Of a DNA stretch of 64,000 nucleotides, positions 1-64,000 are shown piece after piece (positions within the stretch are counted from its first letter, which is position 1; each line of letters opens with the position of its first letter). The position numbers and the translations under genes are program-made. The DNA lies in assembly GCA_945877575.1 (NCBI GenBank), contig CAMDUE010000007.1, positions 1 to 64,000 of the forward strand, in the 5' to 3' direction. Below the pieces are notes generated by a model. That model saw only the letters and a list, made by a program, of their open reading frames with translations, made no database searches and had not been told where the DNA came from. The stretch comes from Chitinophaga pinensis (lineage in GTDB: Bacteria > Bacteroidota > Bacteroidia > NS11-12g > UBA955).

Positions 1-119
1 GACTAGAGACTAGAGACTAGTGACTAGAGACTAGAGACTAGAGACTAGAGACTAGAGACTAGAGACTAGAGACTAGAGACTAGAGACTAGAGACTAGAGA
101 CTAGAGACTAGAGACCAGC
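1..119. repeat. Tandem heptamer array, unit GACTAGA
   Basis: Sixteen consecutive 7-bp units of GACTAGA fill positions 1-112. Only one unit is imperfect (T at position 21), and a degenerate seventeenth unit covers 113-119. The array continues past the left edge of the window, so its full length is unknown. There are no unique spacers between units, so it is not a CRISPR. It lies downstream of the ALDH7 gene stop and codes for nothing evident. Confidence 0.95.
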
Positions 120-123
120 GGCT

Positions 124-172
124 GACCAATTACCAACGACCAACGACCATGTACCAACTACCATGTACCAAC
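124..172. repeat. Second heptamer array, unit (G/T)ACCA(A/T)(C/G/T)
   Basis: Seven 7-bp units run without a break: GACCAAT, TACCAAC, GACCAAC, GACCATG, TACCAAC, TACCATG, TACCAAC. It has the same 7-bp period as the neighbouring GACTAGA array but a different, more degenerate sequence. It ends two bases before the stop codon of the ALDH7 gene on the minus strand. Its function is unknown. Confidence 0.8.
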
Positions 173-174
173 AT

Positions 175-1704
175 TTAAAAATCAAACTTTATTCCCTGTG
201 CGAGCGGTAAACTTTCGCCGTAATTGATGGTGTTGGTTTGTCTGCGCATGTAGGCTTTCCAAGAGTCTGAGCCCGATTCGCGTCCGCCGCCGGTTTCTTT
301 TTCGCCTCCGAAAGCGCCGCCAATTTCTGCTCCGGAAGTACCAATGTTGACGTTGGCAATTCCGCAGTCAGATCCCAAAGCAGATAAAAATAACTCTGAT
401 TCTCTGATGTTTTCGGTGAAAATGGCGCTTGAAAGTCCTTGTTTTACGCCATTTTGGATTTCAATGGCATCGTGGATATCACCTGAATATTTAAGTAGGT
501 ACAAGATGGGGGCAAAGGTTTCTTCTTGAACAATATTGAAGTGGGGCTCTGCCTCACAAATGCTGGGTCGAACGTAGCAACCGCTTTCGTAACCGGGTCC
601 TTGAAGGACTTCGTTGCCGTAGATGATTTTACCACCTTCTTTTTCGAGTTCCACAAGAGCATTTTGGTATGACTTTACAGCCAATGTATCAATTAATGGA
701 CCAACATGATTTTCAGAATTGAGAGGATTTCCAATCTTGATTTGTTGGTAGGCCTTGATCAATTTTGCTTTCATTGCATCGTATTGGCTGTCGTGAATGA
801 TCAATCTCCGGGTGCTCGTGCAACGTTGGCCTGCGGTTCCAACAGCACCAAAAACAACTGCACGCAAAGCCATATCTAAGTTGGCATTTGGGGAGATGAT
901 GATGGCGTTGTTTCCGCCAAGTTCAAGTAGTGATTTTCCCAAGCGTTTTGCAACGGATTGAGCGACTTCTTTACCCATTCTTATGCTTCCGGTAGCGCTG
1001 ATGAGGGCAATTCGAGGGTCATTGCAAAGCCATTCACCCACAGGTTTTCCTCCCTGAATAATGCAAAAAAGGCCTTCGGGAAGTTGATTATTTACGAGAA
1101 CGGATTTTATAATGTGTTGAACCGCTTGAGCGGTGGCAGGAGTTTTTTCGCTGGGTTTCCAAATACTGACATTTCCACAGACGGCGGCAATCATGGCATT
1201 CCAACTCCAAACGGCCACTGGAAAATTGAAAGCAGATATAATTCCAACAACGCCCAGTGGGTGCCATTGCTCATACATTCTATGTTCGGGTCTTTCGCTG
1301 TGCATGGTTAAACCGTGAAGTTGACGGCTTAATCCAACGGCAAAGTCACAGATGTCAATCATTTCTTGAACTTCGCCCAATCCTTCTTGGAGGCTTTTAC
1401 CCATTTCATAGCTGACTAGTTCGCCCAAAAGCTGTTTGTTTTTGCGGAGTTCATCGCCAATTTGGCGAACAATTTCGCCGCGTTTTGGCGCTGGCCATGT
1501 TTTCCAGATTTTACTTGCTTCAACAGCGGCAACAGTTATTGATTCGTAATCTTCAGACGAAAGTTCGTTCCAAGTAGCAATGATTTGATTATCTACAGGA
1601 CTAAAATCAGTGTGAGAGGGCGTTCCAGATGAAAATAGGTGATTGATTCCTGTGCTTCCGGAAGGAAGATGATTGGTCAAACCGAGTGCAGTCCATTTAT
1701 CCAT
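175..1704 (-). CDS. Aldehyde dehydrogenase, ALDH7 (alpha-aminoadipic semialdehyde dehydrogenase-like)
   Basis: A 509-residue NAD(P)-dependent aldehyde dehydrogenase of full length. Visible motifs are FNFPVAVW and KPSEKTP (coenzyme binding), LELGGNN with the general-base Glu, and GQRCTSTRR with the catalytic Cys at residue 295. The overall sequence resembles the antiquitin (ALDH7) group, which oxidises alpha-aminoadipic semialdehyde / piperideine-6-carboxylate in lysine breakdown; the substrate is inferred from family resemblance. The ATG at 1704 is preceded by a 12-bp palindrome at 1715-1726. It stands alone: the next gene in the same direction (EamA) ends 33 bp upstream. It could also be a betaine- or succinate-semialdehyde-type ALDH, but the ALDH7 resemblance is strong. 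Confidence 0.9.
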   Translation of the reverse strand: MDKWTALGLTNHLPSGSTGINHLFSSGTPSHTDFSPVDNQIIATWNELSSEDYESITVAAVEASKIWKTWPAPKRGEIVRQIGDELRKNKQLLGELVSYEMGKSLQEGLGEVQEMIDICDFAVGLSRQLHGLTMHSERPEHRMYEQWHPLGVVGIISAFNFPVAVWSWNAMIAAVCGNVSIWKPSEKTPATAQAVQHIIKSVLVNNQLPEGLFCIIQGGKPVGEWLCNDPRIALISATGSIRMGKEVAQSVAKRLGKSLLELGGNNAIIISPNANLDMALRAVVFGAVGTAGQRCTSTRRLIIHDSQYDAMKAKLIKAYQQIKIGNPLNSENHVGPLIDTLAVKSYQNALVELEKEGGKIIYGNEVLQGPGYESGCYVRPSICEAEPHFNIVQEETFAPILYLLKYSGDIHDAIEIQNGVKQGLSSAIFTENIRESELFLSALGSDCGIANVNIGTSGAEIGGAFGGEKETGGGRESGSDSWKAYMRRQTNTINYGESLPLAQGIKFDF

Positions 1705-1714
1705 GACTGCAAGT

Positions 1715-1726
1715 TACAAATTTGTA
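1715..1726. promoter_or_regulatory. Perfect 12-bp palindrome before the ALDH7 gene
   Basis: TACAAATTTGTA is a perfect palindrome 11 bases before the ALDH7 start codon, in the 33-bp gap behind the EamA gene. A TAACTTG string, close to a -7 box, lies just downstream of it on the minus strand. Its position suggests a small operator, but an A+T-rich palindrome of this size could occur by chance. Confidence 0.35.
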
Positions 1727-1737
1727 CTTGGTTCTTT

Positions 1738-2742
1738 TTAGGATTTTTTGGGACGGATGATCAAAAAGACGGCTGCAAGTAGGAAGAACATCCCCACGTA
1801 AATATTCCAACTGAGGCTTTCGTGGTCGGCAAATCCCCAGAAAACAGCAGTGACTGGAATGATGAAAGTATTTGTAGAAGCCACTAACGATGAGACGTAT
1901 TTGATGATCCAGTTGAAAATGATCATGCTCACGGCACTGCCCATAAATCCCAAGAGAAACAAATAGAAAAAGGCCGAGTTAGCAGAAATATTTCCTTCGT
2001 CAAAGAAGCCAAATCCTTCTTGAAATAAACCTCCAGGATGTTTGTCCCAAGCGTCGAAATAGTTGGTTTGCGATAGAATGATGGTATAGATGATTCCTAC
2101 AGAAACAAAGGGATAAGCAGTCTTAACCATACCTGGAAGGTGAGATAATTTGTGCTTGATTATATTTATGTTAAGCCCGTATAAAAGGGCCGCCATCAGC
2201 GGAAGAGAAGCACCTAAAAGGTTGATGGGTTGACCGTAAGACAAAAGAGATGGTCCAAAGAGGAATATGGCTCCAACAATGCCCATAATTACCCCAATTC
2301 CCCCTTCGCGGGTAAATTTTTCTCTAAACAAAAATGCCGAAAAGAAGAGTGTAAATAAGGGGGTAAATGCATTGAGAATTCCCGAAAGGCCTGAAGGAAT
2401 GAGTCTTCCTGCATAAGAAAACAACAGAGCAGGAATGGCATTTCCGAGAACACCTGAAGCAATGAGCCAGAGATAGTCAGATTTTTCCAATATTTTTTTG
2501 CTGGAATCTAGTGGATCATTGGGTTTGAAGAAAGTGTATTTTAATACCCAAGGTAGCAAAACAGCACCGGCCAAAATCAAGCGTGTTCCCGCGACTTGTA
2601 AGGGGCTGAAGACCAAAAGTCCGCGTTTCATAAGTATGAATGAGCTTCCCCAAATACAACCTAAAAGGATAATTAAAACGGCGGGCAACCACGAATATTT
2701 CACGGTGCAAAAGTCGGTTAAATTTATGATTCGGCGCTGCAC
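1738..2742 (-). CDS. EamA/DMT-family transporter
   Basis: An integral membrane protein of 334 residues with about ten hydrophobic segments and the two-fold repeat of the drug/metabolite transporter (EamA) superfamily. The first repeat begins with the characteristic LGCIWGSSFILMKRGL. It probably exports a small metabolite; the substrate cannot be read from the sequence. The ATG at 2742 lies only 28 bp from the divergent M1 peptidase start. An in-frame GTG at 2703 begins the protein just before the first membrane segment and follows a near-consensus -7 box (GACTTTTG, 2708-2715), so the true start may be GTG 2703. Confidence 0.85.
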   Translation of the reverse strand: MQRRIINLTDFCTVKYSWLPAVLIILLGCIWGSSFILMKRGLLVFSPLQVAGTRLILAGAVLLPWVLKYTFFKPNDPLDSSKKILEKSDYLWLIASGVLGNAIPALLFSYAGRLIPSGLSGILNAFTPLFTLFFSAFLFREKFTREGGIGVIMGIVGAIFLFGPSLLSYGQPINLLGASLPLMAALLYGLNINIIKHKLSHLPGMVKTAYPFVSVGIIYTIILSQTNYFDAWDKHPGGLFQEGFGFFDEGNISANSAFFYLFLLGFMGSAVSMIIFNWIIKYVSSLVASTNTFIIPVTAVFWGFADHESLSWNIYVGMFFLLAAVFLIIRPKKS

Positions 2743-2770
2743 TGAATTTTATTTGCGAAATTTGTAAGAC

Positions 2771-4771
2771 ATGCGAATCTTCCTATGTTCATTAATCAGA
2801 ATACAGCCAACATTGATTCTGTTAATTTTGTTGGTCATAAATCCTGTTTTTGCGCAAGAAGAAACGCACATTCACGATGAAATTGTCTGTGCTGAAAAAG
2901 CCCAGTTTGAGGGAAGAAATTTGATTAAAAAACGGTCAGGTGAGATTGTTTTTCATGGATATGACATCATTTATCATCGCTGCGAATGGAAACTGAATCC
3001 CAAGAGCAATTCAAATATTGAAGGTCATATACTCTTTAAGTTCAAAGCTGATAATGATTTAGATTCTTTGGCTTTTGATCTGGTGAATGAACTTAAAATT
3101 GATAGCATTACTCGGAATGGGCAGTTTTTGTTTTACGAGCGCAAGGCAAATAGGGTCCTGGTTTGGAAAACAGCGTCAAAATCTTCTGTAAAATGGAATC
3201 AAAATAGCATTGATTCTTTCACAGTGCACTATAGGGGCAACCCCGCATCAGTTTCTGGCGGATTTGGATCGTATGTGTATGATAATCATCAGACTGGTCC
3301 CATCATTCATACCCTTTCACAGCCCTATGGGGCGCCTTTTTGGTGGCCCTGTAAACAGTCGCTGAACGATAAAATTGACAGCATTGATATTGTGGTTGAA
3401 ACGGCTTCAGATTTCAAAGTGGGTAGTAATGGAGTACTTCTAAGTACTACTCCTACGGTTCAAGGTTGGCATAAAATACATTGGAAACACCGTTATCCGG
3501 TGGCAACGTATTTGGTGGCGATAGCGGTTACCAACTATGCTGAATTCACAGATTATGCCAAATTTTGGAATAGAACAGATTCGTTGCCGGTGGTGAATTA
3601 CGTGTTCCCGCAGTTTCTGAACTCATCCAAAACCGAAGCTCAAATCACGTTACCCATGCTTCGTTTGATGGATAGTTTGTTTATACCGTATCCATATCCC
3701 CAGGAAAAATACGGGCATGCACAATTCACTTGGGGAGGAGGGATGGAGCACCAAACCATGAGTTTCATGGGGAATTTTTCGCGCGATTTAATAGCGCATG
3801 AGCTGGCCCATCAATGGTTTGGCGACATGGTTACCTGCGGAAGCTGGAACGATCTGTGGCTCAACGAGGGCTTCGCTACTTATTTGACCGAGGTTTGTTA
3901 TCAATACCTTGAGAACGATGATTCTTTCAAAAAGAAAATGCGCGCCATGAGGGCCAACATTACGGCTGACCCCAACGGAAGTGTAAAACCGGCCGATACT
4001 ACTCAAGTCAATATCTTGTTCAATGGTCGACTGACCTACAGAAAAGGCGCTTGGTTGTTGCACATGTTGAGGCATAAAATTGGTGATTCTTTGTTTTTCG
4101 AGGGATGTAGAAAGCATTTAAGCGGCTCACAAGCTTATGGATTTTCAACTACGGCAGCCTTTCAGGGCATCATGGAATCGGTTTCAGGTCAAAATTTGGA
4201 CACATTTTTCAAGCAATGGTATGAGGGTCAGGGGCATCCTGACTTAAAAATCAATTGGAAACAGCGAGGAAGAAAACTTGAGTTGAGCGTAGAGCAAACA
4301 CCTTCAAATTCAATGATGGGGTTTTGGAAAATTCCGGTACCAATGGAGTTTCTATCAAAGCCAAATTTTAGTGGGATCAGAACCAGTAAATATTTGGTTT
4401 TTTATCCGGATAGTTTAAGCAAGAATTATACGTTAGATATTGATTTTGCTTTAGATACGGTTGTTTTCGATCCCAAAGTTTCTGTCTTAGCAAAAGCAAG
4501 TGTGGGCGGAATTAATTTGGATGCGCAACAAAAAGAAGAAATCATTTTGGCACCAAACCCAGGTACTGATTTTCTGCAAATTTTTGCGAGAAATCCGGTT
4601 CTTAAGAAAGTTGAAGTGTATAACTCTATAGGTCAAATTGTATATTGTGAGTCTAGAGATTCCACTCAAACTTGGGTGATAAATGTTACACAATGGCCTG
4701 TTGGGCCTTATTTTACAAGGATTTACACTGATAATTTTGTATATTTGGGTAAATGGTTAAGAATAGATTAA
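2771..4771 (+). CDS. Secreted M1-family aminopeptidase with T9SS sorting domain
   Basis: A 666-residue metallopeptidase. Residues 1-29 form a signal peptide (hydrophobic core, cleavage after VFAQ likely). The M1 signature is complete: the exopeptidase motif GGGMEH at 322-327, the zinc motif HELAH at 343-347 and the third ligand Glu366 in NEGF. The last ~75 residues (APNPGTDFLQIF onwards) have the pattern of a type A T9SS C-terminal sorting domain, so the enzyme should be exported across the outer membrane and attached or released. It should remove N-terminal residues from peptides outside the cell. It is the first gene of a tight operon: the MbnP-like gene starts 19 bp before its stop. Confidence 0.93.
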   Translation: MRIFLCSLIRIQPTLILLILLVINPVFAQEETHIHDEIVCAEKAQFEGRNLIKKRSGEIVFHGYDIIYHRCEWKLNPKSNSNIEGHILFKFKADNDLDSLAFDLVNELKIDSITRNGQFLFYERKANRVLVWKTASKSSVKWNQNSIDSFTVHYRGNPASVSGGFGSYVYDNHQTGPIIHTLSQPYGAPFWWPCKQSLNDKIDSIDIVVETASDFKVGSNGVLLSTTPTVQGWHKIHWKHRYPVATYLVAIAVTNYAEFTDYAKFWNRTDSLPVVNYVFPQFLNSSKTEAQITLPMLRLMDSLFIPYPYPQEKYGHAQFTWGGGMEHQTMSFMGNFSRDLIAHELAHQWFGDMVTCGSWNDLWLNEGFATYLTEVCYQYLENDDSFKKKMRAMRANITADPNGSVKPADTTQVNILFNGRLTYRKGAWLLHMLRHKIGDSLFFEGCRKHLSGSQAYGFSTTAAFQGIMESVSGQNLDTFFKQWYEGQGHPDLKINWKQRGRKLELSVEQTPSNSMMGFWKIPVPMEFLSKPNFSGIRTSKYLVFYPDSLSKNYTLDIDFALDTVVFDPKVSVLAKASVGGINLDAQQKEEIILAPNPGTDFLQIFARNPVLKKVEVYNSIGQIVYCESRDSTQTWVINVTQWPVGPYFTRIYTDNFVYLGKWLRID

Positions 4772-5547
4772 AATGGCTTTTACCATTGGTTTTGGTATTT
4801 GCAGCTTGTGAAGACGAGCCAATAAACAATGGAAATAATTCTACTCCCAAGTTTACTGTAGAATTTAAGGGCTTATTAAGGAATGGGGTTCTTCCAGCCT
4901 TAGGCGTAAGTGAATACAGAGCCAAAAGCGTCAACGAAGAGATCACCATCAGCAATTGGTCTATGTTGTTTTCGGAATTTTCTTTAATCAAAGAAAATGG
5001 TGAAAGAGTTTTGTTGGGAGATGGTTATCAATGGTTGGCTTTTAGAAACAACCGCACCGTGTTTAATTACGACAAACTTCCCTCTGGTTCATACAAAGGT
5101 TTACACTTTAAAATTGGTTTGGATTCTTTTGTGAATCACGGCAATCCCAATATTTGGCCTGCAGATCACCCATTAAATCCAAACTTGACCGGATTGCATT
5201 GGGGTTGGTCAGGTGGCTATATTTTTCATGCTTTCGACGGCATGTACAGAGTTATCGGCTCAACCGGAATGCCAACAAGTTTTAGTTTTCATACCGCAAC
5301 CATGCAGATGGTTAGAGAGTTCGACTTGATGCTTCCCTTTACGTTGGATGCAACGAACAGCAAGAAAGCAACTATTAATGTGCATGCTGAGAACTATTTT
5401 GACGGAAACACCACCATCGCATTGAAAGAAGGCAGCGTAAGTCATTCTGAAGGAACTAAAGAGATTCAATTGATGCAAGCACTTCTGGGTAATATGTATG
5501 ACGTAAACGGCAAAAATGGAGTTTTTGATTTTGTAGAAGTAAAATAA
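4753..5547 (+). CDS. MbnP-family lipoprotein, probable copper binding
   Basis: A 264-residue lipoprotein: MVKNRLKWLLPLVLVFAAC carries a lipobox with the acylated Cys at 19. The body resembles the MbnP family, including the Trp-rich stretch LHWGWSGGYIF and the region IWPADHPLNP. In characterised MbnP proteins a Trp is oxidised to kynurenine by the partner MbnH, creating a copper site; that this happens here is inference from the adjacent MbnH-like gene. The ATG at 4753 overlaps the upstream peptidase gene by 19 bp and is the only start that gives a complete signal sequence. No methanobactin precursor gene is visible nearby. Confidence 0.8.
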   Translation: MVKNRLKWLLPLVLVFAACEDEPINNGNNSTPKFTVEFKGLLRNGVLPALGVSEYRAKSVNEEITISNWSMLFSEFSLIKENGERVLLGDGYQWLAFRNNRTVFNYDKLPSGSYKGLHFKIGLDSFVNHGNPNIWPADHPLNPNLTGLHWGWSGGYIFHAFDGMYRVIGSTGMPTSFSFHTATMQMVREFDLMLPFTLDATNSKKATINVHAENYFDGNTTIALKEGSVSHSEGTKEIQLMQALLGNMYDVNGKNGVFDFVEVK

Positions 5548-5555
5548 CAAAGCAA

Positions 5556-6686
5556 ATGTTTGGGTTGAAAAATTTTGGTTTGATGGGTGCAACACTACTG
5601 TTGCTTACTGCTACTTCTTGTAGAAGAGAAGAAGATCCTTCCGCTAAAAATAATAAAACCTATCAACCTACTTTGGTTGATCCTAAAGATATTTTTCCAG
5701 CGGAATTTGGTATGCCCCCCCTTCCAAAAGACAATCCTTTTACCGAGGAAGGGATCTATTTGGGACGTATGCTTTTCTACGATCCCATACTTTCTTTTGA
5801 TAGTAGTATAAGCTGTGGATCTTGCCACCAACAAGAGTTTGCTTTCGCTGAACCACGCCAATTCTCAAAAGGGATTTACGGTTTGATGAGTCACCGAAAT
5901 GCACCATCGTTGTTTAATACGGCTTACAGCCGTAAATTCTTTTGGGATGCCCGTGTGAATACTCTCAGAGATTTGATCTTTGAACCCATTCAAGCACACA
6001 ATGAAATGGCAATGACGCTGCCCTTACTGAATGAACGTTTGAAGAAGGTAGAGCGCTATAAAGATTATTTTAATAAGGCATTTAATTCTGAACCCAATCT
6101 CATAGATATGTCTTTGGCGTTGGAGCAATTTTTATTGAGTATTGTGAGCAATGGTTCTAGATTCAATAAATTCTTCCCCGGAGATAATCCGCAAGTGATG
6201 AATCAATCAGAATTGAGAGGCGCCTTTGCGTTCAACGGTTTGGTGGATTTCGATGCAAATGGAAAAACCAAGGGAGCTGACTGTTTTCATTGTCATGGAG
6301 GGGAACTCGCTCAACAACAAAATCCAGTCATGGGTGGAATTGCCAACAACGGATTAGATCTTGTAGTTACAGATAAAGGATTTGGAGCTATTACCAATAG
6401 GGACCAAGATTTTGGAACTTTTAAGACTCCGTCTCTGTTGAACATTGCTCTTACCGCGCCGTACATGCACGATGGAAGATTCAATACATTGGAAGAAGTT
6501 ATTGAACATTATAGTACTGGTATCAGGTATGAAAATCCATCCATTCATCCTCAGTTAGCCGCACACGGTGGCCTTCAAATGAATCTATCTGAAACTCAAA
6601 AGGCTGATTTAGTGGCTTATCTCAAAAGCATGACCGATTTAGAATTCATTAAGAATCCTAAGTATTCTAATCCTTTTGTAAAATAA
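5556..6686 (+). CDS. Dihaem cytochrome c peroxidase family protein, MbnH/MauG-like
   Basis: A 376-residue protein with a lipoprotein-type leader (LTATSC, Cys22) and two c-type haem motifs: CGSCH at 87-91 and CFHCH at 243-247. The segment FFWDARVNTL and the C-terminal TPSLLNIALTAPYMHDGRF are typical of the CCP/MauG superfamily. It lies 8 bp after the MbnP-like gene and in the same operon. This pairing favours an MbnH role, namely oxidative modification of a Trp in MbnP, over plain peroxide removal. It should sit in the periplasm, on the membrane. A conventional cytochrome c peroxidase is the alternative. Confidence 0.87.
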   Translation: MFGLKNFGLMGATLLLLTATSCRREEDPSAKNNKTYQPTLVDPKDIFPAEFGMPPLPKDNPFTEEGIYLGRMLFYDPILSFDSSISCGSCHQQEFAFAEPRQFSKGIYGLMSHRNAPSLFNTAYSRKFFWDARVNTLRDLIFEPIQAHNEMAMTLPLLNERLKKVERYKDYFNKAFNSEPNLIDMSLALEQFLLSIVSNGSRFNKFFPGDNPQVMNQSELRGAFAFNGLVDFDANGKTKGADCFHCHGGELAQQQNPVMGGIANNGLDLVVTDKGFGAITNRDQDFGTFKTPSLLNIALTAPYMHDGRFNTLEEVIEHYSTGIRYENPSIHPQLAAHGGLQMNLSETQKADLVAYLKSMTDLEFIKNPKYSNPFVK

Positions 6687-6689
6687 TCA

Positions 6690-9380
6690 TTAAAGTATTG
6701 GAGATAGCCAACGGCGCATATCGTCGAGGTTCATTCCTTTTCTTTCTGCGTAATCTACCAATTGCTCTTCGGAAATTTTTCCAAGTCCAAAATACCTTGA
6801 TTTTTCATTGGAGAAATACCAACCGCTTACACTAGAAACGGGCAACATGGCCATGCTTTCAGTCAAGGAAATTTCAGGGTTTACATGTTCATTCAGCAAC
6901 TTGAAAAGAATTTCTTTTTCGGTATGATCTGGACATGCAGGATAGCCAGGAGCAGGACGAATGCCTTGATAATTTTCGCGAATCAACTCTTCGTTGGTCA
7001 GTGATTCATTCGCTGAATAGCCCCAAAGGTTCGTTCTTACCTCTTTATGCAACCATTCTGCCAATGCTTCTGCCAAACGGTCAGCCAATGCTTTAGCCAT
7101 GATGCTATTAAAGTCATCGAGGTCTGCATCATATTGAGCTATTAGATTTTCAAGTCCAAGTCCAGTGGTAACTGCAAATCCACCCAAATAATCAGTAGAT
7201 TTTGGTTTTAAGAAATCCGCCAGACTCAAATTGGGAATTCCCTCTGACATTTTGCGTTGTTGTCTTAGGAAATGGAAAACTGCCAAGGGTGTTTTTCCGG
7301 TAAGATCTTCTGAGCCGTCTTCATTGGGTTCATAGACAGCTGCATCGTCTAGACATCTAACAGCGGGCAATATAAATCCGGTTGCTTTGCATCTCATTGG
7401 AGGATTTTGCTCCCAAGAATCAAGCATTTTATTCGCATCATCAAAAACCTTTTGAGCTTCTGATCCTACTACCGTATCACTGAGTATATCTGGGTATCTT
7501 CCGGCTAATTCCCAAGTTTGGAAATAAGGGGTCCAATCTATGAATGGTCGGAGGTCTTTTACAGTAACCGTATCGTAAGAGAAAAATCCAAGTTTATTGG
7601 GTTTATGAACGATTCCGTTGTGATCTTCACCATTTTTCAACGCCTCTTGGTAAGGAATTAGATTCTTGATGGTTTGTCGTTGTGCGTGATTTTCAGCGAT
7701 TTGTTGATACTCGTCTCTGATGGTATTGGAATACTGGTCATACGTATCAGGATTTAGCAATTGGCCAGCAACTGGTACCGAACGACTGGCATCGTTTACG
7801 TGAATAACTGGATAATGGTATTGTGGGGCAATTTTAACAGCGGTATGTACTCTAGAGGTAGTAGCTCCACCAATGAGGAGTGGCTGCTTCATTCCAAGGC
7901 GCTGCATTTCTGAGGCAACGTGAACCATTTCATCTAGAGACGGTGTAATCAACCCGCTCAAACCAATGATATCAGCACCCCATTCTTGGGCACGTTGAAG
8001 AATTTTATCGGCGGGAACCATCACGCCCATGTCTTCAATTTCATAGTTGTTGCAGGCTAAAACCACACCTACAATGTTCTTTCCAATATCGTGAACATCG
8101 CCTTTTACAGTGGCCAACAATATTTTACCTTGAGCTCTCGCGTTTGGATTATTTAATTTCTGTGCTTCTAGGAATGGCTGTAAATAAGCAACCGATTTTT
8201 TCATCACACGGGCACTTTTAACCACCTGAGGAAGGAACATTTTACCTGCTCCAAAAAGGTCACCTACATAGTTCATACCATCCATTAAGGGTCCTTCAAT
8301 AACAGACAGAGGTTCCTTCAATAGATCAAGCGCTTCTTGAGTATCTTGGTCAATAAACTCGGTAATACCTTTTACGAGACTGTGTTGAAGTCTCTCTTTA
8401 ATTGGTAGGCTTCTCCATTCTTGCACATCAACCTTTTCGGCTTTTTTACCTTTTACTGTTTCAGAGAAAGTTACTAACCGTTCTGTAGAATCAGGTCTTC
8501 TGTTTAAAAGTACATCTTCTACACGCTCTAATAGCTCTTTAGGGATGTCTTCATACACTTCAATCATTCCCGCATTGACAATTCCCATATCCAAACCAGC
8601 TTTAATGGCATGATATAAAAATGCGCTGTGCATGGCTTCTCTTACTGGATTGTTACCGCGGAAAGAGAATGAAATATTAGAAACGCCACCAGATACTTTG
8701 GCACCGTATAAGTTTTGTTTAATCCAACGTGTTGCATCAATGAAGTCAACAGCATAGTTGTTGTGCTCATCAATACCAGTGGCAACAGTGAGAATATTAG
8801 GATCAAAAATGATGTCTTGTGGATTGAATTTTACCTCATTAACAAGGATGTCGTAACTTCTTTTACAAACGTCTATTTTGCGTTGGAATGAATCCGCTTG
8901 TCCGGTTTCATCAAATGCCATAACAACAACGGCTGCACCGTAGCGTTTGACTTTTTTAGCGCGGTTGATGAATTCAGCCTCACCATCTTTTAGAGAAATT
9001 GAATTCACAATTCCTTTTCCTTGGAGACATTTTAAACCTGCTTCAATAACATCCCATTTACTGGAGTCAATCATCACGGGCACCCTTGAAATGTCTGGTT
9101 CTGATGCAATAAGATTCAGGAATGTGGTCATGGCTTGAACGCCATCCAACATGCCTTCATCCATATTGATGTCTATGATTTGCGCACCGTTTTCTACTTG
9201 CTGTCTTGCTACATCAAGGGCGCTGTTGTAGTCGCCCTCTAAAATTAATTTTGAAAAGGCTTTTGAGCCTGTTACATTCGTTCTCTCTCCAATATTGACA
9301 AAATTGATTTCTTTTGTTAATGTGAAAGGCTCAAGTCCACTTAATCTCAATAGATTAGGTATGGTTTTAGATTCGGGCAT
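6690..9380 (-). CDS. metH: Cobalamin-dependent methionine synthase, C-terminal modules only
   Basis: An 896-residue protein corresponding to MetH without its N-terminal homocysteine-binding barrel. Domains in order: methyltetrahydrofolate (pterin)-binding barrel from residue ~25 ([14 protein letters not shown]), the B12 cap and cobalamin domain with DVHDIG at 428-433 (His430 as the cobalt ligand), and the C-terminal AdoMet reactivation domain ([15 protein letters not shown]). The full enzyme transfers a methyl group from methyltetrahydrofolate to homocysteine; this chain needs a separately encoded homocysteine module, not present in the window. Split MetH proteins are known in Bacteroidota. 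It lies 15 bp downstream of the fused E1 gene and may be cotranscribed with it. No cobalamin riboswitch fits in the gap. Confidence 0.95.
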
Positions 9381-9395
9381 TAGGGTCTTATAATT

Positions 9396-11804
9396 TTAGA
9401 ATAAAGTGGGCCATTTTTGGGGATTAGACTCGTGCATCATTTGATAAATCTCTGCGAAGACATCATCAATTGAGGGTTTCGAGAAATAATCACCATCGCT
9501 AGAGTAAGCAGGTCTATGTTCTTTGGATGTGATGGTCAGCGGTTTACTATCTAAATATTTGTAACCGTTTTGTACTTCCAAAATCTGTTGCAAAATGAAT
9601 GCTGAAGCACCACCTGGAACATCTTCATCAAATACAACCAAACGATTGGTGTTTTTTAGACTCTCAGCAATGCTGTGGTTAATATCAAAAGGAAGTAGGG
9701 TCTGTACGTCAATAAGTTCTACTCTAATTCCGTATTCAGCGAGCAATTCAATGGCTTGCATAGCAATTCGAACATTTGAACCGTATGTTACCAATGTTAC
9801 ATCTTCCCCAAAACGCAAGGTTTCAGTAACACCCAATGGAACGGTAAAGTCTGCAATGTTCTTGGGCATTTTCTCTTTGCTTCTGTAACCATTCAAGCAC
9901 TCTACTAACAACGCCGGTTCATCGCTTCTCAAAAGAGTATTATACATACCTGCAGCTTGCGTCATAGATCTAGGTACACAAACATGCATTCCGCGTAATG
10001 CATTTATAATCATACCCATAGGTGAACCAGAATGCCAAATTCCTTCCAATCTATGTCCACGAGTTCTTACAATTAATGGAGCTTTTTGTCCGCCCTTGGT
10101 TCTGTATTGTAACGTAGCTAAATCGTCACTCAATGGTTCTAGACCGTACAACAAATAATCGAGGTATTGAATCTCTGCGATGGGTCTCAGTCCTCTCATG
10201 GCTGCTCCAATTCCTTCTCCAATGATGCTCCATTCTCTGATTCCTTTATCGGTAACACGTAATTCGCCAAACTTTTCTTGCAAACCGGAGAATCCTTGAT
10301 TCACATCGCCAATTTTCCCAACGTCTTCACCAAAGGCAAAAATACGAGGGTCGCGTTCCATGTTTGCTTCAAAGCACGCTCTAACTACTTGATATCCATC
10401 AACATGTTCGTCGCTGGTTTCTAACGGGATATGAGGAACTTTGAAGACACTTTCGTTGCTATCGGAATACAGTTTAGAACTGTAACGATCATGGTTATCG
10501 TCTATGAATTTTTTGTGATAATCAAGAAGCGTTTGTTTTTGTGCTTGAGTATTATGGATAGTTACCCTCAACGATTGATTAATGGCAGTTCCCAAATCTC
10601 GTCTGATGGGGTCATTAATAGACAACAATTGTTCTCTGATAGCAGACAACTCAGAAGGAGCGATTTGAGAAGTGATGAGTTGTGTAAGAACTTGGGCAAA
10701 AGACTGTATATCTGTTTTGATATCAGAAACAAAATCTGACCATGCGGCCTTTTGCATTTGTTTAACTTCGTTCAAAGCAGATGCCTCAAGTGCTTCCAAT
10801 GATTCAACGGTGCACAATCCGTTTTCAATGATCCATTGGCGCATTTGGGTGATACAATCAAATTCTATTTCCCAATCGAGGCGTTCTTTTGTTTTATATC
10901 GTTCATGACTTCCAGAAGTTGAGTGACCTTGTGGTTGAGTAACTTCAGTAACGTGAACTAGCACGGGGGTGTGTTTGGTTCGGCAAACATCTGCTGCTTG
11001 CTTATACACATTGCATAGTTCAGCGTAATTCCATCCACGAGCGGTAAAAATTTCCATTCCCACGCCTTTATCGTTGGTTTGGAAACCACTCATGATGGCA
11101 GAAATATTCTCTTTTGCGGTTTGATATTTTGCGGGGACAGAAATTCCGTATCCATCGTCCCAAACGCTCATCAGCATGGGCACTTGCATGACGCAAGCGG
11201 CGTTCATAACTTCCCAGAAAATACCTTCCGAAGTTGAAGCATTTCCAATGGTACCGAAGGCGATTTCTTTTCCTTGGGAAGAAAAATCGTTCATGTTATG
11301 AAGAGCAGGGTTCTCTTTGTACAGCTTAGATGCAAGAGCCAATCCCAACAAACGAGGCATTTGGCCTGCGGTTGGAGAAATATCAGCAGAGACATTGTAT
11401 CTATCGCTTTGACTGAGCCAATTTCCTTGATCATCAAGCAATCGGGTAGCGTAATGTCCGTTCATGCTACGCCCGCCGGAGGCAGGTTCTTTCTCTACCG
11501 ATGCATGCGCATATAATTGAGCAAAAAACTTTTGAACGTCTGAAAGTCCAAGAGCGAACATAAAAGTTTGATCTCTGTAATAGCCGCTTCGCCAATCACC
11601 CTTTTCGAAAACTTTGGCCATGGCCACTTGTGCCACTTCTTTACCGTCACCAAAGATTCCAAATTTGGCTTTACCGGTCAACACTTCCTTCCTACCAATA
11701 AGGGAAGCGTGACGACTTTGAAAAGCAATTTTATAATCGGAAAGTACGGTTGAAACGAATTCTTCCTGAGTAATGTCTGCTGATTTTGTTGCCACTTCTT
11801 GCAT
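9396..11804 (-). CDS. Fused E1 alpha/beta of a 2-oxoacid (branched-chain type) dehydrogenase
   Basis: An 802-residue thiamine-diphosphate enzyme with the alpha part at ~1-370 and the beta part at ~460-802 (FAFGEDVGKIGDVNQGF, AEIQYLDYLLYGLEPL, VVFDEDVPGGASAF). It should decarboxylate a 2-oxoacid and pass the acyl group to a lipoyl E2; branched-chain oxoacids are the most likely substrates. The usual Mg-ThDP motif GDG...N reads GNAS at 187-190 and WDDG at 215-218, so the Asp and Asn appear exchanged. I believe this variant is shared by other Bacteroidota fused E1 proteins, from memory. The start ATG at 11804 follows a perfect -7 box at 11810-11817. Confidence 0.88.
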   Translation of the reverse strand: MQEVATKSADITQEEFVSTVLSDYKIAFQSRHASLIGRKEVLTGKAKFGIFGDGKEVAQVAMAKVFEKGDWRSGYYRDQTFMFALGLSDVQKFFAQLYAHASVEKEPASGGRSMNGHYATRLLDDQGNWLSQSDRYNVSADISPTAGQMPRLLGLALASKLYKENPALHNMNDFSSQGKEIAFGTIGNASTSEGIFWEVMNAACVMQVPMLMSVWDDGYGISVPAKYQTAKENISAIMSGFQTNDKGVGMEIFTARGWNYAELCNVYKQAADVCRTKHTPVLVHVTEVTQPQGHSTSGSHERYKTKERLDWEIEFDCITQMRQWIIENGLCTVESLEALEASALNEVKQMQKAAWSDFVSDIKTDIQSFAQVLTQLITSQIAPSELSAIREQLLSINDPIRRDLGTAINQSLRVTIHNTQAQKQTLLDYHKKFIDDNHDRYSSKLYSDSNESVFKVPHIPLETSDEHVDGYQVVRACFEANMERDPRIFAFGEDVGKIGDVNQGFSGLQEKFGELRVTDKGIREWSIIGEGIGAAMRGLRPIAEIQYLDYLLYGLEPLSDDLATLQYRTKGGQKAPLIVRTRGHRLEGIWHSGSPMGMIINALRGMHVCVPRSMTQAAGMYNTLLRSDEPALLVECLNGYRSKEKMPKNIADFTVPLGVTETLRFGEDVTLVTYGSNVRIAMQAIELLAEYGIRVELIDVQTLLPFDINHSIAESLKNTNRLVVFDEDVPGGASAFILQQILEVQNGYKYLDSKPLTITSKEHRPAYSSDGDYFSKPSIDDVFAEIYQMMHESNPQKWPTLF

Positions 11805-11809
11805 TACTG

Positions 11810-11817
11810 CAAAGATA
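11810..11817 (-). promoter_or_regulatory. -7 box TATCTTTG for the fused E1 gene
   Basis: A perfect TAnnTTTG box (Bacteroidota primary sigma -7 element) ends 5 nt before the E1 start codon at 11804, so the transcript should be leaderless or nearly so. It is arranged back to back with the uvrB box at 11833-11840. Confidence 0.65.
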
Positions 11818-11832
11818 CGAAAAAATATAGCC

Positions 11833-11840
11833 TAACTTTG
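11833..11840 (+). promoter_or_regulatory. -7 box TAACTTTG for uvrB
   Basis: A perfect TAnnTTTG box sits 9 nt before the ATG at 11850. It supports 11850 as the uvrB start, because the alternative ATG at 11799 would lie upstream of the promoter. Confidence 0.7.
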
Positions 11841-11849
11841 TACAACACC

Positions 11850-13883
11850 ATGCCTGAATTCCAACTAGTATCCAATTTTGAACCCAAAGGCGATCAGCCA
11901 GACGCCATAAAACAGTTGGTTCAAGGAATTGAAAATGGACATAGGGCACAAACTTTATTGGGAGTTACTGGATCTGGAAAAACTTTTACCATAGCCAATG
12001 TAATAGAGCAGGTAAATAGACCTATCTTAGTTCTGTCACACAATAAAACGCTGGTTGCTCAATTGTATGGTGAGTTCAAGCAGTTCTTCCCCAATAATGC
12101 GGTTGAATATTTCGTGAGCTACTACGATTACTACCAACCCGAAGCATTCATTCCCACAACCAATACCTATATAGAGAAAGACCTTAACATCAACGATGAA
12201 ATTGAGAAAATGCGTCTGCGAACCGTTTCGACTCTTCTTTCAGGTAGGCGTGATGTCATTGTTGTGGCTTCTGTGAGTTGTATTTATGGTGCCGGAAACC
12301 CTTCAGATTATGAAAATACCATCATTCGCTTGAGCGAAGGGATGCATATTTCTCGTCAACAATTGTTGTATCGATTGGTTGAGAGTTTGTATTCTCGAAC
12401 CACTGTCGAATTTAAAAGAGGTACTTTTAGAGTTAAAGGCGATACCGTTGACGTGCATTTGGCGTACAACGACTTTGCATACCGCATCAGTTTCTTTGGG
12501 GACGAAATTGAGGAGATCTACAGTTTTGAACCAGAAACTGGCAGAAAGATTGATTCACTATTAGATTGTGCCATCTATCCCGCTCAAATTTATGTTTCGC
12601 CAAGAGATCGTTTGCAAGATGTAATTTACAAAATTCAAGATGATTTGGTGCTTCAAATGGAGTTCTTCCAACAGCAACAGCGATTTTTAGAAGCCAAACG
12701 TCTAGAGGAGAGGGTAAATTTTGACCTTGAGATGATTCGTGAACTGGGTTATTGCAACGGAATTGAAAACTACTCCAGGTATTTTGATCGCAGAAATCCG
12801 GGCGATAGGCCTTTCTGTTTGTTGGATTATTTTCCGAAGGACTTTTTATTGGTGGTAGACGAAAGTCACGTAACCATCCCGCAAATTCGCGCCATGTATG
12901 GCGGCGATAGAAGTCGAAAAATCAATTTGGTTGAATACGGATTTCGATTGCCAGCAGCCATGGATAACCGTCCATTGCAATTTGAAGAATTCTATTCGGT
13001 TGTCAATCAGTCTATTTATGTCACTGCAACCCCTGCTGAGTTTGAGATTGTAGAATCAGAAGGCGTCATTGTTGAGCAATTGATTCGTCCCACGGGTTTG
13101 CTCGATCCGGAAATTGAAGTACGTCCTTTAGATACTCAAGTGGATGACTTGATTGGAGAAATTGACGAGCGCATCAAGATGGGCGATAGGATTTTAGTAA
13201 CTACGTTGACCAAAAGAATGGCCGAAGAGTTATCGAAATATTTGGCCAGACTCAACATCAAAGTTGGTTATATCCACTCCGAAGTGAAAACATTGGAAAG
13301 GGTTGAAATTCTTCGAAACTTACGACTTGGTGGAATTGATGTTTTGATTGGAGTCAATTTGCTCCGCGAAGGACTGGATTTACCAGAAGTTTCTTTGGTT
13401 GCGATTATGGATGCAGATAAAGAGGGATTTTTACGCAGTGTTACAAGTTTGGTTCAAACCATTGGTCGTGCAGCGCGAAATGACCGAGGAAAGGTGATTA
13501 TGTATGCCGATAAAATGACTAAAAGTATGGAAATAACCATCCGTGAAACCAACCGTCGAAGGGAAAGACAAATGGAATACAATACGGAACACGGCATTAC
13601 TCCAAGGACGGTCAGAAAAACGCGCGAAGAGATTTTCAAACAAACATCGGTAGCTGATTCTATGGCATCTGACAACGATAAAGCATATAAAGTCTTCTTG
13701 GAAGATTCTGGAGCGGTTGCTGCAGATCCCATTGTTCAATTTATGGATAAAAACGCGTTGCAGAAAGCCATCCAAAAGACGGAAAAAGACATGTATAAAG
13801 CTGCCAAGAACATGGAGTTTATGGAAGCTGCTCGCCTGAGAGATGAGTTAGATGCTATGAAATTAAAACTTCAGGAAGTTTAA
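11850..13883 (+). CDS. uvrB: Excinuclease ABC subunit B
   Basis: A 677-residue DNA-damage recognition helicase of nucleotide excision repair. Visible are the Walker A motif GVTGSGKT at 38-45, the beta-hairpin region YYDYYQPEAFIP, the DESH box at 337-340, helicase motif VI QTIGRAARN, and a C-terminal UVR domain (FMEAARLRDELDAMK) that contacts UvrC. The start is set at ATG 11850 because the protein then begins MPEFQLVSNFEPKGDQP, as UvrB proteins do, and because the -7 box lies just upstream. A longer frame opening at 11799 is discarded. Its last bases overlap the convergent DUF4249 gene by 4 bp. Confidence 0.97.
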   Translation: MPEFQLVSNFEPKGDQPDAIKQLVQGIENGHRAQTLLGVTGSGKTFTIANVIEQVNRPILVLSHNKTLVAQLYGEFKQFFPNNAVEYFVSYYDYYQPEAFIPTTNTYIEKDLNINDEIEKMRLRTVSTLLSGRRDVIVVASVSCIYGAGNPSDYENTIIRLSEGMHISRQQLLYRLVESLYSRTTVEFKRGTFRVKGDTVDVHLAYNDFAYRISFFGDEIEEIYSFEPETGRKIDSLLDCAIYPAQIYVSPRDRLQDVIYKIQDDLVLQMEFFQQQQRFLEAKRLEERVNFDLEMIRELGYCNGIENYSRYFDRRNPGDRPFCLLDYFPKDFLLVVDESHVTIPQIRAMYGGDRSRKINLVEYGFRLPAAMDNRPLQFEEFYSVVNQSIYVTATPAEFEIVESEGVIVEQLIRPTGLLDPEIEVRPLDTQVDDLIGEIDERIKMGDRILVTTLTKRMAEELSKYLARLNIKVGYIHSEVKTLERVEILRNLRLGGIDVLIGVNLLREGLDLPEVSLVAIMDADKEGFLRSVTSLVQTIGRAARNDRGKVIMYADKMTKSMEITIRETNRRRERQMEYNTEHGITPRTVRKTREEIFKQTSVADSMASDNDKAYKVFLEDSGAVAADPIVQFMDKNALQKAIQKTEKDMYKAAKNMEFMEAARLRDELDAMKLKLQEV

Positions 13884-14782
13884 AATTCCTTTATTCTTAT
13901 TTCAGCACTGCGCACATCGCTGATACAGAAAAAGCCAGCAACCCCTCGTTCCATATTTTTATTCAAAGGAATGATGTTAGATTGAATATTTACTGGAGGA
14001 GTAGCAAATAAGCCGCCATTGTTACGTTCATTCACGATCAAATTGAACCAGAAAAATGCCTCTAAAGTGATGGAATGTACTTCAACGCGCACCTTTTCTC
14101 CGTCTCTGTAAGGCCTTAGAAATTGGTTGATTCCTGAAAATCTAATAGGGTAAATAAATAATCCTCCGTCTTGACCGTTAGAATTATTACCCATGTCTTG
14201 AGAGATGTTCAAATTTCTAATATCGTTGAGAAAGGTATCATTTCTGAAAGTTTTCACCCAATAAAAATTACCCATTCCAGGCAAATCATTGGCAAAAAGT
14301 TCTACGTATTTACCAGAGTCTATGAAGGGAGGTCCGTTTCCTTCTACAGGGACAGCGCTCAAACTGTCTATAACACTTACAGTTGGGTTCAATCGACAAG
14401 CACTGATTAGAGTATCACCACGATGAATGATGATTAAGGCGTATTGTCTGCCTACTTGAAAAGTATCTCCGGTGGAGGGTTTAGGTGTCCATTCATAAAC
14501 ACCGCTGTCTTTATGGATAAATGGGAAAATTTTAAAATTGCTAGCGCTGGTATCTGCAATGAGTACCGTTGCATCAGAAATAAAGGGCTCAGTTCCTGGG
14601 GTGGCAAAGTATGGAACACTCTCGGTTAGTGTGATTTGTTGGGTAGTATCTAGGTTGTTTACAAAAGCATCAACTACGATTTTCTTTTGTTTCTGGTCTA
14701 CGTTTACGTCAATAATGTCTTCGCACGAAGTTGATAAAAATCCAAAAGCTGATAATATGAATAACGCTCTAAGTAATTTCAT
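13880..14782 (-). CDS. DUF4249 family lipoprotein
   Basis: A 300-residue lipoprotein starting MKLLRALFILSAFGFLSTSC, with the acylated Cys at 20 followed by EDIIDVNVD. This is the usual N-terminus of DUF4249 proteins, which accompany TonB-dependent receptors in Bacteroidota and have no established function. The start at 14782 gives a clean signal peptide; the frame is open 16 codons further upstream, but that would bury the signal. Its ATG follows the TonB receptor stop codon after one base (TAACATG arrangement), so the two should be translationally coupled and work together at the outer membrane. Confidence 0.88.
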   Translation of the reverse strand: MKLLRALFILSAFGFLSTSCEDIIDVNVDQKQKKIVVDAFVNNLDTTQQITLTESVPYFATPGTEPFISDATVLIADTSASNFKIFPFIHKDSGVYEWTPKPSTGDTFQVGRQYALIIIHRGDTLISACRLNPTVSVIDSLSAVPVEGNGPPFIDSGKYVELFANDLPGMGNFYWVKTFRNDTFLNDIRNLNISQDMGNNSNGQDGGLFIYPIRFSGINQFLRPYRDGEKVRVEVHSITLEAFFWFNLIVNERNNGGLFATPPVNIQSNIIPLNKNMERGVAGFFCISDVRSAEIRIKEF

Positions 14783-14783
14783 G

Positions 14784-17147
14784 TTAGTTCCATTTAAAAT
14801 TGTAAGAAATAGCGGGTACAATGCTACCAATTACGCTGAATTGGATGGCTTTATTCATGCCCGTATTTTCGTGATTGGTTGAGAAATATATGGAGAAAGG
14901 ATTTCTTCGGTTGTAGGCATTGTAAACCGAGAACACCCAGTTGGTTTCCCATTTCCCTTTTTTCTTTTTAGTATAAGTAGCTGACAAATCGAGTCTATGA
15001 TAATAGGGATTGCGAATGTTGTTTCGTGCATTGCTTCCAGCATCTGGCACGGTGTAACCTTGAACGGTATATTGACCAGTGTAAAAGGTGGTTGGTGTAC
15101 CTGAGCTCAAAACAAAGTTGGCCGCAAAGTCCCAAGATTTGTTGTGCTGATATTGCGCTACAACGTATAAATTGTGGAGTCTGTCGAACCTGCTTGGGTA
15201 CCATTCGTTGTCATTGATTCCGTTAGATTGTCTTTCACTTCTAGAAAGTGTATAGCTAATCCATCCAGTCAGTTTACCTGTGCTTTTCTTCAAGTAAGCT
15301 TCCAAGCCGTATGCTCTTCCTACACCGTTTATCAATTCTCCTTCGAGATATTCATTGAGTAAAAGGTTGGCACCATCAACATAGTCTACTTGATTTTGAA
15401 GGTCTTTGTAGTAAGTTTCAAAGGAGCTCTCGAATTCATATCCCCCGAGAGTGAAATTCTTAAAATACCCAATGGTGTATTGATCTGCCAATTCGGGCTT
15501 AATGTTGTTTGTGGATAGTGACCACACATCAAAAGGTACGCTTGCTGCGGTGTTCGAAATGAGGTGGAGATACTGTACCATACGGTTATAACCACCTTTG
15601 ATGGATGCAGATTTATTCAATTGATATTTGAATCCCAAACGAGGTTCAGGGTTGATGTAATTGGTAATTACTTCATTGTCACCGGCTTGCCAAACGGAAT
15701 CCACAAATCTTCTCTGACCCGGAGCAAATGGTTCGCGGTAGTTATATACATTGCTTTTGCCCAGATATAAGAATTGACTGATTCTTAGTCCAACACGAAG
15801 AGAAAATCTTCCGGTACTGTTAAAATCTTCTGTCAAGTAGACCGCATTTTCCAATCCAAATTTATCGGGTAAGCTGAAATTATTGGAGCCCAAACTATTT
15901 TTTGCAATGGCATTTCCAGGACGGAGAATATAATAAGTACTTTGAAAACCAGCCCCCAATTCATTTTTTGGGTTCAGGTAATATTTAACATCTGATTTTA
16001 AACTGTTATTAAAAATGTAGGATGTCCAGTTAAAGCTGAGGTCATCACCATTTGAGAATTCTAGGTTATATCGGTATCTGCTGTAATAATAAGTAACGTT
16101 AGAAAATAAGCGTTTGTTGAAAACATGATTCCAACGGGCAGTTACAGTATTGTTGCCCCATTTTACACCAAAGGCATCTGCGGCATAAAAAATATCATCG
16201 CCAGCATAGGAAGATATAAAAAAACGGTTGCGTTTGTTTTGATAATTGAACTTAGTGGTTAAATCATAAAAATAGAATTGACTACCTTTCAAATCTTCAT
16301 TCAAAAAGGGAGCTGCCAAGACGTCGATGTAACTTCTTCTTCCAGAAACCAAAAAGCTGGCTTTGTTTTTCAACAAAGGACCTTCAAGGGTTAATCTAGA
16401 AAATATGGTACCTACACCACCACTGCCTTGATAGGTTTTATTGTTCCCATCTTTGGTAGTAACGTCTAAAACTGAACTCAATCTTCCGCCGTAGTTGGAG
16501 GGGATTCCACCTTTAATGAGTTGAACGTCTTTAACTGCATCAGGATTGAAAATACTGAAAAAACCAAATAGGTGGGCCGAGTTAAATACTGGAGCATCAT
16601 CCATCAGAACTAAGTTTTGATCAATAGATCCACCTCGTACATTAAAACCAGAGGCGCCTTCACCTACTGTTGTTACACCGGGTAGAAGTTGAATGCTTTT
16701 AATTACATCTGCCTCACCTAGAAAAGCAGGTATTTTTTTAATAACCTTACCTGAAAGGGATTGCGTTGAAATGTCAATCTTCTTGACGTTGTCATTTTTC
16801 TTGGCTCGTACATTAACCTCTCCAATGTCTTCTGCTTTCGGAGCTAATTCAATGTTGAGTTCTAAGTTTTCAATAAGGCTGATGCTAAGTAGTTTTGGTT
16901 CAAAATCAGCAGAGTTTACTCTGAAATTGTAGGTGCCCATTTTTATAGTTATGCTGTAGAAACCATAACTATTGGAACTGACAGTAGCTCCAGATGTGAT
17001 TTCGGTTATTTGGACACCTTTGATGGATTCTCCATTCAAACTGTCTTTAACAAAACCGCTCAAAGTAAAAGATTGCCCGAATGCTGAATTTACAAAAGGG
17101 GCTGAAAATAAAATAAATGTTACAACAAAAGTCTTAAGAGTCCTCAT
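14784..17147 (-). CDS. TonB-dependent receptor with carboxypeptidase-regulatory-like domain
   Basis: A 787-residue outer-membrane receptor. A signal peptide (MRTLKTFVVTFILFSAPF...FGQ) is followed by a CarboxypepD_reg-like domain (SGFVKDSLNGESIKGVQI, residues ~28-110), a plug (IQLLPGVTTVGEGASGFNVR with VLMDDAPVFNSAHLFG) and a long beta-barrel. The barrel strands end at the C-terminus with aromatic residues (SYNFKWN). The ligand is unknown. The start is placed at 17147 because it begins the signal peptide and follows a -7 box at 17166-17173; the in-frame codon at 17168 lies on that box. It forms an operon with the DUF4249 lipoprotein immediately downstream. Confidence 0.92.
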   Translation of the reverse strand: MRTLKTFVVTFILFSAPFVNSAFGQSFTLSGFVKDSLNGESIKGVQITEITSGATVSSNSYGFYSITIKMGTYNFRVNSADFEPKLLSISLIENLELNIELAPKAEDIGEVNVRAKKNDNVKKIDISTQSLSGKVIKKIPAFLGEADVIKSIQLLPGVTTVGEGASGFNVRGGSIDQNLVLMDDAPVFNSAHLFGFFSIFNPDAVKDVQLIKGGIPSNYGGRLSSVLDVTTKDGNNKTYQGSGGVGTIFSRLTLEGPLLKNKASFLVSGRRSYIDVLAAPFLNEDLKGSQFYFYDLTTKFNYQNKRNRFFISSYAGDDIFYAADAFGVKWGNNTVTARWNHVFNKRLFSNVTYYYSRYRYNLEFSNGDDLSFNWTSYIFNNSLKSDVKYYLNPKNELGAGFQSTYYILRPGNAIAKNSLGSNNFSLPDKFGLENAVYLTEDFNSTGRFSLRVGLRISQFLYLGKSNVYNYREPFAPGQRRFVDSVWQAGDNEVITNYINPEPRLGFKYQLNKSASIKGGYNRMVQYLHLISNTAASVPFDVWSLSTNNIKPELADQYTIGYFKNFTLGGYEFESSFETYYKDLQNQVDYVDGANLLLNEYLEGELINGVGRAYGLEAYLKKSTGKLTGWISYTLSRSERQSNGINDNEWYPSRFDRLHNLYVVAQYQHNKSWDFAANFVLSSGTPTTFYTGQYTVQGYTVPDAGSNARNNIRNPYYHRLDLSATYTKKKKGKWETNWVFSVYNAYNRRNPFSIYFSTNHENTGMNKAIQFSVIGSIVPAISYNFKWN

Positions 17148-17165
17148 ACATGCGCTCACGGCGTG

Positions 17166-17173
17166 CAAAAGTA
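17166..17173 (-). promoter_or_regulatory. -7 box TACTTTTG for the TonB receptor/DUF4249 operon
   Basis: A perfect TAnnTTTG box 18 nt before the ATG at 17147, in the gap behind gltA. A short CCCTTAAGGG palindrome (17175-17184) lies immediately upstream of it. Confidence 0.6.
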
Positions 17174-17232
17174 ACCCTTAAGGGACTTTGAAAGTTTTGG
17201 AAACGAGGAAAATAGGAAAAAATCCGCTGAAA

Positions 17233-18525
17233 TTAAGCTCTATCGTTCATTCTAACAAAGGGTCGTGGAGCAGCACCAGTGTAAATTTGACGGGGGCGTG
17301 CAATAGGTTGCTTGTCGGTGCGCATTTCCTGCCACTGTGCAATCCAACCGGGTAAACGTCCCAAAGCAAATAGAACGGTAAAGAAGTCGGTAGGGAAACC
17401 TAAAGCTCTGTAGATGATACCTGAGTAGAAATCAACGTTCGGGAATAATTTACGTTCTATGAAATAGGGATCATTCAAAGCCGCTTCTTCCAATTTTTTA
17501 GCAATTTCTAGAATTGGGTCATTCACACCTAATTTATCTAGTACATCATCGCAAGCTTTCTTGATGATTTTAGCTCTTGGATCGAAGTTTTTGTAAACGC
17601 GGTGTCCGAAGCCCATCAAACGGAAAGGATCATTTTTATCTTTAGCCTTATTGATGTACTTTTCAACATCACCACCGTCATTCTTAATATCTTCTAACAT
17701 TTCCAGTACCTCTTGGTTTGCACCACCGTGCAAAGGACCCCAAAGAGCATTGATACCTGCAGAGATGCTGCTGTATAAGTTTGCTTGAGAGCTACCTACC
17801 ACACGCACGGTACTAGCAGAACAGTTTTGTTCGTGATCGGCGTGTAGAATGAGCAATTTATTCATTGCATCAACAATCACGGGATCAGCCATATAACTTG
17901 GGTCTGCAACTTGACCAAAAGTCATGTTCAGGAAGTTGGTTACGTAGTCTAATTTATTATTAGGATATACCAACGGGTGACCATGGCGTTTTTTGTAGAT
18001 CATAGCACAGATGGTTGGCATTTTAGCCATCAAACGAATGATGGTTCTTTTTACTGCTTCTTCTGGACGATTGGGATCTAAAGATTTTGGGTAATAAAGA
18101 CTTAACGAAGAAATCATGCTGCTCAACTGACCCATAGGGTGACTACCCGTTGGGAAAGCTTTAAACATCGCTTCAAGTCCTTCGTTTACCAAAGTATGCT
18201 CAGAAATTTTAGCTTCAAATTCTACAAGTTGTTCTGCTGTAGGCAGTTCACCGTTTAAAATTAGATAAGAAACTTCCAAAAAGCTACAATTTGCAGCCAA
18301 ATCTTCAATGTCGTAGCCTCTGTGGCGAAGAATACCCAATTCACCATCCAAAAAGGTAATTCCACTGGTAGTAGCACCTGTGTTTTTAAATCCAGAGTCT
18401 AAAGTGATATAACCGGTTAAGTCGCGTAATTTTCCAATATCAATGGCTTTTTCGCCCTCTGAACCAGTGATTACGGGTAATTCGAACTCGTTTCCTTCTA
18501 AGATGATTTTGGCTTTTTCTGACAT
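17233..18525 (-). CDS. gltA: Citrate synthase
   Basis: A 430-residue type II citrate synthase, which condenses acetyl-CoA with oxaloacetate at the entry to the TCA cycle. The catalytic triad is present: His266 in GPLHGGANQE, His308 in FGHRVYKNFDPRA and Asp365 in VDFYSGI. The length and the N-terminal small domain are those of the hexameric, NADH-sensitive bacterial type. A perfect -7 box at 18553-18560 lies in the 37-bp gap before it, so it should have its own promoter even though the genes upstream run in the same direction. Confidence 0.97.
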   Translation of the reverse strand: MSEKAKIILEGNEFELPVITGSEGEKAIDIGKLRDLTGYITLDSGFKNTGATTSGITFLDGELGILRHRGYDIEDLAANCSFLEVSYLILNGELPTAEQLVEFEAKISEHTLVNEGLEAMFKAFPTGSHPMGQLSSMISSLSLYYPKSLDPNRPEEAVKRTIIRLMAKMPTICAMIYKKRHGHPLVYPNNKLDYVTNFLNMTFGQVADPSYMADPVIVDAMNKLLILHADHEQNCSASTVRVVGSSQANLYSSISAGINALWGPLHGGANQEVLEMLEDIKNDGGDVEKYINKAKDKNDPFRLMGFGHRVYKNFDPRAKIIKKACDDVLDKLGVNDPILEIAKKLEEAALNDPYFIERKLFPNVDFYSGIIYRALGFPTDFFTVLFALGRLPGWIAQWQEMRTDKQPIARPRQIYTGAAPRPFVRMNDRA

Positions 18526-18552
18526 ATTCTTTGGTGAATTTCTAGGTTTTTA

Positions 18553-18560
18553 CAAATATA
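18553..18560 (-). promoter_or_regulatory. -7 box TATATTTG for gltA
   Basis: A perfect TAnnTTTG box 27 nt before the gltA ATG, just after the stop codon of the small upstream gene. It would give a leader of about 20 nt. Confidence 0.6.
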
Positions 18561-18562
18561 CT

Positions 18563-18823
18563 TTAATTTGATTTGGCTTCCAACACTTCATAACCTTTTG
18601 CGGTCAACTGAAATCGAGTTTGCAGTATTTGATCAACGTTAAAAGTGAGTCGTTGATTGTTCGACAGATCAAGGGTTTTGACATAACGGTAGTGCAATAA
18701 TTGCTTGACAATATCTATCACAACAGGTCGACTGAGATTAATTTCTTCGACGACCTGTTGCAAAGTTTCGACGTGAATCAAACGATTCATCACCAATAGC
18801 TCGTCTTCCCCTATTTCAATCAT
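18563..18823 (-). CDS. Small hypothetical protein, possibly winged-helix
   Basis: An 86-residue protein that I do not recognise. It has no signal peptide or membrane segment. The segment LQQVVEEINLSRPVVIDIVKQLLHYRYVKTLD could form a helix-turn-helix followed by a wing, and the C-terminal RFQLTAKGYEVLE resembles winged-helix ends. It starts 4 bp after the lysS stop codon, so it is probably cotranslated with lysS. DNA binding is a guess from secondary-structure pattern alone. Confidence 0.6.
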   Translation of the reverse strand: MIEIGEDELLVMNRLIHVETLQQVVEEINLSRPVVIDIVKQLLHYRYVKTLDLSNNQRLTFNVDQILQTRFQLTAKGYEVLEAKSN

Positions 18824-18827
18824 GGAA

Positions 18828-20342
18828 TTACCCGTGATTTTCAGGCCTCATTTGAGGGAAGAACAAAACCTCTTGAATGGATGCTTGATTGGTAAGCATC
18901 ATGGTTAAACGATCAATACCCACACCCAATCCGCTGGTTGGAGGCATACCGTATTCTAAGGCACGAATAAAGTCGTGATCCATGGCCATAGCCTCATCAT
19001 CTCCTCGTTCTGCCAATACCAATTGTTCTTCAAATCGTTCCTTTTGGTCTATTGGATCGTTCAACTCTGTGTAAGCATTGGCAATTTCTTTTCCGTTTAC
19101 AAAAAGTTCGAATCGCTCAACCAAACCAGCTTTGCTGCGGTGCTTTTTGGTTAAAGGACTCATTTCAATGGGGTAATCAGTGATGAAGGTAGGCTGAATT
19201 AAATGTTTTTCAGCAGTAGCTCCGAAGATTTCATCAATCAATTTACCGTATCCCATTTTAGATGTAATTTCACATCCAATGCTTTTTGCGAAGTCACCCA
19301 ACTCTTGTTCAGTTTTTCCTTCAATGTTAAATCCGCTATATTTCAAGATGGCTTCTGCCATGGTGAATCTTTGGTATGGACGGGCAAAGCTGATTTCATT
19401 TTCTCCAACAACAGCGGTTGTAGTTCCGTTAACGTCATTGGCACATTTTTCAATCATTTCTTCAACAAAATCCATCATCCAATAGTAGTCTTTGTAGGCA
19501 ACATAGATCTCTAATCCCGTAAATTCAGGGTTGTGGGTTCTGTCAATACCTTCATTTCGGAAGTTTTTGGCAAATTCGTAAACGCCGTCAAATCCGCCCA
19601 CAATCAATCGCTTCAAGTAAAGTTCATTGGCAATTCTCAAGTACAATTTCATGTCTAGAGCATTGTGATGGGTTTCAAATGGACGTGCTGTAGCTCCGCC
19701 GTGTACCGCCTGCAAAGTGGGCGTTTCAACCTCTAAATATCCACGATCATTGAATGTATTTCTCAACGACTGAATGATTCTGGTTCTCTTTAGGAATATT
19801 TCTTTGTGCTGAGGATTCACCACTAGATCCACATAACGCATGCGGTAGCGTGCCTCAGGGTCAGTGAAAGCATCAAATACAACGCCGTCTTTTTCTTTGG
19901 GAAGTGGAAGTGGATTTAAACACTTAGAAAGCAATTTGAACGATTGTACGTGTAGAGTAGTCTCTCCGGTTTGAGTGCTGAATACATATCCCTCGAAACC
20001 AAGAATATCGCCAATGTCGAGGAGTTTTTTAAATACGGTATTGTACAATTCCTTGTCATCACCAGGACAAACCTCGTCTCGGTTGATGTATACTTGAATT
20101 TTGGAGGTGCTATCTTGAATTACTGCAAATGCGGCCTTGCCCATGATGCGTCTAGCCATCATTCTACCGGCAATTACGGTATGTTTGAATTTCTCTGGAT
20201 TCGACGGAAATTCATTTTTAATTTCATCGGCAGTGGTGTTTACCGGAAATAGTTCAGCAGGGTAGGGATCAATGCCCAATGCACGCAATTCGTCAAGCGA
20301 TTGACGACGAAGCAGTTGTTGTTCGTTAAAAGAAGGTTCCAT
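18828..20342 (-). CDS. lysS: Lysyl-tRNA synthetase, class II
   Basis: A 504-residue class II enzyme that charges tRNA-Lys. The N-terminal OB-fold anticodon-binding domain ([21 protein letters not shown], ~58-140) precedes the catalytic core, with motif 2 ([15 protein letters not shown]) and motif 3 ([14 protein letters not shown]) intact. It is full length. The ATG at 20342 follows a perfect -7 box that overlaps the lspA stop codon, so lysS can be transcribed apart from the ileS-lspA genes upstream. Confidence 0.97.
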
Positions 20343-20352
20343 GAATCAGCTG

Positions 20353-20360
20353 CAAAGTTA
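20353..20360 (-). promoter_or_regulatory. -7 box TAACTTTG for lysS
   Basis: A perfect TAnnTTTG box 10 nt before the lysS ATG. Its upstream end overlaps the stop codon of lspA, so this would be an internal promoter in a run of same-direction genes. Confidence 0.6.
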
Positions 20361-21026
20361 ACCTTCAGAATCTTCTGATGAAGGATCTTTTGCTGCTTTT
20401 TTTGGAAAAACTATTTTTACCGATGGAAGTTCAAACTGATTTCGAGCAATCAATAGGGTTGCAACACCTACAGTAATGCATGCATCTGCAAAATTCCAGA
20501 TGGGGGCGAAGAACACAAAATGCTCCCCACCACTGAAAGGAATCCATTCTGGCAATACGCCTTCCCAAAGAGGAGCATAAAACATATCTACAACATGACC
20601 TTCAAACCAACTTGCTACATAGCCGTTTATATCGTCAAAAATCACACCGTAAAAAACGGAATCAATGATGTTTCCGATGGCTCCTGTTAATATTAATGAT
20701 ATGGAAAAAATCAACCCAAACGGACTTTTTTCGCGAATCATGGCTTTCAGATAGAAGAAGCCGAAAATAGAAACTGCGATTCGGAAGAAAGTGAGAAACA
20801 GTTTCCCAACTTTTCCTCCGCCGAACAGAGTGATGCCGTAGGCCATACCGTCATTTTCAATGAAATAAATCTTAAACCAGTCTCCCAATAAAGGGTATGT
20901 TTCACCATAAACGAAATGGGTTTTTACGTACACTTTAATGATTTGATCAATGATAAGTCCAACGAATACGACAGACAATGCAATTGTCCATGCCTTTTTA
21001 GGGGCTATATTGTTAAAAAACGACAT
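20358..21026 (-). CDS. lspA: Lipoprotein signal peptidase (signal peptidase II)
   Basis: A 222-residue inner-membrane aspartyl peptidase that removes signal peptides from prolipoproteins. The catalytic Asp residues are in GNIIDSVFYG (Asp122) and NFADACI (Asp181), between four hydrophobic segments. It is longer than the enterobacterial enzyme because of an insertion between the last catalytic motifs (~130-170), which I recall as usual in Bacteroidota. The start is set at ATG 21026 (MSFFNNIAPKKAW), 7 bp after the preceding stop; the frame is open further upstream, but only inside the neighbouring gene. Several lipoproteins in this window would be its substrates. Confidence 0.93.
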   Translation of the reverse strand: MSFFNNIAPKKAWTIALSVVFVGLIIDQIIKVYVKTHFVYGETYPLLGDWFKIYFIENDGMAYGITLFGGGKVGKLFLTFFRIAVSIFGFFYLKAMIREKSPFGLIFSISLILTGAIGNIIDSVFYGVIFDDINGYVASWFEGHVVDMFYAPLWEGVLPEWIPFSGGEHFVFFAPIWNFADACITVGVATLLIARNQFELPSVKIVFPKKAAKDPSSEDSEG

Positions 21027-21033
21027 ATTCAAC

Positions 21034-21411
21034 TTACCTGCGGTTCTTCGCCTCAACCGTTTCTGTAGTGTGTGGAACCACTCTCAATCTTTCAGCAGGA
21101 ATCAATTTTCCGGTGGTCTTACAAACACCGTAAGTTTTGTTGTGAATACGAACCATTGCGGCTTCCAAACTTTTGATGAATTTCAACTGATGGGCAGCCA
21201 ATTGATTTATTTTTTCCTTTTCAGCCGTTTCAGCACCATCATCAAGGGTTAAATAATTATTATTTGTTGAGTCTGTGCCATTTTCATTGCCTGATTTCAA
21301 CTGACCTTGAAGGGTTTTAAATTCATCTTTTGCACGGTCTAATTTTGCTTGTATCAAGTTTTTGAATTCTTCCAATTCTTCGTCGTTGTAGCGTGTTTTT
21401 TCCTTTTCCAT
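21034..21411 (-). CDS. TraR/DksA-family protein lacking zinc-finger cysteines
   Basis: A 125-residue protein with an N-terminal coiled coil (YNDEELEEFKNLIQAKLDRA) and a C-terminal TraR/DksA-like segment (IHNKTYGVCKTTGKLIPAER). A classical DksA zinc finger has four cysteines; here only one remains, so zinc binding is unlikely. DksA-type proteins enter the RNA polymerase secondary channel and modulate initiation with ppGpp. Whether this variant still does so cannot be told. It lies between ileS and lspA with gaps of 12 and 7 bp, implying one transcript. Confidence 0.85.
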   Translation of the reverse strand: MEKEKTRYNDEELEEFKNLIQAKLDRAKDEFKTLQGQLKSGNENGTDSTNNNYLTLDDGAETAEKEKINQLAAHQLKFIKSLEAAMVRIHNKTYGVCKTTGKLIPAERLRVVPHTTETVEAKNRR

Positions 21412-21423
21412 AGGTTTTAAAAT

Positions 21424-24400
21424 TTATGCTTTTTGGATATCTATAAATACCTCAGTTTCATAAACATCGGTAGCGTGTGTGGTACAATTATCGTTAAACT
21501 CAATTTTGATTGCAAGTACTTCTTTACAAATATAATTGTAAAATGCTACTATACTGTTAACAACATGCTCCTCAGCTTTATACTGAACACTGATTTTATC
21601 GGTTACCTCAAAATCAGATTCTTTTCTGATATTTTGAATTCTATTTACCAATTCTCGGGCAATTCCTTCTTGTAAAAGTGCTTCGGAAATATGAATATCC
21701 AGAGCCACTGTAATATCGCCTTCATTAGCTACCAACCAACCCGGCATATCTTGAGCGCTTATCTCAACATCGGTTAGGTTGATTTTTACTTCTCCGAACT
21801 CTGGTAAAGTTATGCTGATCTCACCATGACTCTCTAATTCTGTAATTTCGTTAGGTCCAAAAGCAGCGATTAACTCAGCAGCTTTCTTCATGTGCGGCCC
21901 TAATTGCTTTCCGAGGGATTTAAAATTGGGCTTAACCTTTTTAACCAGAAGTTGATTGTCAGCGGCTAAAAATTCAATTTCCTTTACGTTTACTTCAGAT
22001 TTGATGATATCAGAAACATTCACCAATTCTTGTTGCATTTTCTCAGATAAAGCTGGAATTAAAACTTTCTGTAGGGGCTGCCTAACCTTTATTTTTTCTT
22101 TCTTTCTCAAGGATAATACCAAAGAACAAACTCTTTGCGCTTTTTCCATTTGAGATTCTAAAAGTGGATCAATTAACTCTGGGTTATACTTGGGCCATTC
22201 ACTCAGGTGAACGGATTGAATATCTAAATTACGTGGTGCATTTAACGCCTTAAACAACCATTCTGCGAAGAATGGTGCAACGGGCGACATTAGCCTAGAT
22301 ACGGTTTCCAAACAAACAAAAAGGGTATCATAAGCCACTTGTTTTTCATGGTTCATTTCTCCTTTCCAAAATCTTCGTCTGGAAAGTCTCACAAACCAGT
22401 TGCTCAACTGTTCACCTACAAACTCTTCAATGGCACGAGACGCTCTGGTGGGGTCGTAATCATTTAAAGATTCTTCTACTTCCTTGACCAATGAATGAAG
22501 TTTACTCAAAATCCAACGATCCAGTTCTGTGCGCTGATCTTTAGAGATTTCATTTTCTTCAGAATATATATAACTGTCTATGTTCGCGTAAATTGCGAAG
22601 AACGAATAAGTATTGTAAAAGGTTCCTAAAAACTTCCTCTGTGATTCAACAACACCTTCAAGGTCGAATTTAAGATTGTCCCAAGGTTGAGAGTTGGTAG
22701 ACATGTACCATCTTACAGCATCAGCGCCATATTTCTCAACGGTGCTAAACGGATCAATAGCATTCCCCAATCGTTTGCTCATTTTGTTTCCGTGTTTATC
22801 GAGCACCAATCCGTTGGCAATGACATTCTTAAAGGCAACCTCGTCAAAGAGCATTACACCCAAGGCATGAAGGGTAAAGAACCATCCTCTAGTTTGGTCA
22901 ACTCCTTCAGCGATAAAGTCAGCTGGGAAGTTTTTCTTAAAAACATCTTCATTTTCAAACGGCCAATGCCATTGAGCATAGGGCATAGCACCGCTGTCAA
23001 ACCATACATCAATCAGGTCTGATTCTCGCTTCATGGGTTTGCCGGATGCACTCACCAGAGTTATTTCATCTACAAAGGGTCTGTGCAAATCAAAATTTGC
23101 AGTATCAACTGATTGATTCAGTTTTAGAAGTTCATTGGCTTTATTAATCTCGTGCACAAGTTCTTCCAAACTGCCAATGCATATTTCTTCTGTTTGGTCT
23201 TCAGTTCTCCAGATAGGAAGTGGGGTTCCCCAGTATCTAGATCTGCTCAAGTTCCAATCTACCAAGTTTTCCAACCAATTACCAAATCTGCCTTCTCCTG
23301 TGCTTTTAGGTTTCCAGTTGATGGTTTTATTCAATTCAACCATTCGGTCTTTTACCGCAGTAGTTTTGATGAACCAACTTTCTAGCGGATAATAAAGTAT
23401 AGGCTTATCAGTTCTCCAACAATGGGGGTAAGAGTGTTCGTATTTTTCAACTTTGAATGCTTTATTCTCTGTCTTAAGTTTGATGGATATTCTTTCATCA
23501 ACACTCAAATATTTATCTCTACCTTGTTTTTGAGCTTGCTCCAGTTTTTCAGCATCTGTTAAATAAGCTTCTTTCACATATTCTCCAGCAAAATCAACTA
23601 CCTCTTCAACAAATTTCCCTTCTCTATTAACCAATGTTAAACTACCGATGCCGTTCTGTTTTGCCACTCTGAAGTCATCAGAACCAAAACTAGGGGCAAT
23701 ATGAACTATACCCGTTCCGTCTTCGGTACTTACGAAATCTCCCAAGATCACCCTAAAAGCATCGCCATCAGTGGGCTGTGCATAGGGAAGAAGTTGCTCG
23801 TATTTAACACCGGCTAGGTCTTTTCCTAATTCAGATTTTATTTTTTTCCAGGGGATGTTTTTATCTCCTTTGTTATACGCACCAAAATCACCATTTTCAT
23901 TCTCGGGAGTAAAATACTTGTTCACTAGGGCCGTCGCCATTGTGACTTTTACAAGATCTCCGGTATATGGATTGAATGTTTCAATGGTTGAATATTCAAT
24001 TTTTGCACCTACTGCAAGAGCTGTATTGGATGGAAGTGTCCACGGAGTGGTTGTCCATGCTAAAAAGTACTCATTTTGAGTTCCTGCGCGCTTAAATTGA
24101 GCCACAATGGTGGTATCCTTAACCATTTGGTATGTACCAGGTTGGTTCAATTCGTGTGAACTCAAACCTGTTCCTGCCGCTGGTGAAAACGGTTGAATGG
24201 TGTGTCCTTTGTACAACAAACCCTTATCATAGAGCTTTTTCAGTAGGTTCCAAAGGGTCTCTATATATGAATTTTCGTAGGTGACATAGGGATTGTCAAG
24301 GTCAACCCAAAAGCCAATTCTTTTGGTGAGATCATCCCATTTATCTTTAAATTCAAGTACGTCTTTGCGGCATTCTTTGTTGTAATCAGCCACAGAGATT

Positions 24401-24726
24401 TTAGTGCCAATATCGTCTTTGCGAATTCCTAAGCGTTTTTCTACCTGCAATTCTATGGGTAATCCGTGGGTGTCCCAACCCCCTTTTCTTTCTACTCTGT
24501 ATCCTTGTAAGGTTTTGTAGCGACAAAAGATATCCTTCATTGCTCTGGCCATCACGTGGTGAATACCAGGCATTCCATTGGCAGATGGTGGGCCTTCAAA
24601 GAAGGTAAATGACTTATCTGCTGGGCGCGAATCAATGCTCTTTTGAAAGATTTTTTCATCTTCCCAGAACTTTAGGATTTCGCGCTCTATTTCAGGCCAA
24701 TTCAGTTGTGATAGAGTAGAATACAT
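21424..24726 (-). CDS. ileS: Isoleucyl-tRNA synthetase
   Basis: A 1100-residue class I synthetase that charges tRNA-Ile and edits misactivated valine. The HIGH-equivalent reads GIHH (His56-57), within PSANGMPGIHH, and the second signature is KMSKR at 648-652. The CP1 editing domain lies between them. The length and sequence favour the longer, eukaryote-like type (IleS2), which is less sensitive to mupirocin than the short type; that is inference from resemblance. It has its own -7 box at 24744-24751 and heads the ileS, DksA-like, lspA cluster. Confidence 0.96.
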   Translation of the reverse strand: MYSTLSQLNWPEIEREILKFWEDEKIFQKSIDSRPADKSFTFFEGPPSANGMPGIHHVMARAMKDIFCRYKTLQGYRVERKGGWDTHGLPIELQVEKRLGIRKDDIGTKISVADYNKECRKDVLEFKDKWDDLTKRIGFWVDLDNPYVTYENSYIETLWNLLKKLYDKGLLYKGHTIQPFSPAAGTGLSSHELNQPGTYQMVKDTTIVAQFKRAGTQNEYFLAWTTTPWTLPSNTALAVGAKIEYSTIETFNPYTGDLVKVTMATALVNKYFTPENENGDFGAYNKGDKNIPWKKIKSELGKDLAGVKYEQLLPYAQPTDGDAFRVILGDFVSTEDGTGIVHIAPSFGSDDFRVAKQNGIGSLTLVNREGKFVEEVVDFAGEYVKEAYLTDAEKLEQAQKQGRDKYLSVDERISIKLKTENKAFKVEKYEHSYPHCWRTDKPILYYPLESWFIKTTAVKDRMVELNKTINWKPKSTGEGRFGNWLENLVDWNLSRSRYWGTPLPIWRTEDQTEEICIGSLEELVHEINKANELLKLNQSVDTANFDLHRPFVDEITLVSASGKPMKRESDLIDVWFDSGAMPYAQWHWPFENEDVFKKNFPADFIAEGVDQTRGWFFTLHALGVMLFDEVAFKNVIANGLVLDKHGNKMSKRLGNAIDPFSTVEKYGADAVRWYMSTNSQPWDNLKFDLEGVVESQRKFLGTFYNTYSFFAIYANIDSYIYSEENEISKDQRTELDRWILSKLHSLVKEVEESLNDYDPTRASRAIEEFVGEQLSNWFVRLSRRRFWKGEMNHEKQVAYDTLFVCLETVSRLMSPVAPFFAEWLFKALNAPRNLDIQSVHLSEWPKYNPELIDPLLESQMEKAQRVCSLVLSLRKKEKIKVRQPLQKVLIPALSEKMQQELVNVSDIIKSEVNVKEIEFLAADNQLLVKKVKPNFKSLGKQLGPHMKKAAELIAAFGPNEITELESHGEISITLPEFGEVKINLTDVEISAQDMPGWLVANEGDITVALDIHISEALLQEGIARELVNRIQNIRKESDFEVTDKISVQYKAEEHVVNSIVAFYNYICKEVLAIKIEFNDNCTTHATDVYETEVFIDIQKA

Positions 24727-24743
24727 GGAATTACGTAAAACTG

Positions 24744-24751
24744 CAAAAATA
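24744..24751 (-). promoter_or_regulatory. -7 box TATTTTTG for ileS
   Basis: A perfect TAnnTTTG box 17 nt before the ileS ATG, between the upstream terminator hairpin and the gene. Confidence 0.6.
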
Positions 24752-24761
24752 CGTGATTTTG

Positions 24762-24795
24762 ACCCAAAAGAAAAGGCCGCTTATTTGAAGCGGCC
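24762..24795 (-). terminator. Intrinsic terminator after the secreted hydrolase-like gene
   Basis: An 8-bp perfect stem (GGCCGCTT at 24775-24782 with AAGCGGCC at 24788-24795) encloses a 5-nt loop. On the minus strand it is followed by TTTTCTTTT. It lies 39 bp after the stop codon at 24834 and insulates ileS from the operon upstream. Confidence 0.85.
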
Positions 24796-24833
24796 CTTTC
24801 GTGAGATCAATATTTTAATTGATAATGAATCAG

Positions 24834-26375
24834 TTATTCAACCACCAATTTGGTTGCACCCATTCCATTTTCAAATTGCATAGAAATCATATAAATACCA
24901 GCAGGTAAATCTAAAGTATATTCATTGTGATTTCCTGTAATATTCAATGAACGAACTTTTTGTCCGTTGATATTTCTGATTTCTGCGCTCAACAAGTTGT
25001 TGTTTTCCCAATTGTTGTGAAGGGTAAGGTGATTTTTAGCTGGGTTCGGAGCAACTGTAACGTTAGAAGCCCAGTTAATTTTGTTGATACCTACGCTCTC
25101 AACCAATCCCATAGCTACCGCCATACGAGGTGAAAAATAACGTTGTAAACTGTCAACAAACAACAAAGCACGACTCTTGCTCATGAAGGGGTTTGTAGCT
25201 TTTGCACCAGCCAAAATTGCATCAACTGGGTAGAATTGTTTAGGCAACATTTTGATAGCGGCAGTATCCCACCACTCGTAAGGTCCTGAAGCGTTTACCA
25301 AACCAACAATAGGGTATAAACCATCAATACCGTTGTTTACTTTATTTATAGCACGGGTATAGTCATCCATTACCTTGCCTTTGAATACATCGTTGTTTCC
25401 AAATTTATCGGCACGGTCCATTACATCGTATCCACCAGAAACTTCAACCACTTGAAGAGTAGTACCTGGTACGTTAACCATTCCTGTAGTATATGGAGCA
25501 AATGGGTCATTTACTGAATGTGACCACAACATTGGGATTTCTCCTTTTTCTAACCAAGATGAATCACCCAATGCACCTCCAATTTGGAAGGCAATCTTCG
25601 CATCATCAGAACTATGTCCAGGGGTGTTAACCTTATTGAATGGGCCACCTTGTGGAGTTGGAACAGTGATTCCACCATATCCATAACGATCTCCCCACAT
25701 AGCATCCATAACCATGGCAGCACCTGTACTAGGATCGCGGAATTTATTGATAGTTATTTCGCCTTGACGATCTAAAGCAGCATATGCTGAAGTGATGTAA
25801 GAACCGGTTCCTTGACCACCTACGCAATATTTAGTGGTATCAACACTAAATGTATTACCAAAAGCAGCAGCATTTTCTTTCCACCAACGAATGCAAGAGT
25901 GTAAATCTTGAACACCTTTATAAGCTGCGTTGATGATGGTGCTACGACGAACATTTTCATCTAAAGAGCGAGGATCCCATCCTTGACGGTAAGCAATAGA
26001 TGCAACTACATAACCTTTACGTGCAAATTCATAGCACATTTCAACAGTTGCACTATCGTCTTTGGCACCAGTTGGTGTGTTATTTATGTATCTGGGTAAG
26101 AAACTACCAGTATGTAGATAGATAATTAACGGACGATTGCTTGAACCATCATTTGGAGCATAAATATCCATTTTTAGGGACTCCAACATGAATTGAGGAC
26201 CAGCTTTAGTGGTGTCCATATCACCATAAAGAACGGTGTAATTTTGTGCATAGGTAACATTTTTAGTTACCGAAACTTTTGAACGATCGATGACATTGTC
26301 AACGAAACGAATTTGAGCCGAAATGCTTGAAATACAAGCTAAAGCAAACGACCCAACAAGTAATAATTTTCTCAT
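24834..26375 (-). CDS. Secreted alpha/beta-hydrolase-like protein with T9SS sorting domain
   Basis: A 513-residue protein with a signal peptide (ends ISSISAQ, ~20 residues) and a type A T9SS tail (VAPNPAKNHLTLHNNW ... TKLVVE). The middle resembles carboxylesterase-like alpha/beta hydrolases: RPLIIYLHTGSF at the oxyanion region and KYCVGGQGTGSY where the nucleophile elbow should be. The elbow reads Gly-Gln-Gly-Thr-Gly (187-191), with Gly189 in place of the catalytic Ser. The protein may therefore be non-catalytic or use another nucleophile (Thr190 or Ser192). It follows the TonB receptor gene by 52 bp with no -7 box between, so the two probably form an operon. Confidence 0.8.
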   Translation of the reverse strand: MRKLLLVGSFALACISSISAQIRFVDNVIDRSKVSVTKNVTYAQNYTVLYGDMDTTKAGPQFMLESLKMDIYAPNDGSSNRPLIIYLHTGSFLPRYINNTPTGAKDDSATVEMCYEFARKGYVVASIAYRQGWDPRSLDENVRRSTIINAAYKGVQDLHSCIRWWKENAAAFGNTFSVDTTKYCVGGQGTGSYITSAYAALDRQGEITINKFRDPSTGAAMVMDAMWGDRYGYGGITVPTPQGGPFNKVNTPGHSSDDAKIAFQIGGALGDSSWLEKGEIPMLWSHSVNDPFAPYTTGMVNVPGTTLQVVEVSGGYDVMDRADKFGNNDVFKGKVMDDYTRAINKVNNGIDGLYPIVGLVNASGPYEWWDTAAIKMLPKQFYPVDAILAGAKATNPFMSKSRALLFVDSLQRYFSPRMAVAMGLVESVGINKINWASNVTVAPNPAKNHLTLHNNWENNNLLSAEIRNINGQKVRSLNITGNHNEYTLDLPAGIYMISMQFENGMGATKLVVE

Positions 26376-26427
26376 ATTTTAGTTTAGTTTTAAACGAAAT
26401 TAATAAAATAAATGATTATTTTTCCAT

Positions 26428-29052
26428 TTACTTATTGGTGTGTGTATTTGCCTTCGTTGGCAAATCATACAATACAGAGAAATAAGCCATTCGACCAATC
26501 CGCGGCCCACCATACACTTGCATCACCATATTGTTGGTTAAATTGGATGCTCCAAGTTTACATTGTAGGTGATATTTGGGGATTTCTTTGGCCACCATGG
26601 CATCAATCAAATAATAGGATGAAATGTTTCCAGTAAATTGTGGACTTCCTTCGAAAACAAAACCTTCTACCCATTTAAAGTTGATATTGAACGAAAGTTG
26701 CTCCACATTTTTTACTTTCATCTGACTACCTGAAAGGCTAAAATTGAATTTATGCCTTGGAGTATTAAAAGCAGGTATAATAGGATCTTGATTGTCTTGC
26801 TTATTCAATTGGTTGTATGAATGGTTAAAGCCAACAGTATAATAATCACCAAAGAAATAGTTTAAGCCAATGGATGTACCTTGTGTAGTAACGGGAGTTT
26901 CAGCATTCGTTGCAATTCGGTATACTTGTCCACCCATAATTTTATTGATCGTAGGATCGATAAATGGGTCGAATCCAATTTTGTATCCTATAAAATCTTC
27001 ATAATAGGAATAGTAAGCACTGAAATCAATGTTGAGTTTATTTTTAAAGAGAAAGGCCTTGTATCCTACTTCAATGCTCTTTACTTTTTCGGGAACTACA
27101 GGAGCAACATCAAAATACTTCAGAATGCTGAGGTCAGGCTGGGCCACTAAGAAATAATCGTTGAGAGACTCCATGGTAACCAAATTCTGATATCCCTTGA
27201 TATTCCCCAACAAAATAGCTCTACCAACATTATAGTATAAATATTGGTCAGCCAACGTAGGATTTCTAACACCGCTGGTCAACGAAAGGCGATAGTAGGT
27301 AATCTTGTCAGGGGTGTAAACAAAAGACAATGCAGGGGAGTATACAAACGGAAAATTCACATTCTTGTCAACCCTGAAGGTGGCGTTCATTTTCAACTTG
27401 TCTTTCATGTATTTTTTCTCATAGCCAGCATAAGTTCCCGCTTCGGTGTTGGTAATGACTCTACCGTTTGTGTCTGAAAAAATAGTTCCAGCTGAATTGG
27501 GCGTGTACAATCTACCACTTATACCCAATTTAAGTTTATGCCTGTTACCTAAATCAAAATTATGCTCTGCTTGGAAATTATAAAGGGCACTTTTATCATA
27601 AAATCCGCTACCGCCTTCACCAAAGCTTTTTCTGCTGGTAATGGCATTTTTCAAAGAATCAAACCTTTCAGAACCCGACTGAAATCTATTATAAGTTACA
27701 TCAAAGGGATGTTGAATTCCTCTGAAATCATTGGCAGAGTTGGCCTTTTCCTTGGCTTCATTGTGCCACTGGGTAAATTGATCTATGTTATTATTGACCA
27801 AATCATCCATCATTCTCTTAAAAAGATCTAAGCTGTCAGCAGGAAAGAAATTTGGATATCCGGGTAGTTTTTTTACTTGAGGCTTGATTTTGTTTCGCCA
27901 ATAATTTTGATAATCTCCTCCCCAAAGGTCATCGGGTTTAGTTGCTTGTTGCATGAGAAGAGCAGTGAAAACAGCATCATACGTATTACCTGCATCTTCA
28001 TGCGTAGCGTATGCACGAATGAACCCGTCTTTATGTTTGTATTCAATTCTGTTTTGAAGGAATTGAATGTCGTTTAAGCTGTATCTATTATCGCCTTGAT
28101 AAACGGTAGTACCCATACCAAAGTTAATTTGATAGATGAATTCCTTTCGCTTGTCTTTGAAGGGTTTAGCGGCGAAGGCAGCGCTGGTTTTTAAATTATA
28201 GGTGTTGTAATCAACCAAATCTTTTTCCCAATATCCATCTCTGAAATAACGTTTCAATCCCGGAACGTCGTACATACCAGCAACACTGGTTTGGTCGTAT
28301 TCGCCGGGCCTAAGAACTTCGTCGCCATATTTATTGATGGCATCGTAACCCCCTGGGTTGTTTCTTGCTACTTTTGAATCTTGTACTGGGTCTTGATTGT
28401 CTGCAACCCAATCATAGGCCTGCATATAATAGAAGTTTGTTTTAAAGGCAAACAATTCACGGTGCTTCTTGTCGTAAAAAACTTTAGCATAGCGCAATGA
28501 GTTTTCCATCAATTGCCTTTCGCCCATTTTGAATTTGTAACTGAAACCTGGAGTTTTCCATGGGTCTTTGGTAGTCATGCTAATTACACCATTAAATGCC
28601 CCTGGCCCGTAATACGACGAGCTTGCACCCACCACAATTTCTTGTCCAGCGACATCCAACTCTGAAGCTCCTAAGAAGTTACCCAACGAGAAATTCAAAC
28701 CAGGGCTTTGATTATCTACCCCGTCAATGACTTGAAGTGTACGAACGGGCGAGGTAGAGTTAAACCCACGAGTATTAACGATTCTAAATCCCAAAGAAGC
28801 CGAAGTTACATCAACGCCTTTGAGGTGACCCAATGCCTCATAAAAATCAGACGCTGGAGTTTCTTTGATGCTTTGAGCGGTCATACTTTCAACGGTCAGA
28901 GCAGACTCTTTCAGTTTTTCTTTGAGTCGATTTTGCTTGATTCTAACTTCGTCTATTCGGTCAATTTGTGCCGTATCGCCTTCTCCTTGAGATAAAAGAG
29001 AAGAATTAAAGCCAATAAAGAATAAGGCAATCAGTAGGTTGCGCTTTGTCAT
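26428..29052 (-). CDS. TonB-dependent receptor
   Basis: An 874-residue outer-membrane receptor. A signal peptide (MTKRNLLIALFFIGFNSSLLSQ) leads directly into the plug (LKESALTVESMTAQSIKETPASDFYEAL is its start; then NTRGFNSTSPVRTLQVIDGVD), without the carboxypeptidase-regulatory domain of the other receptor at 14784. A long aromatic-rich barrel follows. The ligand is unknown; no lipoprotein partner of the SusD type is present, and the downstream partner is the T9SS-secreted hydrolase-like protein. The start is placed at 29052 because it begins the signal peptide; an in-frame ATG seven codons upstream is less plausible. Confidence 0.9.
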   Translation of the reverse strand: MTKRNLLIALFFIGFNSSLLSQGEGDTAQIDRIDEVRIKQNRLKEKLKESALTVESMTAQSIKETPASDFYEALGHLKGVDVTSASLGFRIVNTRGFNSTSPVRTLQVIDGVDNQSPGLNFSLGNFLGASELDVAGQEIVVGASSSYYGPGAFNGVISMTTKDPWKTPGFSYKFKMGERQLMENSLRYAKVFYDKKHRELFAFKTNFYYMQAYDWVADNQDPVQDSKVARNNPGGYDAINKYGDEVLRPGEYDQTSVAGMYDVPGLKRYFRDGYWEKDLVDYNTYNLKTSAAFAAKPFKDKRKEFIYQINFGMGTTVYQGDNRYSLNDIQFLQNRIEYKHKDGFIRAYATHEDAGNTYDAVFTALLMQQATKPDDLWGGDYQNYWRNKIKPQVKKLPGYPNFFPADSLDLFKRMMDDLVNNNIDQFTQWHNEAKEKANSANDFRGIQHPFDVTYNRFQSGSERFDSLKNAITSRKSFGEGGSGFYDKSALYNFQAEHNFDLGNRHKLKLGISGRLYTPNSAGTIFSDTNGRVITNTEAGTYAGYEKKYMKDKLKMNATFRVDKNVNFPFVYSPALSFVYTPDKITYYRLSLTSGVRNPTLADQYLYYNVGRAILLGNIKGYQNLVTMESLNDYFLVAQPDLSILKYFDVAPVVPEKVKSIEVGYKAFLFKNKLNIDFSAYYSYYEDFIGYKIGFDPFIDPTINKIMGGQVYRIATNAETPVTTQGTSIGLNYFFGDYYTVGFNHSYNQLNKQDNQDPIIPAFNTPRHKFNFSLSGSQMKVKNVEQLSFNINFKWVEGFVFEGSPQFTGNISSYYLIDAMVAKEIPKYHLQCKLGASNLTNNMVMQVYGGPRIGRMAYFSVLYDLPTKANTHTNK

Positions 29053-29138
29053 AAAATACAGATATTCTTGCAAGATAATGTTTTTAGATTCGATTCAAAA
29101 CTCAAAATTAAATTGCCTAAAATTGTAGTGCGATTCGA

Positions 29139-31184
29139 ATGATAGATAAACAAGTACTTCTGAAGGCCTGGGAATTGATGCAAACTGCCCGTGCGATGGC
29201 CGCAATATATGACGAAAACAGACCTACAACCAAGTATGTTCACAGCACTTCTAAGGGTCACGAAGCAATTCAAATCGCTACCGGATTACACATGAAGTCA
29301 GTCGATTATGTGTATCCTTACTATCGAGATGAAAGTATGCTTTTGTCAATGGGTATGACCCCGTATGAGTTGATGTTGCAGCTCTTAGCCAAGGCAGAAG
29401 ACCCATTTAGTGGCGGAAGAACTTATTACGCACACCCCTCTTTAAACAGGGCAGATATGCCCAAAATGCCCCATCAAAGCAGTGCTACGGGCATGCAAGC
29501 CATTCCTGCTACGGGGGCTGCACATGGACTCAAATACAAGGAAAGTCAAGGCTTACTTACTTCGGCTGAAAAACCTGTTGTTTTATGCTCTCTCGGAGAT
29601 GGTTCAGTTACTGAAGGTGAAGTTGCTGAAGCATTGCAGATGGCTGTTCTTCATAAATTACCCATTATTTATCTTATCCAGGATAACGATTGGGGCATTT
29701 CAGCTTCGGGAGATGAAATGCGTGCCATGGATGCCTTTGAATACGGTTTGGGTTTCAAGGGTCTTCGAAGAATAAGAATCAATGGATCTGATTTTGTGCA
29801 ATGCTACGATGAAATGAAGCGTGCCATTGAAATTGTTAGAGCCAACCGTGAACCTATGTTGGTTCATGTTAAAGTTCCTTTGTTGGGACACCATACCTCT
29901 GGAGTTAGAAGCGAATGGTATAGAGATGATTTAGAAAAACAGCAAAAACAAGATCCGCTTCCACGCTTAAAACAACTTTTGTTGAGTTTAGCCGTAACCG
30001 AAGCAGAATTGGATGCCATTGCCTCCAAAGTAGCTGATATGGTTAGTCAGGATTTTGAAAAAGCAAAAAATGCGGCAGACCCTCAACCTGATTCGTTATT
30101 TGATCATATTTTGGCTCCTACACCTATTACTGAGGAACAGGGTGTTAGAGCTCCCGAGGGACGTGAACCAGTTGTTATGGTAGATGCCGCTTTATTTGCG
30201 GTGGATGAAATCCTAAAAAATCACCCAGAAGCATTATTATATGGTCAAGATGTAGGACATCGTTTGGGTGGCGTGTTTAGGGAAGCCGCTACATTGGCTG
30301 ATAAATACGGCAAGTCAAGAGTATTCAATACACCCATTCAAGAGGCATACATTGTGGGAAGTACCGCTGGCATGAGTGCCGTGGGGTGTAAACCCATAGT
30401 TGAAATTCAATTTGCCGATTACATTTGGCCCGGTGTAAACCAACTGGTTACTGAATTATCAAAAAGTTGTTATTTATCTATGGGTAAGTATCCGGTATCT
30501 TCCATTATTAGAGTGCCAACAGGTGCTTATGGTGGAGGAGGTCCTTACCATTCAGGCACTGTAGAAAGTAGTATTTTACCCATCAAAGGTATAAAAATTG
30601 CCTATCCAAGTACCGCTGCAGATATGAAGGGTTTGATGAAAGCCGCTTTCTATGATCCCAACCCGGTAGTTATGTTTGAACACAAGGGTTTGTATTGGAG
30701 TAAAGTAGCTGGAACGGAATTAGCGAAAACGCCTGAACCTTCTGAAGATTATGTCATTCCGTTTGGAAAGGCACGAGTAGTTTTAGAGGCAGACAAGGAT
30801 AAAGTTGAAAATGGCCTTTCAGTTGGAGTTGTTACTTATGGTATGGGTGTTTATTGGGCGTTGAATGCAGCGAAAAACATTAAGGGACAAGTAGAAATCA
30901 TAGATTTGAGAACCTTGGCCCCATACGATGAAAATGCCATTTTTGAATTGACCAAAAAGCATGGTAAAGTACTTGTTCTTACGGAAGAAACGCTCAGAAA
31001 TAGCTTTGCAGAAGCTTTGGCGGGAAGAATTGCACAAGAGTGTTTTCAATACTTAGATGCACCCGTTCAAACTTTGGGTAGCAAAGACATTCCTGCAGTT
31101 CCATTAAACATGGGAATGGAAGCGCAAATGCTCCCCAATGCTGAAAAAGTGCTCGAAAGATTGAACTGGTTGATAGGGTATTAA
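29139..31184 (+). CDS. Fused E1 alpha/beta of a 2-oxoacid dehydrogenase (second copy)
   Basis: A 681-residue thiamine-diphosphate enzyme, with the alpha part at ~1-310 and the beta part at ~345-681. The Mg-ThDP motif is canonical: GDGS at 153-156 and Asn183 in QDNDWGIS, unlike the 802-residue paralogue at 9396. The beta part has YGQDVGHRLGGVFREA, EIQFADYIWPGVNQLV and TEETLRNSFAEAL. It probably decarboxylates branched-chain 2-oxoacids for a lipoyl E2 encoded elsewhere. A near-consensus -7 box (TAAAATTG, one mismatch, 29118-29125) precedes the ATG. Its 3' end overlaps the convergent phytase gene by 4 bp. Confidence 0.88.
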   Translation: MIDKQVLLKAWELMQTARAMAAIYDENRPTTKYVHSTSKGHEAIQIATGLHMKSVDYVYPYYRDESMLLSMGMTPYELMLQLLAKAEDPFSGGRTYYAHPSLNRADMPKMPHQSSATGMQAIPATGAAHGLKYKESQGLLTSAEKPVVLCSLGDGSVTEGEVAEALQMAVLHKLPIIYLIQDNDWGISASGDEMRAMDAFEYGLGFKGLRRIRINGSDFVQCYDEMKRAIEIVRANREPMLVHVKVPLLGHHTSGVRSEWYRDDLEKQQKQDPLPRLKQLLLSLAVTEAELDAIASKVADMVSQDFEKAKNAADPQPDSLFDHILAPTPITEEQGVRAPEGREPVVMVDAALFAVDEILKNHPEALLYGQDVGHRLGGVFREAATLADKYGKSRVFNTPIQEAYIVGSTAGMSAVGCKPIVEIQFADYIWPGVNQLVTELSKSCYLSMGKYPVSSIIRVPTGAYGGGGPYHSGTVESSILPIKGIKIAYPSTAADMKGLMKAAFYDPNPVVMFEHKGLYWSKVAGTELAKTPEPSEDYVIPFGKARVVLEADKDKVENGLSVGVVTYGMGVYWALNAAKNIKGQVEIIDLRTLAPYDENAIFELTKKHGKVLVLTEETLRNSFAEALAGRIAQECFQYLDAPVQTLGSKDIPAVPLNMGMEAQMLPNAEKVLERLNWLIGY

Positions 31185-32194
31185 TTTTTTAGATTTTCTA
31201 TCAGCGATTCAATAGTGTAATAATGAAAGTTATGGTCTTTGTCGTTCATTACAAATAAGGTTCCTTCACTGTTTTTAACGATCGGCAATTTTGAAAATTC
31301 AATCCCATCGGTTTCAATTGCCGCTATTTGTGAATAACCAATGTAGCTTTGATTGGTTCTATCAAAAAAGATAATCCTACTAGCCTGTTGGTCTGAAATA
31401 GCGATTAATCCTTGGGGATACTTTTTTATGGAATCAATGATAGCAATTCCCTCCATATCTGCTTTGAAATGTTCCTTTCCGAAGACTTTTGAAATTGAAG
31501 TTTCGCTATTCAAATCCAAAACATGAATCCCAAATGTTTCATCAGAATAGTATAAACGGTTAAAGCGAGAATCTATAGCAACGGCTTCAATTTCCTTTTT
31601 TCCTGAGAAATCACCTATAAATTTCAATAGTTTTAAATGTTCATTTTCGGTTAAAAGATACACTCCTAGATAACCGCTTTTTGGGCCATTTTTTCTGCTA
31701 ACATAGATAAAAACAGAGTCTCTATTTTTATTCACCTTCGCTGAAAGTCCCATGGGTGAGTGAAAATCAATATTCTTTTCAGTGCATTCATTGAAGACAT
31801 TAAATTTTCCATTTGAGCCCAATGGTTCCATATCTGGTAAACTATAAATTCCAATAGACATGGTATTTCTTTCGGTAAAAATCAATAAATCACAAGTTTT
31901 CCCCTTCCATTTTACATTTTGAATAATATCTACATTGTTGGGTCGCCTTAAATTATTGATCGTGTATTTAGGTAGGGGATTGCCCAATTTATCAAATGCA
32001 TAAATACCGCCATTTTCATGTTTATCATTGATAAAAATAATTGCATCATTGCTATCCGCTGGATTAATCCAAACGGCAGCATCATCAGGATCATTTGGCA
32101 ACGAGCTTGTGGTTTTTTGCGGAGCAACTGGTTTTACACAGGAGTTAAGAAATACAATTGCTATAAGCGGAGTTAAAATAGTTTTTATATTCAT
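31181..32194 (-). CDS. Beta-propeller phytase-like lipoprotein
   Basis: A 337-residue protein with a lipoprotein leader (MNIKTILTPLIAIVFLNSC, Cys19). The family hallmark DPDDAAVWINP comes soon after, followed by propeller repeats (GGIYAFDKLGNPL, RLYYSDETFGIHVLD, GLIAISDQQASRIIFFDR). Beta-propeller phytases use calcium-bound acidic residues to release phosphate from phytate and related phosphate esters; many Asp/Glu are kept. It is the last gene of a three-gene operon after a TonB receptor (10-bp gap) and a T9SS protein, which fits phosphate scavenging at the cell surface. Activity on phytate itself is inferred. Confidence 0.87.
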   Translation of the reverse strand: MNIKTILTPLIAIVFLNSCVKPVAPQKTTSSLPNDPDDAAVWINPADSNDAIIFINDKHENGGIYAFDKLGNPLPKYTINNLRRPNNVDIIQNVKWKGKTCDLLIFTERNTMSIGIYSLPDMEPLGSNGKFNVFNECTEKNIDFHSPMGLSAKVNKNRDSVFIYVSRKNGPKSGYLGVYLLTENEHLKLLKFIGDFSGKKEIEAVAIDSRFNRLYYSDETFGIHVLDLNSETSISKVFGKEHFKADMEGIAIIDSIKKYPQGLIAISDQQASRIIFFDRTNQSYIGYSQIAAIETDGIEFSKLPIVKNSEGTLFVMNDKDHNFHYYTIESLIENLKN

Positions 32195-32204
32195 AGCAGT
32201 AATT

Positions 32205-34895
32205 TTACCATCTGTTTCTGATTCCCAATCTTAACCACCAAGAATAATATTCTTGCTGTTTCAATAGGTTCTCATTACTTAAATACATCATTAGGGGTGT
32301 ATTTAATAAGTTATTTCCTTGAAAAAATACATTCCAGTGCTCGTTCATTCTATAGTCTGCCATCAAATCAACTCGAGCAGCGGAGCCATAATAGATGTCA
32401 AACGTAGGTTCTTGGCCTAATTCAACCAAAAAATTATCGTGGTAGTTTAAAACGGCTTGCATGAATAAATCTTTAGAATCATAGAAAATTCCAAAATTCA
32501 ATGTGTGTTTTGCTTGGCCAGGAAGGGGAATCCTTTCTTTATTGTTATTTTGGTAAGTAAATCCTTTCCCATCAGTGCCATAAATAAAAACTTCGTCTAA
32601 TTTTTCTACAGGTACCCTTTCGTTGATGTAGGCATCTGAGGCGGTGAAAGTGTAGTTGGAATAGACTCCTAAATTGCTCCAAAAACCTTTGAAAAAACTA
32701 AATTTTTTATTTAAAGTCAATTCTGCGCCGTATACGTGTGCAAACAGACCGTTTTGCGCCATGGTAACTTCTTTCAAACCAGCAGTGCTGAAATTTGAGT
32801 CCAAATGAACAAATCTTTTATATAAAAATACAAAATTATCAATTCTTTTATAGAATAAACCAGCTTGAATTAACCCCTTTTGATTGGAATATTTCTCAAT
32901 GAGAAGATCAATATTGTGGGCAGATGCAAATTTTAAATTAGGATTACCAAATTTTATTTCATCTCCTAATCCACCTTCTTGCTCTTTTTTGTATGGTAAA
33001 ATATCTTCAAAATTGGGTCTGGAATATGTATTGGTATAAGCAAATCTTAAATTGGTATTAGGATGAAGATTATATTTAAAATGAAACATAGGCAATAGGA
33101 AGTTGTAACTCTGTTGAGAGCTCATGGCTTCTAAAGAATCAAAGAACCTGCCTTTATATGTTTTAAAAAAATAGCCATTGTAACTCACTTTTGTTATTTC
33201 ACTTCTTAAACCCATCAATACATTCCATCTTAGAGTCTGATGTTTCAACATGAAATAATTTCCCAAAATATCTTCAGTTGCTTTATAATCACTAGAATAT
33301 AGTTCATCTTTCGTATCAGCCTCATCCAATTTGAAGTTTTGAAAATAGTATTTAAAGAACTCTTTTGATTTATCTGCATTAGGAGTTAAACCAAGGGAAT
33401 ATCCTTGATTGAGCAGATTGTTTTTTTGTAAATCAATTCCCAAGTTGGCAATATTCATTTTAGGACCAATCTGAGTGTAGATTTGCCTACTTCCTGGTCC
33501 AAATTGAGTCCAATATACTTCATAGCTAAAACCATCATGGTTTCTTTCTTTAATTTTATGACGCCATTTAGAACCAATTTGTATTGAAGTTTCTGTCTTT
33601 TTCTTGGAGTTTTCCTTAATAATATATTTAAAATTTATCTTAGACACTGTGTTGTATGATTCAGTTGAACTGGTTGAATTTTGTAATCCATCAAATAAAT
33701 ATCTTGAATAATCAACACTGTAACCTGAATCACGGGAAGTGGTAAATTTGAATTTCGGCCATTGAGGTTGAGAACGATCTATTGAAAATGAAAGATTTGG
33801 ACTACTAAAAGCAATTTCAAATTCATTAGGGCGGTTCTCTATTGCTTTAGAATAAGCGATACCGTAATCTAATTTTATACGATTAAATTGATGAGTTCCA
33901 TCAAAATTAATGGTTGAAATTTCTTGAATTTTTAAACGATCTCTTAACTCTCTATTGAGAGAGGCTTCTCTTGTTTTTGTTGGATTTATTATTGTTCCTC
34001 CACCGAATTCATATACTAGTCGGTGACGTTGCTCGTCATCTTCATACTGATTGTACATTCCTTTTAATGAGATTCTAGATTTTTTACCAATATGATAGGT
34101 GTAAGACGCATTCAATCCAGTTCTATCTCTTTGGATTTCGTAATACCGCAATTCAATATCATTATAAACAGGTTGAAATACATTTTCCTCTTGTGTTGGC
34201 CTTTTTGAATAGTTAAATTCCATGTTGTGAGAACCTTGAGTATTACGGAATTTATTCCCCCCGAAAACAAAGCCATGATTTCCAATTCTTTGTGAAAATG
34301 AAAACATAGCCATGTAATTATTTGGTGAATTTCTTATGTTATTATATCCACCAGCTATTGAGAAAGATATTTTTGCTACAGAATCATTTGCTGATCGAGT
34401 CACAACATTCACCGTTCCGCCAATGCCATCAGCATCCATATCTGGGGTAAGGGCTTTGGTAACCTCTATTTTTTCTATTTGATCTGCGGCAATAACATCG
34501 AGTCCTACAAATCTAACATCACCTTCCGGGCTAGGTATTTGTTCACCATTAATATTGAAATTTGTAAGTTGTGGAGGAGTACCTCTGAGTTGAACAAATC
34601 TACCTTCGCCTTGATCTCTTTGGAGTGTAATACCTGAAATTCTTTGTATAGCTTCTGCCGCATTTACGTCTGGAAATAGCTTGATTTGTTGACTTGAAAT
34701 CACATTCAAAATATTATCAGCCCTTTGCATGAATTCAAGCGCTTTTTGTTGTTCTTCAAACCTGCTACTTATTTCTACTTGCGCAATCTTAGATGTATCT
34801 CCTTGACTCTGAGATTTTAATGGATTAAGGAGTGCTATAAAAAATAAGACGGCCCAAAAAGAGCCGTCTTTAAACACCTGAAAGGTGGTATTCAT
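32205..34895 (-). CDS. TonB-dependent receptor of the phytase operon
   Basis: An 896-residue outer-membrane receptor. After the signal region (FWAVLFFIALLNPLKSQ) comes a plug typical of the TonB-Xanth-Caul group: NAAEAIQRISGITLQRDQGE, GRFVQLRG and ALTPDMDADGIGGTVNV. The barrel ends GIRNRW. Similar receptors are often found beside phytases, so an organophosphate such as an inositol phosphate is a plausible ligand, though not shown. Its ATG follows the upstream stop after a single base. Codons 9-17 contain a perfect inverted repeat followed by a T run (34840-34870), an intrinsic terminator shape inside the coding sequence. Confidence 0.9.
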   Translation of the reverse strand: MNTTFQVFKDGSFWAVLFFIALLNPLKSQSQGDTSKIAQVEISSRFEEQQKALEFMQRADNILNVISSQQIKLFPDVNAAEAIQRISGITLQRDQGEGRFVQLRGTPPQLTNFNINGEQIPSPEGDVRFVGLDVIAADQIEKIEVTKALTPDMDADGIGGTVNVVTRSANDSVAKISFSIAGGYNNIRNSPNNYMAMFSFSQRIGNHGFVFGGNKFRNTQGSHNMEFNYSKRPTQEENVFQPVYNDIELRYYEIQRDRTGLNASYTYHIGKKSRISLKGMYNQYEDDEQRHRLVYEFGGGTIINPTKTREASLNRELRDRLKIQEISTINFDGTHQFNRIKLDYGIAYSKAIENRPNEFEIAFSSPNLSFSIDRSQPQWPKFKFTTSRDSGYSVDYSRYLFDGLQNSTSSTESYNTVSKINFKYIIKENSKKKTETSIQIGSKWRHKIKERNHDGFSYEVYWTQFGPGSRQIYTQIGPKMNIANLGIDLQKNNLLNQGYSLGLTPNADKSKEFFKYYFQNFKLDEADTKDELYSSDYKATEDILGNYFMLKHQTLRWNVLMGLRSEITKVSYNGYFFKTYKGRFFDSLEAMSSQQSYNFLLPMFHFKYNLHPNTNLRFAYTNTYSRPNFEDILPYKKEQEGGLGDEIKFGNPNLKFASAHNIDLLIEKYSNQKGLIQAGLFYKRIDNFVFLYKRFVHLDSNFSTAGLKEVTMAQNGLFAHVYGAELTLNKKFSFFKGFWSNLGVYSNYTFTASDAYINERVPVEKLDEVFIYGTDGKGFTYQNNNKERIPLPGQAKHTLNFGIFYDSKDLFMQAVLNYHDNFLVELGQEPTFDIYYGSAARVDLMADYRMNEHWNVFFQGNNLLNTPLMMYLSNENLLKQQEYYSWWLRLGIRNRW
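34840..34870 (-). terminator. Terminator-like hairpin inside the receptor signal-peptide codons
   Basis: AAGACGGC (34846-34853) and GCCGTCTT (34863-34870) form a perfect 8-bp stem with a 9-nt loop. On the minus strand the stem is followed by ATTTTTTAT. It lies 25-50 nt into the TonB receptor gene and just after the stop of the preceding gene. It looks like a working intrinsic terminator or attenuator; translation through it would melt the stem. Confidence 0.65.
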
Positions 34896-34896
34896 T

Positions 34897-35826
34897 TTAT
34901 TTTACGATGATATTTTTAGTGTAAGTATAACCGTTTCGAGTTCCTTTAAGTATATACATACCTGGGTTCAAATCATAAACACTAAATTCTGTTTGATTTG
35001 AAGTGAATTCTTTAACCAATTGACCTGAAACATTAAAAATGCCTACAGTGGTATTTTCATCCAATTTTCTAGTAACTCTAAATGAATTATCAATCGGATT
35101 AGGGAAAACGTCAAAAGAACTAGACTCTATCGTATTGATTGAACTTGAGGGTGTTTTGTAAACCACAACCAATCTTGGAACTCTTTCAGGATGGTTTTTA
35201 CCATCGCCACCATCGTCTGGATCTTCTTCGTTCTCAAATGACATGAAATCGCGAGCATTGTCCTTGTCACTGGCTCCTTGATCCTGACCAGTTAGCATTA
35301 ATGCCAATGCATTACCTGAAGTCCAACCTTGGCGGTCAACTATTTCCTGAATAATCGGTGCAAAGTCTGGAGTTTTAAACATTGTCCATATAGGCCAAAC
35401 TTCCGTAACCTCCCAGTAAAGCTTAGAGGTTGTTTTTGGGCGGTCTAAGATTAAGTTATCCATGCTAAAGGTTACGGAATTATCAGCAGCTTCTCCATAA
35501 ATTGTAACTTTTGCAGTGTCTTTTTCTTCTTCATGGGAATAAATAATTAAATAGGCACTATCAATTTTAGCCCCTTGAGGTATCTGAATGTCAGTAAATC
35601 TCAAGCCACTAGTCATAATATTGAATGCATCACCTTCCCAACCCATATCTAAATCATCGTCAAACAACTTATCCATTTCTTGGTTCTGCTGTTCTGCATC
35701 ATCTGATGATTCATCAACACCATCTACGGTTCCAGTCTTTTGAATTTGTCTTTCAAATCTTGTTTGAGAGGATAATGTTCCAACCACCAATACAGTTAGA
35801 ATCAAACTGAGTAAATATTTTTTCAT
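34897..35826 (-). CDS. Secreted protein with T9SS sorting domain, CBM96/DNRLRE-like
   Basis: A 309-residue protein with a signal peptide (MKKYLLSLILTVLVVGTLSSQ) and a type A T9SS tail (FDVFPNPIDNSFRV ... NIIVK). The central segment (TSGLRFTDIQIPQGAKIDSA followed by LIIYSHEEEKDTAKVTIYGE) has the beta-sandwich pattern of DNRLRE/CBM96-like domains, seen in secreted and surface-anchored proteins. It is rich in Asp and Glu (DDAEQQNQEMDKLFDDDLDM). No catalytic motif is visible. It is the first gene of the operon with the TonB receptor and phytase, so it may bind the phosphate-bearing substrate; that is inference. Confidence 0.78.
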   Translation of the reverse strand: MKKYLLSLILTVLVVGTLSSQTRFERQIQKTGTVDGVDESSDDAEQQNQEMDKLFDDDLDMGWEGDAFNIMTSGLRFTDIQIPQGAKIDSAYLIIYSHEEEKDTAKVTIYGEAADNSVTFSMDNLILDRPKTTSKLYWEVTEVWPIWTMFKTPDFAPIIQEIVDRQGWTSGNALALMLTGQDQGASDKDNARDFMSFENEEDPDDGGDGKNHPERVPRLVVVYKTPSSSINTIESSSFDVFPNPIDNSFRVTRKLDENTTVGIFNVSGQLVKEFTSNQTEFSVYDLNPGMYILKGTRNGYTYTKNIIVK

Positions 35827-35853
35827 GAGTGCAAAACTCCAACCCCAGCATTA

Positions 35854-35879
35854 ATTCATGAATGATAAATGTTTATCAT
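35854..35879. promoter_or_regulatory. Overlapping palindromes upstream of the phytase operon
   Basis: Two palindromes touch each other 28-53 bp before the start codon at 35826: ATTCATGAAT (35854-35863) and ATGATAAATGTTTATCAT (35862-35879, 8-bp arms, 2-bp centre). No T run follows on the minus strand, so it does not look like a terminator for the ALDH gene upstream. It is a candidate operator, perhaps for a phosphate-responsive or other regulator. Confidence 0.5.
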
Positions 35880-35920
35880 AAAGTTTTTTCGGTGGTTGGA
35901 ATTTAAAGAAAATTTAATAA

Positions 35921-37294
35921 TCAGCTTAAAAACCACTTAATAATCTTCATGGATTTTATATTATACGGAGGATACTTCTGCTTTAAATCGAACCAAGTTG
36001 CGGTTTTCACCACACTCTTTTTGTGTGTAAAGGCGTCGAATCCGGCTTTACCGTGGTATGCGCCTTGACCTGAGTTACCAATGCCACCAAATGGGAGCTT
36101 TGGGTCAACCAAATGCATAAGAGTATTGTTTATGCAACCACCTCCAAACGAAATACGATCAACTATGTTTTTCTCCAGCACAGAATTTTGAGTGAATAAA
36201 TACAAACTCAAGGGGTTGTTATTTTTTTCTATCAAGTCAAAAATTTCAGCCTCATTTTTAAATGTGAATACCGGTGAAACAGGACCAAAAATTTCTTCTT
36301 GCATGATGGGATGATCCAATTTCCCTTCTACCAATGTTGGTTCAATTTTTCTCTTGTCTTTATCTGTTCTTCCCCCCATCAATACCTTGGTTTGATTGAA
36401 TAATTTTTCAACCCTTTCAAAATGACGGTCATTAACTATTTGGGTAAAATCACTACTCTCAATGGCATTTCCAGAATAAAATCCATCAACCGTTTCTTTG
36501 TATTCTTTAATGAATGCCTCTTTGATTGACTCATGTACAATAAAATAATCAGGTGCAACACAGGTTTGATCCGCATTGATGCATTTCCCAAATGCAATTC
36601 TTTTAACGGCAACTTTTAAGTCGGCCGATTGATCGATGATGCAGGGACTTTTACCGCCCAACTCAAGGATACAAGGTATTAAATGTTCTGCTGCTTGTTT
36701 AGCAATGCTGCGTCCTACCGCTGTAGAGCCTGTAAAAAAAATCAAATTGGGTCTATAGTCATTTATAGCACGTGGAACAATCTCAATTCCATCTCCTTCA
36801 ACCAAAGCAACAATTTCGTTTGGGAAGGTTTGACTGATTAATTTATTTAGGATTGCCGACACCTTCGGGGTTAATTCACTGGGTTTAAGTAAGGCAGTAT
36901 TTCCTCCGGAAATAGCTGCAATTAGTGGGGCAATCAATAATTGGAACGGATAATTCCATGGGGCGATGATAAATACCCTACCGTAGGGCTGTGAATATAT
37001 TTTTGCCGAAGATGGGAACAGCGATAATGCAGTGCCCATTCTAACGGGTTTTGACCATTTCCCAATGTGTTTTATGGTTTCATTAATGTCTTGGTAAATA
37101 AATCCAATTTCACTGGAATAAGCTTCAAATTCGGATTTGCCAAAATCATCGTGAAGGGCTTTTAAGATTTCACTTTCTAAAGATTTGATGTTGGATTTTA
37201 ACTGATTCAACAATTCAATTCGATAATCAATTGAAAGCAATTTGCCGGATTTGATAAATTCTGTTTGTTGGCTTTTCAGTAATTCGAAATTCAT
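35921..37294 (-). CDS. Aldehyde dehydrogenase, ALDH3 (fatty aldehyde) type
   Basis: A 457-residue NAD(P)-dependent aldehyde dehydrogenase. Motifs are APWNYPFQL and KPSELTP (coenzyme binding), FFTGSTAVGR, LELGGKSP with the general-base Glu, and NADQTCVAPDY with the catalytic Cys245. The shorter length and the C-terminal hydrophobic/basic end (YPPYNIKSMKIIKWFLS) resemble the ALDH3 group, which oxidises medium- and long-chain aldehydes to acids. The substrate is inferred. It starts 4 bp after the GreA-like gene, so the two probably share the promoter at 37783-37790. Confidence 0.9.
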   Translation of the reverse strand: MNFELLKSQQTEFIKSGKLLSIDYRIELLNQLKSNIKSLESEILKALHDDFGKSEFEAYSSEIGFIYQDINETIKHIGKWSKPVRMGTALSLFPSSAKIYSQPYGRVFIIAPWNYPFQLLIAPLIAAISGGNTALLKPSELTPKVSAILNKLISQTFPNEIVALVEGDGIEIVPRAINDYRPNLIFFTGSTAVGRSIAKQAAEHLIPCILELGGKSPCIIDQSADLKVAVKRIAFGKCINADQTCVAPDYFIVHESIKEAFIKEYKETVDGFYSGNAIESSDFTQIVNDRHFERVEKLFNQTKVLMGGRTDKDKRKIEPTLVEGKLDHPIMQEEIFGPVSPVFTFKNEAEIFDLIEKNNNPLSLYLFTQNSVLEKNIVDRISFGGGCINNTLMHLVDPKLPFGGIGNSGQGAYHGKAGFDAFTHKKSVVKTATWFDLKQKYPPYNIKSMKIIKWFLS

Positions 37295-37298
37295 ACCT

Positions 37299-37778
37299 TT
37301 AAAAACAATTCGAAATGAAAATAGATTTTTGATTGAAAATTATGGAATCAGCTTTAAGTGCATTCAATAGTTGTTTTCCCAAAGGAGATTCCAATCCAAT
37401 CCCTTTAATTAAAACAGAGGAGGTCTTAATGTCCCCAAATCCAAGTCCCAAAAATCCAAGTATTTTCGTGCCATTTAAATCAAGTTCAATGAATCTTCCA
37501 GGAATGCACTTTTCGGTATCGATGATGTTTTCGGCAGCAGAAATTAGACGTGAAAATGTATTTAGCTGTTCTACTTTCTGCAGTTTTTGTTTTTCTGCTA
37601 AATTCAACTCTGATTGCAACATTTCTCGTTGAGTTTCATACTTATCTCCTGCACTACTCTTTGTTTCCTCTGCCATAGACTGATTTAAGGTATTGAGTGA
37701 TTCTTGAGCCTCTTGTAAGCCATGTTCCAAATGTTTAAGAATGGCAGTGATTAATTCGGGTTTTGTGGGAATAGTCAC
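37299..37778 (-). CDS. GreA/GreB-like small protein
   Basis: A 159-residue protein made of an N-terminal coiled coil (~1-75, with the family-like [20 protein letters not shown]) and a C-terminal globular segment ([20 protein letters not shown]). The layout resembles GreA/GreB transcript-cleavage factors, which insert a coiled coil into the RNA polymerase secondary channel; related Bacteroidota proteins have been mislabelled as 3-oxoacyl-ACP synthase. The start codon is GTG at 37778. An ATG two bases upstream is in another frame and stops at once. A perfect -7 box ends 4 nt upstream. Confidence 0.75.
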
Positions 37779-37782
37779 ATTT

Positions 37783-37790
37783 CAAATGTA
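37783..37790 (-). promoter_or_regulatory. -7 box TACATTTG for the GreA-like/ALDH3 genes
   Basis: A perfect TAnnTTTG box 4 nt before the GTG start. It points away from the ribBA box only 10 bp to its right, forming a back-to-back promoter pair in a 35-bp intergenic gap. Confidence 0.65.
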
Positions 37791-37800
37791 CGATTAATTG

Positions 37801-37808
37801 TACCTTTG
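37801..37808 (+). promoter_or_regulatory. -7 box TACCTTTG for ribBA
   Basis: A perfect TAnnTTTG box 5 nt before the ribBA ATG at 37814, implying a leaderless transcript and leaving no room for an FMN riboswitch. Confidence 0.65.
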
Positions 37809-37813
37809 TAAAT

Positions 37814-39037
37814 ATGAATTCCCAACCTCGCGTTGTACTTAATACCATTGCTGAAGCCATTGAAGACATAAAACAAGGCAAGGTCATCATAGTTGTTGAC
37901 GATGAAGATCGTGAAAATGAAGGTGACTTTTTAACGGCGGCTAGAAACATGACGCCAGAATTGGTGAATTTCATGGCCAGAGAAGGACGTGGTTTGATTT
38001 GTGTTCCTCTGACCGAAGAACGTTGCGATGAATTGGGACTAGATATGATGGTAGGTAAAAATACGGCCACTCACGAGACCGCTTTTACCATTTCAGTTGA
38101 TTTGTTGGGATATGGATGTACAACGGGTATTTCTGCCCAAGACCGCTCAAAAACCATCATGGCGTTGATCAACCCCAATACAAAAAATGAGGAATTAGGT
38201 AAACCAGGTCATATTTTTCCTTTAAAAGCAAAGGCTGAAGGTGTATTGAGAAGAGCTGGGCATACTGAAGCTGCCATTGATCTGTCTCGAATGGCTGGAT
38301 TTGAACCTGCTGGGTGCATTGTTGAAATTCTTAATGAAGACGGTTCAATGGCAAGATTACCCGACCTTTTGGAGGTAGCCAAAAAGTTTGATTTGAAGAT
38401 AGTGAGCATTGCAGATTTAATTAAATATAGAATAGAACATGAGTCCCTCATAAAAAGAGAAATCTCTGTGCAAATGCCCACTCACTCTGGAGATTTTGAT
38501 TTGATTGCGTACAGACAAAAAGATACTGGACATGAACATTTGGCTCTCATCAAAGGGCAGTGGACCGAAGATGAACCCGTACTAGTCAGAGTGCATTCAA
38601 GTTGTTTGACCGGTGATATTTTCGGAAGCTGTAGATGCGATTGTGGTGAACAACTCCAAAAAGCGATGCAGACCATCGAAAGTGAGGGTAAAGGAGTTAT
38701 TGTATATATGAATCAAGAGGGAAGAGGTATTGGATTGCTCAATAAATTGAAAGCGTACAAACTTCAAGAACAAGGCCTCGATACTGTGGAAGCTAATATA
38801 CAACTCGGATTTGGAATGGATGAGAGAGATTACGGAATCGGTGCTCAAATCCTCAGAGATTTGGGAATCAGAAAAATGAAATTGATGAGCAATAATCCCA
38901 GAAAACGTACAGGTCTCATTGGTTATGGATTGGAGATTGTGGAAAATGTTCCTCTTAAGATTCAACCCAATCCACACAACGCCAAGTATTTAGACACAAA
39001 GCGCACCAAAATGGGACATAACTTAGACGCTCAATAA
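37814..39037 (+). CDS. ribBA: Bifunctional 3,4-dihydroxy-2-butanone-4-phosphate synthase / GTP cyclohydrolase II
   Basis: A 407-residue enzyme that makes both precursors of riboflavin. The N-terminal RibB part (~1-205) has [13 protein letters not shown] and [12 protein letters not shown]. The C-terminal RibA part has the zinc-binding cysteines in [20 protein letters not shown], the GTP-binding EGRGIGL and [14 protein letters not shown]. Both parts look intact. A flavoprotein gene follows after 5 bp, a sensible pairing with flavin synthesis. Confidence 0.97.
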
Positions 39038-39042
39038 TCAAT

Positions 39043-39870
39043 ATGCTAGTTATTAATCCATCTGATACGCCAATACCACAACTGCACCAATTTTTAATTG
39101 GAAGTATTGGTCCACGTCCCATTTGTTTTGCTTCTACTATTAGCAAAGACGGCAAACCCAACTTGGCGCCTTTCAGTTTTTTCAATGTGTTCAGTGCCAA
39201 TCCACCAATTTTAGCCTTTGCTCCTAATAATAGTGGGCGAACTGGAGCTCCCAAAGACACCCTTTTAAATGTATTGGAAGTCCCTCAAGTGGTGATTAAT
39301 GTGGTTTCGAACTCTATTGTTGAGAAAATGAACGTAGCAGCGGCGCCTTGGGAAAAAGGCATCAGTGAATTTGAAAAAGCAGGTTTGACACCGTTAAATT
39401 CAGACTTAATTGCACCTTTTAGAGTAGCTGAAAGTCCGGTTCAAATTGAATGTGAAGTGATGGAAGTCAAGCATTTTGGCGAAGGAGGGGGAGCCGGGAA
39501 TATGGTAATTTGTAAAGTATTGAGATTACATATAAATGAAGACATACTCAACGCTGAAGGTAAAATTGATCAACACAAAATAGATTTAGTGGGCAGATTG
39601 GGCGCCAGTTGGTACACATATTCTGACTTATTTGAATTAGGACAACCCATGTCTCCAACTATTGGTTACGATCAACTTCCTGAAAATGTGCGAAATAACA
39701 ATGTATTAACGGCGAACGAAGTGGGTAAAATGGCTGCTTTAGCCGAATGGCCATCCCCAGAAACAATAGAAGAAGCAAAGACAATGGCCTTTGAATCTCG
39801 AGATCAAACAGCAAGTCAATTTATATCTGAAGGAAAGATTTCGTTAGCACTTGCGATCTATTTAATTTAA
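39043..39870 (+). CDS. Flavin reductase-like FMN-binding protein
   Basis: A 275-residue protein of the flavin-reductase-like split-barrel family. The N-terminal segment GSIGPRPICFAST followed by GKPNLAPFSFFNVF is the usual FMN-binding region, and the C-terminal third is longer than in small flavin reductases. It probably binds FMN and reduces flavin or a small substrate with NAD(P)H; the substrate is unknown. It lies 5 bp after ribBA and is likely cotranscribed, so its cofactor is made by the gene before it. Confidence 0.87.
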   Translation: MLVINPSDTPIPQLHQFLIGSIGPRPICFASTISKDGKPNLAPFSFFNVFSANPPILAFAPNNSGRTGAPKDTLLNVLEVPQVVINVVSNSIVEKMNVAAAPWEKGISEFEKAGLTPLNSDLIAPFRVAESPVQIECEVMEVKHFGEGGGAGNMVICKVLRLHINEDILNAEGKIDQHKIDLVGRLGASWYTYSDLFELGQPMSPTIGYDQLPENVRNNNVLTANEVGKMAALAEWPSPETIEEAKTMAFESRDQTASQFISEGKISLALAIYLI

Positions 39871-39884
39871 AGCACAATGCGTTG

Positions 39885-39892
39885 TATCTTTG
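39885..39892 (+). promoter_or_regulatory. -7 box TATCTTTG for yqeY-gltX
   Basis: A perfect TAnnTTTG box only 4 nt before the ATG at 39897. It supports that start over the in-frame codon at 39882, which lies upstream of the box. Confidence 0.65.
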
Positions 39893-39896
39893 CGGT

Positions 39897-40343
39897 ATGA
39901 ATCTCGCAGAGAAAATCAACGAAGGAATCAAAGAGGCCATGAAGGCCAAAGATACTGATCGCTTAAGAGCCTTACGTGGCATCAAAAGTGCCTTTTTATT
40001 GCTCCAAACTGCTGAAGGTGTGACCGAGGTTACAGAAGACATGTACCTAAAATCTTTGCAGAAGCTTGCCAAACAGAGAAAAGACTCCTTAGAGATTTAT
40101 GAACAACAAAACAGAGAAGACTTAGCTCAAATTGAAAGAGTTGAGTTAAAATATATAGAAGAATATCTTCCCGCGCAGCTTGATGAAGCCACCGTTAAAG
40201 CAAAAATTCAAGAAATTATCACTCAACAGGGCGTTTCTGGACCTGCAGCAATGGGTAAAATCATGCCTTTGGCAATGAAAGAATTGGGGTCACAAGCAGA
40301 CGGTAAATTGATTTCGAACTTGGTAAAAGAGTTGTTAAAATAA
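39897..40343 (+). CDS. yqeY: GatB/YqeY domain protein
   Basis: A 148-residue protein of the YqeY family, similar to the tail domain of the GatB amidotransferase subunit. Typical features are the start MNLAEKINEGIKEAMKAKDTDRL, EIYEQQNREDLAQIERVEL and the C-terminal MGKIMPLAMKELGSQADGKL, which likely contacts tRNA. Its exact role is not established. It is coupled to gltX: its TAA stop shares one base with the gltX ATG, so a tRNA-related function fits. The start is ATG 39897, chosen from the -7 box and family alignment. Confidence 0.88.
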   Translation: MNLAEKINEGIKEAMKAKDTDRLRALRGIKSAFLLLQTAEGVTEVTEDMYLKSLQKLAKQRKDSLEIYEQQNREDLAQIERVELKYIEEYLPAQLDEATVKAKIQEIITQQGVSGPAAMGKIMPLAMKELGSQADGKLISNLVKELLK

Positions 40344-41881
40344 TGGACAGACCAGTTAGAGTTAGATTTGCACCCAGTCCAACAGGGCCTTTGCATATTG
40401 GTGGCGTTAGAACTGCATTGTACAATTATTTGTTTGCAAAAAAACACAACGGTACAATGATTCTTCGACTTGAAGATACAGATCAAACCCGCTTTGTTCC
40501 GGGTGCCGAGGAATACATCAAAAAAAGCCTTGAATGGGTCGGTATTGAGATTCAAGAAGGACCAGATCAAGGCGGTCCGCATGCGCCCTACAGACAAAGC
40601 GAGCGTAAGCCCATGTATCGTCAGTATGCTGAGGGATTGATAGAGAAAGGACTGGCTTACTATGCTTTTGACACTGCTGAAGAACTTGATGAGATGCGCA
40701 AACGCTTGGAAGCAAGCAAAATGCAAGCGGCTTACGATTCAGTCAGTCGTATGAGCATGAAAAATTCATTGACTCTTTCTGCGGAAGAAGTAAAATTGAG
40801 AATTGACCGAGGTGACGACTATGTGATTCGCATAAAGTTGCCCCGAAAGGAAGAAGTGCGTTTTCACGATGTGATAAGAGGATGGGTTGTGGTGAGCACC
40901 ACTCAAATGGATGACAAAGTGCTACTTAAAGGCGATGGGATGCCTACCTACCACCTTGCGAATGTGGTTGATGATTACTTAATGGGCATTTCTCATGTCA
41001 TCAGAGGCGAGGAATGGCTGCCAAGTGCTCCTTTGCATGTCATGCTTTATCGTTTCTTGGGATGGGAAGACGTTATGCCTCAATTTGCCCATTTACCCTT
41101 GCTTTTGAAGCCAGAAGGAAATGGAAAACTCAGCAAACGGGACGGTGATAGACTTGGATTCCCAGTGTTTCCGCTGAATTGGGAAGATGATAAAACGGGT
41201 GAGAAAAGTTCAGGTTACAAAGAATCAGGCTATTTCCCAGAGGCAGTTGCCAATATGCTAGCCCTTCTTGGATGGCACCCTAGCAACAATCAAGAGCTGT
41301 TCACCATGGATGAACTCATTGAAGCATTCTCCTTGGAGAAAGTGAGTAAATCAGGTGCGAAATTTGATTTAAATAAAGCCTTATGGTTCAATCAACAATA
41401 CCTTCAGATGAAACCAACATCTGAGGTTTATGAAATGATAAAACCTTTGGTAGATTCTTTAGGATATGATGTGTGTCAAGAATATGTAGAAAGTGTAATC
41501 TCTATGATGAGAGAAAAAGTACAGTTCGCTAAAGACACCATATTGCAAGGTAAATACTTTTTTGAGGCACCCTCTGAATACGACAAACAAGTAATTGAGA
41601 AAAAATGGACAGCTGATATGAACACTCATTTAGTTGAACTTTCTTCTGAATTTGAAAAATTAACCGATTCAGATTCCCCGGAAAACTTTGAAAGTACATT
41701 CAAACAATTCTGTGAAACCAAGAGCCTTAAAACAGGTAATTTACTTCAACCTTTGAGAGTAGCGGTTTCGGGCGAAGGCACCGGAGCGCCTATTTGGGAA
41801 ATGATTGCTTTGCTTGGAAAAGAAGAAGTAATTCACCGCATCAAATCAGCGAGTAACAAAATTTCATTTTCAATTGCCTAA
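40343..41881 (+). CDS. gltX: Glutamyl-tRNA synthetase
   Basis: A 512-residue class I synthetase that attaches glutamate to tRNA-Glu. HIGH appears as HIGG at 18-21 (PTGPLHIGGVRTALYNY), and the second signature is KLSKR at 262-266. The C-terminal alpha-helical anticodon-binding part ends in LLQPLRVAVSGEGTGAPIWE, typical of the family. It is translationally coupled to yqeY by a one-base overlap. Confidence 0.97.
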   Translation: MDRPVRVRFAPSPTGPLHIGGVRTALYNYLFAKKHNGTMILRLEDTDQTRFVPGAEEYIKKSLEWVGIEIQEGPDQGGPHAPYRQSERKPMYRQYAEGLIEKGLAYYAFDTAEELDEMRKRLEASKMQAAYDSVSRMSMKNSLTLSAEEVKLRIDRGDDYVIRIKLPRKEEVRFHDVIRGWVVVSTTQMDDKVLLKGDGMPTYHLANVVDDYLMGISHVIRGEEWLPSAPLHVMLYRFLGWEDVMPQFAHLPLLLKPEGNGKLSKRDGDRLGFPVFPLNWEDDKTGEKSSGYKESGYFPEAVANMLALLGWHPSNNQELFTMDELIEAFSLEKVSKSGAKFDLNKALWFNQQYLQMKPTSEVYEMIKPLVDSLGYDVCQEYVESVISMMREKVQFAKDTILQGKYFFEAPSEYDKQVIEKKWTADMNTHLVELSSEFEKLTDSDSPENFESTFKQFCETKSLKTGNLLQPLRVAVSGEGTGAPIWEMIALLGKEEVIHRIKSASNKISFSIA

Positions 41882-41929
41882 TCAAAATCGTATTTTCGCC
41901 AATTAAGAACTAATTTCATTGAAACACGC

Positions 41930-44900
41930 ATGCGTTCATTTTCAAAATTAAATATCATTTTCGGTTGGATTACCTTCCTTATTGCGTTGGTAGTCTACAC
42001 TCTTACTCTTGAATCATCTGTCAGCCTTTGGGATTGCGGTGAATTTGCATCTGCCGCATACAGACTCCAGGTAGTTCACCCTCCAGGAGCACCATTCTTC
42101 TTGATGATGGGAAGACTGTTTTCGTTATTAGCTCCCAACCCTGAAGCAGTGGGTTTCTGGATTAACATGATGTCTGCTACAGCTTCGGCAGGTACTGTCA
42201 TGTTTACCTATTGGATTACCGTATATTTTGCCGGTAAAATGATAGACGAGAATAACGAAAATCGCGCTCTATTGATGATTGGTTCAGGCTTGGTTGCCGG
42301 TTTGACCAACACCTTCATTGATACTTTCTGGTTTAGTGCTGTAGAAGCAGAAGTATATGCCCTAAGTTCATTCTTTACCTCTTTAACTTTCTGGGCGGTA
42401 TTGAAGTGGTATCAAATGGAAAACAATAAATACACCGACAGATGGATTGTATTTATTTCATTCATGATTGGCTTAGCTCTTGGTACGCACATGTTGAACT
42501 TGTTGGTTATTCCAACGGTTTGTTTGGCGTATTACTTTAAAAAATACAAAGCTTCACGCAACGGAGTAATATATGCTTTGGGCGCTTCAGCATTGGCTTT
42601 GGGTGTTGTGATGAAGGTTATTTACCCAGGAATTCCTTGGTTATTAGCAAAATTAGATCACCTATTTGTAAATAGTTTTTCATTGCCGTTCTACTCAGGT
42701 GCCATTGCGGCAATCATTTTGGTTTTCGGTGGAATTGCTTACATGCTAAAAAGAACTCACGAAAGACACCAACACAATTTGAACGTCATTTTTTGGAGCA
42801 TTGGTTTCATTGTTTTTGGATATTCTTCTTACGCCATGGTGGTAATTCGTTCAATGGCAAATCCTGCGATTGACATGAACAACCCAGAAGATCCCTATAA
42901 ATTTTACGGATACATTACTCGTGAACAATATGGTGATCGTCCATTAGCCTATGGTCCATATTTTAATGCACCCCAAACTAATTATAAAGTAAAAGGAACA
43001 CGTTATTTCAAAGGTGAGGAAAAATATCAAAAAGGCGGTGATATTTATGATGCCGTTTATGATGCTGTAGACGTAGATGGCGATGGTATGCCCGATGATT
43101 TTAACACTCTATTTCCGCGTATGGGTAAAAGCAATAAACCTAACGATGATAGAGGTTTCAGGTCATACGGCGGAATGCAAGAAGTTCAAGAGCAAATAGA
43201 TCAATTGGAGCAGATGGGCAGTCAAAAAGGACTTACCCAAGAGCAACAAAGCCAACTTCAAATGCTTAAATATCAAATTCCTACTTTTGGAAATAACTTG
43301 ACATACTTCTTCAACTATCAGATTCGATACATGTATTTACGCTATTTCATGTGGAATTTCGTGGGTCGTTTCAATGATCAGCAAGCAGTATCTGGCAATA
43401 CCCAACTTGACGGAAATTGGTATAGTGGAATTCCTTTTGTAGATAAATTTGTAGTAGGTGATGTAGATACAATGCCTGATTACTATAAAAATCAAAAAGG
43501 AAGAAACGCATATTTTTTCTTGCCCTTGCTGTTAGGTTTGCTAGGCATAGTAATGCAATGGAGCAAACAAAAATTTGACTTTTGGTTGATTATGACCATG
43601 TTCATTTTTACGGGTGTTTTAATTGTTCTTTATACCAATCAGCCTCCTTATGAGCCACGAGAAAGAGATTATGCGGTTGTAGGGTCTTTCCAAATTTTCT
43701 GTATTTGGGTAGGGTTGGGGGTTGTTTCCCTTGCTGACATCCTCAAGAAAAAATTGGGCAAAACTTCAGCTTTAATTGCAACAGTCTTAAGTATAGTATT
43801 GGTTCCTTTAAACATGGCAGCTCAAAACTGGGATGACCATGATCGTTCAGGCCGATACATCGGTATTGACATGGCCAAGAACTTCTTGAACCAACTAGAA
43901 CCTAATGCAATTTTGTTCTGCAATGGTGATAACGATACTTACCCTTTGTGGTACGCACAAAACGTAGAAGGCATTAGAACCGATGTTAGAATTATTAACC
44001 AGTCACTTTTACCTACAGAATGGTATAGTTCGGTTCTTTTGGATACTGTTTACAAATCAACACCACTTCCTTTAACTTTAACTAAGGAAGATTTGCAAAC
44101 CGGTAGCTTTGAATACGGTATTCCAGTGAATAGAGAAGTGAAAGAGGTGCGCCTTATTTCTGACATCCTTAAAGAATTGCGCGATGGCAGAAAATCTGCT
44201 CAAGGTGAAACTACAAATCTATCTTGGAGAGGTGGGACAGTATATGTTCCTATCAACAAAGACGCTGTAATCAAAGCAGGTGTGGTTCACCCTAGTCATG
44301 CAGGTCAAATTGCCGATAAAATTGAAGTGAATGTAAGCGGTGATTATCTATCAAAAGGTGATTTAGTAATGTATGATTTGGTATCAGAAATGAATCGCCA
44401 AGGTTGGAAGCGCCCAATTTACTTTACTTCTGTTTCTGGTTTTGATTTTGGAGGATTTAATGACTATCTCCAGTTAGAAGGACTAGTCTATCGTTTGGTT
44501 CCCATCAAAGGGGGTTCTTCTAGCAGACAACCCAACAAAATTGATCAATTTAAAGTATATAACAATCTAGTAAATAAGTATAGATATTATGGAATGAAGG
44601 AAAAAGAAAACTTCTTCCTTGATGACAAGGCCGCCTATGTACCAGGAGATTTAGTGCAAATGGGTTTGCTTCTTTCTAGATATTATTTAGATAAAGCAAG
44701 AGTCATTGAGTCAATAAAGTCTCAATACGATAAAGCTCCAGAGAGTATAACCAAAGCAGCTGCTCCCGAAGATGGGTATGGTTCTGCTTGGGATTACTAC
44801 AACTTCTATAAAGATTCAGTAAGTATCTTCAAAGAAAGAGGTCAAAAAGTGCTTAAACACATCATGACCGAAATTCCTGAGAGAGTAATGCCTATGCGTC

Positions 44901-45175
44901 GTGAGTATAGAGTTGATTACGGTTTAACCTTGTTGGAGTTAGGTGATGAAACTGAAGCGAAGAAAGTTCTTGATTTAAGCGTAAAAGAAAATGTTGATTA
45001 TTTCACCTTCTTCAACGATATGATTGAAAACGGTAGCAACACCATGTTTGCTCAAAGAGAAGTTTATTTTTCACGCGAAAATTTGAAAAGAGTATTGACA
45101 AGCCTAGAAAGCCGTGGTAAAATGGCTTGGGTGAAAGAATACAGACAAAAAGCATCTAAAGTGGGCAATTTATAA
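41930..45175 (+). CDS. DUF2723 (GT117) membrane protein
   Basis: A 1081-residue protein with about ten to eleven membrane segments in the first ~300 residues and again at ~520-630, then a large soluble C-terminal part. The signature SVSLWDCGEFASAAYRLQVV with acidic residues after the first segment is the DUF2723/GT117 hallmark, a GT-C-type lipid-linked sugar transferase family widespread in Bacteroidota. It probably transfers a sugar to protein or another surface acceptor. A loop at 381-390 (DVDGDGMPDD) looks like a calcium-binding DxDxDG loop. A hairpin with the stop codon in its loop ends the gene. Confidence 0.9.
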   Translation: MRSFSKLNIIFGWITFLIALVVYTLTLESSVSLWDCGEFASAAYRLQVVHPPGAPFFLMMGRLFSLLAPNPEAVGFWINMMSATASAGTVMFTYWITVYFAGKMIDENNENRALLMIGSGLVAGLTNTFIDTFWFSAVEAEVYALSSFFTSLTFWAVLKWYQMENNKYTDRWIVFISFMIGLALGTHMLNLLVIPTVCLAYYFKKYKASRNGVIYALGASALALGVVMKVIYPGIPWLLAKLDHLFVNSFSLPFYSGAIAAIILVFGGIAYMLKRTHERHQHNLNVIFWSIGFIVFGYSSYAMVVIRSMANPAIDMNNPEDPYKFYGYITREQYGDRPLAYGPYFNAPQTNYKVKGTRYFKGEEKYQKGGDIYDAVYDAVDVDGDGMPDDFNTLFPRMGKSNKPNDDRGFRSYGGMQEVQEQIDQLEQMGSQKGLTQEQQSQLQMLKYQIPTFGNNLTYFFNYQIRYMYLRYFMWNFVGRFNDQQAVSGNTQLDGNWYSGIPFVDKFVVGDVDTMPDYYKNQKGRNAYFFLPLLLGLLGIVMQWSKQKFDFWLIMTMFIFTGVLIVLYTNQPPYEPRERDYAVVGSFQIFCIWVGLGVVSLADILKKKLGKTSALIATVLSIVLVPLNMAAQNWDDHDRSGRYIGIDMAKNFLNQLEPNAILFCNGDNDTYPLWYAQNVEGIRTDVRIINQSLLPTEWYSSVLLDTVYKSTPLPLTLTKEDLQTGSFEYGIPVNREVKEVRLISDILKELRDGRKSAQGETTNLSWRGGTVYVPINKDAVIKAGVVHPSHAGQIADKIEVNVSGDYLSKGDLVMYDLVSEMNRQGWKRPIYFTSVSGFDFGGFNDYLQLEGLVYRLVPIKGGSSSRQPNKIDQFKVYNNLVNKYRYYGMKEKENFFLDDKAAYVPGDLVQMGLLLSRYYLDKARVIESIKSQYDKAPESITKAAAPEDGYGSAWDYYNFYKDSVSIFKERGQKVLKHIMTEIPERVMPMRREYRVDYGLTLLELGDETEAKKVLDLSVKENVDYFTFFNDMIENGSNTMFAQREVYFSRENLKRVLTSLESRGKMAWVKEYRQKASKVGNL

Positions 45176-45189
45176 TTGCCCACCCTTTT
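45161..45189 (+). terminator. Hairpin with T run between the DUF2723 gene and rlmB
   Basis: GTGGGCAAT (45161-45169) pairs perfectly with ATTGCCCAC (45175-45183) over a 5-nt loop that contains the start of the stop codon, and is followed by CCTTTT. The T run ends directly at the rlmB start codon. It has the shape of an intrinsic terminator, so rlmB would depend on read-through or on an unseen promoter. Confidence 0.65.
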
Positions 45190-45936
45190 ATGGAGAAAAA
45201 ACAAAATACATTAATCTACGGGGTACACCCCGTGCTCGAAGCATTAGAATCAGGTAAAACCATTGACAAAGTCTGGATCCAAGAAGGCCATCTTCAAGGA
45301 CAATTGGCTGAGATTCTGGGTATTCTGAGACAGAAACGAATACTTTGGAAGCAAGTTCCAACAGTAAAACTAAATACCTTGGTTAGAGGAAACCATCAAG
45401 GGGTTGTAATTGCATTATCATCAGTAGATTTTACGCCGTTAGACATCATTATTTCTGAGGCCTTTTCTTATGGTGATGATCCATTCATTTTAGTGCTTGA
45501 TGGTATTACAGATGTAAGAAACTTTGGTGCCATTGCGCGTACTGCCTCTTGTGCAGGGATTCATGGAATCCTAGTTCCGGAACAAGGCAGTGCCCCCATA
45601 GGTCCTGATGCCGTAAAAACTTCTGCCGGTGCGCTTCTGAAAATTCCCGTTGCTAGAACCAATAGTATGTATCATGCTATCCGTCAACTTAAAAACAGTG
45701 GTTTAACCATCATAGGTGCAACCGAAAAAGCTGCCGAGGGACTTTATCAAGCTGATCTTACAGGCCCTGTTGCGTTGGTGATGGGAAATGAAGAAACCGG
45801 GTTATCTCCAGATGTATTGAAGTTGTGTGATCAATTGGTCAAAATACCAATGTCAGCAGGTGGAGTAGATTCATTGAATGTTTCGGTTTCTACCGGTGTG
45901 GTCGTTTATGAAATAATTCGTCAGCGCACCAAATAA
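45190..45936 (+). CDS. rlmB: 23S rRNA (guanosine-2'-O-)-methyltransferase RlmB
   Basis: A 248-residue SpoU-family (SPOUT) RNA 2'-O-methyltransferase with the substrate-binding N-terminal domain (IYGVHPVLEALESG). The three SpoU motifs are present: DGITDVRNFGAIARTA, ALVMGNEETGLS and IPMSAGGVDSLNVSVS. RlmB methylates G2251 in 23S rRNA (E. coli numbering); a close paralogue such as TrmH cannot be fully excluded. It starts directly after the T run of a hairpin. Confidence 0.92.
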   Translation: MEKKQNTLIYGVHPVLEALESGKTIDKVWIQEGHLQGQLAEILGILRQKRILWKQVPTVKLNTLVRGNHQGVVIALSSVDFTPLDIIISEAFSYGDDPFILVLDGITDVRNFGAIARTASCAGIHGILVPEQGSAPIGPDAVKTSAGALLKIPVARTNSMYHAIRQLKNSGLTIIGATEKAAEGLYQADLTGPVALVMGNEETGLSPDVLKLCDQLVKIPMSAGGVDSLNVSVSTGVVVYEIIRQRTK

Positions 45937-45956
45937 ATAGATTCCCCACTCAGAAT

Positions 45957-45977
45957 AATGCACTAATTTTGTGCATT
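45957..45977. promoter_or_regulatory. Inverted repeat overlapping the -7 box of the sugar-nucleotide operon
   Basis: AATGCAC (45957-45963) and GTGCATT (45971-45977) are perfect inverted repeats separated by 7 bp. The perfect -7 box TAATTTTG occupies 45964-45971, exactly between and touching the arms. A repressor bound here would block the promoter. No T run follows, so a terminator is unlikely. Confidence 0.5.
45964..45971 (+). promoter_or_regulatory. -7 box TAATTTTG for the DegT/ugd/uxs operon
   Basis: A perfect TAnnTTTG box 10 nt before the ATG at 45982, in the gap after rlmB. It is the only clear promoter before the three sugar-nucleotide genes. Confidence 0.65.
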
Positions 45978-45981
45978 GATT

Positions 45982-47097
45982 ATGAAACCGATCCAAATGG
46001 TTGACTTGCAGTCGCAATACATTCGCTATAAAAGTGATATGGATGCTGCTGTGATTGGCTCAATGACAGAGGCCAAATTTATTCAAGGTCCTGAAGTTCG
46101 CAGCTTTGAATCGAATTTAGCCGAATTCCTTGGAGTTAAACATGTTATTTCGTGTGCCAATGGCACAGATGCTCTTCAGTTGGCTTTTATGGCTTTGGGA
46201 CTTAAAGCCGGAGATGAAGTCATCATTCCTAGTTTTGCATATGCCGCATTGCCTGAAGTGCTCTTGTTGCTCGGAATTAAACCCGTATATGTTGAGGTTA
46301 ATTCAATCACTTTTTTGATGGATTATACAGCGCTAGAATCATTAATTACTCCAAATACCAAAGCCATTGCACCGGTACATCTTTTCGGTTGTGCTGCTCC
46401 AATGAAGCAAATTCTTCAAATTGCCCGTAAACACAATTTGTTTGTGGTGGAAGATGGTGCTCAAAGTTTAGGCGCCCAATATTGTTCAGATGAAATCGAA
46501 GGATTTGCATCTTGCTTAGCAGATATTGGGACTACTTCGTTTTTCCCAAGTAAAAACTTAGGTTGCTATGGTGATGGAGGAGCAGTTTTTACCAATAACG
46601 ATGAATGGGCAACAACACTGAGAATGCTCGCAAATCATGGTCAAATCAAGAAATATCATCATCAAATTATAGGTCTAAACTCTCGACTAGATACACTTCA
46701 AGCAGCTATCTTAAATGTGAAGCTTCCCCATTTGAAGGAATTTAATTTGAAACGTCTGAATCGTGCACAGAGATACAATGAGGCATTTGAAAACCTGAGT
46801 CAATTAATTACTCCTGTTTTAACTGACGATAGTTCTCATGTGTTTCACCAGTATACCTTGAAATTAAACGGAGTAGTTAGGGAGGATTTTAAACAGTATT
46901 TAGAGTCTAAAGGTATCCCAACCATGGTTTATTACCCCATTCCTTTGCATAAACAGAATGCCTATGCTAATGGTCAATCACTTCCAATCTCAGAAGGGCT
47001 TGCCGAAAAAGTAATTAGTTTGCCTATTTGTCCTGAACTTGACAACGAGCAACAAGACTATATCATTGAACACGTAAACACATTTTTTAAAGCTTAA
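45982..47097 (+). CDS. DegT/DnrJ/EryC1/StrS-family sugar aminotransferase
   Basis: A 371-residue PLP-dependent aminotransferase of the kind that makes amino sugars for surface polysaccharides. The start MKPIQMVDLQSQY, the substrate-loop GTDALQLA, EDGAQSLGA (PLP ring contact) and Lys191 in FFPSKNLGCYGDGG (Schiff-base lysine) are all present. The acceptor is probably a nucleotide-linked 3- or 4-keto sugar; which one is not visible. A TTG at 45976 extends the frame by two codons, but ATG 45982 fits the -7 box. ugd follows after 16 bp. Confidence 0.92.
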   Translation: MKPIQMVDLQSQYIRYKSDMDAAVIGSMTEAKFIQGPEVRSFESNLAEFLGVKHVISCANGTDALQLAFMALGLKAGDEVIIPSFAYAALPEVLLLLGIKPVYVEVNSITFLMDYTALESLITPNTKAIAPVHLFGCAAPMKQILQIARKHNLFVVEDGAQSLGAQYCSDEIEGFASCLADIGTTSFFPSKNLGCYGDGGAVFTNNDEWATTLRMLANHGQIKKYHHQIIGLNSRLDTLQAAILNVKLPHLKEFNLKRLNRAQRYNEAFENLSQLITPVLTDDSSHVFHQYTLKLNGVVREDFKQYLESKGIPTMVYYPIPLHKQNAYANGQSLPISEGLAEKVISLPICPELDNEQQDYIIEHVNTFFKA

Positions 47098-47113
47098 AAC
47101 ACCCAAAAATTAT

Positions 47114-48421
47114 ATGAAAATTGCAGTAGTTGGAACAGGTTATGTTGGATTGGTTAGCGGCACTTGCTTTGCTGAAACTGGCAACGATGTAATCTGTGTA
47201 GACATCGATCAATCAAAAGTTGAAAGACTTTCTAACGGACAAATAACCATTTTTGAGCCCGGCCTAGAAGTTCTTTTCAAAAGAAACCTTAAGGAGGGTA
47301 GATTGCAATTTACCACCAATCTTGAAGAAGCCATCAAAGACAGTTTAGTCATTTTCTTAGCCCTTCCAACCCCTCCAGGCGAAGACGGATCAGCTGATCT
47401 ACGTTACGTTTTAGGTGTTGCAGATCATTTAGGTAAAATCATGACCGATTACAAGGTCATTGTAGACAAAAGCACGGTTCCAGTAGGAACAGCAGATAGA
47501 GTACACGCAGCTATTGCAGCTAATTACAAGGGTGAATTTGACGTGGTTTCTAATCCGGAATTTTTACGAGAAGGTGTTGCAGTAGATGATTTCATGAAAC
47601 CTGATCGCGTAGTGATTGGCGCTGCGAGCCAACGAGCTTTTGAGGTCATGGATGAATTGTACGCTCCTTACGTTCGCCAAGGAAATCCTGTAATGCACAT
47701 GGATACTCGCTCAGCCGAGTTGACCAAATACGCGGCTAACAGTTTCTTAGCAACCAAAATTTCCTTCATGAACGAGATTGCTCGCTTATGTGAATTATTG
47801 GGTGCTGACGTTGATATGGTGAGAAAAGGCGTGGGTAGCGATGATCGTATTGGTAAGCGTTTCTTGTTCCCAGGTATTGGTTACGGGGGAAGTTGTTTTC
47901 CGAAGGATGTGAAAGCATTAGTTCACAGTGCATCAGAAGTGAATTACGATTTCAAAATTTTGAAAGCAGTAGAAGATGTTAATGCAGACCAAAAGAAAGC
48001 GCTTTTACCAAAAATTGATGCTCATTTTGACTCAATAAGCGGTAAAACCGTTGCTATGTGGGGACTTGCTTTCAAACCCAATACCGATGATATAAGAGAG
48101 GCTCCAGCCCTAGAAATGATTGATGAATTGGTTGCAAAAGGTGCAAAAGTTCAGGTATATGACCCGGAGGCCATGTTGAATGTAAAAAATACGATCCAAG
48201 ACAAAGTGATCTATGCCGATTCATCTTACGATGCCTTGCATGGTGCAGACTTCTTGGTAATTGCTACTGAATGGCCTGAATTTAGAACCCCTGATTTTGA
48301 TAAAATTAAGGCCTCACTCAAAGAAATGGTTATCTTCGACGGACGAAATCTATTTGAATTAGATTCAATGAAGAAACACGGTTTTAATTACTACAGCATC
48401 GGAAGAAAAGACATTAAATGA
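47114..48421 (+). CDS. ugd: UDP-glucose 6-dehydrogenase
   Basis: A 435-residue NAD-dependent enzyme that oxidises UDP-glucose to UDP-glucuronate. The N-terminal Rossmann motif is GTGYVG (7-12); the catalytic Cys261 lies in [10 protein letters not shown]; and the C-terminal UDP-binding domain has [17 protein letters not shown]. The GDP-mannose and UDP-GlcNAc dehydrogenases are relatives, but the next gene, a UDP-glucuronate decarboxylase-like enzyme with a 4-bp overlap, makes UDP-glucose the best substrate. Confidence 0.93.
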
Positions 48422-49401
48422 AAAAAGAACGCGTATTGATTACCGGTGCAGCCGGGTTTTTAGGGTCTCACTTGTGTGATCGTTTCATCAAAGAAGGTTA
48501 TCATGTCATTGGGATGGACAACCTAATCACAGGGGATCTTAGAAATATTGAGCATCTTTTTAAGTTGCCTGATTTTGAATTCTACAACCACGATGTTTCC
48601 ACATTTGTGCACGTACCCGGTGATTTAAAATACATCTTGCATTTTGCATCACCAGCAAGTCCTATAGATTATCTAAAGATTCCCATTCAAACTTTGAAAG
48701 TGGGGTCATTAGGTACTCACAATCTTTTGGGATTGGCCATGGCAAAAAAAGCCCGAATATTAGTGGCCTCTACCAGCGAAGTGTATGGTGACCCAACAGT
48801 ACATCCACAAACCGAAGATTATTGGGGAAATGTAAATCCTGTGGGTCCTCGCGGTGTTTATGATGAAGCCAAACGCTTCCAAGAGGCAATAACCATGGCT
48901 TATCATACTTACCACGGATTAGAAACTAGAATTGTTCGAATATTCAATACTTATGGACCTAGAATGCGTCTGAATGATGGTCGTGTACTTCCAGCGTTCA
49001 TGGGTCAAGCACTTCGTGGTGAAGATCTTACCGTTTTCGGTGATGGAAGTCAAACCAGAAGCTTTTGTTATGTAGATGATCTAGTAGAAGGTATTTATCG
49101 CCTATTATTAAGTAATTGTGTAGATCCAGTAAATATTGGAAATCCCAAAGAAATAACCATTGCTCAATTTGCTGAAGAAATCATCAAACTAACCGGTACC
49201 GACCAAAAAGTGGTTTACAAACCTCTGCCCGTTGATGATCCAAAACAACGTCAACCCAATATTACTAAGGCGCAAGAAATCTTAAGTTGGGAGCCACGTT
49301 ATGATCGTAGCGAAGGGCTTAAAATTACTTGGGATTATTTCAAATCTCTGCCAAAAGAGCGCCTCTACGAGGAAGCACACCACAGAGATTTTATAAATTA
49401 A
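48418..49401 (+). CDS. UDP-glucuronate decarboxylase (UDP-xylose synthase)
   Basis: A 327-residue extended short-chain dehydrogenase. The NAD motif GAAGFLG lies near residue 8-14, the catalytic Tyr148 and Lys152 are in YDEAK, and [11 protein letters not shown] plus [15 protein letters not shown] match UDP-xylose synthases closely. It converts UDP-glucuronate to UDP-xylose, completing the two-step route started by the overlapping ugd gene. Related dTDP-glucose dehydratases are less likely given that context. Confidence 0.92.
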
Positions 49402-49405
49402 AAAC

Positions 49406-50440
49406 TTATTGAGACAGCTTGTTGGCTAATTGTCCGCAAGCTGCATCAATATCTTTTCCCCGACTTCGTCTGACGTTTACTATCAATCTTCTGGAGCTCA
49501 ATCCTTCGGCGAATTCCATCAGCCTACTAGTAGGTAGGTAATCAGCTGTTGAAATTGGGTTATACTCAATCAAATTGATTTTACTCGGAAAAGAATGAGC
49601 AAATACAGCCAATTCTTTTTCAGATTGCAAATCATCATTAACCCCGGCAATAACGGTATATTCTAATGTGGGTCTATTGCCTGTTTTATCGTACCAATAC
49701 TGTAATGCTTCGGTTAAATCTTCGAGAGGATTGCTATCATTGATGGGCATGATGGCGCTTCTTTTCTCATTCGTAGCAGCATGTAAACTAAGCGCGAGAT
49801 TAGTTCTAACACCGTCATCTGCCAATTTTTTTATCATTTTGGTAATGCCAGCCGTAGATAAAGTTATTCTGCTTGGGCTCATCCCCATTCCATCGGGGGA
49901 TGTGATGAGGTCAACACTCCTTAAAACTTCGTTATAATTCAAAAGAGGTTCACCCATGCCCATATAAACTATGTTATCTAAACGCTTACCATGATGTTTT
50001 TCAGCTAATTCATTGATTAAATTTACTTGATCAACAATTTCACCGGCGGTCAGATTTCGTTCTCTTTTTAGATATCCTGTAGCACAAAACTTACAATCCA
50101 ATGAACAGCCCACTTGACTACTTACACAAGCCGTGGTGCGGCTCTTGGTAGGAATCAATACACCCTCAACTTTGTTCCCATCAAACAACTTAAAAAGTAC
50201 TTTTATGGTTCCATCTTTGGAATATTGGGCATCGCTTAATTCAGTTTGATGAAATGTAAAATTTTCTTCAAGGAGGCTGCGCAAATCTTTGGGTAAATTG
50301 CTCATTTCAGCAAAAGATCTCGCACCTTTTTGCCATAGCCATTGCCAAATCTGTTTAGATCGAAAGCTGGGTTGTTTTACTTCTAAAAACCAAGCATTTA
50401 ATTCTTCTAATTTGAGATTTCGGATATCTCTCATCAACAA
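49406..50440 (-). CDS. rlmN: 23S rRNA/tRNA (adenine-C2)-methyltransferase RlmN
   Basis: A 344-residue radical SAM enzyme that methylates C2 of A2503 in 23S rRNA and A37 of some tRNAs. The iron-sulphur motif CSLDCKFC has Cys112, Cys116 and Cys119. MGMGEPLLN follows, and a conserved Cys near the C-terminus (AACGQL) is the methyl-carrying residue in the family. It starts 2 bp after der and is cotranscribed with it. It converges on the UDP-xylose synthase gene with a 4-bp gap. Confidence 0.95.
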   Translation of the reverse strand: MLMRDIRNLKLEELNAWFLEVKQPSFRSKQIWQWLWQKGARSFAEMSNLPKDLRSLLEENFTFHQTELSDAQYSKDGTIKVLFKLFDGNKVEGVLIPTKSRTTACVSSQVGCSLDCKFCATGYLKRERNLTAGEIVDQVNLINELAEKHHGKRLDNIVYMGMGEPLLNYNEVLRSVDLITSPDGMGMSPSRITLSTAGITKMIKKLADDGVRTNLALSLHAATNEKRSAIMPINDSNPLEDLTEALQYWYDKTGNRPTLEYTVIAGVNDDLQSEKELAVFAHSFPSKINLIEYNPISTADYLPTSRLMEFAEGLSSRRLIVNVRRSRGKDIDAACGQLANKLSQ

Positions 50441-50442
50441 CC

Positions 50443-51756
50443 TTATTTCTTTCTAAAATAAATCATGATTGGAACCCCCGAAAACGGAAACGAATCACGG
50501 AGTTTATTTTCCAAAAATCGGCTGTAAGAATCATCAACATATTGAGGAAGGTTACAGAAAAATGCAAACGCAACCCTTTTGGAAGGCAGTTGAGTCACAA
50601 ATTTGATTTTTACAAATTTCCCTTTTTTGCTTGGCGGAGGATAATTTTCTATAATCGGTAAGATGAAATCATTGAGTTTATGCGTTGAAATTCTGGTACT
50701 CAATGAATCATAAACCTTTGTTATCATTTCAACAGCTTGAAAAATACGTTGCTTGGTCAATGCCGAAATATACAAAACCGGAACATCTACAAAAGGAGCA
50801 ATTCGTTGTTTAATATTTTCAGTGAAAGCCAAATGAGTATTTGTATCTTTTTCAATCAGATCCCATTTATTTACTAAAATCACGACTCCTTTTCCCAATC
50901 GATGGGCCATCCAGAATAGATTGAGATCTTGTGCTTCAAGTCCTTGTGTTGCATCCAAAACCAGAACCACAATATCAGCATTTTCCAATGCTCTCAACGA
51001 ACGCATGACCGAGTAAAACTCAATGTTTTCGTGGACTTTACTCTTCTTTCTAATTCCTGCGGTATCAATCAGGATCATTTCCTTACCAAAAGCGTTATAG
51101 TGGGTATCTATGCTGTCTCGGGTGGTACCTGCAATGTCAGTAACAATGTTTCTGTCTTTTCCAAGTAAAGCATTTATAATACTACTTTTTCCTACGTTTG
51201 GACGACCTACAATAGCAATTTTAGGAAGTGCAAGTTCATCTTCACTCGTAGAATCGGGTAATTCTTTTATATGTTCAGTTACAGCATCTAACAATTCACC
51301 AGTTCCAGAACCATTTGTAGCCGAAACTTCAAAAATATGCTCAAATCCCAAGGCATAAAAACTGGGTGCTTGTAATCTTAAACTCTCGTTATCTACCTTA
51401 TTCACGCAAAGCAACACGGGCTTTTTGTTTCGATGCAATAGTTGAGCAAAATCCTGGTCTAAAGGGTGAATATCTGATTGAACATCCACCATAAAAATAA
51501 GAACAGCGGCCTCTTCAATGGCAATATGTACTTGCTCTCTTATGGCATTTTCAAATAAATCTTCTGATTTTGGAACAAATCCACCGGTATCAATAACCGT
51601 AAATTCAACGCCATTCCAGTCGCTTCTGCCGTAATGACGATCACGGGTTACGCCACTAAAGTCATCAACGATGGCTTTCCGTTCACCCGTCAAACGATTG
51701 AACAAGGTGCTTTTTCCAACATTCGGACGACCAACAATGGCTACTATTCGATTCAT
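50443..51756 (-). CDS. der: Ribosome-associated GTPase Der (EngA)
   Basis: A 437-residue protein with two GTPase domains in tandem, which acts in 50S subunit assembly. The first has GRPNVGKSTLFN and DTGGF, the second GRPNVGKSSIIN, DTAGIRKKSK and NKWDLIEK. A C-terminal KH-like domain completes it (PSKRVAFAFFCNLP). A perfect -7 box lies 4 nt upstream of the ATG at 51756, so the der-rlmN transcript should be leaderless. Confidence 0.97.
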   Translation of the reverse strand: MNRIVAIVGRPNVGKSTLFNRLTGERKAIVDDFSGVTRDRHYGRSDWNGVEFTVIDTGGFVPKSEDLFENAIREQVHIAIEEAAVLIFMVDVQSDIHPLDQDFAQLLHRNKKPVLLCVNKVDNESLRLQAPSFYALGFEHIFEVSATNGSGTGELLDAVTEHIKELPDSTSEDELALPKIAIVGRPNVGKSSIINALLGKDRNIVTDIAGTTRDSIDTHYNAFGKEMILIDTAGIRKKSKVHENIEFYSVMRSLRALENADIVVLVLDATQGLEAQDLNLFWMAHRLGKGVVILVNKWDLIEKDTNTHLAFTENIKQRIAPFVDVPVLYISALTKQRIFQAVEMITKVYDSLSTRISTHKLNDFILPIIENYPPPSKKGKFVKIKFVTQLPSKRVAFAFFCNLPQYVDDSYSRFLENKLRDSFPFSGVPIMIYFRKK

Positions 51757-51760
51757 CCTG

Positions 51761-51768
51761 CAAAGATA
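51761..51768 (-). promoter_or_regulatory. -7 box TATCTTTG for der-rlmN
   Basis: A perfect TAnnTTTG box 4 nt before the der ATG (51754-51756). Confidence 0.65.
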
Positions 51769-51834
51769 CGATAGAAAATACCGATGTTATGCTAAGTGAA
51801 CATTTATTAGGGCATATGTTATAAAAGGGGATTG

Positions 51835-51851
51835 TTTAACTAGGTGTTAAA
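51835..51851. promoter_or_regulatory. Inverted repeat upstream of the sigma-54-like promoter
   Basis: TTTAAC (51835-51840) and GTTAAA (51846-51851) are perfect inverted repeats over a 5-bp centre. The site lies about 60-75 bp upstream of the -24 element, a suitable distance for a sigma-54 enhancer-binding activator. The sequence is A+T-rich, so chance is possible. Confidence 0.35.
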
Positions 51852-51885
51852 GCATTTCAGATAGTATTCAACAGAATAATTAAAT

Positions 51886-51893
51886 TAACTTTG
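51886..51893 (+). promoter_or_regulatory. -7 box TAACTTTG upstream of the wza-like gene
   Basis: A perfect TAnnTTTG box 152 nt before the ATG at 52046. Transcription from here would begin near 51900 and carry the whole structured leader. Confidence 0.5.
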
Positions 51894-51906
51894 TGTAATC
51901 TTTAAA

Positions 51907-51925
51907 TTGGCACGGAATATGCCAA
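51907..51925 (+). promoter_or_regulatory. Sigma-54-type -24/-12 promoter of the polysaccharide operon
   Basis: TTGGCACGGAATATGCCAA contains a perfect -24 core TGGCACG and the invariant GC of the -12 element with the exact GG-N10-GC spacing (GG at 51909-51910, GC at 51921-51922). The -12 side reads ATGCC instead of TTGCW. Predicted start is near 51934, giving a leader of about 110 nt. The same bases form an inverted repeat, TTGGCA-N7-TGCCAA, so an operator is the alternative reading. Confidence 0.6.
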
Positions 51926-51955
51926 CAAAGGAACAGTAACTTTCAAACTTTCATT

Positions 51956-51986
51956 TCTCAGTTCAAAAATTAACGTGTAACTGAGA
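51956..51986 (+). promoter_or_regulatory. Leader hairpin before the wza-like gene
   Basis: TCTCAGTT (51956-51963) pairs perfectly with AACTGAGA (51979-51986) over a 15-nt loop. Two G-U pairs could extend it. The stem is followed at once by a G-rich run containing GGCGGAGCCGT (51988-51998), which shares its first five bases with the enterobacterial ops element; no T run follows. It may act in the leader RNA of the operon. Confidence 0.45.
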
Positions 51987-52027
51987 GGGCGGAGCCGTAA
52001 AATTTTTACAAAACCATTGATTTTCCG

Positions 52028-52035
52028 TAAGTTTG
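52028..52035 (+). promoter_or_regulatory. -7 box TAAGTTTG close to the wza-like gene
   Basis: A perfect TAnnTTTG box 10 nt before the ATG at 52046. If used, it would bypass the structured leader. Confidence 0.5.
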
Positions 52036-52045
52036 ATTTGAATTC

Positions 52046-52807
52046 ATGATAAAAAAAGGTTTAGTAGTTTTAGTGGTATCTTATTTTTTGGCTTTTTGCG
52101 GAAGTTCTAAAGACCAAGTCTATTTCACTGGTTTAAAAGATAGTACCATAATTGACTCAGTTTATTGGAGGGAAGTCATTATTCACAAAGGTGATCAATT
52201 ATCCATTACCGTTGCTAGTTTAAACCCTGAGATGGATCAAATTGTTAATCAAGCCAATTCAGTATCCGGCCAGTCTGCGGGGGGTGAAACTCAATCTGGT
52301 TATTTTGTAACTGAAAAAGGCATTCTAAACTTGCCTCGTGTAGGAAACTTAAAAGTAGAGGGAATGTCTCATGCGCAGCTCATTGATACCCTACAAATAC
52401 TTTATTCCCAATATACTAAAAGTCCAATTGTCTCAGTCAGACTAATGAATTTCAGGGTCACCGTTTTGGGTGAAGTTATGCATCCTGGCCAGTTAACATT
52501 TTCAACTCCAAATATTGATATATATCAAGCTATCGGCAAGGCTGGCGATATCACTCCTTTCGGGAGAAGATCAGACGTATTACTAATCAGGCAAACAGAT
52601 TCTTCAAGATTGGTTCATAGAGTAAACCTCTCTGATCCAAAAGTAATTCGCAGCTCGGTTTTTCAATTGCAATCAGGAGATTTAATCTATGTAGAGGCCA
52701 ATCAAACCAAGAAGAATTCAAGCAGTTTAACATTGCAATTATTCCCTGTAATCACTAGCGGAGTTACGTTAGTTGTTGCATTAATGGGTATTGTTGGAAG
52801 ATTTTAA
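52046..52807 (+). CDS. Polysaccharide export outer-membrane lipoprotein (Wza-like)
   Basis: A 253-residue lipoprotein (MIKKGLVVLVVSYFLAFC, Cys18). A Poly_export domain (WREVIIHKGDQLSITVASLNPE) is followed by SLBB-type repeats (VTVLGEVMHPGQLTFSTPN, QAIGKAGDITPFG) and a C-terminal hydrophobic helix (LQLFPVITSGVTLVVALMG) that could cross the outer membrane. Wza-type proteins form the outer-membrane channel for capsule or exopolysaccharide. The Wzc-like gene follows after 15 bp, as expected for a coupled secretion machine. Confidence 0.92.
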   Translation: MIKKGLVVLVVSYFLAFCGSSKDQVYFTGLKDSTIIDSVYWREVIIHKGDQLSITVASLNPEMDQIVNQANSVSGQSAGGETQSGYFVTEKGILNLPRVGNLKVEGMSHAQLIDTLQILYSQYTKSPIVSVRLMNFRVTVLGEVMHPGQLTFSTPNIDIYQAIGKAGDITPFGRRSDVLLIRQTDSSRLVHRVNLSDPKVIRSSVFQLQSGDLIYVEANQTKKNSSSLTLQLFPVITSGVTLVVALMGIVGRF

Positions 52808-52822
52808 ATAGTAAGTTAAATC

Positions 52823-55246
52823 ATGGAACCAAATCCACTAAATCCTGGACATGTTTACAAACAAACAGAATCCAAATTAGGGACAAGTAGCGCACTAAAT
52901 CCTTATGATATTGTTAGAAAGGTAATTTTACCCTTTTGGCCCATTTATGCGATTTCTTTGGTTATTGCCTTTTTTGCTGCTCGCGTCTATATTCGTTATC
53001 AGATTCCAGTTTTTCAAGTGTTTGGAAAGGTATTGCTTAAGGAAGATGGGGGTGCAGAAGGTGCCATATTAAAAGAGTTTGACATTTTTGCTGCACAGAA
53101 ATCAGTTGACAATGAAATTGAAATAATCCGTTCCTCAGATATCACTGGTAAAGTAGCTCGCAACTTAAATACGTACATTTCAATTCGTCAAGAAGGCAAG
53201 GTTAGAACAAATATTATGCCTTTCCATTTTGCCATCAATTTTGAAGCACTTGATGAAGACTCAATAATGTCTGCTAACAATTTAGAACTTGTATTCAACT
53301 CCGACAGAAAGTCGTTCACAATTTCCGGTACGAAATACCCTCTAAAGGATCAGATTATTACTATCAATGGAACATCGTTTCAATTGACAATAGACCAGTT
53401 GCTTGCATCTCAAGTCAATTTCAACACCCCTTATTATTTATCTATTAGAGATATAAAAGCTGAAACTGCTAGAATTTCAAATGCTGTAACTGCGGCTCAA
53501 GTGGGCAAAAAAACTACCATTATTGCAATTACATATAGCGATCAAAATGTCGAAAATGCACAAAAGATATTGAATGAAGTTGTTGATGTCTACACAAATT
53601 CTTCTGTGGCAGATAAGCGACGTTCGGCTCAATTCTCGCTAGATTTCATAGATCAAAGACTTCGACTTATCAATGGAGAATTGGATAGCGTTGAAAGGAA
53701 TATTGAACAATATAAGTCAGCCAATGGAATTTATGATATCAGCTCTCAAGCGAATTTGTACTTATCCTCTGTCAAAGAAACTGATCAAAAGATAGCGGAA
53801 TTGGATTTGCAATTATCTGTATTAGCGGATATTGAAAACTATATTAATCAGAAACAAAACACAACTGGAACCGTTCCGTCTGTTATGGGTTTCAATGAAC
53901 CCTTATTAAGTGCCTTATTAAGTAAATTATACGATTTAGAAACTGATTTAAGCAAGAGAAAAAAGATTTCGGGGTATCAAGACGAAACCTATGTTACTCT
54001 AGAAGAGGAAATAATAAAAACCAAGCGCAGCATTAAGGAGAATATTCGAAACATTAGATCTAACTTAAATATTGCCAAGATAAATTACACACAACAATCC
54101 GGCGAAAAAAATGGATTGCTAAGTGCAATTCCGGCAAAGGAGCGGACTTTGGTTGACATTTCTCGGCAGCAATCAATAAAAAATGAGATTTACACTTTTT
54201 TGTTAGAAAAACGCGAAGAGTCAGCAATATCGTTTGCAGCAACGGTTTCAGATATAAGAATCATTGAGAAAGCTTTCGGTGGATCACAAATTGCCCCTAA
54301 ACCTTCAATGAATTATGTATTTGCTTTCAGTATCAGCTTCATAATTCCATTTTTATTCGTTTACTGGTGGGTTCTATTAAATCCAAAAATCAAATTCCGC
54401 GAGGACATAGAATCTTTAACCGAGATTCCCATCATTGGTGAAATCATGTATGACAATCAAAAGCGAAGCATTATTGTGGGCATCAAGGATAGAGGAATTA
54501 TCGCAGAATCTGTTAGAAGTATTCGGACAAAGATATCTAATTTTCGATGGCAGAATAAGAAATCAGTACATACTATTTTAGTTTCTTCATCTGTTCCCGG
54601 GGAAGGTAAAACTTTTGTGAGTATCAATTTAGGAATCAGTTTCAGTTTATCGGGTCAAAAAGTGGTTTTGATTGGTGCAGATATGCGAAAGCCAACGCTG
54701 CATAAACCATTTAATTTACAAGCAAGAAATGGTTTAAGTGCTTATTTATCTGGGGCAAATGATTTAGATTCCATTATATATCCAACAGAATATGATGGAC
54801 TTTCGATCATCCCGTCAGGCGTTATTCCACCGAATCCAACAGAATTATTTGAATCAGATCAGATGGAAGTTTTTTTCATAGAATTAAAGAAACGATTTGA
54901 TATTATTTTAATAGATACTCCTCCATTAGGGCTTGTCTCTGATGCTGAATTGATTGCAAAGTTTGTAGATATGAGCATATTTGTGGTTCGACAAAATAAA
55001 ACACATAAAGATGCCATTGTTGAGGTTATTGAAAAAGCTAGAAAAACAGGATTGTTTCCCAATATTTCTTTGATTTTTAATGGTTTAAAACCAACGGGAA
55101 TTGGACGCTATGCGTATTACGGTTATGGTGGATATGGTTACAGTGGTTATGGTTATGGAGGATATAACTACGGATATGGTTATTATGGAAGTGGGGTGAA
55201 GAAAACGGGATATGGGTATTTTTTAAAGAAGATTTTTAAGAAGTGA
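52823..55246 (+). CDS. Polysaccharide co-polymerase / tyrosine autokinase (Wzc-like)
   Basis: An 807-residue inner-membrane protein. A Wzz-type chain-length domain (~30-510) has membrane segments near 34-53 and 495-515 and a periplasmic coiled coil. The cytoplasmic BY-kinase has Walker A VPGEGKT at 591-597, Walker A' ADMRKP (Asp620) and Walker B ILIDTPP (Asp698). The tail from 761 onward is Gly/Tyr-rich with 15 tyrosines, the expected autophosphorylation cluster. It should control polymer length and export together with the Wza-like lipoprotein. Confidence 0.94.
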   Translation: MEPNPLNPGHVYKQTESKLGTSSALNPYDIVRKVILPFWPIYAISLVIAFFAARVYIRYQIPVFQVFGKVLLKEDGGAEGAILKEFDIFAAQKSVDNEIEIIRSSDITGKVARNLNTYISIRQEGKVRTNIMPFHFAINFEALDEDSIMSANNLELVFNSDRKSFTISGTKYPLKDQIITINGTSFQLTIDQLLASQVNFNTPYYLSIRDIKAETARISNAVTAAQVGKKTTIIAITYSDQNVENAQKILNEVVDVYTNSSVADKRRSAQFSLDFIDQRLRLINGELDSVERNIEQYKSANGIYDISSQANLYLSSVKETDQKIAELDLQLSVLADIENYINQKQNTTGTVPSVMGFNEPLLSALLSKLYDLETDLSKRKKISGYQDETYVTLEEEIIKTKRSIKENIRNIRSNLNIAKINYTQQSGEKNGLLSAIPAKERTLVDISRQQSIKNEIYTFLLEKREESAISFAATVSDIRIIEKAFGGSQIAPKPSMNYVFAFSISFIIPFLFVYWWVLLNPKIKFREDIESLTEIPIIGEIMYDNQKRSIIVGIKDRGIIAESVRSIRTKISNFRWQNKKSVHTILVSSSVPGEGKTFVSINLGISFSLSGQKVVLIGADMRKPTLHKPFNLQARNGLSAYLSGANDLDSIIYPTEYDGLSIIPSGVIPPNPTELFESDQMEVFFIELKKRFDIILIDTPPLGLVSDAELIAKFVDMSIFVVRQNKTHKDAIVEVIEKARKTGLFPNISLIFNGLKPTGIGRYAYYGYGGYGYSGYGYGGYNYGYGYYGSGVKKTGYGYFLKKIFKK

Positions 55247-55247
55247 T

Positions 55248-56333
55248 TTGAATACAAATGAATTAAAATTAGCCATTATTGGTGGCGATTTTCCGCCTTC
55301 TAACTCTCCTAGGGCGATTAGAATTTTTAATTTGGTTTCTGGTTTAGCCCCTTATTTTGAGAGGATTAATGTTTATTTGCCAAATGCACCAATAAATAAT
55401 TTGAATGCCGAAAAATCTAATGTGAAATTTTATTCATTTGGGCGAAATATAAAATTTACGTTTCGTGGCACGTTTGGTAGAATATTACAAAGAATTTTTA
55501 ATTTGTTATTCGACTATCCAGATATCAATTTTTTCTTTTGGTTAAAGAATTATCGTCATGTTTTAGATTCTGATGTAATACTTACCATTGGCGTTCCCCA
55601 TTCAATTCATTGGGGAATAAATAAATTGCTTAGAACATGTAATAAAAAGATTTATTGGATTGCTGAATCAAGCGATCCTTTTTTCACAAAAGGCATGGAT
55701 ATTTTTCCTAAGCCATTTTATTTTCGATTTCTAGAGCGTTCCTTTTTAAATAAGGTTGATAAAGTAATCGTTCCATTTGAGGGTGCCATTGCTGCATATC
55801 CTAGATTTTCCAAATCAAAATTCAGTGTAATTCCACAAGGTTTTGACAGCGCATATATTTGCAGTTTTCGAAACGAAAATGTCAATAATTCTATCTTTAC
55901 GTTTGGGTATGCAGGAACTTTATACAAATTTGGTAGAAATCCTTCAGAATTTTTAAAAAAGGCAATAAATTCTAAATTTAATTTTAAATTTTATTTAATA
56001 GTAAATAATTTAGATTTAATACCTTCTGAATGTTTAAGTGATGAACGATTTATTATTCAGAATTTAATGCCTCGAGAAGATGTTTATCGATTGCTAGCAG
56101 GTATGGATTGTATTTTGAATTTTGAAAATTATTCAAAAACGCAGAGCCCTTCTAAGATCATTGAATATTCATTCTTGGGTCGGCCTATATTCACAGTTAA
56201 TTTGGAAATTGATGGTGATGTTTTTATTGATGAACTACTATCAGGCAATAGAGAGCCCATTCAAATCAATAGTTCTGAATACGATAATAAACAAATAATC
56301 GATAAATATATTTCTCTATTTAGAATGGAATGA
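55248..56333 (+). CDS. Glycosyltransferase, GT-B fold (GT4-like)
   Basis: A 361-residue protein. The N-terminal half opens with LAIIGGDFPPSNSPRAIRIF, typical of GT4-like enzymes. The C-terminal half has FGYAGTLYKFGR and QSPSKIIEYSFLGRPIF, matching the nucleotide-sugar-binding region with its conserved Glu. It probably adds one sugar to the lipid-linked repeat unit; donor and acceptor are unknown. It starts with TTG at 55248, one base after the Wzc-like stop codon; the nearest ATG is out of frame. The base composition is visibly more A+T-rich than in the genes before it. It overlaps the polymerase gene by 4 bp. Confidence 0.82.
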   Translation: MNTNELKLAIIGGDFPPSNSPRAIRIFNLVSGLAPYFERINVYLPNAPINNLNAEKSNVKFYSFGRNIKFTFRGTFGRILQRIFNLLFDYPDINFFFWLKNYRHVLDSDVILTIGVPHSIHWGINKLLRTCNKKIYWIAESSDPFFTKGMDIFPKPFYFRFLERSFLNKVDKVIVPFEGAIAAYPRFSKSKFSVIPQGFDSAYICSFRNENVNNSIFTFGYAGTLYKFGRNPSEFLKKAINSKFNFKFYLIVNNLDLIPSECLSDERFIIQNLMPREDVYRLLAGMDCILNFENYSKTQSPSKIIEYSFLGRPIFTVNLEIDGDVFIDELLSGNREPIQINSSEYDNKQIIDKYISLFRME

Positions 56334-57583
56334 GTGTTAACTCATTATTGCTTTTATTAATTTGGCCTTTCGCCTCATTTTTGTCCTTATTTCGGGGTAA
56401 AATAGATATTGAATTTCGAAATGTTTTTTGGTTTTTATGTGTTTTTTTTGGTTTTGGATTTGTGTTGAAAGGAGACGTAGGGGATAGTTACAGATATGCT
56501 GAGGAATTAAAAGAAATAAACTTTAAAATAAAATTAGGGTTTAGTTTTATTGATTTATTAAGTCTTATTTATACTCAATATTCTGACCCATTTAGTCCAA
56601 TAGTAACTTTTATAATTGCCTATTTTACCCCTGACTACCGCTTTTTGTTTGGAATTTATGCATTGTTTTTTGGTTATTTTTATTCAAGTAATATTTTTAT
56701 TATATTGAATAATTTGAATAAAGATATATCTACAAAATTAAAATATTTAATATTTGCTTATTTGTTACTTATTCTCCCAATATGGGAAATAAATGGTGTT
56801 AGAATGTGGACGGGGTTTCACGCTGTTTTTTATGGTCTTTTGAAATCTAAAAATAGTCTATTGGACAGGGCATACATTCTTTTTGTTCCACCTTTTTTTC
56901 ATTCAAGTTTTTTCATATTTTCTGCAATTTATTTGATTGCTGTTTTGGGGCAGAAATATATATCTTTAAAACTTATAAGGATTGTATTTTTGTTGTCTAG
57001 TTTTGTGGTGTACACTGGATTTAGATTTACTTTTGAGCAAACAGCTTTTATTGGGGATTTAGGATCAGGTGGAAGTGAACTTCTGGAGGGTAAAACATCT
57101 GCTTACAATAATGAATATGATCTTGAATTAGAACAATCTAGTTGGTTTTTAAATTGGAGTGCCGAATTCTCGAGACAGATTAATTTAATTTTAGCTGTAG
57201 GCTTATTTATTTTCATACGAACTGATAAATACAATATTTTTGGTTCAATTAGTTCAAGAGAATTATTTACTATTGGTTCAATTGTTTCTTTGATTGCTCT
57301 TCATCCAAGTATCTCATCTGGACGGTTTTTGGTTTGGATTACGTTTATTGGTTCATATATTTTCATTCAAGAATATGAAAGTCGAAAGGGTTTATTTTAT
57401 TATTTATTAGAAATTGCTATAGTCATTTTCATCTTGTTTATTTTAGTAATAAAAATTCGTTTTGGATTTGAATTTTTTAATTATGGGTTTTTTTTAGGCA
57501 ATTTATTTTCTATTTATTTTCTTGGAAATGATATTTCTATGTTAGACTTTTATTATGCGTTATTCGGAAAGTATAGTTCTTAA
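56330..57583 (+). CDS. Polysaccharide polymerase-like membrane protein (EpsG/Wzy type)
   Basis: A 417-residue protein with about ten membrane segments. GDVGDSYRYAEELKEI near the N-terminus, INGVRMWTGFHAVFYGL and FHSSFFIFSAIY resemble EpsG-family polymerases, which join repeat units in the periplasm. The family call rests on topology, a few motifs and position between a glycosyltransferase and AsnB, because such proteins diverge strongly. It is extremely A+T-rich, which suggests horizontal acquisition of this part of the locus. Its ATG overlaps the preceding stop (ATGA). Confidence 0.75.
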   Translation: MSVNSLLLLLIWPFASFLSLFRGKIDIEFRNVFWFLCVFFGFGFVLKGDVGDSYRYAEELKEINFKIKLGFSFIDLLSLIYTQYSDPFSPIVTFIIAYFTPDYRFLFGIYALFFGYFYSSNIFIILNNLNKDISTKLKYLIFAYLLLILPIWEINGVRMWTGFHAVFYGLLKSKNSLLDRAYILFVPPFFHSSFFIFSAIYLIAVLGQKYISLKLIRIVFLLSSFVVYTGFRFTFEQTAFIGDLGSGGSELLEGKTSAYNNEYDLELEQSSWFLNWSAEFSRQINLILAVGLFIFIRTDKYNIFGSISSRELFTIGSIVSLIALHPSISSGRFLVWITFIGSYIFIQEYESRKGLFYYLLEIAIVIFILFILVIKIRFGFEFFNYGFFLGNLFSIYFLGNDISMLDFYYALFGKYSS

Positions 57584-57589
57584 GCAAAC

Positions 57590-59365
57590 ATGTGTGGACT
57601 AGGATTTAGTATAGTAAGTGAGGCATTAAGTAGACCGCGTGAATCACTTACTGATAGAATTGAACACCGTGGACCAGATTTTAATGGTTCAAAGAAGTTC
57701 TGCTATAGTTTGAATGAGACTGGCAAACAATTTTCATTAAGCTTTAGTCACCGAAGGCTTGCTATTACCGATTTTTCGAGTTTAGCTAATCAGCCATTAA
57801 TTGTTGATGATCAATTTATTATCATCTTTAATGGTGCAATATTTAATTACAAAGAGTTAAGAGGTATTCTACAATCTCTTGGAGCCAACTTCGTTACTGA
57901 TTCTGATACTGAGGTTATAGTTCAAGGATATAAGTTTTATGGCTTAGATGTTTTTAAGAAATTACAAGGAATGTGGTCTATTGTAATTTGGGATAAGCTT
58001 TGTTCTTCGGTTTATTTCAGCCGTGATCCATTTGGTATCAAACCGCTATTTTACTACCAAAAAAATCATGAGTTTTACTGCTTTTCAGAGGTAAAGCAGT
58101 TACTAGATATTGTAAATTTGAGTGTAAATGATGATTCATTAACTTACTTTTTGAATTATGGTGTTACCAATTTTGGTAATGAAACATTATTCAATGGGAT
58201 ATTTGAGTTTGAATCTGGTTTTGTCTATGAGTTTGATTTAATAACTGAAAAATTAGAAAAAAGAGAGAGTGTAATCTGTGAGGCAAATTTAATTGGCTTA
58301 GATTATAGTAAAAGTTTAAATAATAATTTGTCATCAGCTTTTAATGCTGATGTTCCATATTCGGTTTCTGTCAGTGGTGGATTGGATTCAAGTATACTTG
58401 CTTATTTAGGAAAGCAGGCAACAAACAAACCTCACAAGAATACTGTATATACTTCAGTTTCGTCTGATTCATCTAATTCTGAAGAAATCTGGGCTGAACA
58501 AATTACAAACGAGTTAGGTTTTAATCTAGTGAAAGTGAGAACAGATTTTTTTGATTTTAAGAATCATCTTCCTCAAATTATTTATCACCTTGAAACTCCT
58601 ACTCAATCGATGAGTGCATATTTTAACTATTTTGTTTATCAATCCATGAAAAAAGACGGTGTGAAAATGTCTTTTTGTGGGCAAGGTGCTGATGAACTAT
58701 TTGGTGGATATAGTCAATTTCAATATGCTCGATTTTTTAATTTTTTACCAAGATTCATTGGGAACCCACTAAGTCGAATTTTAGATGTTTTGCTTAGTTT
58801 TTCTTGGCGTCATACTCATCATCCTATTTTAAAATATAAGTCTCATAAAAGAATTGAACATTTTTTTAAAAAAGTAAAGAAACCATTTTTCAATTTAAAT
58901 GATGTGATTGATTACTTTTTATTGAAAGATCCTTTACCAAGGTATTTGCATTGGGAGGATAGATTATCTATGGCACATTCGATTGAATCAAGAGTGCCTT
59001 TTTTACAGCAAAGTATTTATTTGTTAGCGAAGGATGTACCTTGGAGACTAAGATATAAACAAGGTTTTACGAAGTATATTTTGAGGAAAACATATAAAGA
59101 CAAAATTTCTGATAAAATACTTTTTAGAAAGGATAAAAAGGGTTTTGCAAATTCAGAACAGTTTTGGATTTTAACAAAATACTCAGCAGACTTTCGAGTG
59201 TTATTGTTGGAAAACTTGGAATATCTAAGTGATTATATCCATATTGAATCAGCTATAAAAGGATACGATCAAATGGTTGTAAATCAACATTATGATCCTA
59301 TTTATTGGAGAATTATCCAATTGGGTCTATGGCATCGAACCTTTATTAATAAATTAGTTTCTTAA
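57590..59365 (+). CDS. asnB: Asparagine synthase (glutamine-hydrolysing) family amidotransferase
   Basis: A 591-residue two-domain enzyme. Cys2 (after removal of Met) is the class II glutamine amidotransferase nucleophile in MCGLGFSI, and IEHRGPDFNG follows. The synthetase domain has the PPi-loop SGGLDSS at 262-268 and the ATP region GQGADELFGGYSQF. In polysaccharide clusters, AsnB homologues often amidate sugar acids rather than make free asparagine; that role here is inferred from position. A uronic acid source (ugd) lies in the neighbouring block. Confidence 0.9.
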   Translation: MCGLGFSIVSEALSRPRESLTDRIEHRGPDFNGSKKFCYSLNETGKQFSLSFSHRRLAITDFSSLANQPLIVDDQFIIIFNGAIFNYKELRGILQSLGANFVTDSDTEVIVQGYKFYGLDVFKKLQGMWSIVIWDKLCSSVYFSRDPFGIKPLFYYQKNHEFYCFSEVKQLLDIVNLSVNDDSLTYFLNYGVTNFGNETLFNGIFEFESGFVYEFDLITEKLEKRESVICEANLIGLDYSKSLNNNLSSAFNADVPYSVSVSGGLDSSILAYLGKQATNKPHKNTVYTSVSSDSSNSEEIWAEQITNELGFNLVKVRTDFFDFKNHLPQIIYHLETPTQSMSAYFNYFVYQSMKKDGVKMSFCGQGADELFGGYSQFQYARFFNFLPRFIGNPLSRILDVLLSFSWRHTHHPILKYKSHKRIEHFFKKVKKPFFNLNDVIDYFLLKDPLPRYLHWEDRLSMAHSIESRVPFLQQSIYLLAKDVPWRLRYKQGFTKYILRKTYKDKISDKILFRKDKKGFANSEQFWILTKYSADFRVLLLENLEYLSDYIHIESAIKGYDQMVVNQHYDPIYWRIIQLGLWHRTFINKLVS

Positions 59366-59367
59366 TT

Positions 59368-60462
59368 TTGAAAAACAATCTGATAACATTTGAATCTGAT
59401 GACTGGGGCAGTTTAAGATTGGAAAATCTTTCAACCGTTGAAAGTCTGAAAAATGCTAATATCCCTACCCATACTTGCGGGGCAGGCTTCTTTAATGAAT
59501 TTGATACATTAGAGTCTTCTGAAGATATTAAATTACTGTCAGATGTATTAATTCAAAATTCCAATTTACACTGTACCCCTAAATTTACTTTTTTACAACT
59601 AACGTCTAATCCTGACTTTGATAAAATTAAAGAATCTAATTTTACTCAGTATTTTAATCACTCTGTTGAAGTAGATTATCTGAAATATGGAGATGAAAAT
59701 TATTTATACAATTTAAAAGAATTAATAAGTAAAGATATTTTTTCTCTTGAATTTCATGGAAGGGAACATCTAAATGTTCCTGTTTGGATGCGATACTTGC
59801 AGTTGAATGACAGCAATACACGTACTGCTTTTGATTTGAAGTATTGGGGTTATGATAATATCAATCAATATTCTGTTTTTTATAATTCAGCGTATGATGT
59901 AGAATCGAAAAAGGATATTTCAATGTATGTTGATATTTTAATTGATGGAATACATAAATTCAAGGAATTGTTTGGAATTCAACCAATCTATTTTGTTCCT
60001 CCAACAGGAGGAATGAATTCCGCTTACTTGAAACCATTATCCGATAATGGAATAAAATTGGTTCATTCTGCAAGAATACATATAGATAGTTTGGGTGAAG
60101 GTAAAAAGAAGAAGCTCTTCAGAATTCCTGGAACTAAAAATAAATTTGGTCAGAGATATATAAAGAGGAATTGCTTTTTTGAACCAGCAGACAAATCAAA
60201 GGATTGGGTTAAATCTTGCTTGTGTGAAATTGAGCATGCGTTTAAATACAATCAACCAGCTGTAATTTCAACACACAGGGTCAATTATGTTGGAAGAATC
60301 CGTAAAGATAATAGACAAAACGGTTTAGATAAACTGTCAGACTTATTAAGTCAAATAAATGAGCGTTGGCCCGAAGTTAATTATCTTCATACTAGAGATT
60401 TGTTTAATTATTACGAAAATAGGCGTTGGGATTTAAAACAATTAATAGGAGTAATTAAGTAA
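59368..60462 (+). CDS. Divergent NodB-like (CE4) polysaccharide deacetylase family protein, copy 1
   Basis: A 364-residue protein without signal peptide or membrane segment. It keeps the layout of carbohydrate esterase family 4: the acidic motif SDDWG (Asp11-Asp12), the metal-binding pair His130 and His134 in FHGREH, a FVPPTGG motif in place of RxPxG (~210), and STHRVNYVGR near residue 300. It should remove an acetyl group from a sugar, but the family is distant enough that this is inference. It begins with TTG at 59368, forced by homology since the SDDWG motif lies only 9 residues in. The next gene is its paralogue, 6 bp away. Confidence 0.7.
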   Translation: MKNNLITFESDDWGSLRLENLSTVESLKNANIPTHTCGAGFFNEFDTLESSEDIKLLSDVLIQNSNLHCTPKFTFLQLTSNPDFDKIKESNFTQYFNHSVEVDYLKYGDENYLYNLKELISKDIFSLEFHGREHLNVPVWMRYLQLNDSNTRTAFDLKYWGYDNINQYSVFYNSAYDVESKKDISMYVDILIDGIHKFKELFGIQPIYFVPPTGGMNSAYLKPLSDNGIKLVHSARIHIDSLGEGKKKKLFRIPGTKNKFGQRYIKRNCFFEPADKSKDWVKSCLCEIEHAFKYNQPAVISTHRVNYVGRIRKDNRQNGLDKLSDLLSQINERWPEVNYLHTRDLFNYYENRRWDLKQLIGVIK

Positions 60463-60468
60463 AGTAAT

Positions 60469-61599
60469 TTGAATAGGCCGTTAATAGTTTTTCAGTCAGA
60501 TGATTGGGGTACACAACGAATTCCTTCAGGAATAGAATCTAAAATCCAGTTTGATTATCTAAATGAATTTCTTCAATTTGATACTTTGGAAGATAAAGAT
60601 GATCTAGATAATTTAAAGTGGGAAGTTGAGAATATAGCTACTCAAATTTGTAAGCCAGTAAATTTTACTCTAAATATTGTTTCAGGAAATCCCAATTTTT
60701 CGAAAATAAGGGCGAACGATTTCCAAAAGTACTTTGTACAGGATTTAGATCAGAGTTATTCATATTACGGATTTAATCAAGCCCAAATTAAAGTACAGTG
60801 GTTTCATATTTCAAATTCTGCTTCTTTTGATCTTCAATTCCATAGTAGGGAACATGTAAACTCACAATTATGGTTAAAAGCACTTCAAAAAAGAGATCAA
60901 ATGACAGAAGCTGCATTTGATTTGGGTTTCTGGGGGCTTTCAACTAATTATACTAGGACTAGTCATAAAAGTTTTATGGCTACTTGGGATGAAAAGCCAA
61001 TGGAGACGGATGAATTAAATTTTAAAGAAGGCATTAAACTCTTCAAGGATTATTTTAACATCAAACCAATTTCATTTGTACCTAATAATTATATTTTCCC
61101 AATTGGAAATATAAAATTTGTTGAGAAAAATGAAATAAAATCAATTCAAGGTAGAGAATATTTAATCCAGCCTCAAAAATCTAAATTTTTTAGATTTCGG
61201 AGGAAGGTTCCCAGGAAAATGGGCAATATCGAAATCGGGTCAAATAGTTTGATTTCTATTGTAAGGAATGTTCAATTTGAGCCATCGAAAGATTTATTTT
61301 CAAACAAACATAATGAGTCATTTACTCCTCAAATAGATTTAGCAATGAATCAAATTAACTTGGCAATAATGAAAGGATTACCTGCTGTTATTGATACTCA
61401 CAGGGTAAATTATGTTGGTGGTAGAAATGAACAAAATAGAGACTACGGACTGCAACAATTGAGAAAACTAGTGGAAATGAACAGAAGTACATTAATGAGG
61501 CTTTCGAATCCAATTGGGTTGCTCCATTGGGTAAGAATATTGACGAATTTGAAAATCAAGTTTCACAATATACTGGTACGAAATATGCGGCAGCCGTAA
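60469..61599 (+). CDS. Divergent NodB-like (CE4) protein, copy 2, with an aberrant C-terminus
   Basis: A 376-residue paralogue of the preceding protein: SDDWG (Asp11-Asp12), FHSREH with His125 and His129, AFDLGFWG, FVPNN, and DTHRVNYVGG near residue 308. It starts with TTG at 60469. Similarity to copy 1 stops around residue 335 (GLQQLRKLV); the last ~40 residues are read out of frame through the N-terminal codons of the downstream aminotransferase gene. Its true C-terminus (copy 1 ends with a WPEVNYLHTRDLF-type segment) appears to be lost, which suggests a deletion fusing the two genes. Function of the shortened protein is uncertain. Confidence 0.65.
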   Translation: MNRPLIVFQSDDWGTQRIPSGIESKIQFDYLNEFLQFDTLEDKDDLDNLKWEVENIATQICKPVNFTLNIVSGNPNFSKIRANDFQKYFVQDLDQSYSYYGFNQAQIKVQWFHISNSASFDLQFHSREHVNSQLWLKALQKRDQMTEAAFDLGFWGLSTNYTRTSHKSFMATWDEKPMETDELNFKEGIKLFKDYFNIKPISFVPNNYIFPIGNIKFVEKNEIKSIQGREYLIQPQKSKFFRFRRKVPRKMGNIEIGSNSLISIVRNVQFEPSKDLFSNKHNESFTPQIDLAMNQINLAIMKGLPAVIDTHRVNYVGGRNEQNRDYGLQQLRKLVEMNRSTLMRLSNPIGLLHWVRILTNLKIKFHNILVRNMRQP

Positions 61600-62567
61600 C
61601 TACTGGAACAGCGGCCCTGCAGTTAGCACTTAGATTGGTTGGAGTTTCAAGAGGTGATTATGTTATCTGCCAAAGTTTTACTTTTGTAGCATCTGCGAAT
61701 GCTATCCTATATCAAGGTGCGCAGCCTATTTTTGTTGATTCTGAAACAAAAACTTGGGGCATGGATCCAGAACTTTTAGAAAAAGCAATTCTGCATTGTA
61801 TGTCCCTCGAAAAGAAACCAAAGGCCATAGTGCCGGTTCACTTGTATGGAATGCCGGTGAATATGGTGGAAATTATGCGAATTGCTAAGAAATACAGAAT
61901 TCCTGTAATTGAAGATGCTGCTGAGGCTTTGGGTTCATCAATTAACGGAAAGATGTGTGGTTCATTTGGAGATTTTGGCGTCATTAGTTTCAATGGAAAC
62001 AAAATAATTACCACGTCTGGTGGTGGAATGTTGTTATCTGACAATCCCAAGAAGATAGAGAAGGCTAAATTTTTAGCGACTCAAGCTAGAGAGAACTTTC
62101 CTCACTATCAGCATGAAGAGATGGGTTATAATTTCAGAATGAGTAATGTTTTGGCTGGAATTGGAAGAGGCCAAATGGAGGTATTGAACGAACGAATTGA
62201 GAGTAGAAGAAGTAATTTCAACTACTACAAGGAAAAGCTCGGTCAAATACCTGGAATTTCGTTTTTAAAAGAATTAGAAGGAAGTATTAGTAACAGGTGG
62301 TTAACCATAATTTTGTTAGACCCAAAACTCACCGGGGGCATAGGACGAGAAGACCTGAGATTTGCATTGGCTGATGAGAATATAGAATCTCGTCCACTTT
62401 GGAAACCAATGCACATGCAACCATTATTTGAGAGTGCGCCATATTTTGGCAAGGGCATAGCAATGAAATTATTTAAACACGGTTTGTGTTTACCAAGCGG
62501 CAGTAATCTAACCAATGAAGAATTGGATAGGGTTATTGACGTAATTATTAATGTTATTAATAATTAA
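61527..62567 (+). CDS. DegT/DnrJ/EryC1/StrS-family aminotransferase, N-terminus damaged
   Basis: A PLP-dependent sugar aminotransferase, 346 residues from TTG 61527. GTAALQLAL, VPVHLYGM, EDAAEALGS and the Schiff-base Lys159 in FNGNKIITTSGGG are present. The reading frame stays open upstream to 61440, and 61470-61526 encodes SGNEQKYINEAF, then SNWVAP, the normal N-terminal region of this family. No ATG, GTG or TTG lies there, so the native start seems to be gone. Starting at 61527 removes conserved residues; an ATT at 61458 is another possibility. The gene overlaps the CE4 copy 2 frame by 73 bp, which is abnormal. Confidence 0.8.
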   Translation: MGKNIDEFENQVSQYTGTKYAAAVTTGTAALQLALRLVGVSRGDYVICQSFTFVASANAILYQGAQPIFVDSETKTWGMDPELLEKAILHCMSLEKKPKAIVPVHLYGMPVNMVEIMRIAKKYRIPVIEDAAEALGSSINGKMCGSFGDFGVISFNGNKIITTSGGGMLLSDNPKKIEKAKFLATQARENFPHYQHEEMGYNFRMSNVLAGIGRGQMEVLNERIESRRSNFNYYKEKLGQIPGISFLKELEGSISNRWLTIILLDPKLTGGIGREDLRFALADENIESRPLWKPMHMQPLFESAPYFGKGIAMKLFKHGLCLPSGSNLTNEELDRVIDVIINVINN

Positions 62568-62588
62568 AATTTATAAAAAGAACTAAGG

Positions 62589-62596
62589 TAATTTTG
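62589..62596 (+). promoter_or_regulatory. -7 box TAATTTTG for folA-nadK
   Basis: A perfect TAnnTTTG box 5 nt before the folA ATG at 62602; it marks the end of the polysaccharide region. Confidence 0.65.
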
Positions 62597-62601
62597 CCTT
62601 A

Positions 62602-63096
62602 ATGAAAATCACACTTATTGCTGCAATTGGTAAAAATAATGAATTAGGTTCTAACAATACATTATTGTGGCATATACCGGAAGATTTTCAATGGTTTAAA
62701 TCTAAAACTATGGGTAAAACCATGGTTATGGGTAGGAATACCATGGAAAGTTTGGGTAAACCCTTGAAAAATAGAGAGAACTGGGTTTTAACCCGGGATT
62801 TAGACAGAGTTAAAGAAGGGTTCCAAGGGTTCACAACCTGGGAAGCTGTGTTTGATAAAGCTGCTGAGAATCAACTCAGTGAACTAATGGTAATTGGCGG
62901 GGCGGAGATTTATCGTCAAGCAATAGATTTTGCAGATGAATTAATCATCACCCATGTCCAAGCTGAATTTCCTGAGGCTGATGTGTTTTTTCCAAATATA
63001 GATTTACAAATTTGGAGGGAATTTGAAACAGTAAATCTAACTGAATCAAACGAAACTAAATTTCAATATAGTTTTGTAATTTACAGAAAATTGTAA
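62602..63096 (+). CDS. folA: Dihydrofolate reductase
   Basis: A 164-residue NADPH-dependent enzyme that regenerates tetrahydrofolate. It has IAAIGKNNELGSNNTLLWHI at the N-terminus, with the usual Trp-His and acidic Glu (PEDFQWF). TMVMGRNTMESLG and MVIGGAEIYRQAI (NADPH binding) follow. The length is normal. nadK follows after 5 bp, so an NADP supply gene is probably on the same transcript. Confidence 0.96.
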   Translation: MKITLIAAIGKNNELGSNNTLLWHIPEDFQWFKSKTMGKTMVMGRNTMESLGKPLKNRENWVLTRDLDRVKEGFQGFTTWEAVFDKAAENQLSELMVIGGAEIYRQAIDFADELIITHVQAEFPEADVFFPNIDLQIWREFETVNLTESNETKFQYSFVIYRKL

Positions 63097-63101
63097 ATCA
63101 T

Positions 63102-63983
63102 ATGAAAATAGGCGTATTCTCGAAGTCAATAAATGATCCGAAACATCGAGATGCACTGCTCGTTTTAGTTAGGATTTTACAAAAACGAGGTCATGAGATT
63201 TGGACAACACCATCGTTGGAGGATTTTATACGAATGAACCACGATGATATTTCGCCTTTGGTTTTTGATGAAGTTGAGGGGATTGGAAAACCCATCGATT
63301 TTTTGTTTAGTATTGGTGGTGATGGAACGGTTCTTGAATCATTAAAAATTGTAAAGTCAAGTGAGGTTCCAATTTTGTCGATAAATACTGGTAGGTTGGG
63401 ATTTTTAACGGGTGTTGGTCTTAGCGAGTTGGAAGATGCTATAGAGCGGATAGAATTAGGGCAATATATTCTTGAATCACGCTCATTATTGCATTTAGAG
63501 TCATCGGAGAAGGTGTTTAATTTCAATTTTGCATTGAACGACTTTGTAGTTCACAAGAAGGAAACTTCAAGCATGATAGTAGTTCATGCTTATTTAAATG
63601 GGGAGTTTTTAAATTCTTATTGGAGCGATGGTTTAATTCTTTCTACACCGACGGGTTCAACGGGCTATAGTTTGAGTTGTGGTGGACCTATTTTGTTTCC
63701 TAAGTCTGATAGTTTTGTTTTAACACCCATAGCTCCGCACAATCTGAATGTTAGGCCCGTGGTAATTCCAGATGATGCTGTAATTTCCTTTGAGATTGAA
63801 GGAAGAGCAAATTCCTATTTAACCAGTTTAGATTCGCGAAGCCAAAGTATTACAAAAGATGTAACAATGGCAGTAAGAAGGGCTGATTTTGTTTTGAAGT
63901 TATTGAGATTGAATGATACCAACTTCATGGATAACTTACGTTCGAAATTGAATTGGGGATATGATAGGAGGTCAGAAAATTGA
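63102..63983 (+). CDS. nadK: NAD kinase
   Basis: A 293-residue cytosolic enzyme that phosphorylates NAD to NADP. GGDGTVLES has the catalytic Asp74, followed by NTGRLGFLTGV, the NDFVVHK-type loop and TPTGSTGYSLSCGGP. It is complete, ending 17 bases before the window edge. It lies 5 bp after folA in the same direction. Confidence 0.96.
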   Translation: MKIGVFSKSINDPKHRDALLVLVRILQKRGHEIWTTPSLEDFIRMNHDDISPLVFDEVEGIGKPIDFLFSIGGDGTVLESLKIVKSSEVPILSINTGRLGFLTGVGLSELEDAIERIELGQYILESRSLLHLESSEKVFNFNFALNDFVVHKKETSSMIVVHAYLNGEFLNSYWSDGLILSTPTGSTGYSLSCGGPILFPKSDSFVLTPIAPHNLNVRPVVIPDDAVISFEIEGRANSYLTSLDSRSQSITKDVTMAVRRADFVLKLLRLNDTNFMDNLRSKLNWGYDRRSEN

Positions 63984-64000
63984 GAACAACGGTAATTTTT

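Follow-up and report, generated by a model that had tools for sequence, protein, structure and literature searches.

The leader of the polysaccharide operon in the window, the 64-kb stretch of DNA analysed here, carries a short element that is conserved across the Bacteroidota and is found in leaders, near polysaccharide and upxY genes. Its sequence makes it rather probable that the element is an ops/JUMPstart-like antitermination loading site for a NusG paralogue of the UpxY type, and we infer a dependence on UpxY. The loading-site reading moves the special control of the operon from initiation to elongation. A previous sequence-only reading had placed that control at a sigma-54 promoter; the wider idea of a special layer of control over polymer production is better supported, though for elongation instead of initiation. 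Features are collected in Table 1; papers given by PMC number are cited from excerpts.

Table 1. Features of the operon, its leader and its divergent neighbour, in window coordinates.
Feature	Position	Strand	Remark
der/engA GTPase, divergent neighbour	50443..51756	-	adjoins wza in G012 too
Inverted repeat TTTAAC-N5-GTTAAA	51835..51851	.	no evidence of function
-7 box TAACTTTG, sigma-A type	51886..51893	+	start expected near 51898
Sigma-54-like site TTGGCACGGAATATGCCAA, also palindrome	51907..51925	+	-24 perfect, -12 = ATGC; doubtful promoter
Leader hairpin, arms TCTCAGTT (51956-51963) and AACTGAGA (51979-51986)	51956..51986	+	
Conserved leader element	51972..52000	+	model R1 match, 23.5 bits
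ops-like 12-mer GGCGGAGCCGTA	51988..51999	+	predicted pause at T51998 (position 11)
GCGGAGC, putative non-template DNA mini-hairpin	51989..51995	+	within 12-mer
Second -7-like box TAAGTTTG	52028..52035	+	sequence only
wza-like polysaccharide export protein	52046..52807	+	first operon gene
wzc-like chain-length/tyrosine autokinase	52823..55246	+	
Rest of polysaccharide cluster	55248..62567	+	

A conserved element in the operon leader

The wza-like gene, whose product has a Poly_export domain, is separated from der by a spacer of 289 bases; main ORFs of at least 100 codons, taken from a hand-made list, cover all but 2.4% of the window. Beyond wzc the cluster encodes a protein with a weak glycosyltransferase match, a membrane protein without a Pfam match, an Asn-synthase-like protein, two proteins without a Pfam match and a DegT/DnrJ aminotransferase. 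The adjacent proteins encoded at 59368-60462 and 60469-61599 share an N-terminal FxSDDWG motif, have no Pfam match and look like duplicates of one family.

The conserved part of the leader (51956-51999) lies about 60 bases downstream of the sigma-54-like site and consists of a hairpin followed directly by the 12-mer. R1, a sequence-only model built from 21 copies, matched the window with an E value of 2.4e-6, the next place reaching 6.8 bits; the window score is not independent, because the window copy was among the seeds. This copy is deviant at three points: TGTAAC takes the place of TGTGAC, position 5 is G, and position 12 is A. Of the consensus pause bases of ops, GG at 1-2 and TG at 11-12, it has GG and T11, with A12 in place of G12. 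The arrangement of a hairpin with GGGCGRAGC after it (GTGGCGAAGC in G006) is common to the window and four other genomes, G012, G006, G016 and G028. The other wza cluster of the genome also contains a weak copy (C2:180506-180529, 13 bits, E 0.0033 in 40 kb), which immediately precedes an HTH gene, and G006 and G010 have one there too.

R1 gave 68 matches in 50 of the 79 genomes of the order (E<=0.05) and matched 71 genomes in a phylum-wide sample of 392 (E<=0.01). The pattern TGTGACTGARGNGGCGAAGC, searched over a genome collection of 84,980 species, was found in at least 120 stretches, against about 4 expected by calculation. Among 80 listed rows, three bore the names of other phyla (L352, L376, L397), three had no phylum (L340, L342, L368) and the rest bore Bacteroidota names. 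When the regions upstream of all 81 Wza places in the 79 genomes of the order were scanned, 15 contained the element (17 rows matched, of which two were discarded as chance), as did 8 of the 30 UpxY loci scanned, where it preceded upxY. Rfam covariance models, including RF01707, did not match the element, which is absent from Rfam 15, and its consensus was not described in the excerpted literature that was searched, though Saba et al. 2024, the most relevant paper, fell outside that search. Two of the contigs are named as Acidobacteriota (L397, a Terriglobia MAG, and L352, an Acidobacteria MAG); the element on L397 has UpxY and Wza nearby as well, which suggests transfer or misbinning. Most genomes of genus g13 (G064-G074, G025, G033) have UpxY and Wza, with an R1 match only in G065 and G025; another code may operate in the leaders of this genus.

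Neighbouring genes were sought with profiles built for UpxY, Wza and the HTH protein. In the order set (n=68), UpxY was found near 18 elements, Wza near 20, HTH near 31 and any of the three near 47. The phylum set comprised 29 loci, none of them a seed (30 were fetched and the genome of the window was excluded), with UpxY at 14, Wza at 10, HTH at 4 and any at 17. Every neighbour match in the two sets lay on the strand of the element (114/114). Within 2.5 kb of the 120 listed pattern matches the corresponding counts were 60, 38, 32 and 81, leaving 39 with none of the three, and 167 neighbours lay on the same strand and 1 on the opposite one. A upxY match lay 18-95 bases downstream of the element in 13 of the 68 order matches, and the order element-upxY-wza recurs in family f2. 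Counted per genome, presence of the element and presence of UpxY showed no significant association (38/6/26/9, p 0.25), and two contexts, with a recombinase (L215) and a DUF2806 gene (L216) downstream, do not fit a UpxY reading. In two clusters (L212, L228) the element precedes APS kinase genes, a hint that sulphated polysaccharides may be controlled in this way too.

Position 11 of the 12-mer, a base outside the searched pattern, is T in 114 of the 120 listed copies, and at position 12 there are 76 copies with G and 33 with A; the base count on model matches kept 94 of 97. The 5' flank pairs with the TGTGACTGA arm in excess of a distant segment (mean z 1.06, SEM 0.14, n=117, versus 0.07, SEM 0.10), and the model-match set gave a similar value (1.02, SEM 0.16, n=89); these z-scores treat copies as independent, uncorrected for relatedness. 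Many copies have weak stems, with p<=0.05 reached in only 18/89 and 28/117. The test kept 89 of the 97 model matches, dropping those below 19 bits, with no recognisable core or with identical flanks, and 117 of the 120 pattern copies, dropping identical flanks or short upstreams. Folding of the whole leader RNA was not special (z -1.24), and a search of 51700-52300 for an intrinsic-terminator-like site found none.

The sigma-54-like site and the probable ordinary promoter

What the sequence-only reading had described at the site proved accurate. The 19 bases lie exactly where they were placed, with a perfect TGGCACG core (51908-51914) and exactly ten bases between GG (51909-10) and GC (51921-22); the wza-like gene starts downstream at 52046, and both the upstream inverted repeat and the two -7 boxes are present. 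TGGCACG occurs seven times in the window, against 3.1 expected, and the claim that no second copy is intergenic was borne out, the remaining six falling within ORFs. That reading had overlooked the perfect palindrome which the site forms, TTGGCA-N7-TGCCAA.

The machinery which it had proposed to look for is also there: the genome carries rpoN and, among eight matches to the sigma-54 activator domain, two full-length and strong ones, an NtrC-type response regulator adjoining a PorP/SprF gene and an activator without a receiver domain adjoining lptE. Genome-wide, TGGCACG-N5-TG has 14 copies, 8 inside ORFs and 6 judged intergenic, namely the window site and sites before lon, a Wzx-like flippase, a TlpA-like oxidoreductase and two proteins without a family match. 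Two of these (L116, L117) were counted as intergenic though mechanical ORFs overlap them, a later ATG being taken as the start. All five other intergenic sites have TTG at -12 and none of the eight in-gene copies does; ATG, as in the window site, is found in 5 of the 8 in-gene copies. The five (L109, L111, L112, L116, L117) read TGGCACG-N4-TTG, with the -12 half ending TTG(A/T/G) and not TTGC. They are probably real sigma-54 sites of this organism, because targets such as lon and the thioredoxin-type gene are in keeping with Flavobacterium psychrophilum, where sigma-54 is described in excerpts of PMC9723704 as driving a regulon of envelope and stress genes including lon. In the region C2:165001-185000 (L314), rpoN (168192) and the second wza (177173) are less than 9 kb apart, and a short way past this pair come the HTH gene and the second, weak copy of the element.

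Whether the site is a genuine sigma-54 promoter, at which one of the two activators would drive a start near 51934, seems to us doubtful. The intact -24 half, the exact spacing and the presence of rpoN and activators speak for it, as does the association of sigma-54 with cell-surface genes in other bacteria, reported in excerpts of PMC3162934 and PMC12316311. A matrix built on the five other sites, and over-fitted for that number, gave the window site 9.5 bits, the highest score of any place in the window outside ORFs and a level that 9 out of 500 shuffled spacers attained. Against this, six places within ORFs scored higher, and each of the five member sites, when left out, exceeded the window site (11.5-26.1 bits); its ATGC at -12 is neither TTGC nor the TTG of the genome's own sites. 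A looser scan, TGGCACR-N5-TTGCW with at most two mismatches, gave 14 sites compared with 16.8 in shuffles, and hence no excess. The evidence against a chance origin of the match is thus mixed. Conservation also counts against a promoter. Wza was matched in 24 of the 57 genomes searched, that of the window included, and among those with the upstream region read only G012 shares the der neighbour (71% identity); the leader in this one syntenic relative lacks the sigma-54 site, its best candidate scoring 5.3 bits at another distance. None of 97 related elements had a match to the strict sigma-54 pattern upstream. As the conserved signal of the leader, sigma-54 is weak by genome-wide patterns, contexts, the five-site matrix and the 97 upstream regions alike. 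A sigma-54 promoter and a loading site could nevertheless coexist, because a sigma-54 transcript would include the loading site.

TAnnTTTG boxes, on the other hand, were found within 200 bases upstream of 39 of the 97 elements on the same strand, compared with 7 on the reverse strand and 11 in shuffles. Because of this strand-specific enrichment and the lack of strict sigma-54 patterns, the conserved element appears to tend to occur in leaders of ordinary sigma-A promoters, and the leader in the window is probably driven by an ordinary sigma factor. The expected start of TAACTTTG follows from the -12 to -5 placing of the box given in an excerpt of PMC9723704. A transcript from TAAGTTTG would start near 52040 and therefore miss the element. 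With the start near 51898, the palindrome would span roughly +10 to +28, where it might act as the operator of a dimeric repressor just past the sigma-A start or, since the predicted transcript forms a 5' hairpin there, as an mRNA structure. Its arms are perfect, but we think either role quite unlikely: the palindrome is not conserved in G012, the same spacer holds another 6-bp inverted repeat of equal size, and elsewhere in the genome a perfect copy occurs just once, within a gene, on which ground the palindrome was rejected as the operator of a regulon. With up to two mismatches the genome has 238 sites per strand versus 108 for the reversed pattern, which is not a fair control because the two patterns differ in composition.

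UpxY as the likely reader of the element

The genome encodes one UpxY-family protein (136 bits, cut-off 100). On the same NusG paralogue the RfaH model scored 64 bits against a cut-off of 144.5, so an RfaH partner is not supported. UpxY scored above the cut-off in 64 of the 79 genomes of the order. There is no upxY beside the element in the window, although in many relatives the two are adjacent; here the gene stands alone, between fabK/NMO-like and PIG-L genes with accA beyond. A housekeeping NusG is present as well, followed by two genes whose size would suit rplK and rplA.

In the mechanism we propose, RNA polymerase would start upstream of the element; the sigma-A promoter near 51898 is the likeliest place, and the sigma-54-like site a possible one. 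Once transcribed, the hairpin at 51956-51986 would form behind the polymerase and aid a pause at T51998. The stem ends at 51986, and there would thus be about 11 bases between it and the RNA 3' end, a spacing that is usual for pause hairpins. The paused bubble would expose the non-template GCGGAGC, which may fold into a DNA mini-hairpin with a GNA loop; the stand-alone UpxY would bind this mini-hairpin and stay on the polymerase, which could then traverse the ten-kilobase operon without terminating early. Saba et al. 2024 are reported to describe UpxY as recognising paused polymerase via non-template and upstream DNA, aided by nascent RNA hairpins, a mode that would fit the element closely. 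For contacts of UpxY with the upstream DNA duplex, an excerpt of PMC12691694 cites Saba et al. 2024.

Two other accounts of the element were weighed. It might be read, as RNA or DNA, by a protein other than UpxY, for example the abutting HTH/nucleotidyltransferase-like protein, whose gene often ends 30-70 bases before an element or starts 7-120 after one, lies near 31 of the 68 elements in the order and is preceded at 72 bases by the weak second copy in the present genome. We regard this as unlikely, since HTH genes accompany few copies phylum-wide (4/29, and 32/120 of those listed), UpxY is commoner there (14/29 and 60/120) and the resemblance to ops points to a NusG paralogue. Far less probable still, the element could be a scattered repeat, mobile or REP-like, with no more than a tolerance for leaders: some genomes do have several copies, up to 5 or 6, but most have one, flanks are unrelated beyond about 25 bases, and the 167-to-1 orientation with genes at the listed matches largely disfavours a repeat of this kind. 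The HTH protein itself has about 176 residues, is conserved, starts with MIETLISSKTRVKLLLKFF, lacks a Pfam match and occurs in 39 of the 79 genomes of the order; by eye it looks like a winged helix joined to a degenerate nucleotidyltransferase domain. Its gene abuts the element in many genomes (loci L205, L206, L210, L211, L212, L214, L217, L221, L227, L228 and L231, and C2:180602-181072 in the genome of the window).

Extending the UpxY reading, we put forward with evenly divided confidence that the Bacteroidota share one UpxY loading code: a hairpin with the 3' arm TGTGACTGA, then GGCG(A/G)AGCYRTG with a non-template GNA mini-hairpin, equivalent to ops minus the flipped T. It would be used here in trans by a stand-alone UpxY, as ops is by RfaH in E. 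coli, with the linked HTH/nucleotidyltransferase-like protein as a third, undescribed partner; two phyla would therefore have reached the same solution, with GNA and GNNA loops respectively. If this is true, the phylum-wide consensus would let UpxY-controlled polysaccharide operons be predicted in any Bacteroidota genome. It would also raise a structural question, namely whether the DNA mini-hairpin read by UpxY is of the GNA type, as against the GNNA one with a flipped T that RfaH reads.

Comparison with known systems

In rpoN, activators and a lon target, the sigma-54 system of this genome resembles that of F. psychrophilum, and the window site resembles its motif SM4 in the TGGCACG half and spacing (excerpts of PMC9723704). 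The -12 half departs both from the genome's own sites and from the consensus TGGCAC-N5-7-TTGCT quoted in PMC12316311.

A close counterpart of the element is ops/JUMPstart, the site of RfaH. Rfam finds JUMPstart (RF01707) before wza and rfbB of E. coli K-12, the rfbB alignment showing CUGG-loop-CCAG and then GGGCGGUAGCGUG; a search of E. coli with R1 did not find JUMPstart. Both elements sit in polysaccharide operon leaders, have an RNA hairpin ending just before GGCG and have AGC in common. In register, the Bacteroidota 12-mer GGCG(A/G)AGCYRTG matches ops positions 1-4 and 11, T11 being mostly followed by a purine; ops12 itself is GGCGGTAGCGTG, with the pause-inducing TG at positions 11-12, as stated in an excerpt of PMC5995543. 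The element has its own 3' arm, TGTGACTGA, without a match in Rfam. The ops hairpin pairs C3 with G8 around a loop of G4-A7, with T6 flipped out into RfaH (same source), whereas the putative hairpin of the element pairs C3 with G7 around a G-N-A loop and, because that loop is one base shorter than the GNNA of ops, offers no flippable base like T6. By analogy a NusG-paralogue partner is likely, UpxY in place of RfaH.

The core of the element, d(GCGNAGC), belongs with the GNA/GNNA mini-hairpins, of which d(GCGAAGC) is described as ultra-stable, melting at 78 C (excerpt of PMC4686876); by inference, ops would be a GNNA member of this class. Known members are free oligonucleotides, in contrast to the hairpin predicted here within a transcription bubble. 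With standard DNA energies GGCGAAGCTGTG gave 0 kcal/mol and no hairpin, and the window form gave -1.7.

Among UpxY systems, the 5' leaders of Bacteroides fragilis involve the same protein family and the same kind of operon, and likewise place a signal before upxY and the polysaccharide genes (PMC7819879, PMC7593976, in part). There UpxY prevents early termination in the leaders (PMC7819879), and in the capsule switching of gut Bacteroides every UpxY is said to activate the operon that encodes it (PMC7593976). These systems differ from ours in that upxY lies in, and acts on, its own operon, whereas the stand-alone upxY here would act in trans, and in that a single consensus is common across the phylum.

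Follow-up and report, generated by a model that had tools for sequence, protein, structure and literature searches.

Toward its right-hand end, the window (the whole 64,000-nt stretch of DNA that we analyzed) carries two NodB-like genes on the forward strand, followed by an aminotransferase gene, folA, and nadK. The first, NodB1 (59368-60462), begins at a TTG codon and encodes an intact protein of 364 aa with 45-47% identity along its length to copies in two congeners, G012 and G006. In the PDB, an AF2 model of NodB1 (pLDDT 90) matched both polysaccharide deacetylases and GH57 enzymes. The best Foldseek hits were 3RXZ (E 3e-6), 3QBU (4e-6), and ArnD 8T0J (1e-5), although GH57 enzymes scored alike and TM-scores were moderate (0.4-0.6). 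By its predicted fold, which resembles that of the NodB/CE4 and GH57 superfamily, NodB1 is a member of the deacetylase superfamily, at a level that does not reach the family; its conserved DD, HGREH, and HR residues resemble NodB motifs. NodB1 has no Pfam match, and none of the six NodB-like members that we examined matched a polysaccharide deacetylase profile among Pfam, NCBIfam, or PDB sequences, the only profile matches being weak ones to GH57. The name "NodB-like" is thus supported by the modeled fold rather than by a sequence profile, and deacetylase activity is a prediction.

The two adjacent NodB-fold proteins (59368-60462 and 60469-61473), neither of which matches Pfam or NCBIfam, represent an unnamed deacetylase/GH57-fold family that occurs in five of the 108 genomes of its order. 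Within the genus (14 genomes), it was found in the window genome (G000), G006, and G012. In G016, one NodB-fold gene lies directly 5′ of an initiating sugar transferase. We also noted that the NodB1 gene at the start of G012 contig 16 (L035) has its first 150 codons nearly repeated at the end of contig 24 (L144), which suggests that the two contigs of this draft adjoin or that strains vary.

NodB2 is a single open frame that runs from a TTG at 60469 to a stop ending at 61599. Its N-terminal ~335 codons (60469-61473) survive, with 44% identity to the G012 NodB2 up to 61473. In alignments with NodB1 and the paired copies found in G012 and in G006, the similarity ends at ...NRDYGLQQLRKLV, whose last base is 61473, in agreement with the preliminary description, which had the resemblance to the first copy stopping near this point. 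The remaining 41 codons (61474-61599; EMNRSTLMRLSNPIGLL...) are an out-of-frame reading of aminotransferase DNA and have no counterpart among NodB C termini, as local scores against true C termini were 13-14. Counting the residues that lie beyond this point in the relatives, ~22-24 codons of NodB2 are gone. The truncated protein would retain its probable catalytic residues but, judging from the NodB1 model, not the strand and helix with which the predicted fold ends.

The aminotransferase (61470-62567, forward strand) lies in the -1 frame relative to NodB2. From 61470 this frame reads SGNEQKYINEAFESNWVAPLG and encodes SGNEQKYINEAFESNWVAPLGKNIDEFE..., a DegT/DnrJ/EryC1/StrS aminotransferase. 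When profile scans were started at 61479, PF01041 matched from profile position 8 (E 5e-97, 325.8 bits) and the LegC model TIGR04181 from model position 12 (E 3e-117). The frame is open for 365 codons and unbroken to its end, and the domain includes the PLP lysine: the catalytic-lysine region, NGNKIITTSGGG, is intact, and GNKIITTSGGG is present. The match to LegC-family/PglE-like nucleotide-sugar aminotransferases extends over the whole remaining length (E 7e-100), with the PLP-lysine region conserved. The closest solved structures, 1O61 and 4ZTC, are listed only as aminotransferases and correspond to Campylobacter jejuni PglE. As both the window protein (391.5) and its intact G012 orthologue (408.8) fall below the TIGR04181 LegC cutoff of 420, the product is not fixed, and we call the protein only LegC/PglE-like. 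PglE makes a 4-amino sugar that is then acetylated by PglD (PMC8040287). Among the 14 genomes, close orthologues occur only in G012 (73% identity) and G006 (70%), the next best match in the genus being ~43% identical.

What distinguishes the window copy from the PglE/LegC family is the absence of its start and first ~12-32 codons. A stop lies directly 5′ of 61440 in the aminotransferase frame, and no ATG, GTG, or TTG occurs in 61440-61526, a stretch described previously as having no usable start codon. The ORF list and homologue alignment place the first remaining in-frame start, a TTG, at 61527-61529, 19 residues into the remaining conserved core. We compared the window copy with 82 homologues from public genomes and congeners. 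All 82 have an in-frame start 5′ of the point equivalent to SGNE, and nearly all carry (K)IWLSSPHM[GS]G or close variants there; the window aminotransferase is the sole copy without both the upstream start and the IWLSSPHM-type N terminus. The missing start is therefore neither a family norm nor chance, and we rejected a natural overlap typical of the family. Initiation at TTG 61527 would drop E4, A11, F12, N15, W16, A18, and P19, residues conserved in 75-80 of 80 homologues.

The two similarities meet within 4 nt, bearing out the earlier proposal that the C terminus of one protein and the N terminus of the other are missing at a single point. The NodB2 similarity can be followed securely as far as the leucine codon CTA (61468-61470) and plausibly one codon further, to GTG (61471-61473). 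That to the aminotransferase is secure from AGT-GGA (61470-61475). The bases at the junction, AGTG (61470-61473, forward strand), can be read as part of NodB codons CTA-GTG and aminotransferase codons AGT-GGA and fit both ancestral genes. From the sequence, AGTG could be a 4-nt microhomology, with a true overlap of 0 to 4 nt. Because a scan of genome contigs gave no relative above ~63% identity, the exact ancestral breakpoint bases and the microhomology length are not fixed. The longest word of the junction region that is repeated within the window is 12 nt.

We next compared the locus with those of congeners. In both G012 and G006, NodB1, NodB2, and the orthologous aminotransferase are all intact and keep the order and strand seen in the window. 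In G012 contig 16, NodB1 (22-1116) and NodB2 (1118-2242) are followed by a HisC-like transaminase gene (2244-3347) and then by genes for a HAD phosphatase, a TupA-like ATP-grasp protein, two glycosyltransferases, an initiating sugar transferase, a PglD/NeuD acetyltransferase, an SDR, a KAS III, a second SDR and KAS III, and a GT9, before the aminotransferase (13510-14700). An FAD oxidoreductase gene, folA, and nadK lie 3′ of the aminotransferase. G006 contig 1 follows the same plan but also carries an ACP gene, and its glycosyltransferases are a different set. Both relatives share the single-strand order NodB1, NodB2, HisC-like ... aminotransferase, FAD oxidoreductase, folA, nadK. As in bacillosamine-type pathways, the aminotransferase of the relatives shares its cluster with an initiating sugar transferase and with a PglD/NeuD acetyltransferase. 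In the relatives, NodB2 extends 22-24 residues past the junction point, the aminotransferase has 30-32 residues before it, and the junction-equivalent points are 11,435 bp (G012) and 10,663 bp (G006) apart.

The outer neighbors in the window match those of the relatives, with Wza-/Wzc-type genes (named by position and appearance) upstream and folA-nadK downstream, and the interval genes are absent. The right flank, folA (62602-63096) and nadK (63102-63983), is common to all three genomes in the same order, with 49-51% identity to G012 and G006 for folA and 70% for nadK. The FAD/NAD(P)-binding oxidoreductase gene that both relatives carry between the aminotransferase and folA has left no trace in the window (62567-62602); the proteins of G012 and G006 are only 38% identical to each other, and a relative is encoded elsewhere in the window genome (G000 contig 1, 202020-203396). 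What remains of the cluster at 52046-61473 comprises Wza-/Wzc-like genes, one glycosyltransferase, a polymerase-like protein, AsnB, NodB1, and NodB2; compared with the larger G006 cluster, no initiating sugar transferase or flippase is recognizable in this segment.

The lost genes do not appear to have moved. Queries with the G012 HisC, sugar transferase, PglD, SDR, and KAS III proteins recovered only distant paralogues in G000 (≤36% identity), with partial, weak matches of 24-26% for HisC and PglD. When HisC and PglD were searched for in all 14 genus genomes, strong orthologues came only from G012, which had supplied the queries, and from G006, whose proteins (53% and 48% identity) serve as a positive control for the search. 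The window genome is the only one of the 14 that has the flanking genes without the HisC/PglD middle. A G006 flippase query matched no other congener, G012 and G000 included, which makes the lack of a flippase in the window genome a weak sign of decay at most.

Together, the gene order and contents of two congeners, the missing gene ends, and the absence of HisC and PglD from the rest of the genome argue that a single recent deletion of ~11 kb broke both junction genes, a reading we hold with good confidence. A single deletion of intervening DNA had been the explanation favored in the preliminary description, and the relatives supply what it predicts: a normal C terminus, intervening genes, and a start codon. 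The case concerns one genome of the species. G012 and G006 do not have identical cluster contents, so they give only an approximate ancestral interval and an approximate length for it in this species, and more than one event may have occurred within it. Under the opposite polarity, the compact arrangement would be the ancestral one, and inserted DNA would have come to separate NodB2 from the aminotransferase in the relatives; the variability of cluster contents across the genus could be cited in favor of this. However, such an insertion must simultaneously have given each gene its right missing end, the 82 aminotransferases and other NodB copies have these ends in the same complete form, and no conserved compact arrangement of the two genes was seen in outgroups. 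We give this possibility hardly any credence.

Another explanation is that the arrangement is functional, with a working aminotransferase produced either as a NodB2 fusion through programmed -1 frameshifting, an alternative raised previously, or by coupled restart at TTG 61527. The open aminotransferase frame and intact catalytic-lysine region would be compatible with this, but the NodB2 frame contains no X XXY YYZ slippery heptamer between 61441 and 61600, and a shift of frame cannot restore the missing N-terminal motif, leading us to reject programmed frameshifting. A fusion would be missing the strand and helix that close the NodB fold at its C terminus as well as the transferase N-terminal motif, restart at the TTG would sacrifice the conserved residues listed above, and in the relatives the two are separate, complete genes ~11 kb apart, with neither fusion nor overlap conserved. 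A functional arrangement is therefore very improbable. We assign a slightly smaller chance to the idea that translation of the two out-of-frame genes, through coupled restart at TTG 61527 or a low-level frameshift fusion, yields a working unit, in which case the deletion would have produced a compact new gene pair for polysaccharide modification and not two pseudogenes.

To place the deletion in time, we examined divergence of the aminotransferase. The window protein is 73.0% identical to that of G012 and 69.5% to that of G006, and these two are 71.7% identical to each other. Since it is no more diverged than the orthologues are from each other, the gene was constrained until recently. At 62 near-invariant sites it carries two unusual changes, and against 80 outside homologues its identity averages 57.1, slightly below the 60.3 and 59.0 of the G012 and G006 orthologues, which would indicate at most a mild relaxation of constraint. 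As the protein is not accelerated within the genus and the frame is open, the loss either is recent relative to the divergence of the species or, with lower probability, reflects an assembly error.

Sequence error had been among the earlier alternatives. In the form of a few wrong bases it is insufficient and was rejected, because ~22-24 codons of NodB2 and ~12-32 of the aminotransferase are missing and the genes lie 11 kb apart in the relatives. A larger assembly error, in which the chromosome keeps the ~11 kb and the assembler joined the flanks or followed a minority strain, is unlikely but is the main rival: the draft assembly consists of 30 contigs, and the aminotransferase shows no accelerated decay within the genus. 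Against it, the remainder of the assembly, with an estimated completeness of 99.9%, lacks the HisC and PglD markers, the ancestral sites share no more than ~4 nt, the junction sits within a 137 kb contig, and the 12-nt repeated word is too short for graph collapse.

Under the deletion model, one recent event of roughly 10.7-11.4 kb would have taken out the center of an exopolysaccharide/capsule cluster and left the 5′ portion of NodB2 running, one base out of frame, into the 3′ portion of the LegC/PglE-like aminotransferase. Like the spontaneous deletions surveyed in Salmonella (PMC3411829), this would be a loss of contiguous DNA that joins two sites on the same strand. That survey applied a cutoff of at least 8 bp of shared sequence for verified deletions and a 5 kb threshold; the window event differs in that the shared sequence, no more than ~4 nt, is under the cutoff and the interval exceeds 5 kb. 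The AGTG junction is compatible with illegitimate recombination, which may have been blunt or guided by up to 4 nt of microhomology. Both remnants would then be nonfunctional pseudogenes.

Deletion within a variable polysaccharide locus is a well-known general phenomenon, and the event is biologically ordinary, though well preserved and instructive. It offers a clean case, resolved almost to the base, of a surface-polysaccharide cluster that recently lost genes. For annotators, both ORFs at the junction would be best treated as remnants and not as a natural overlap or fusion. Both the initiating sugar transferase and the acyl-amino-sugar module of this cluster appear to be gone from the genome, which matters for predictions of surface chemistry, and the original polymer is probably no longer produced from this locus.
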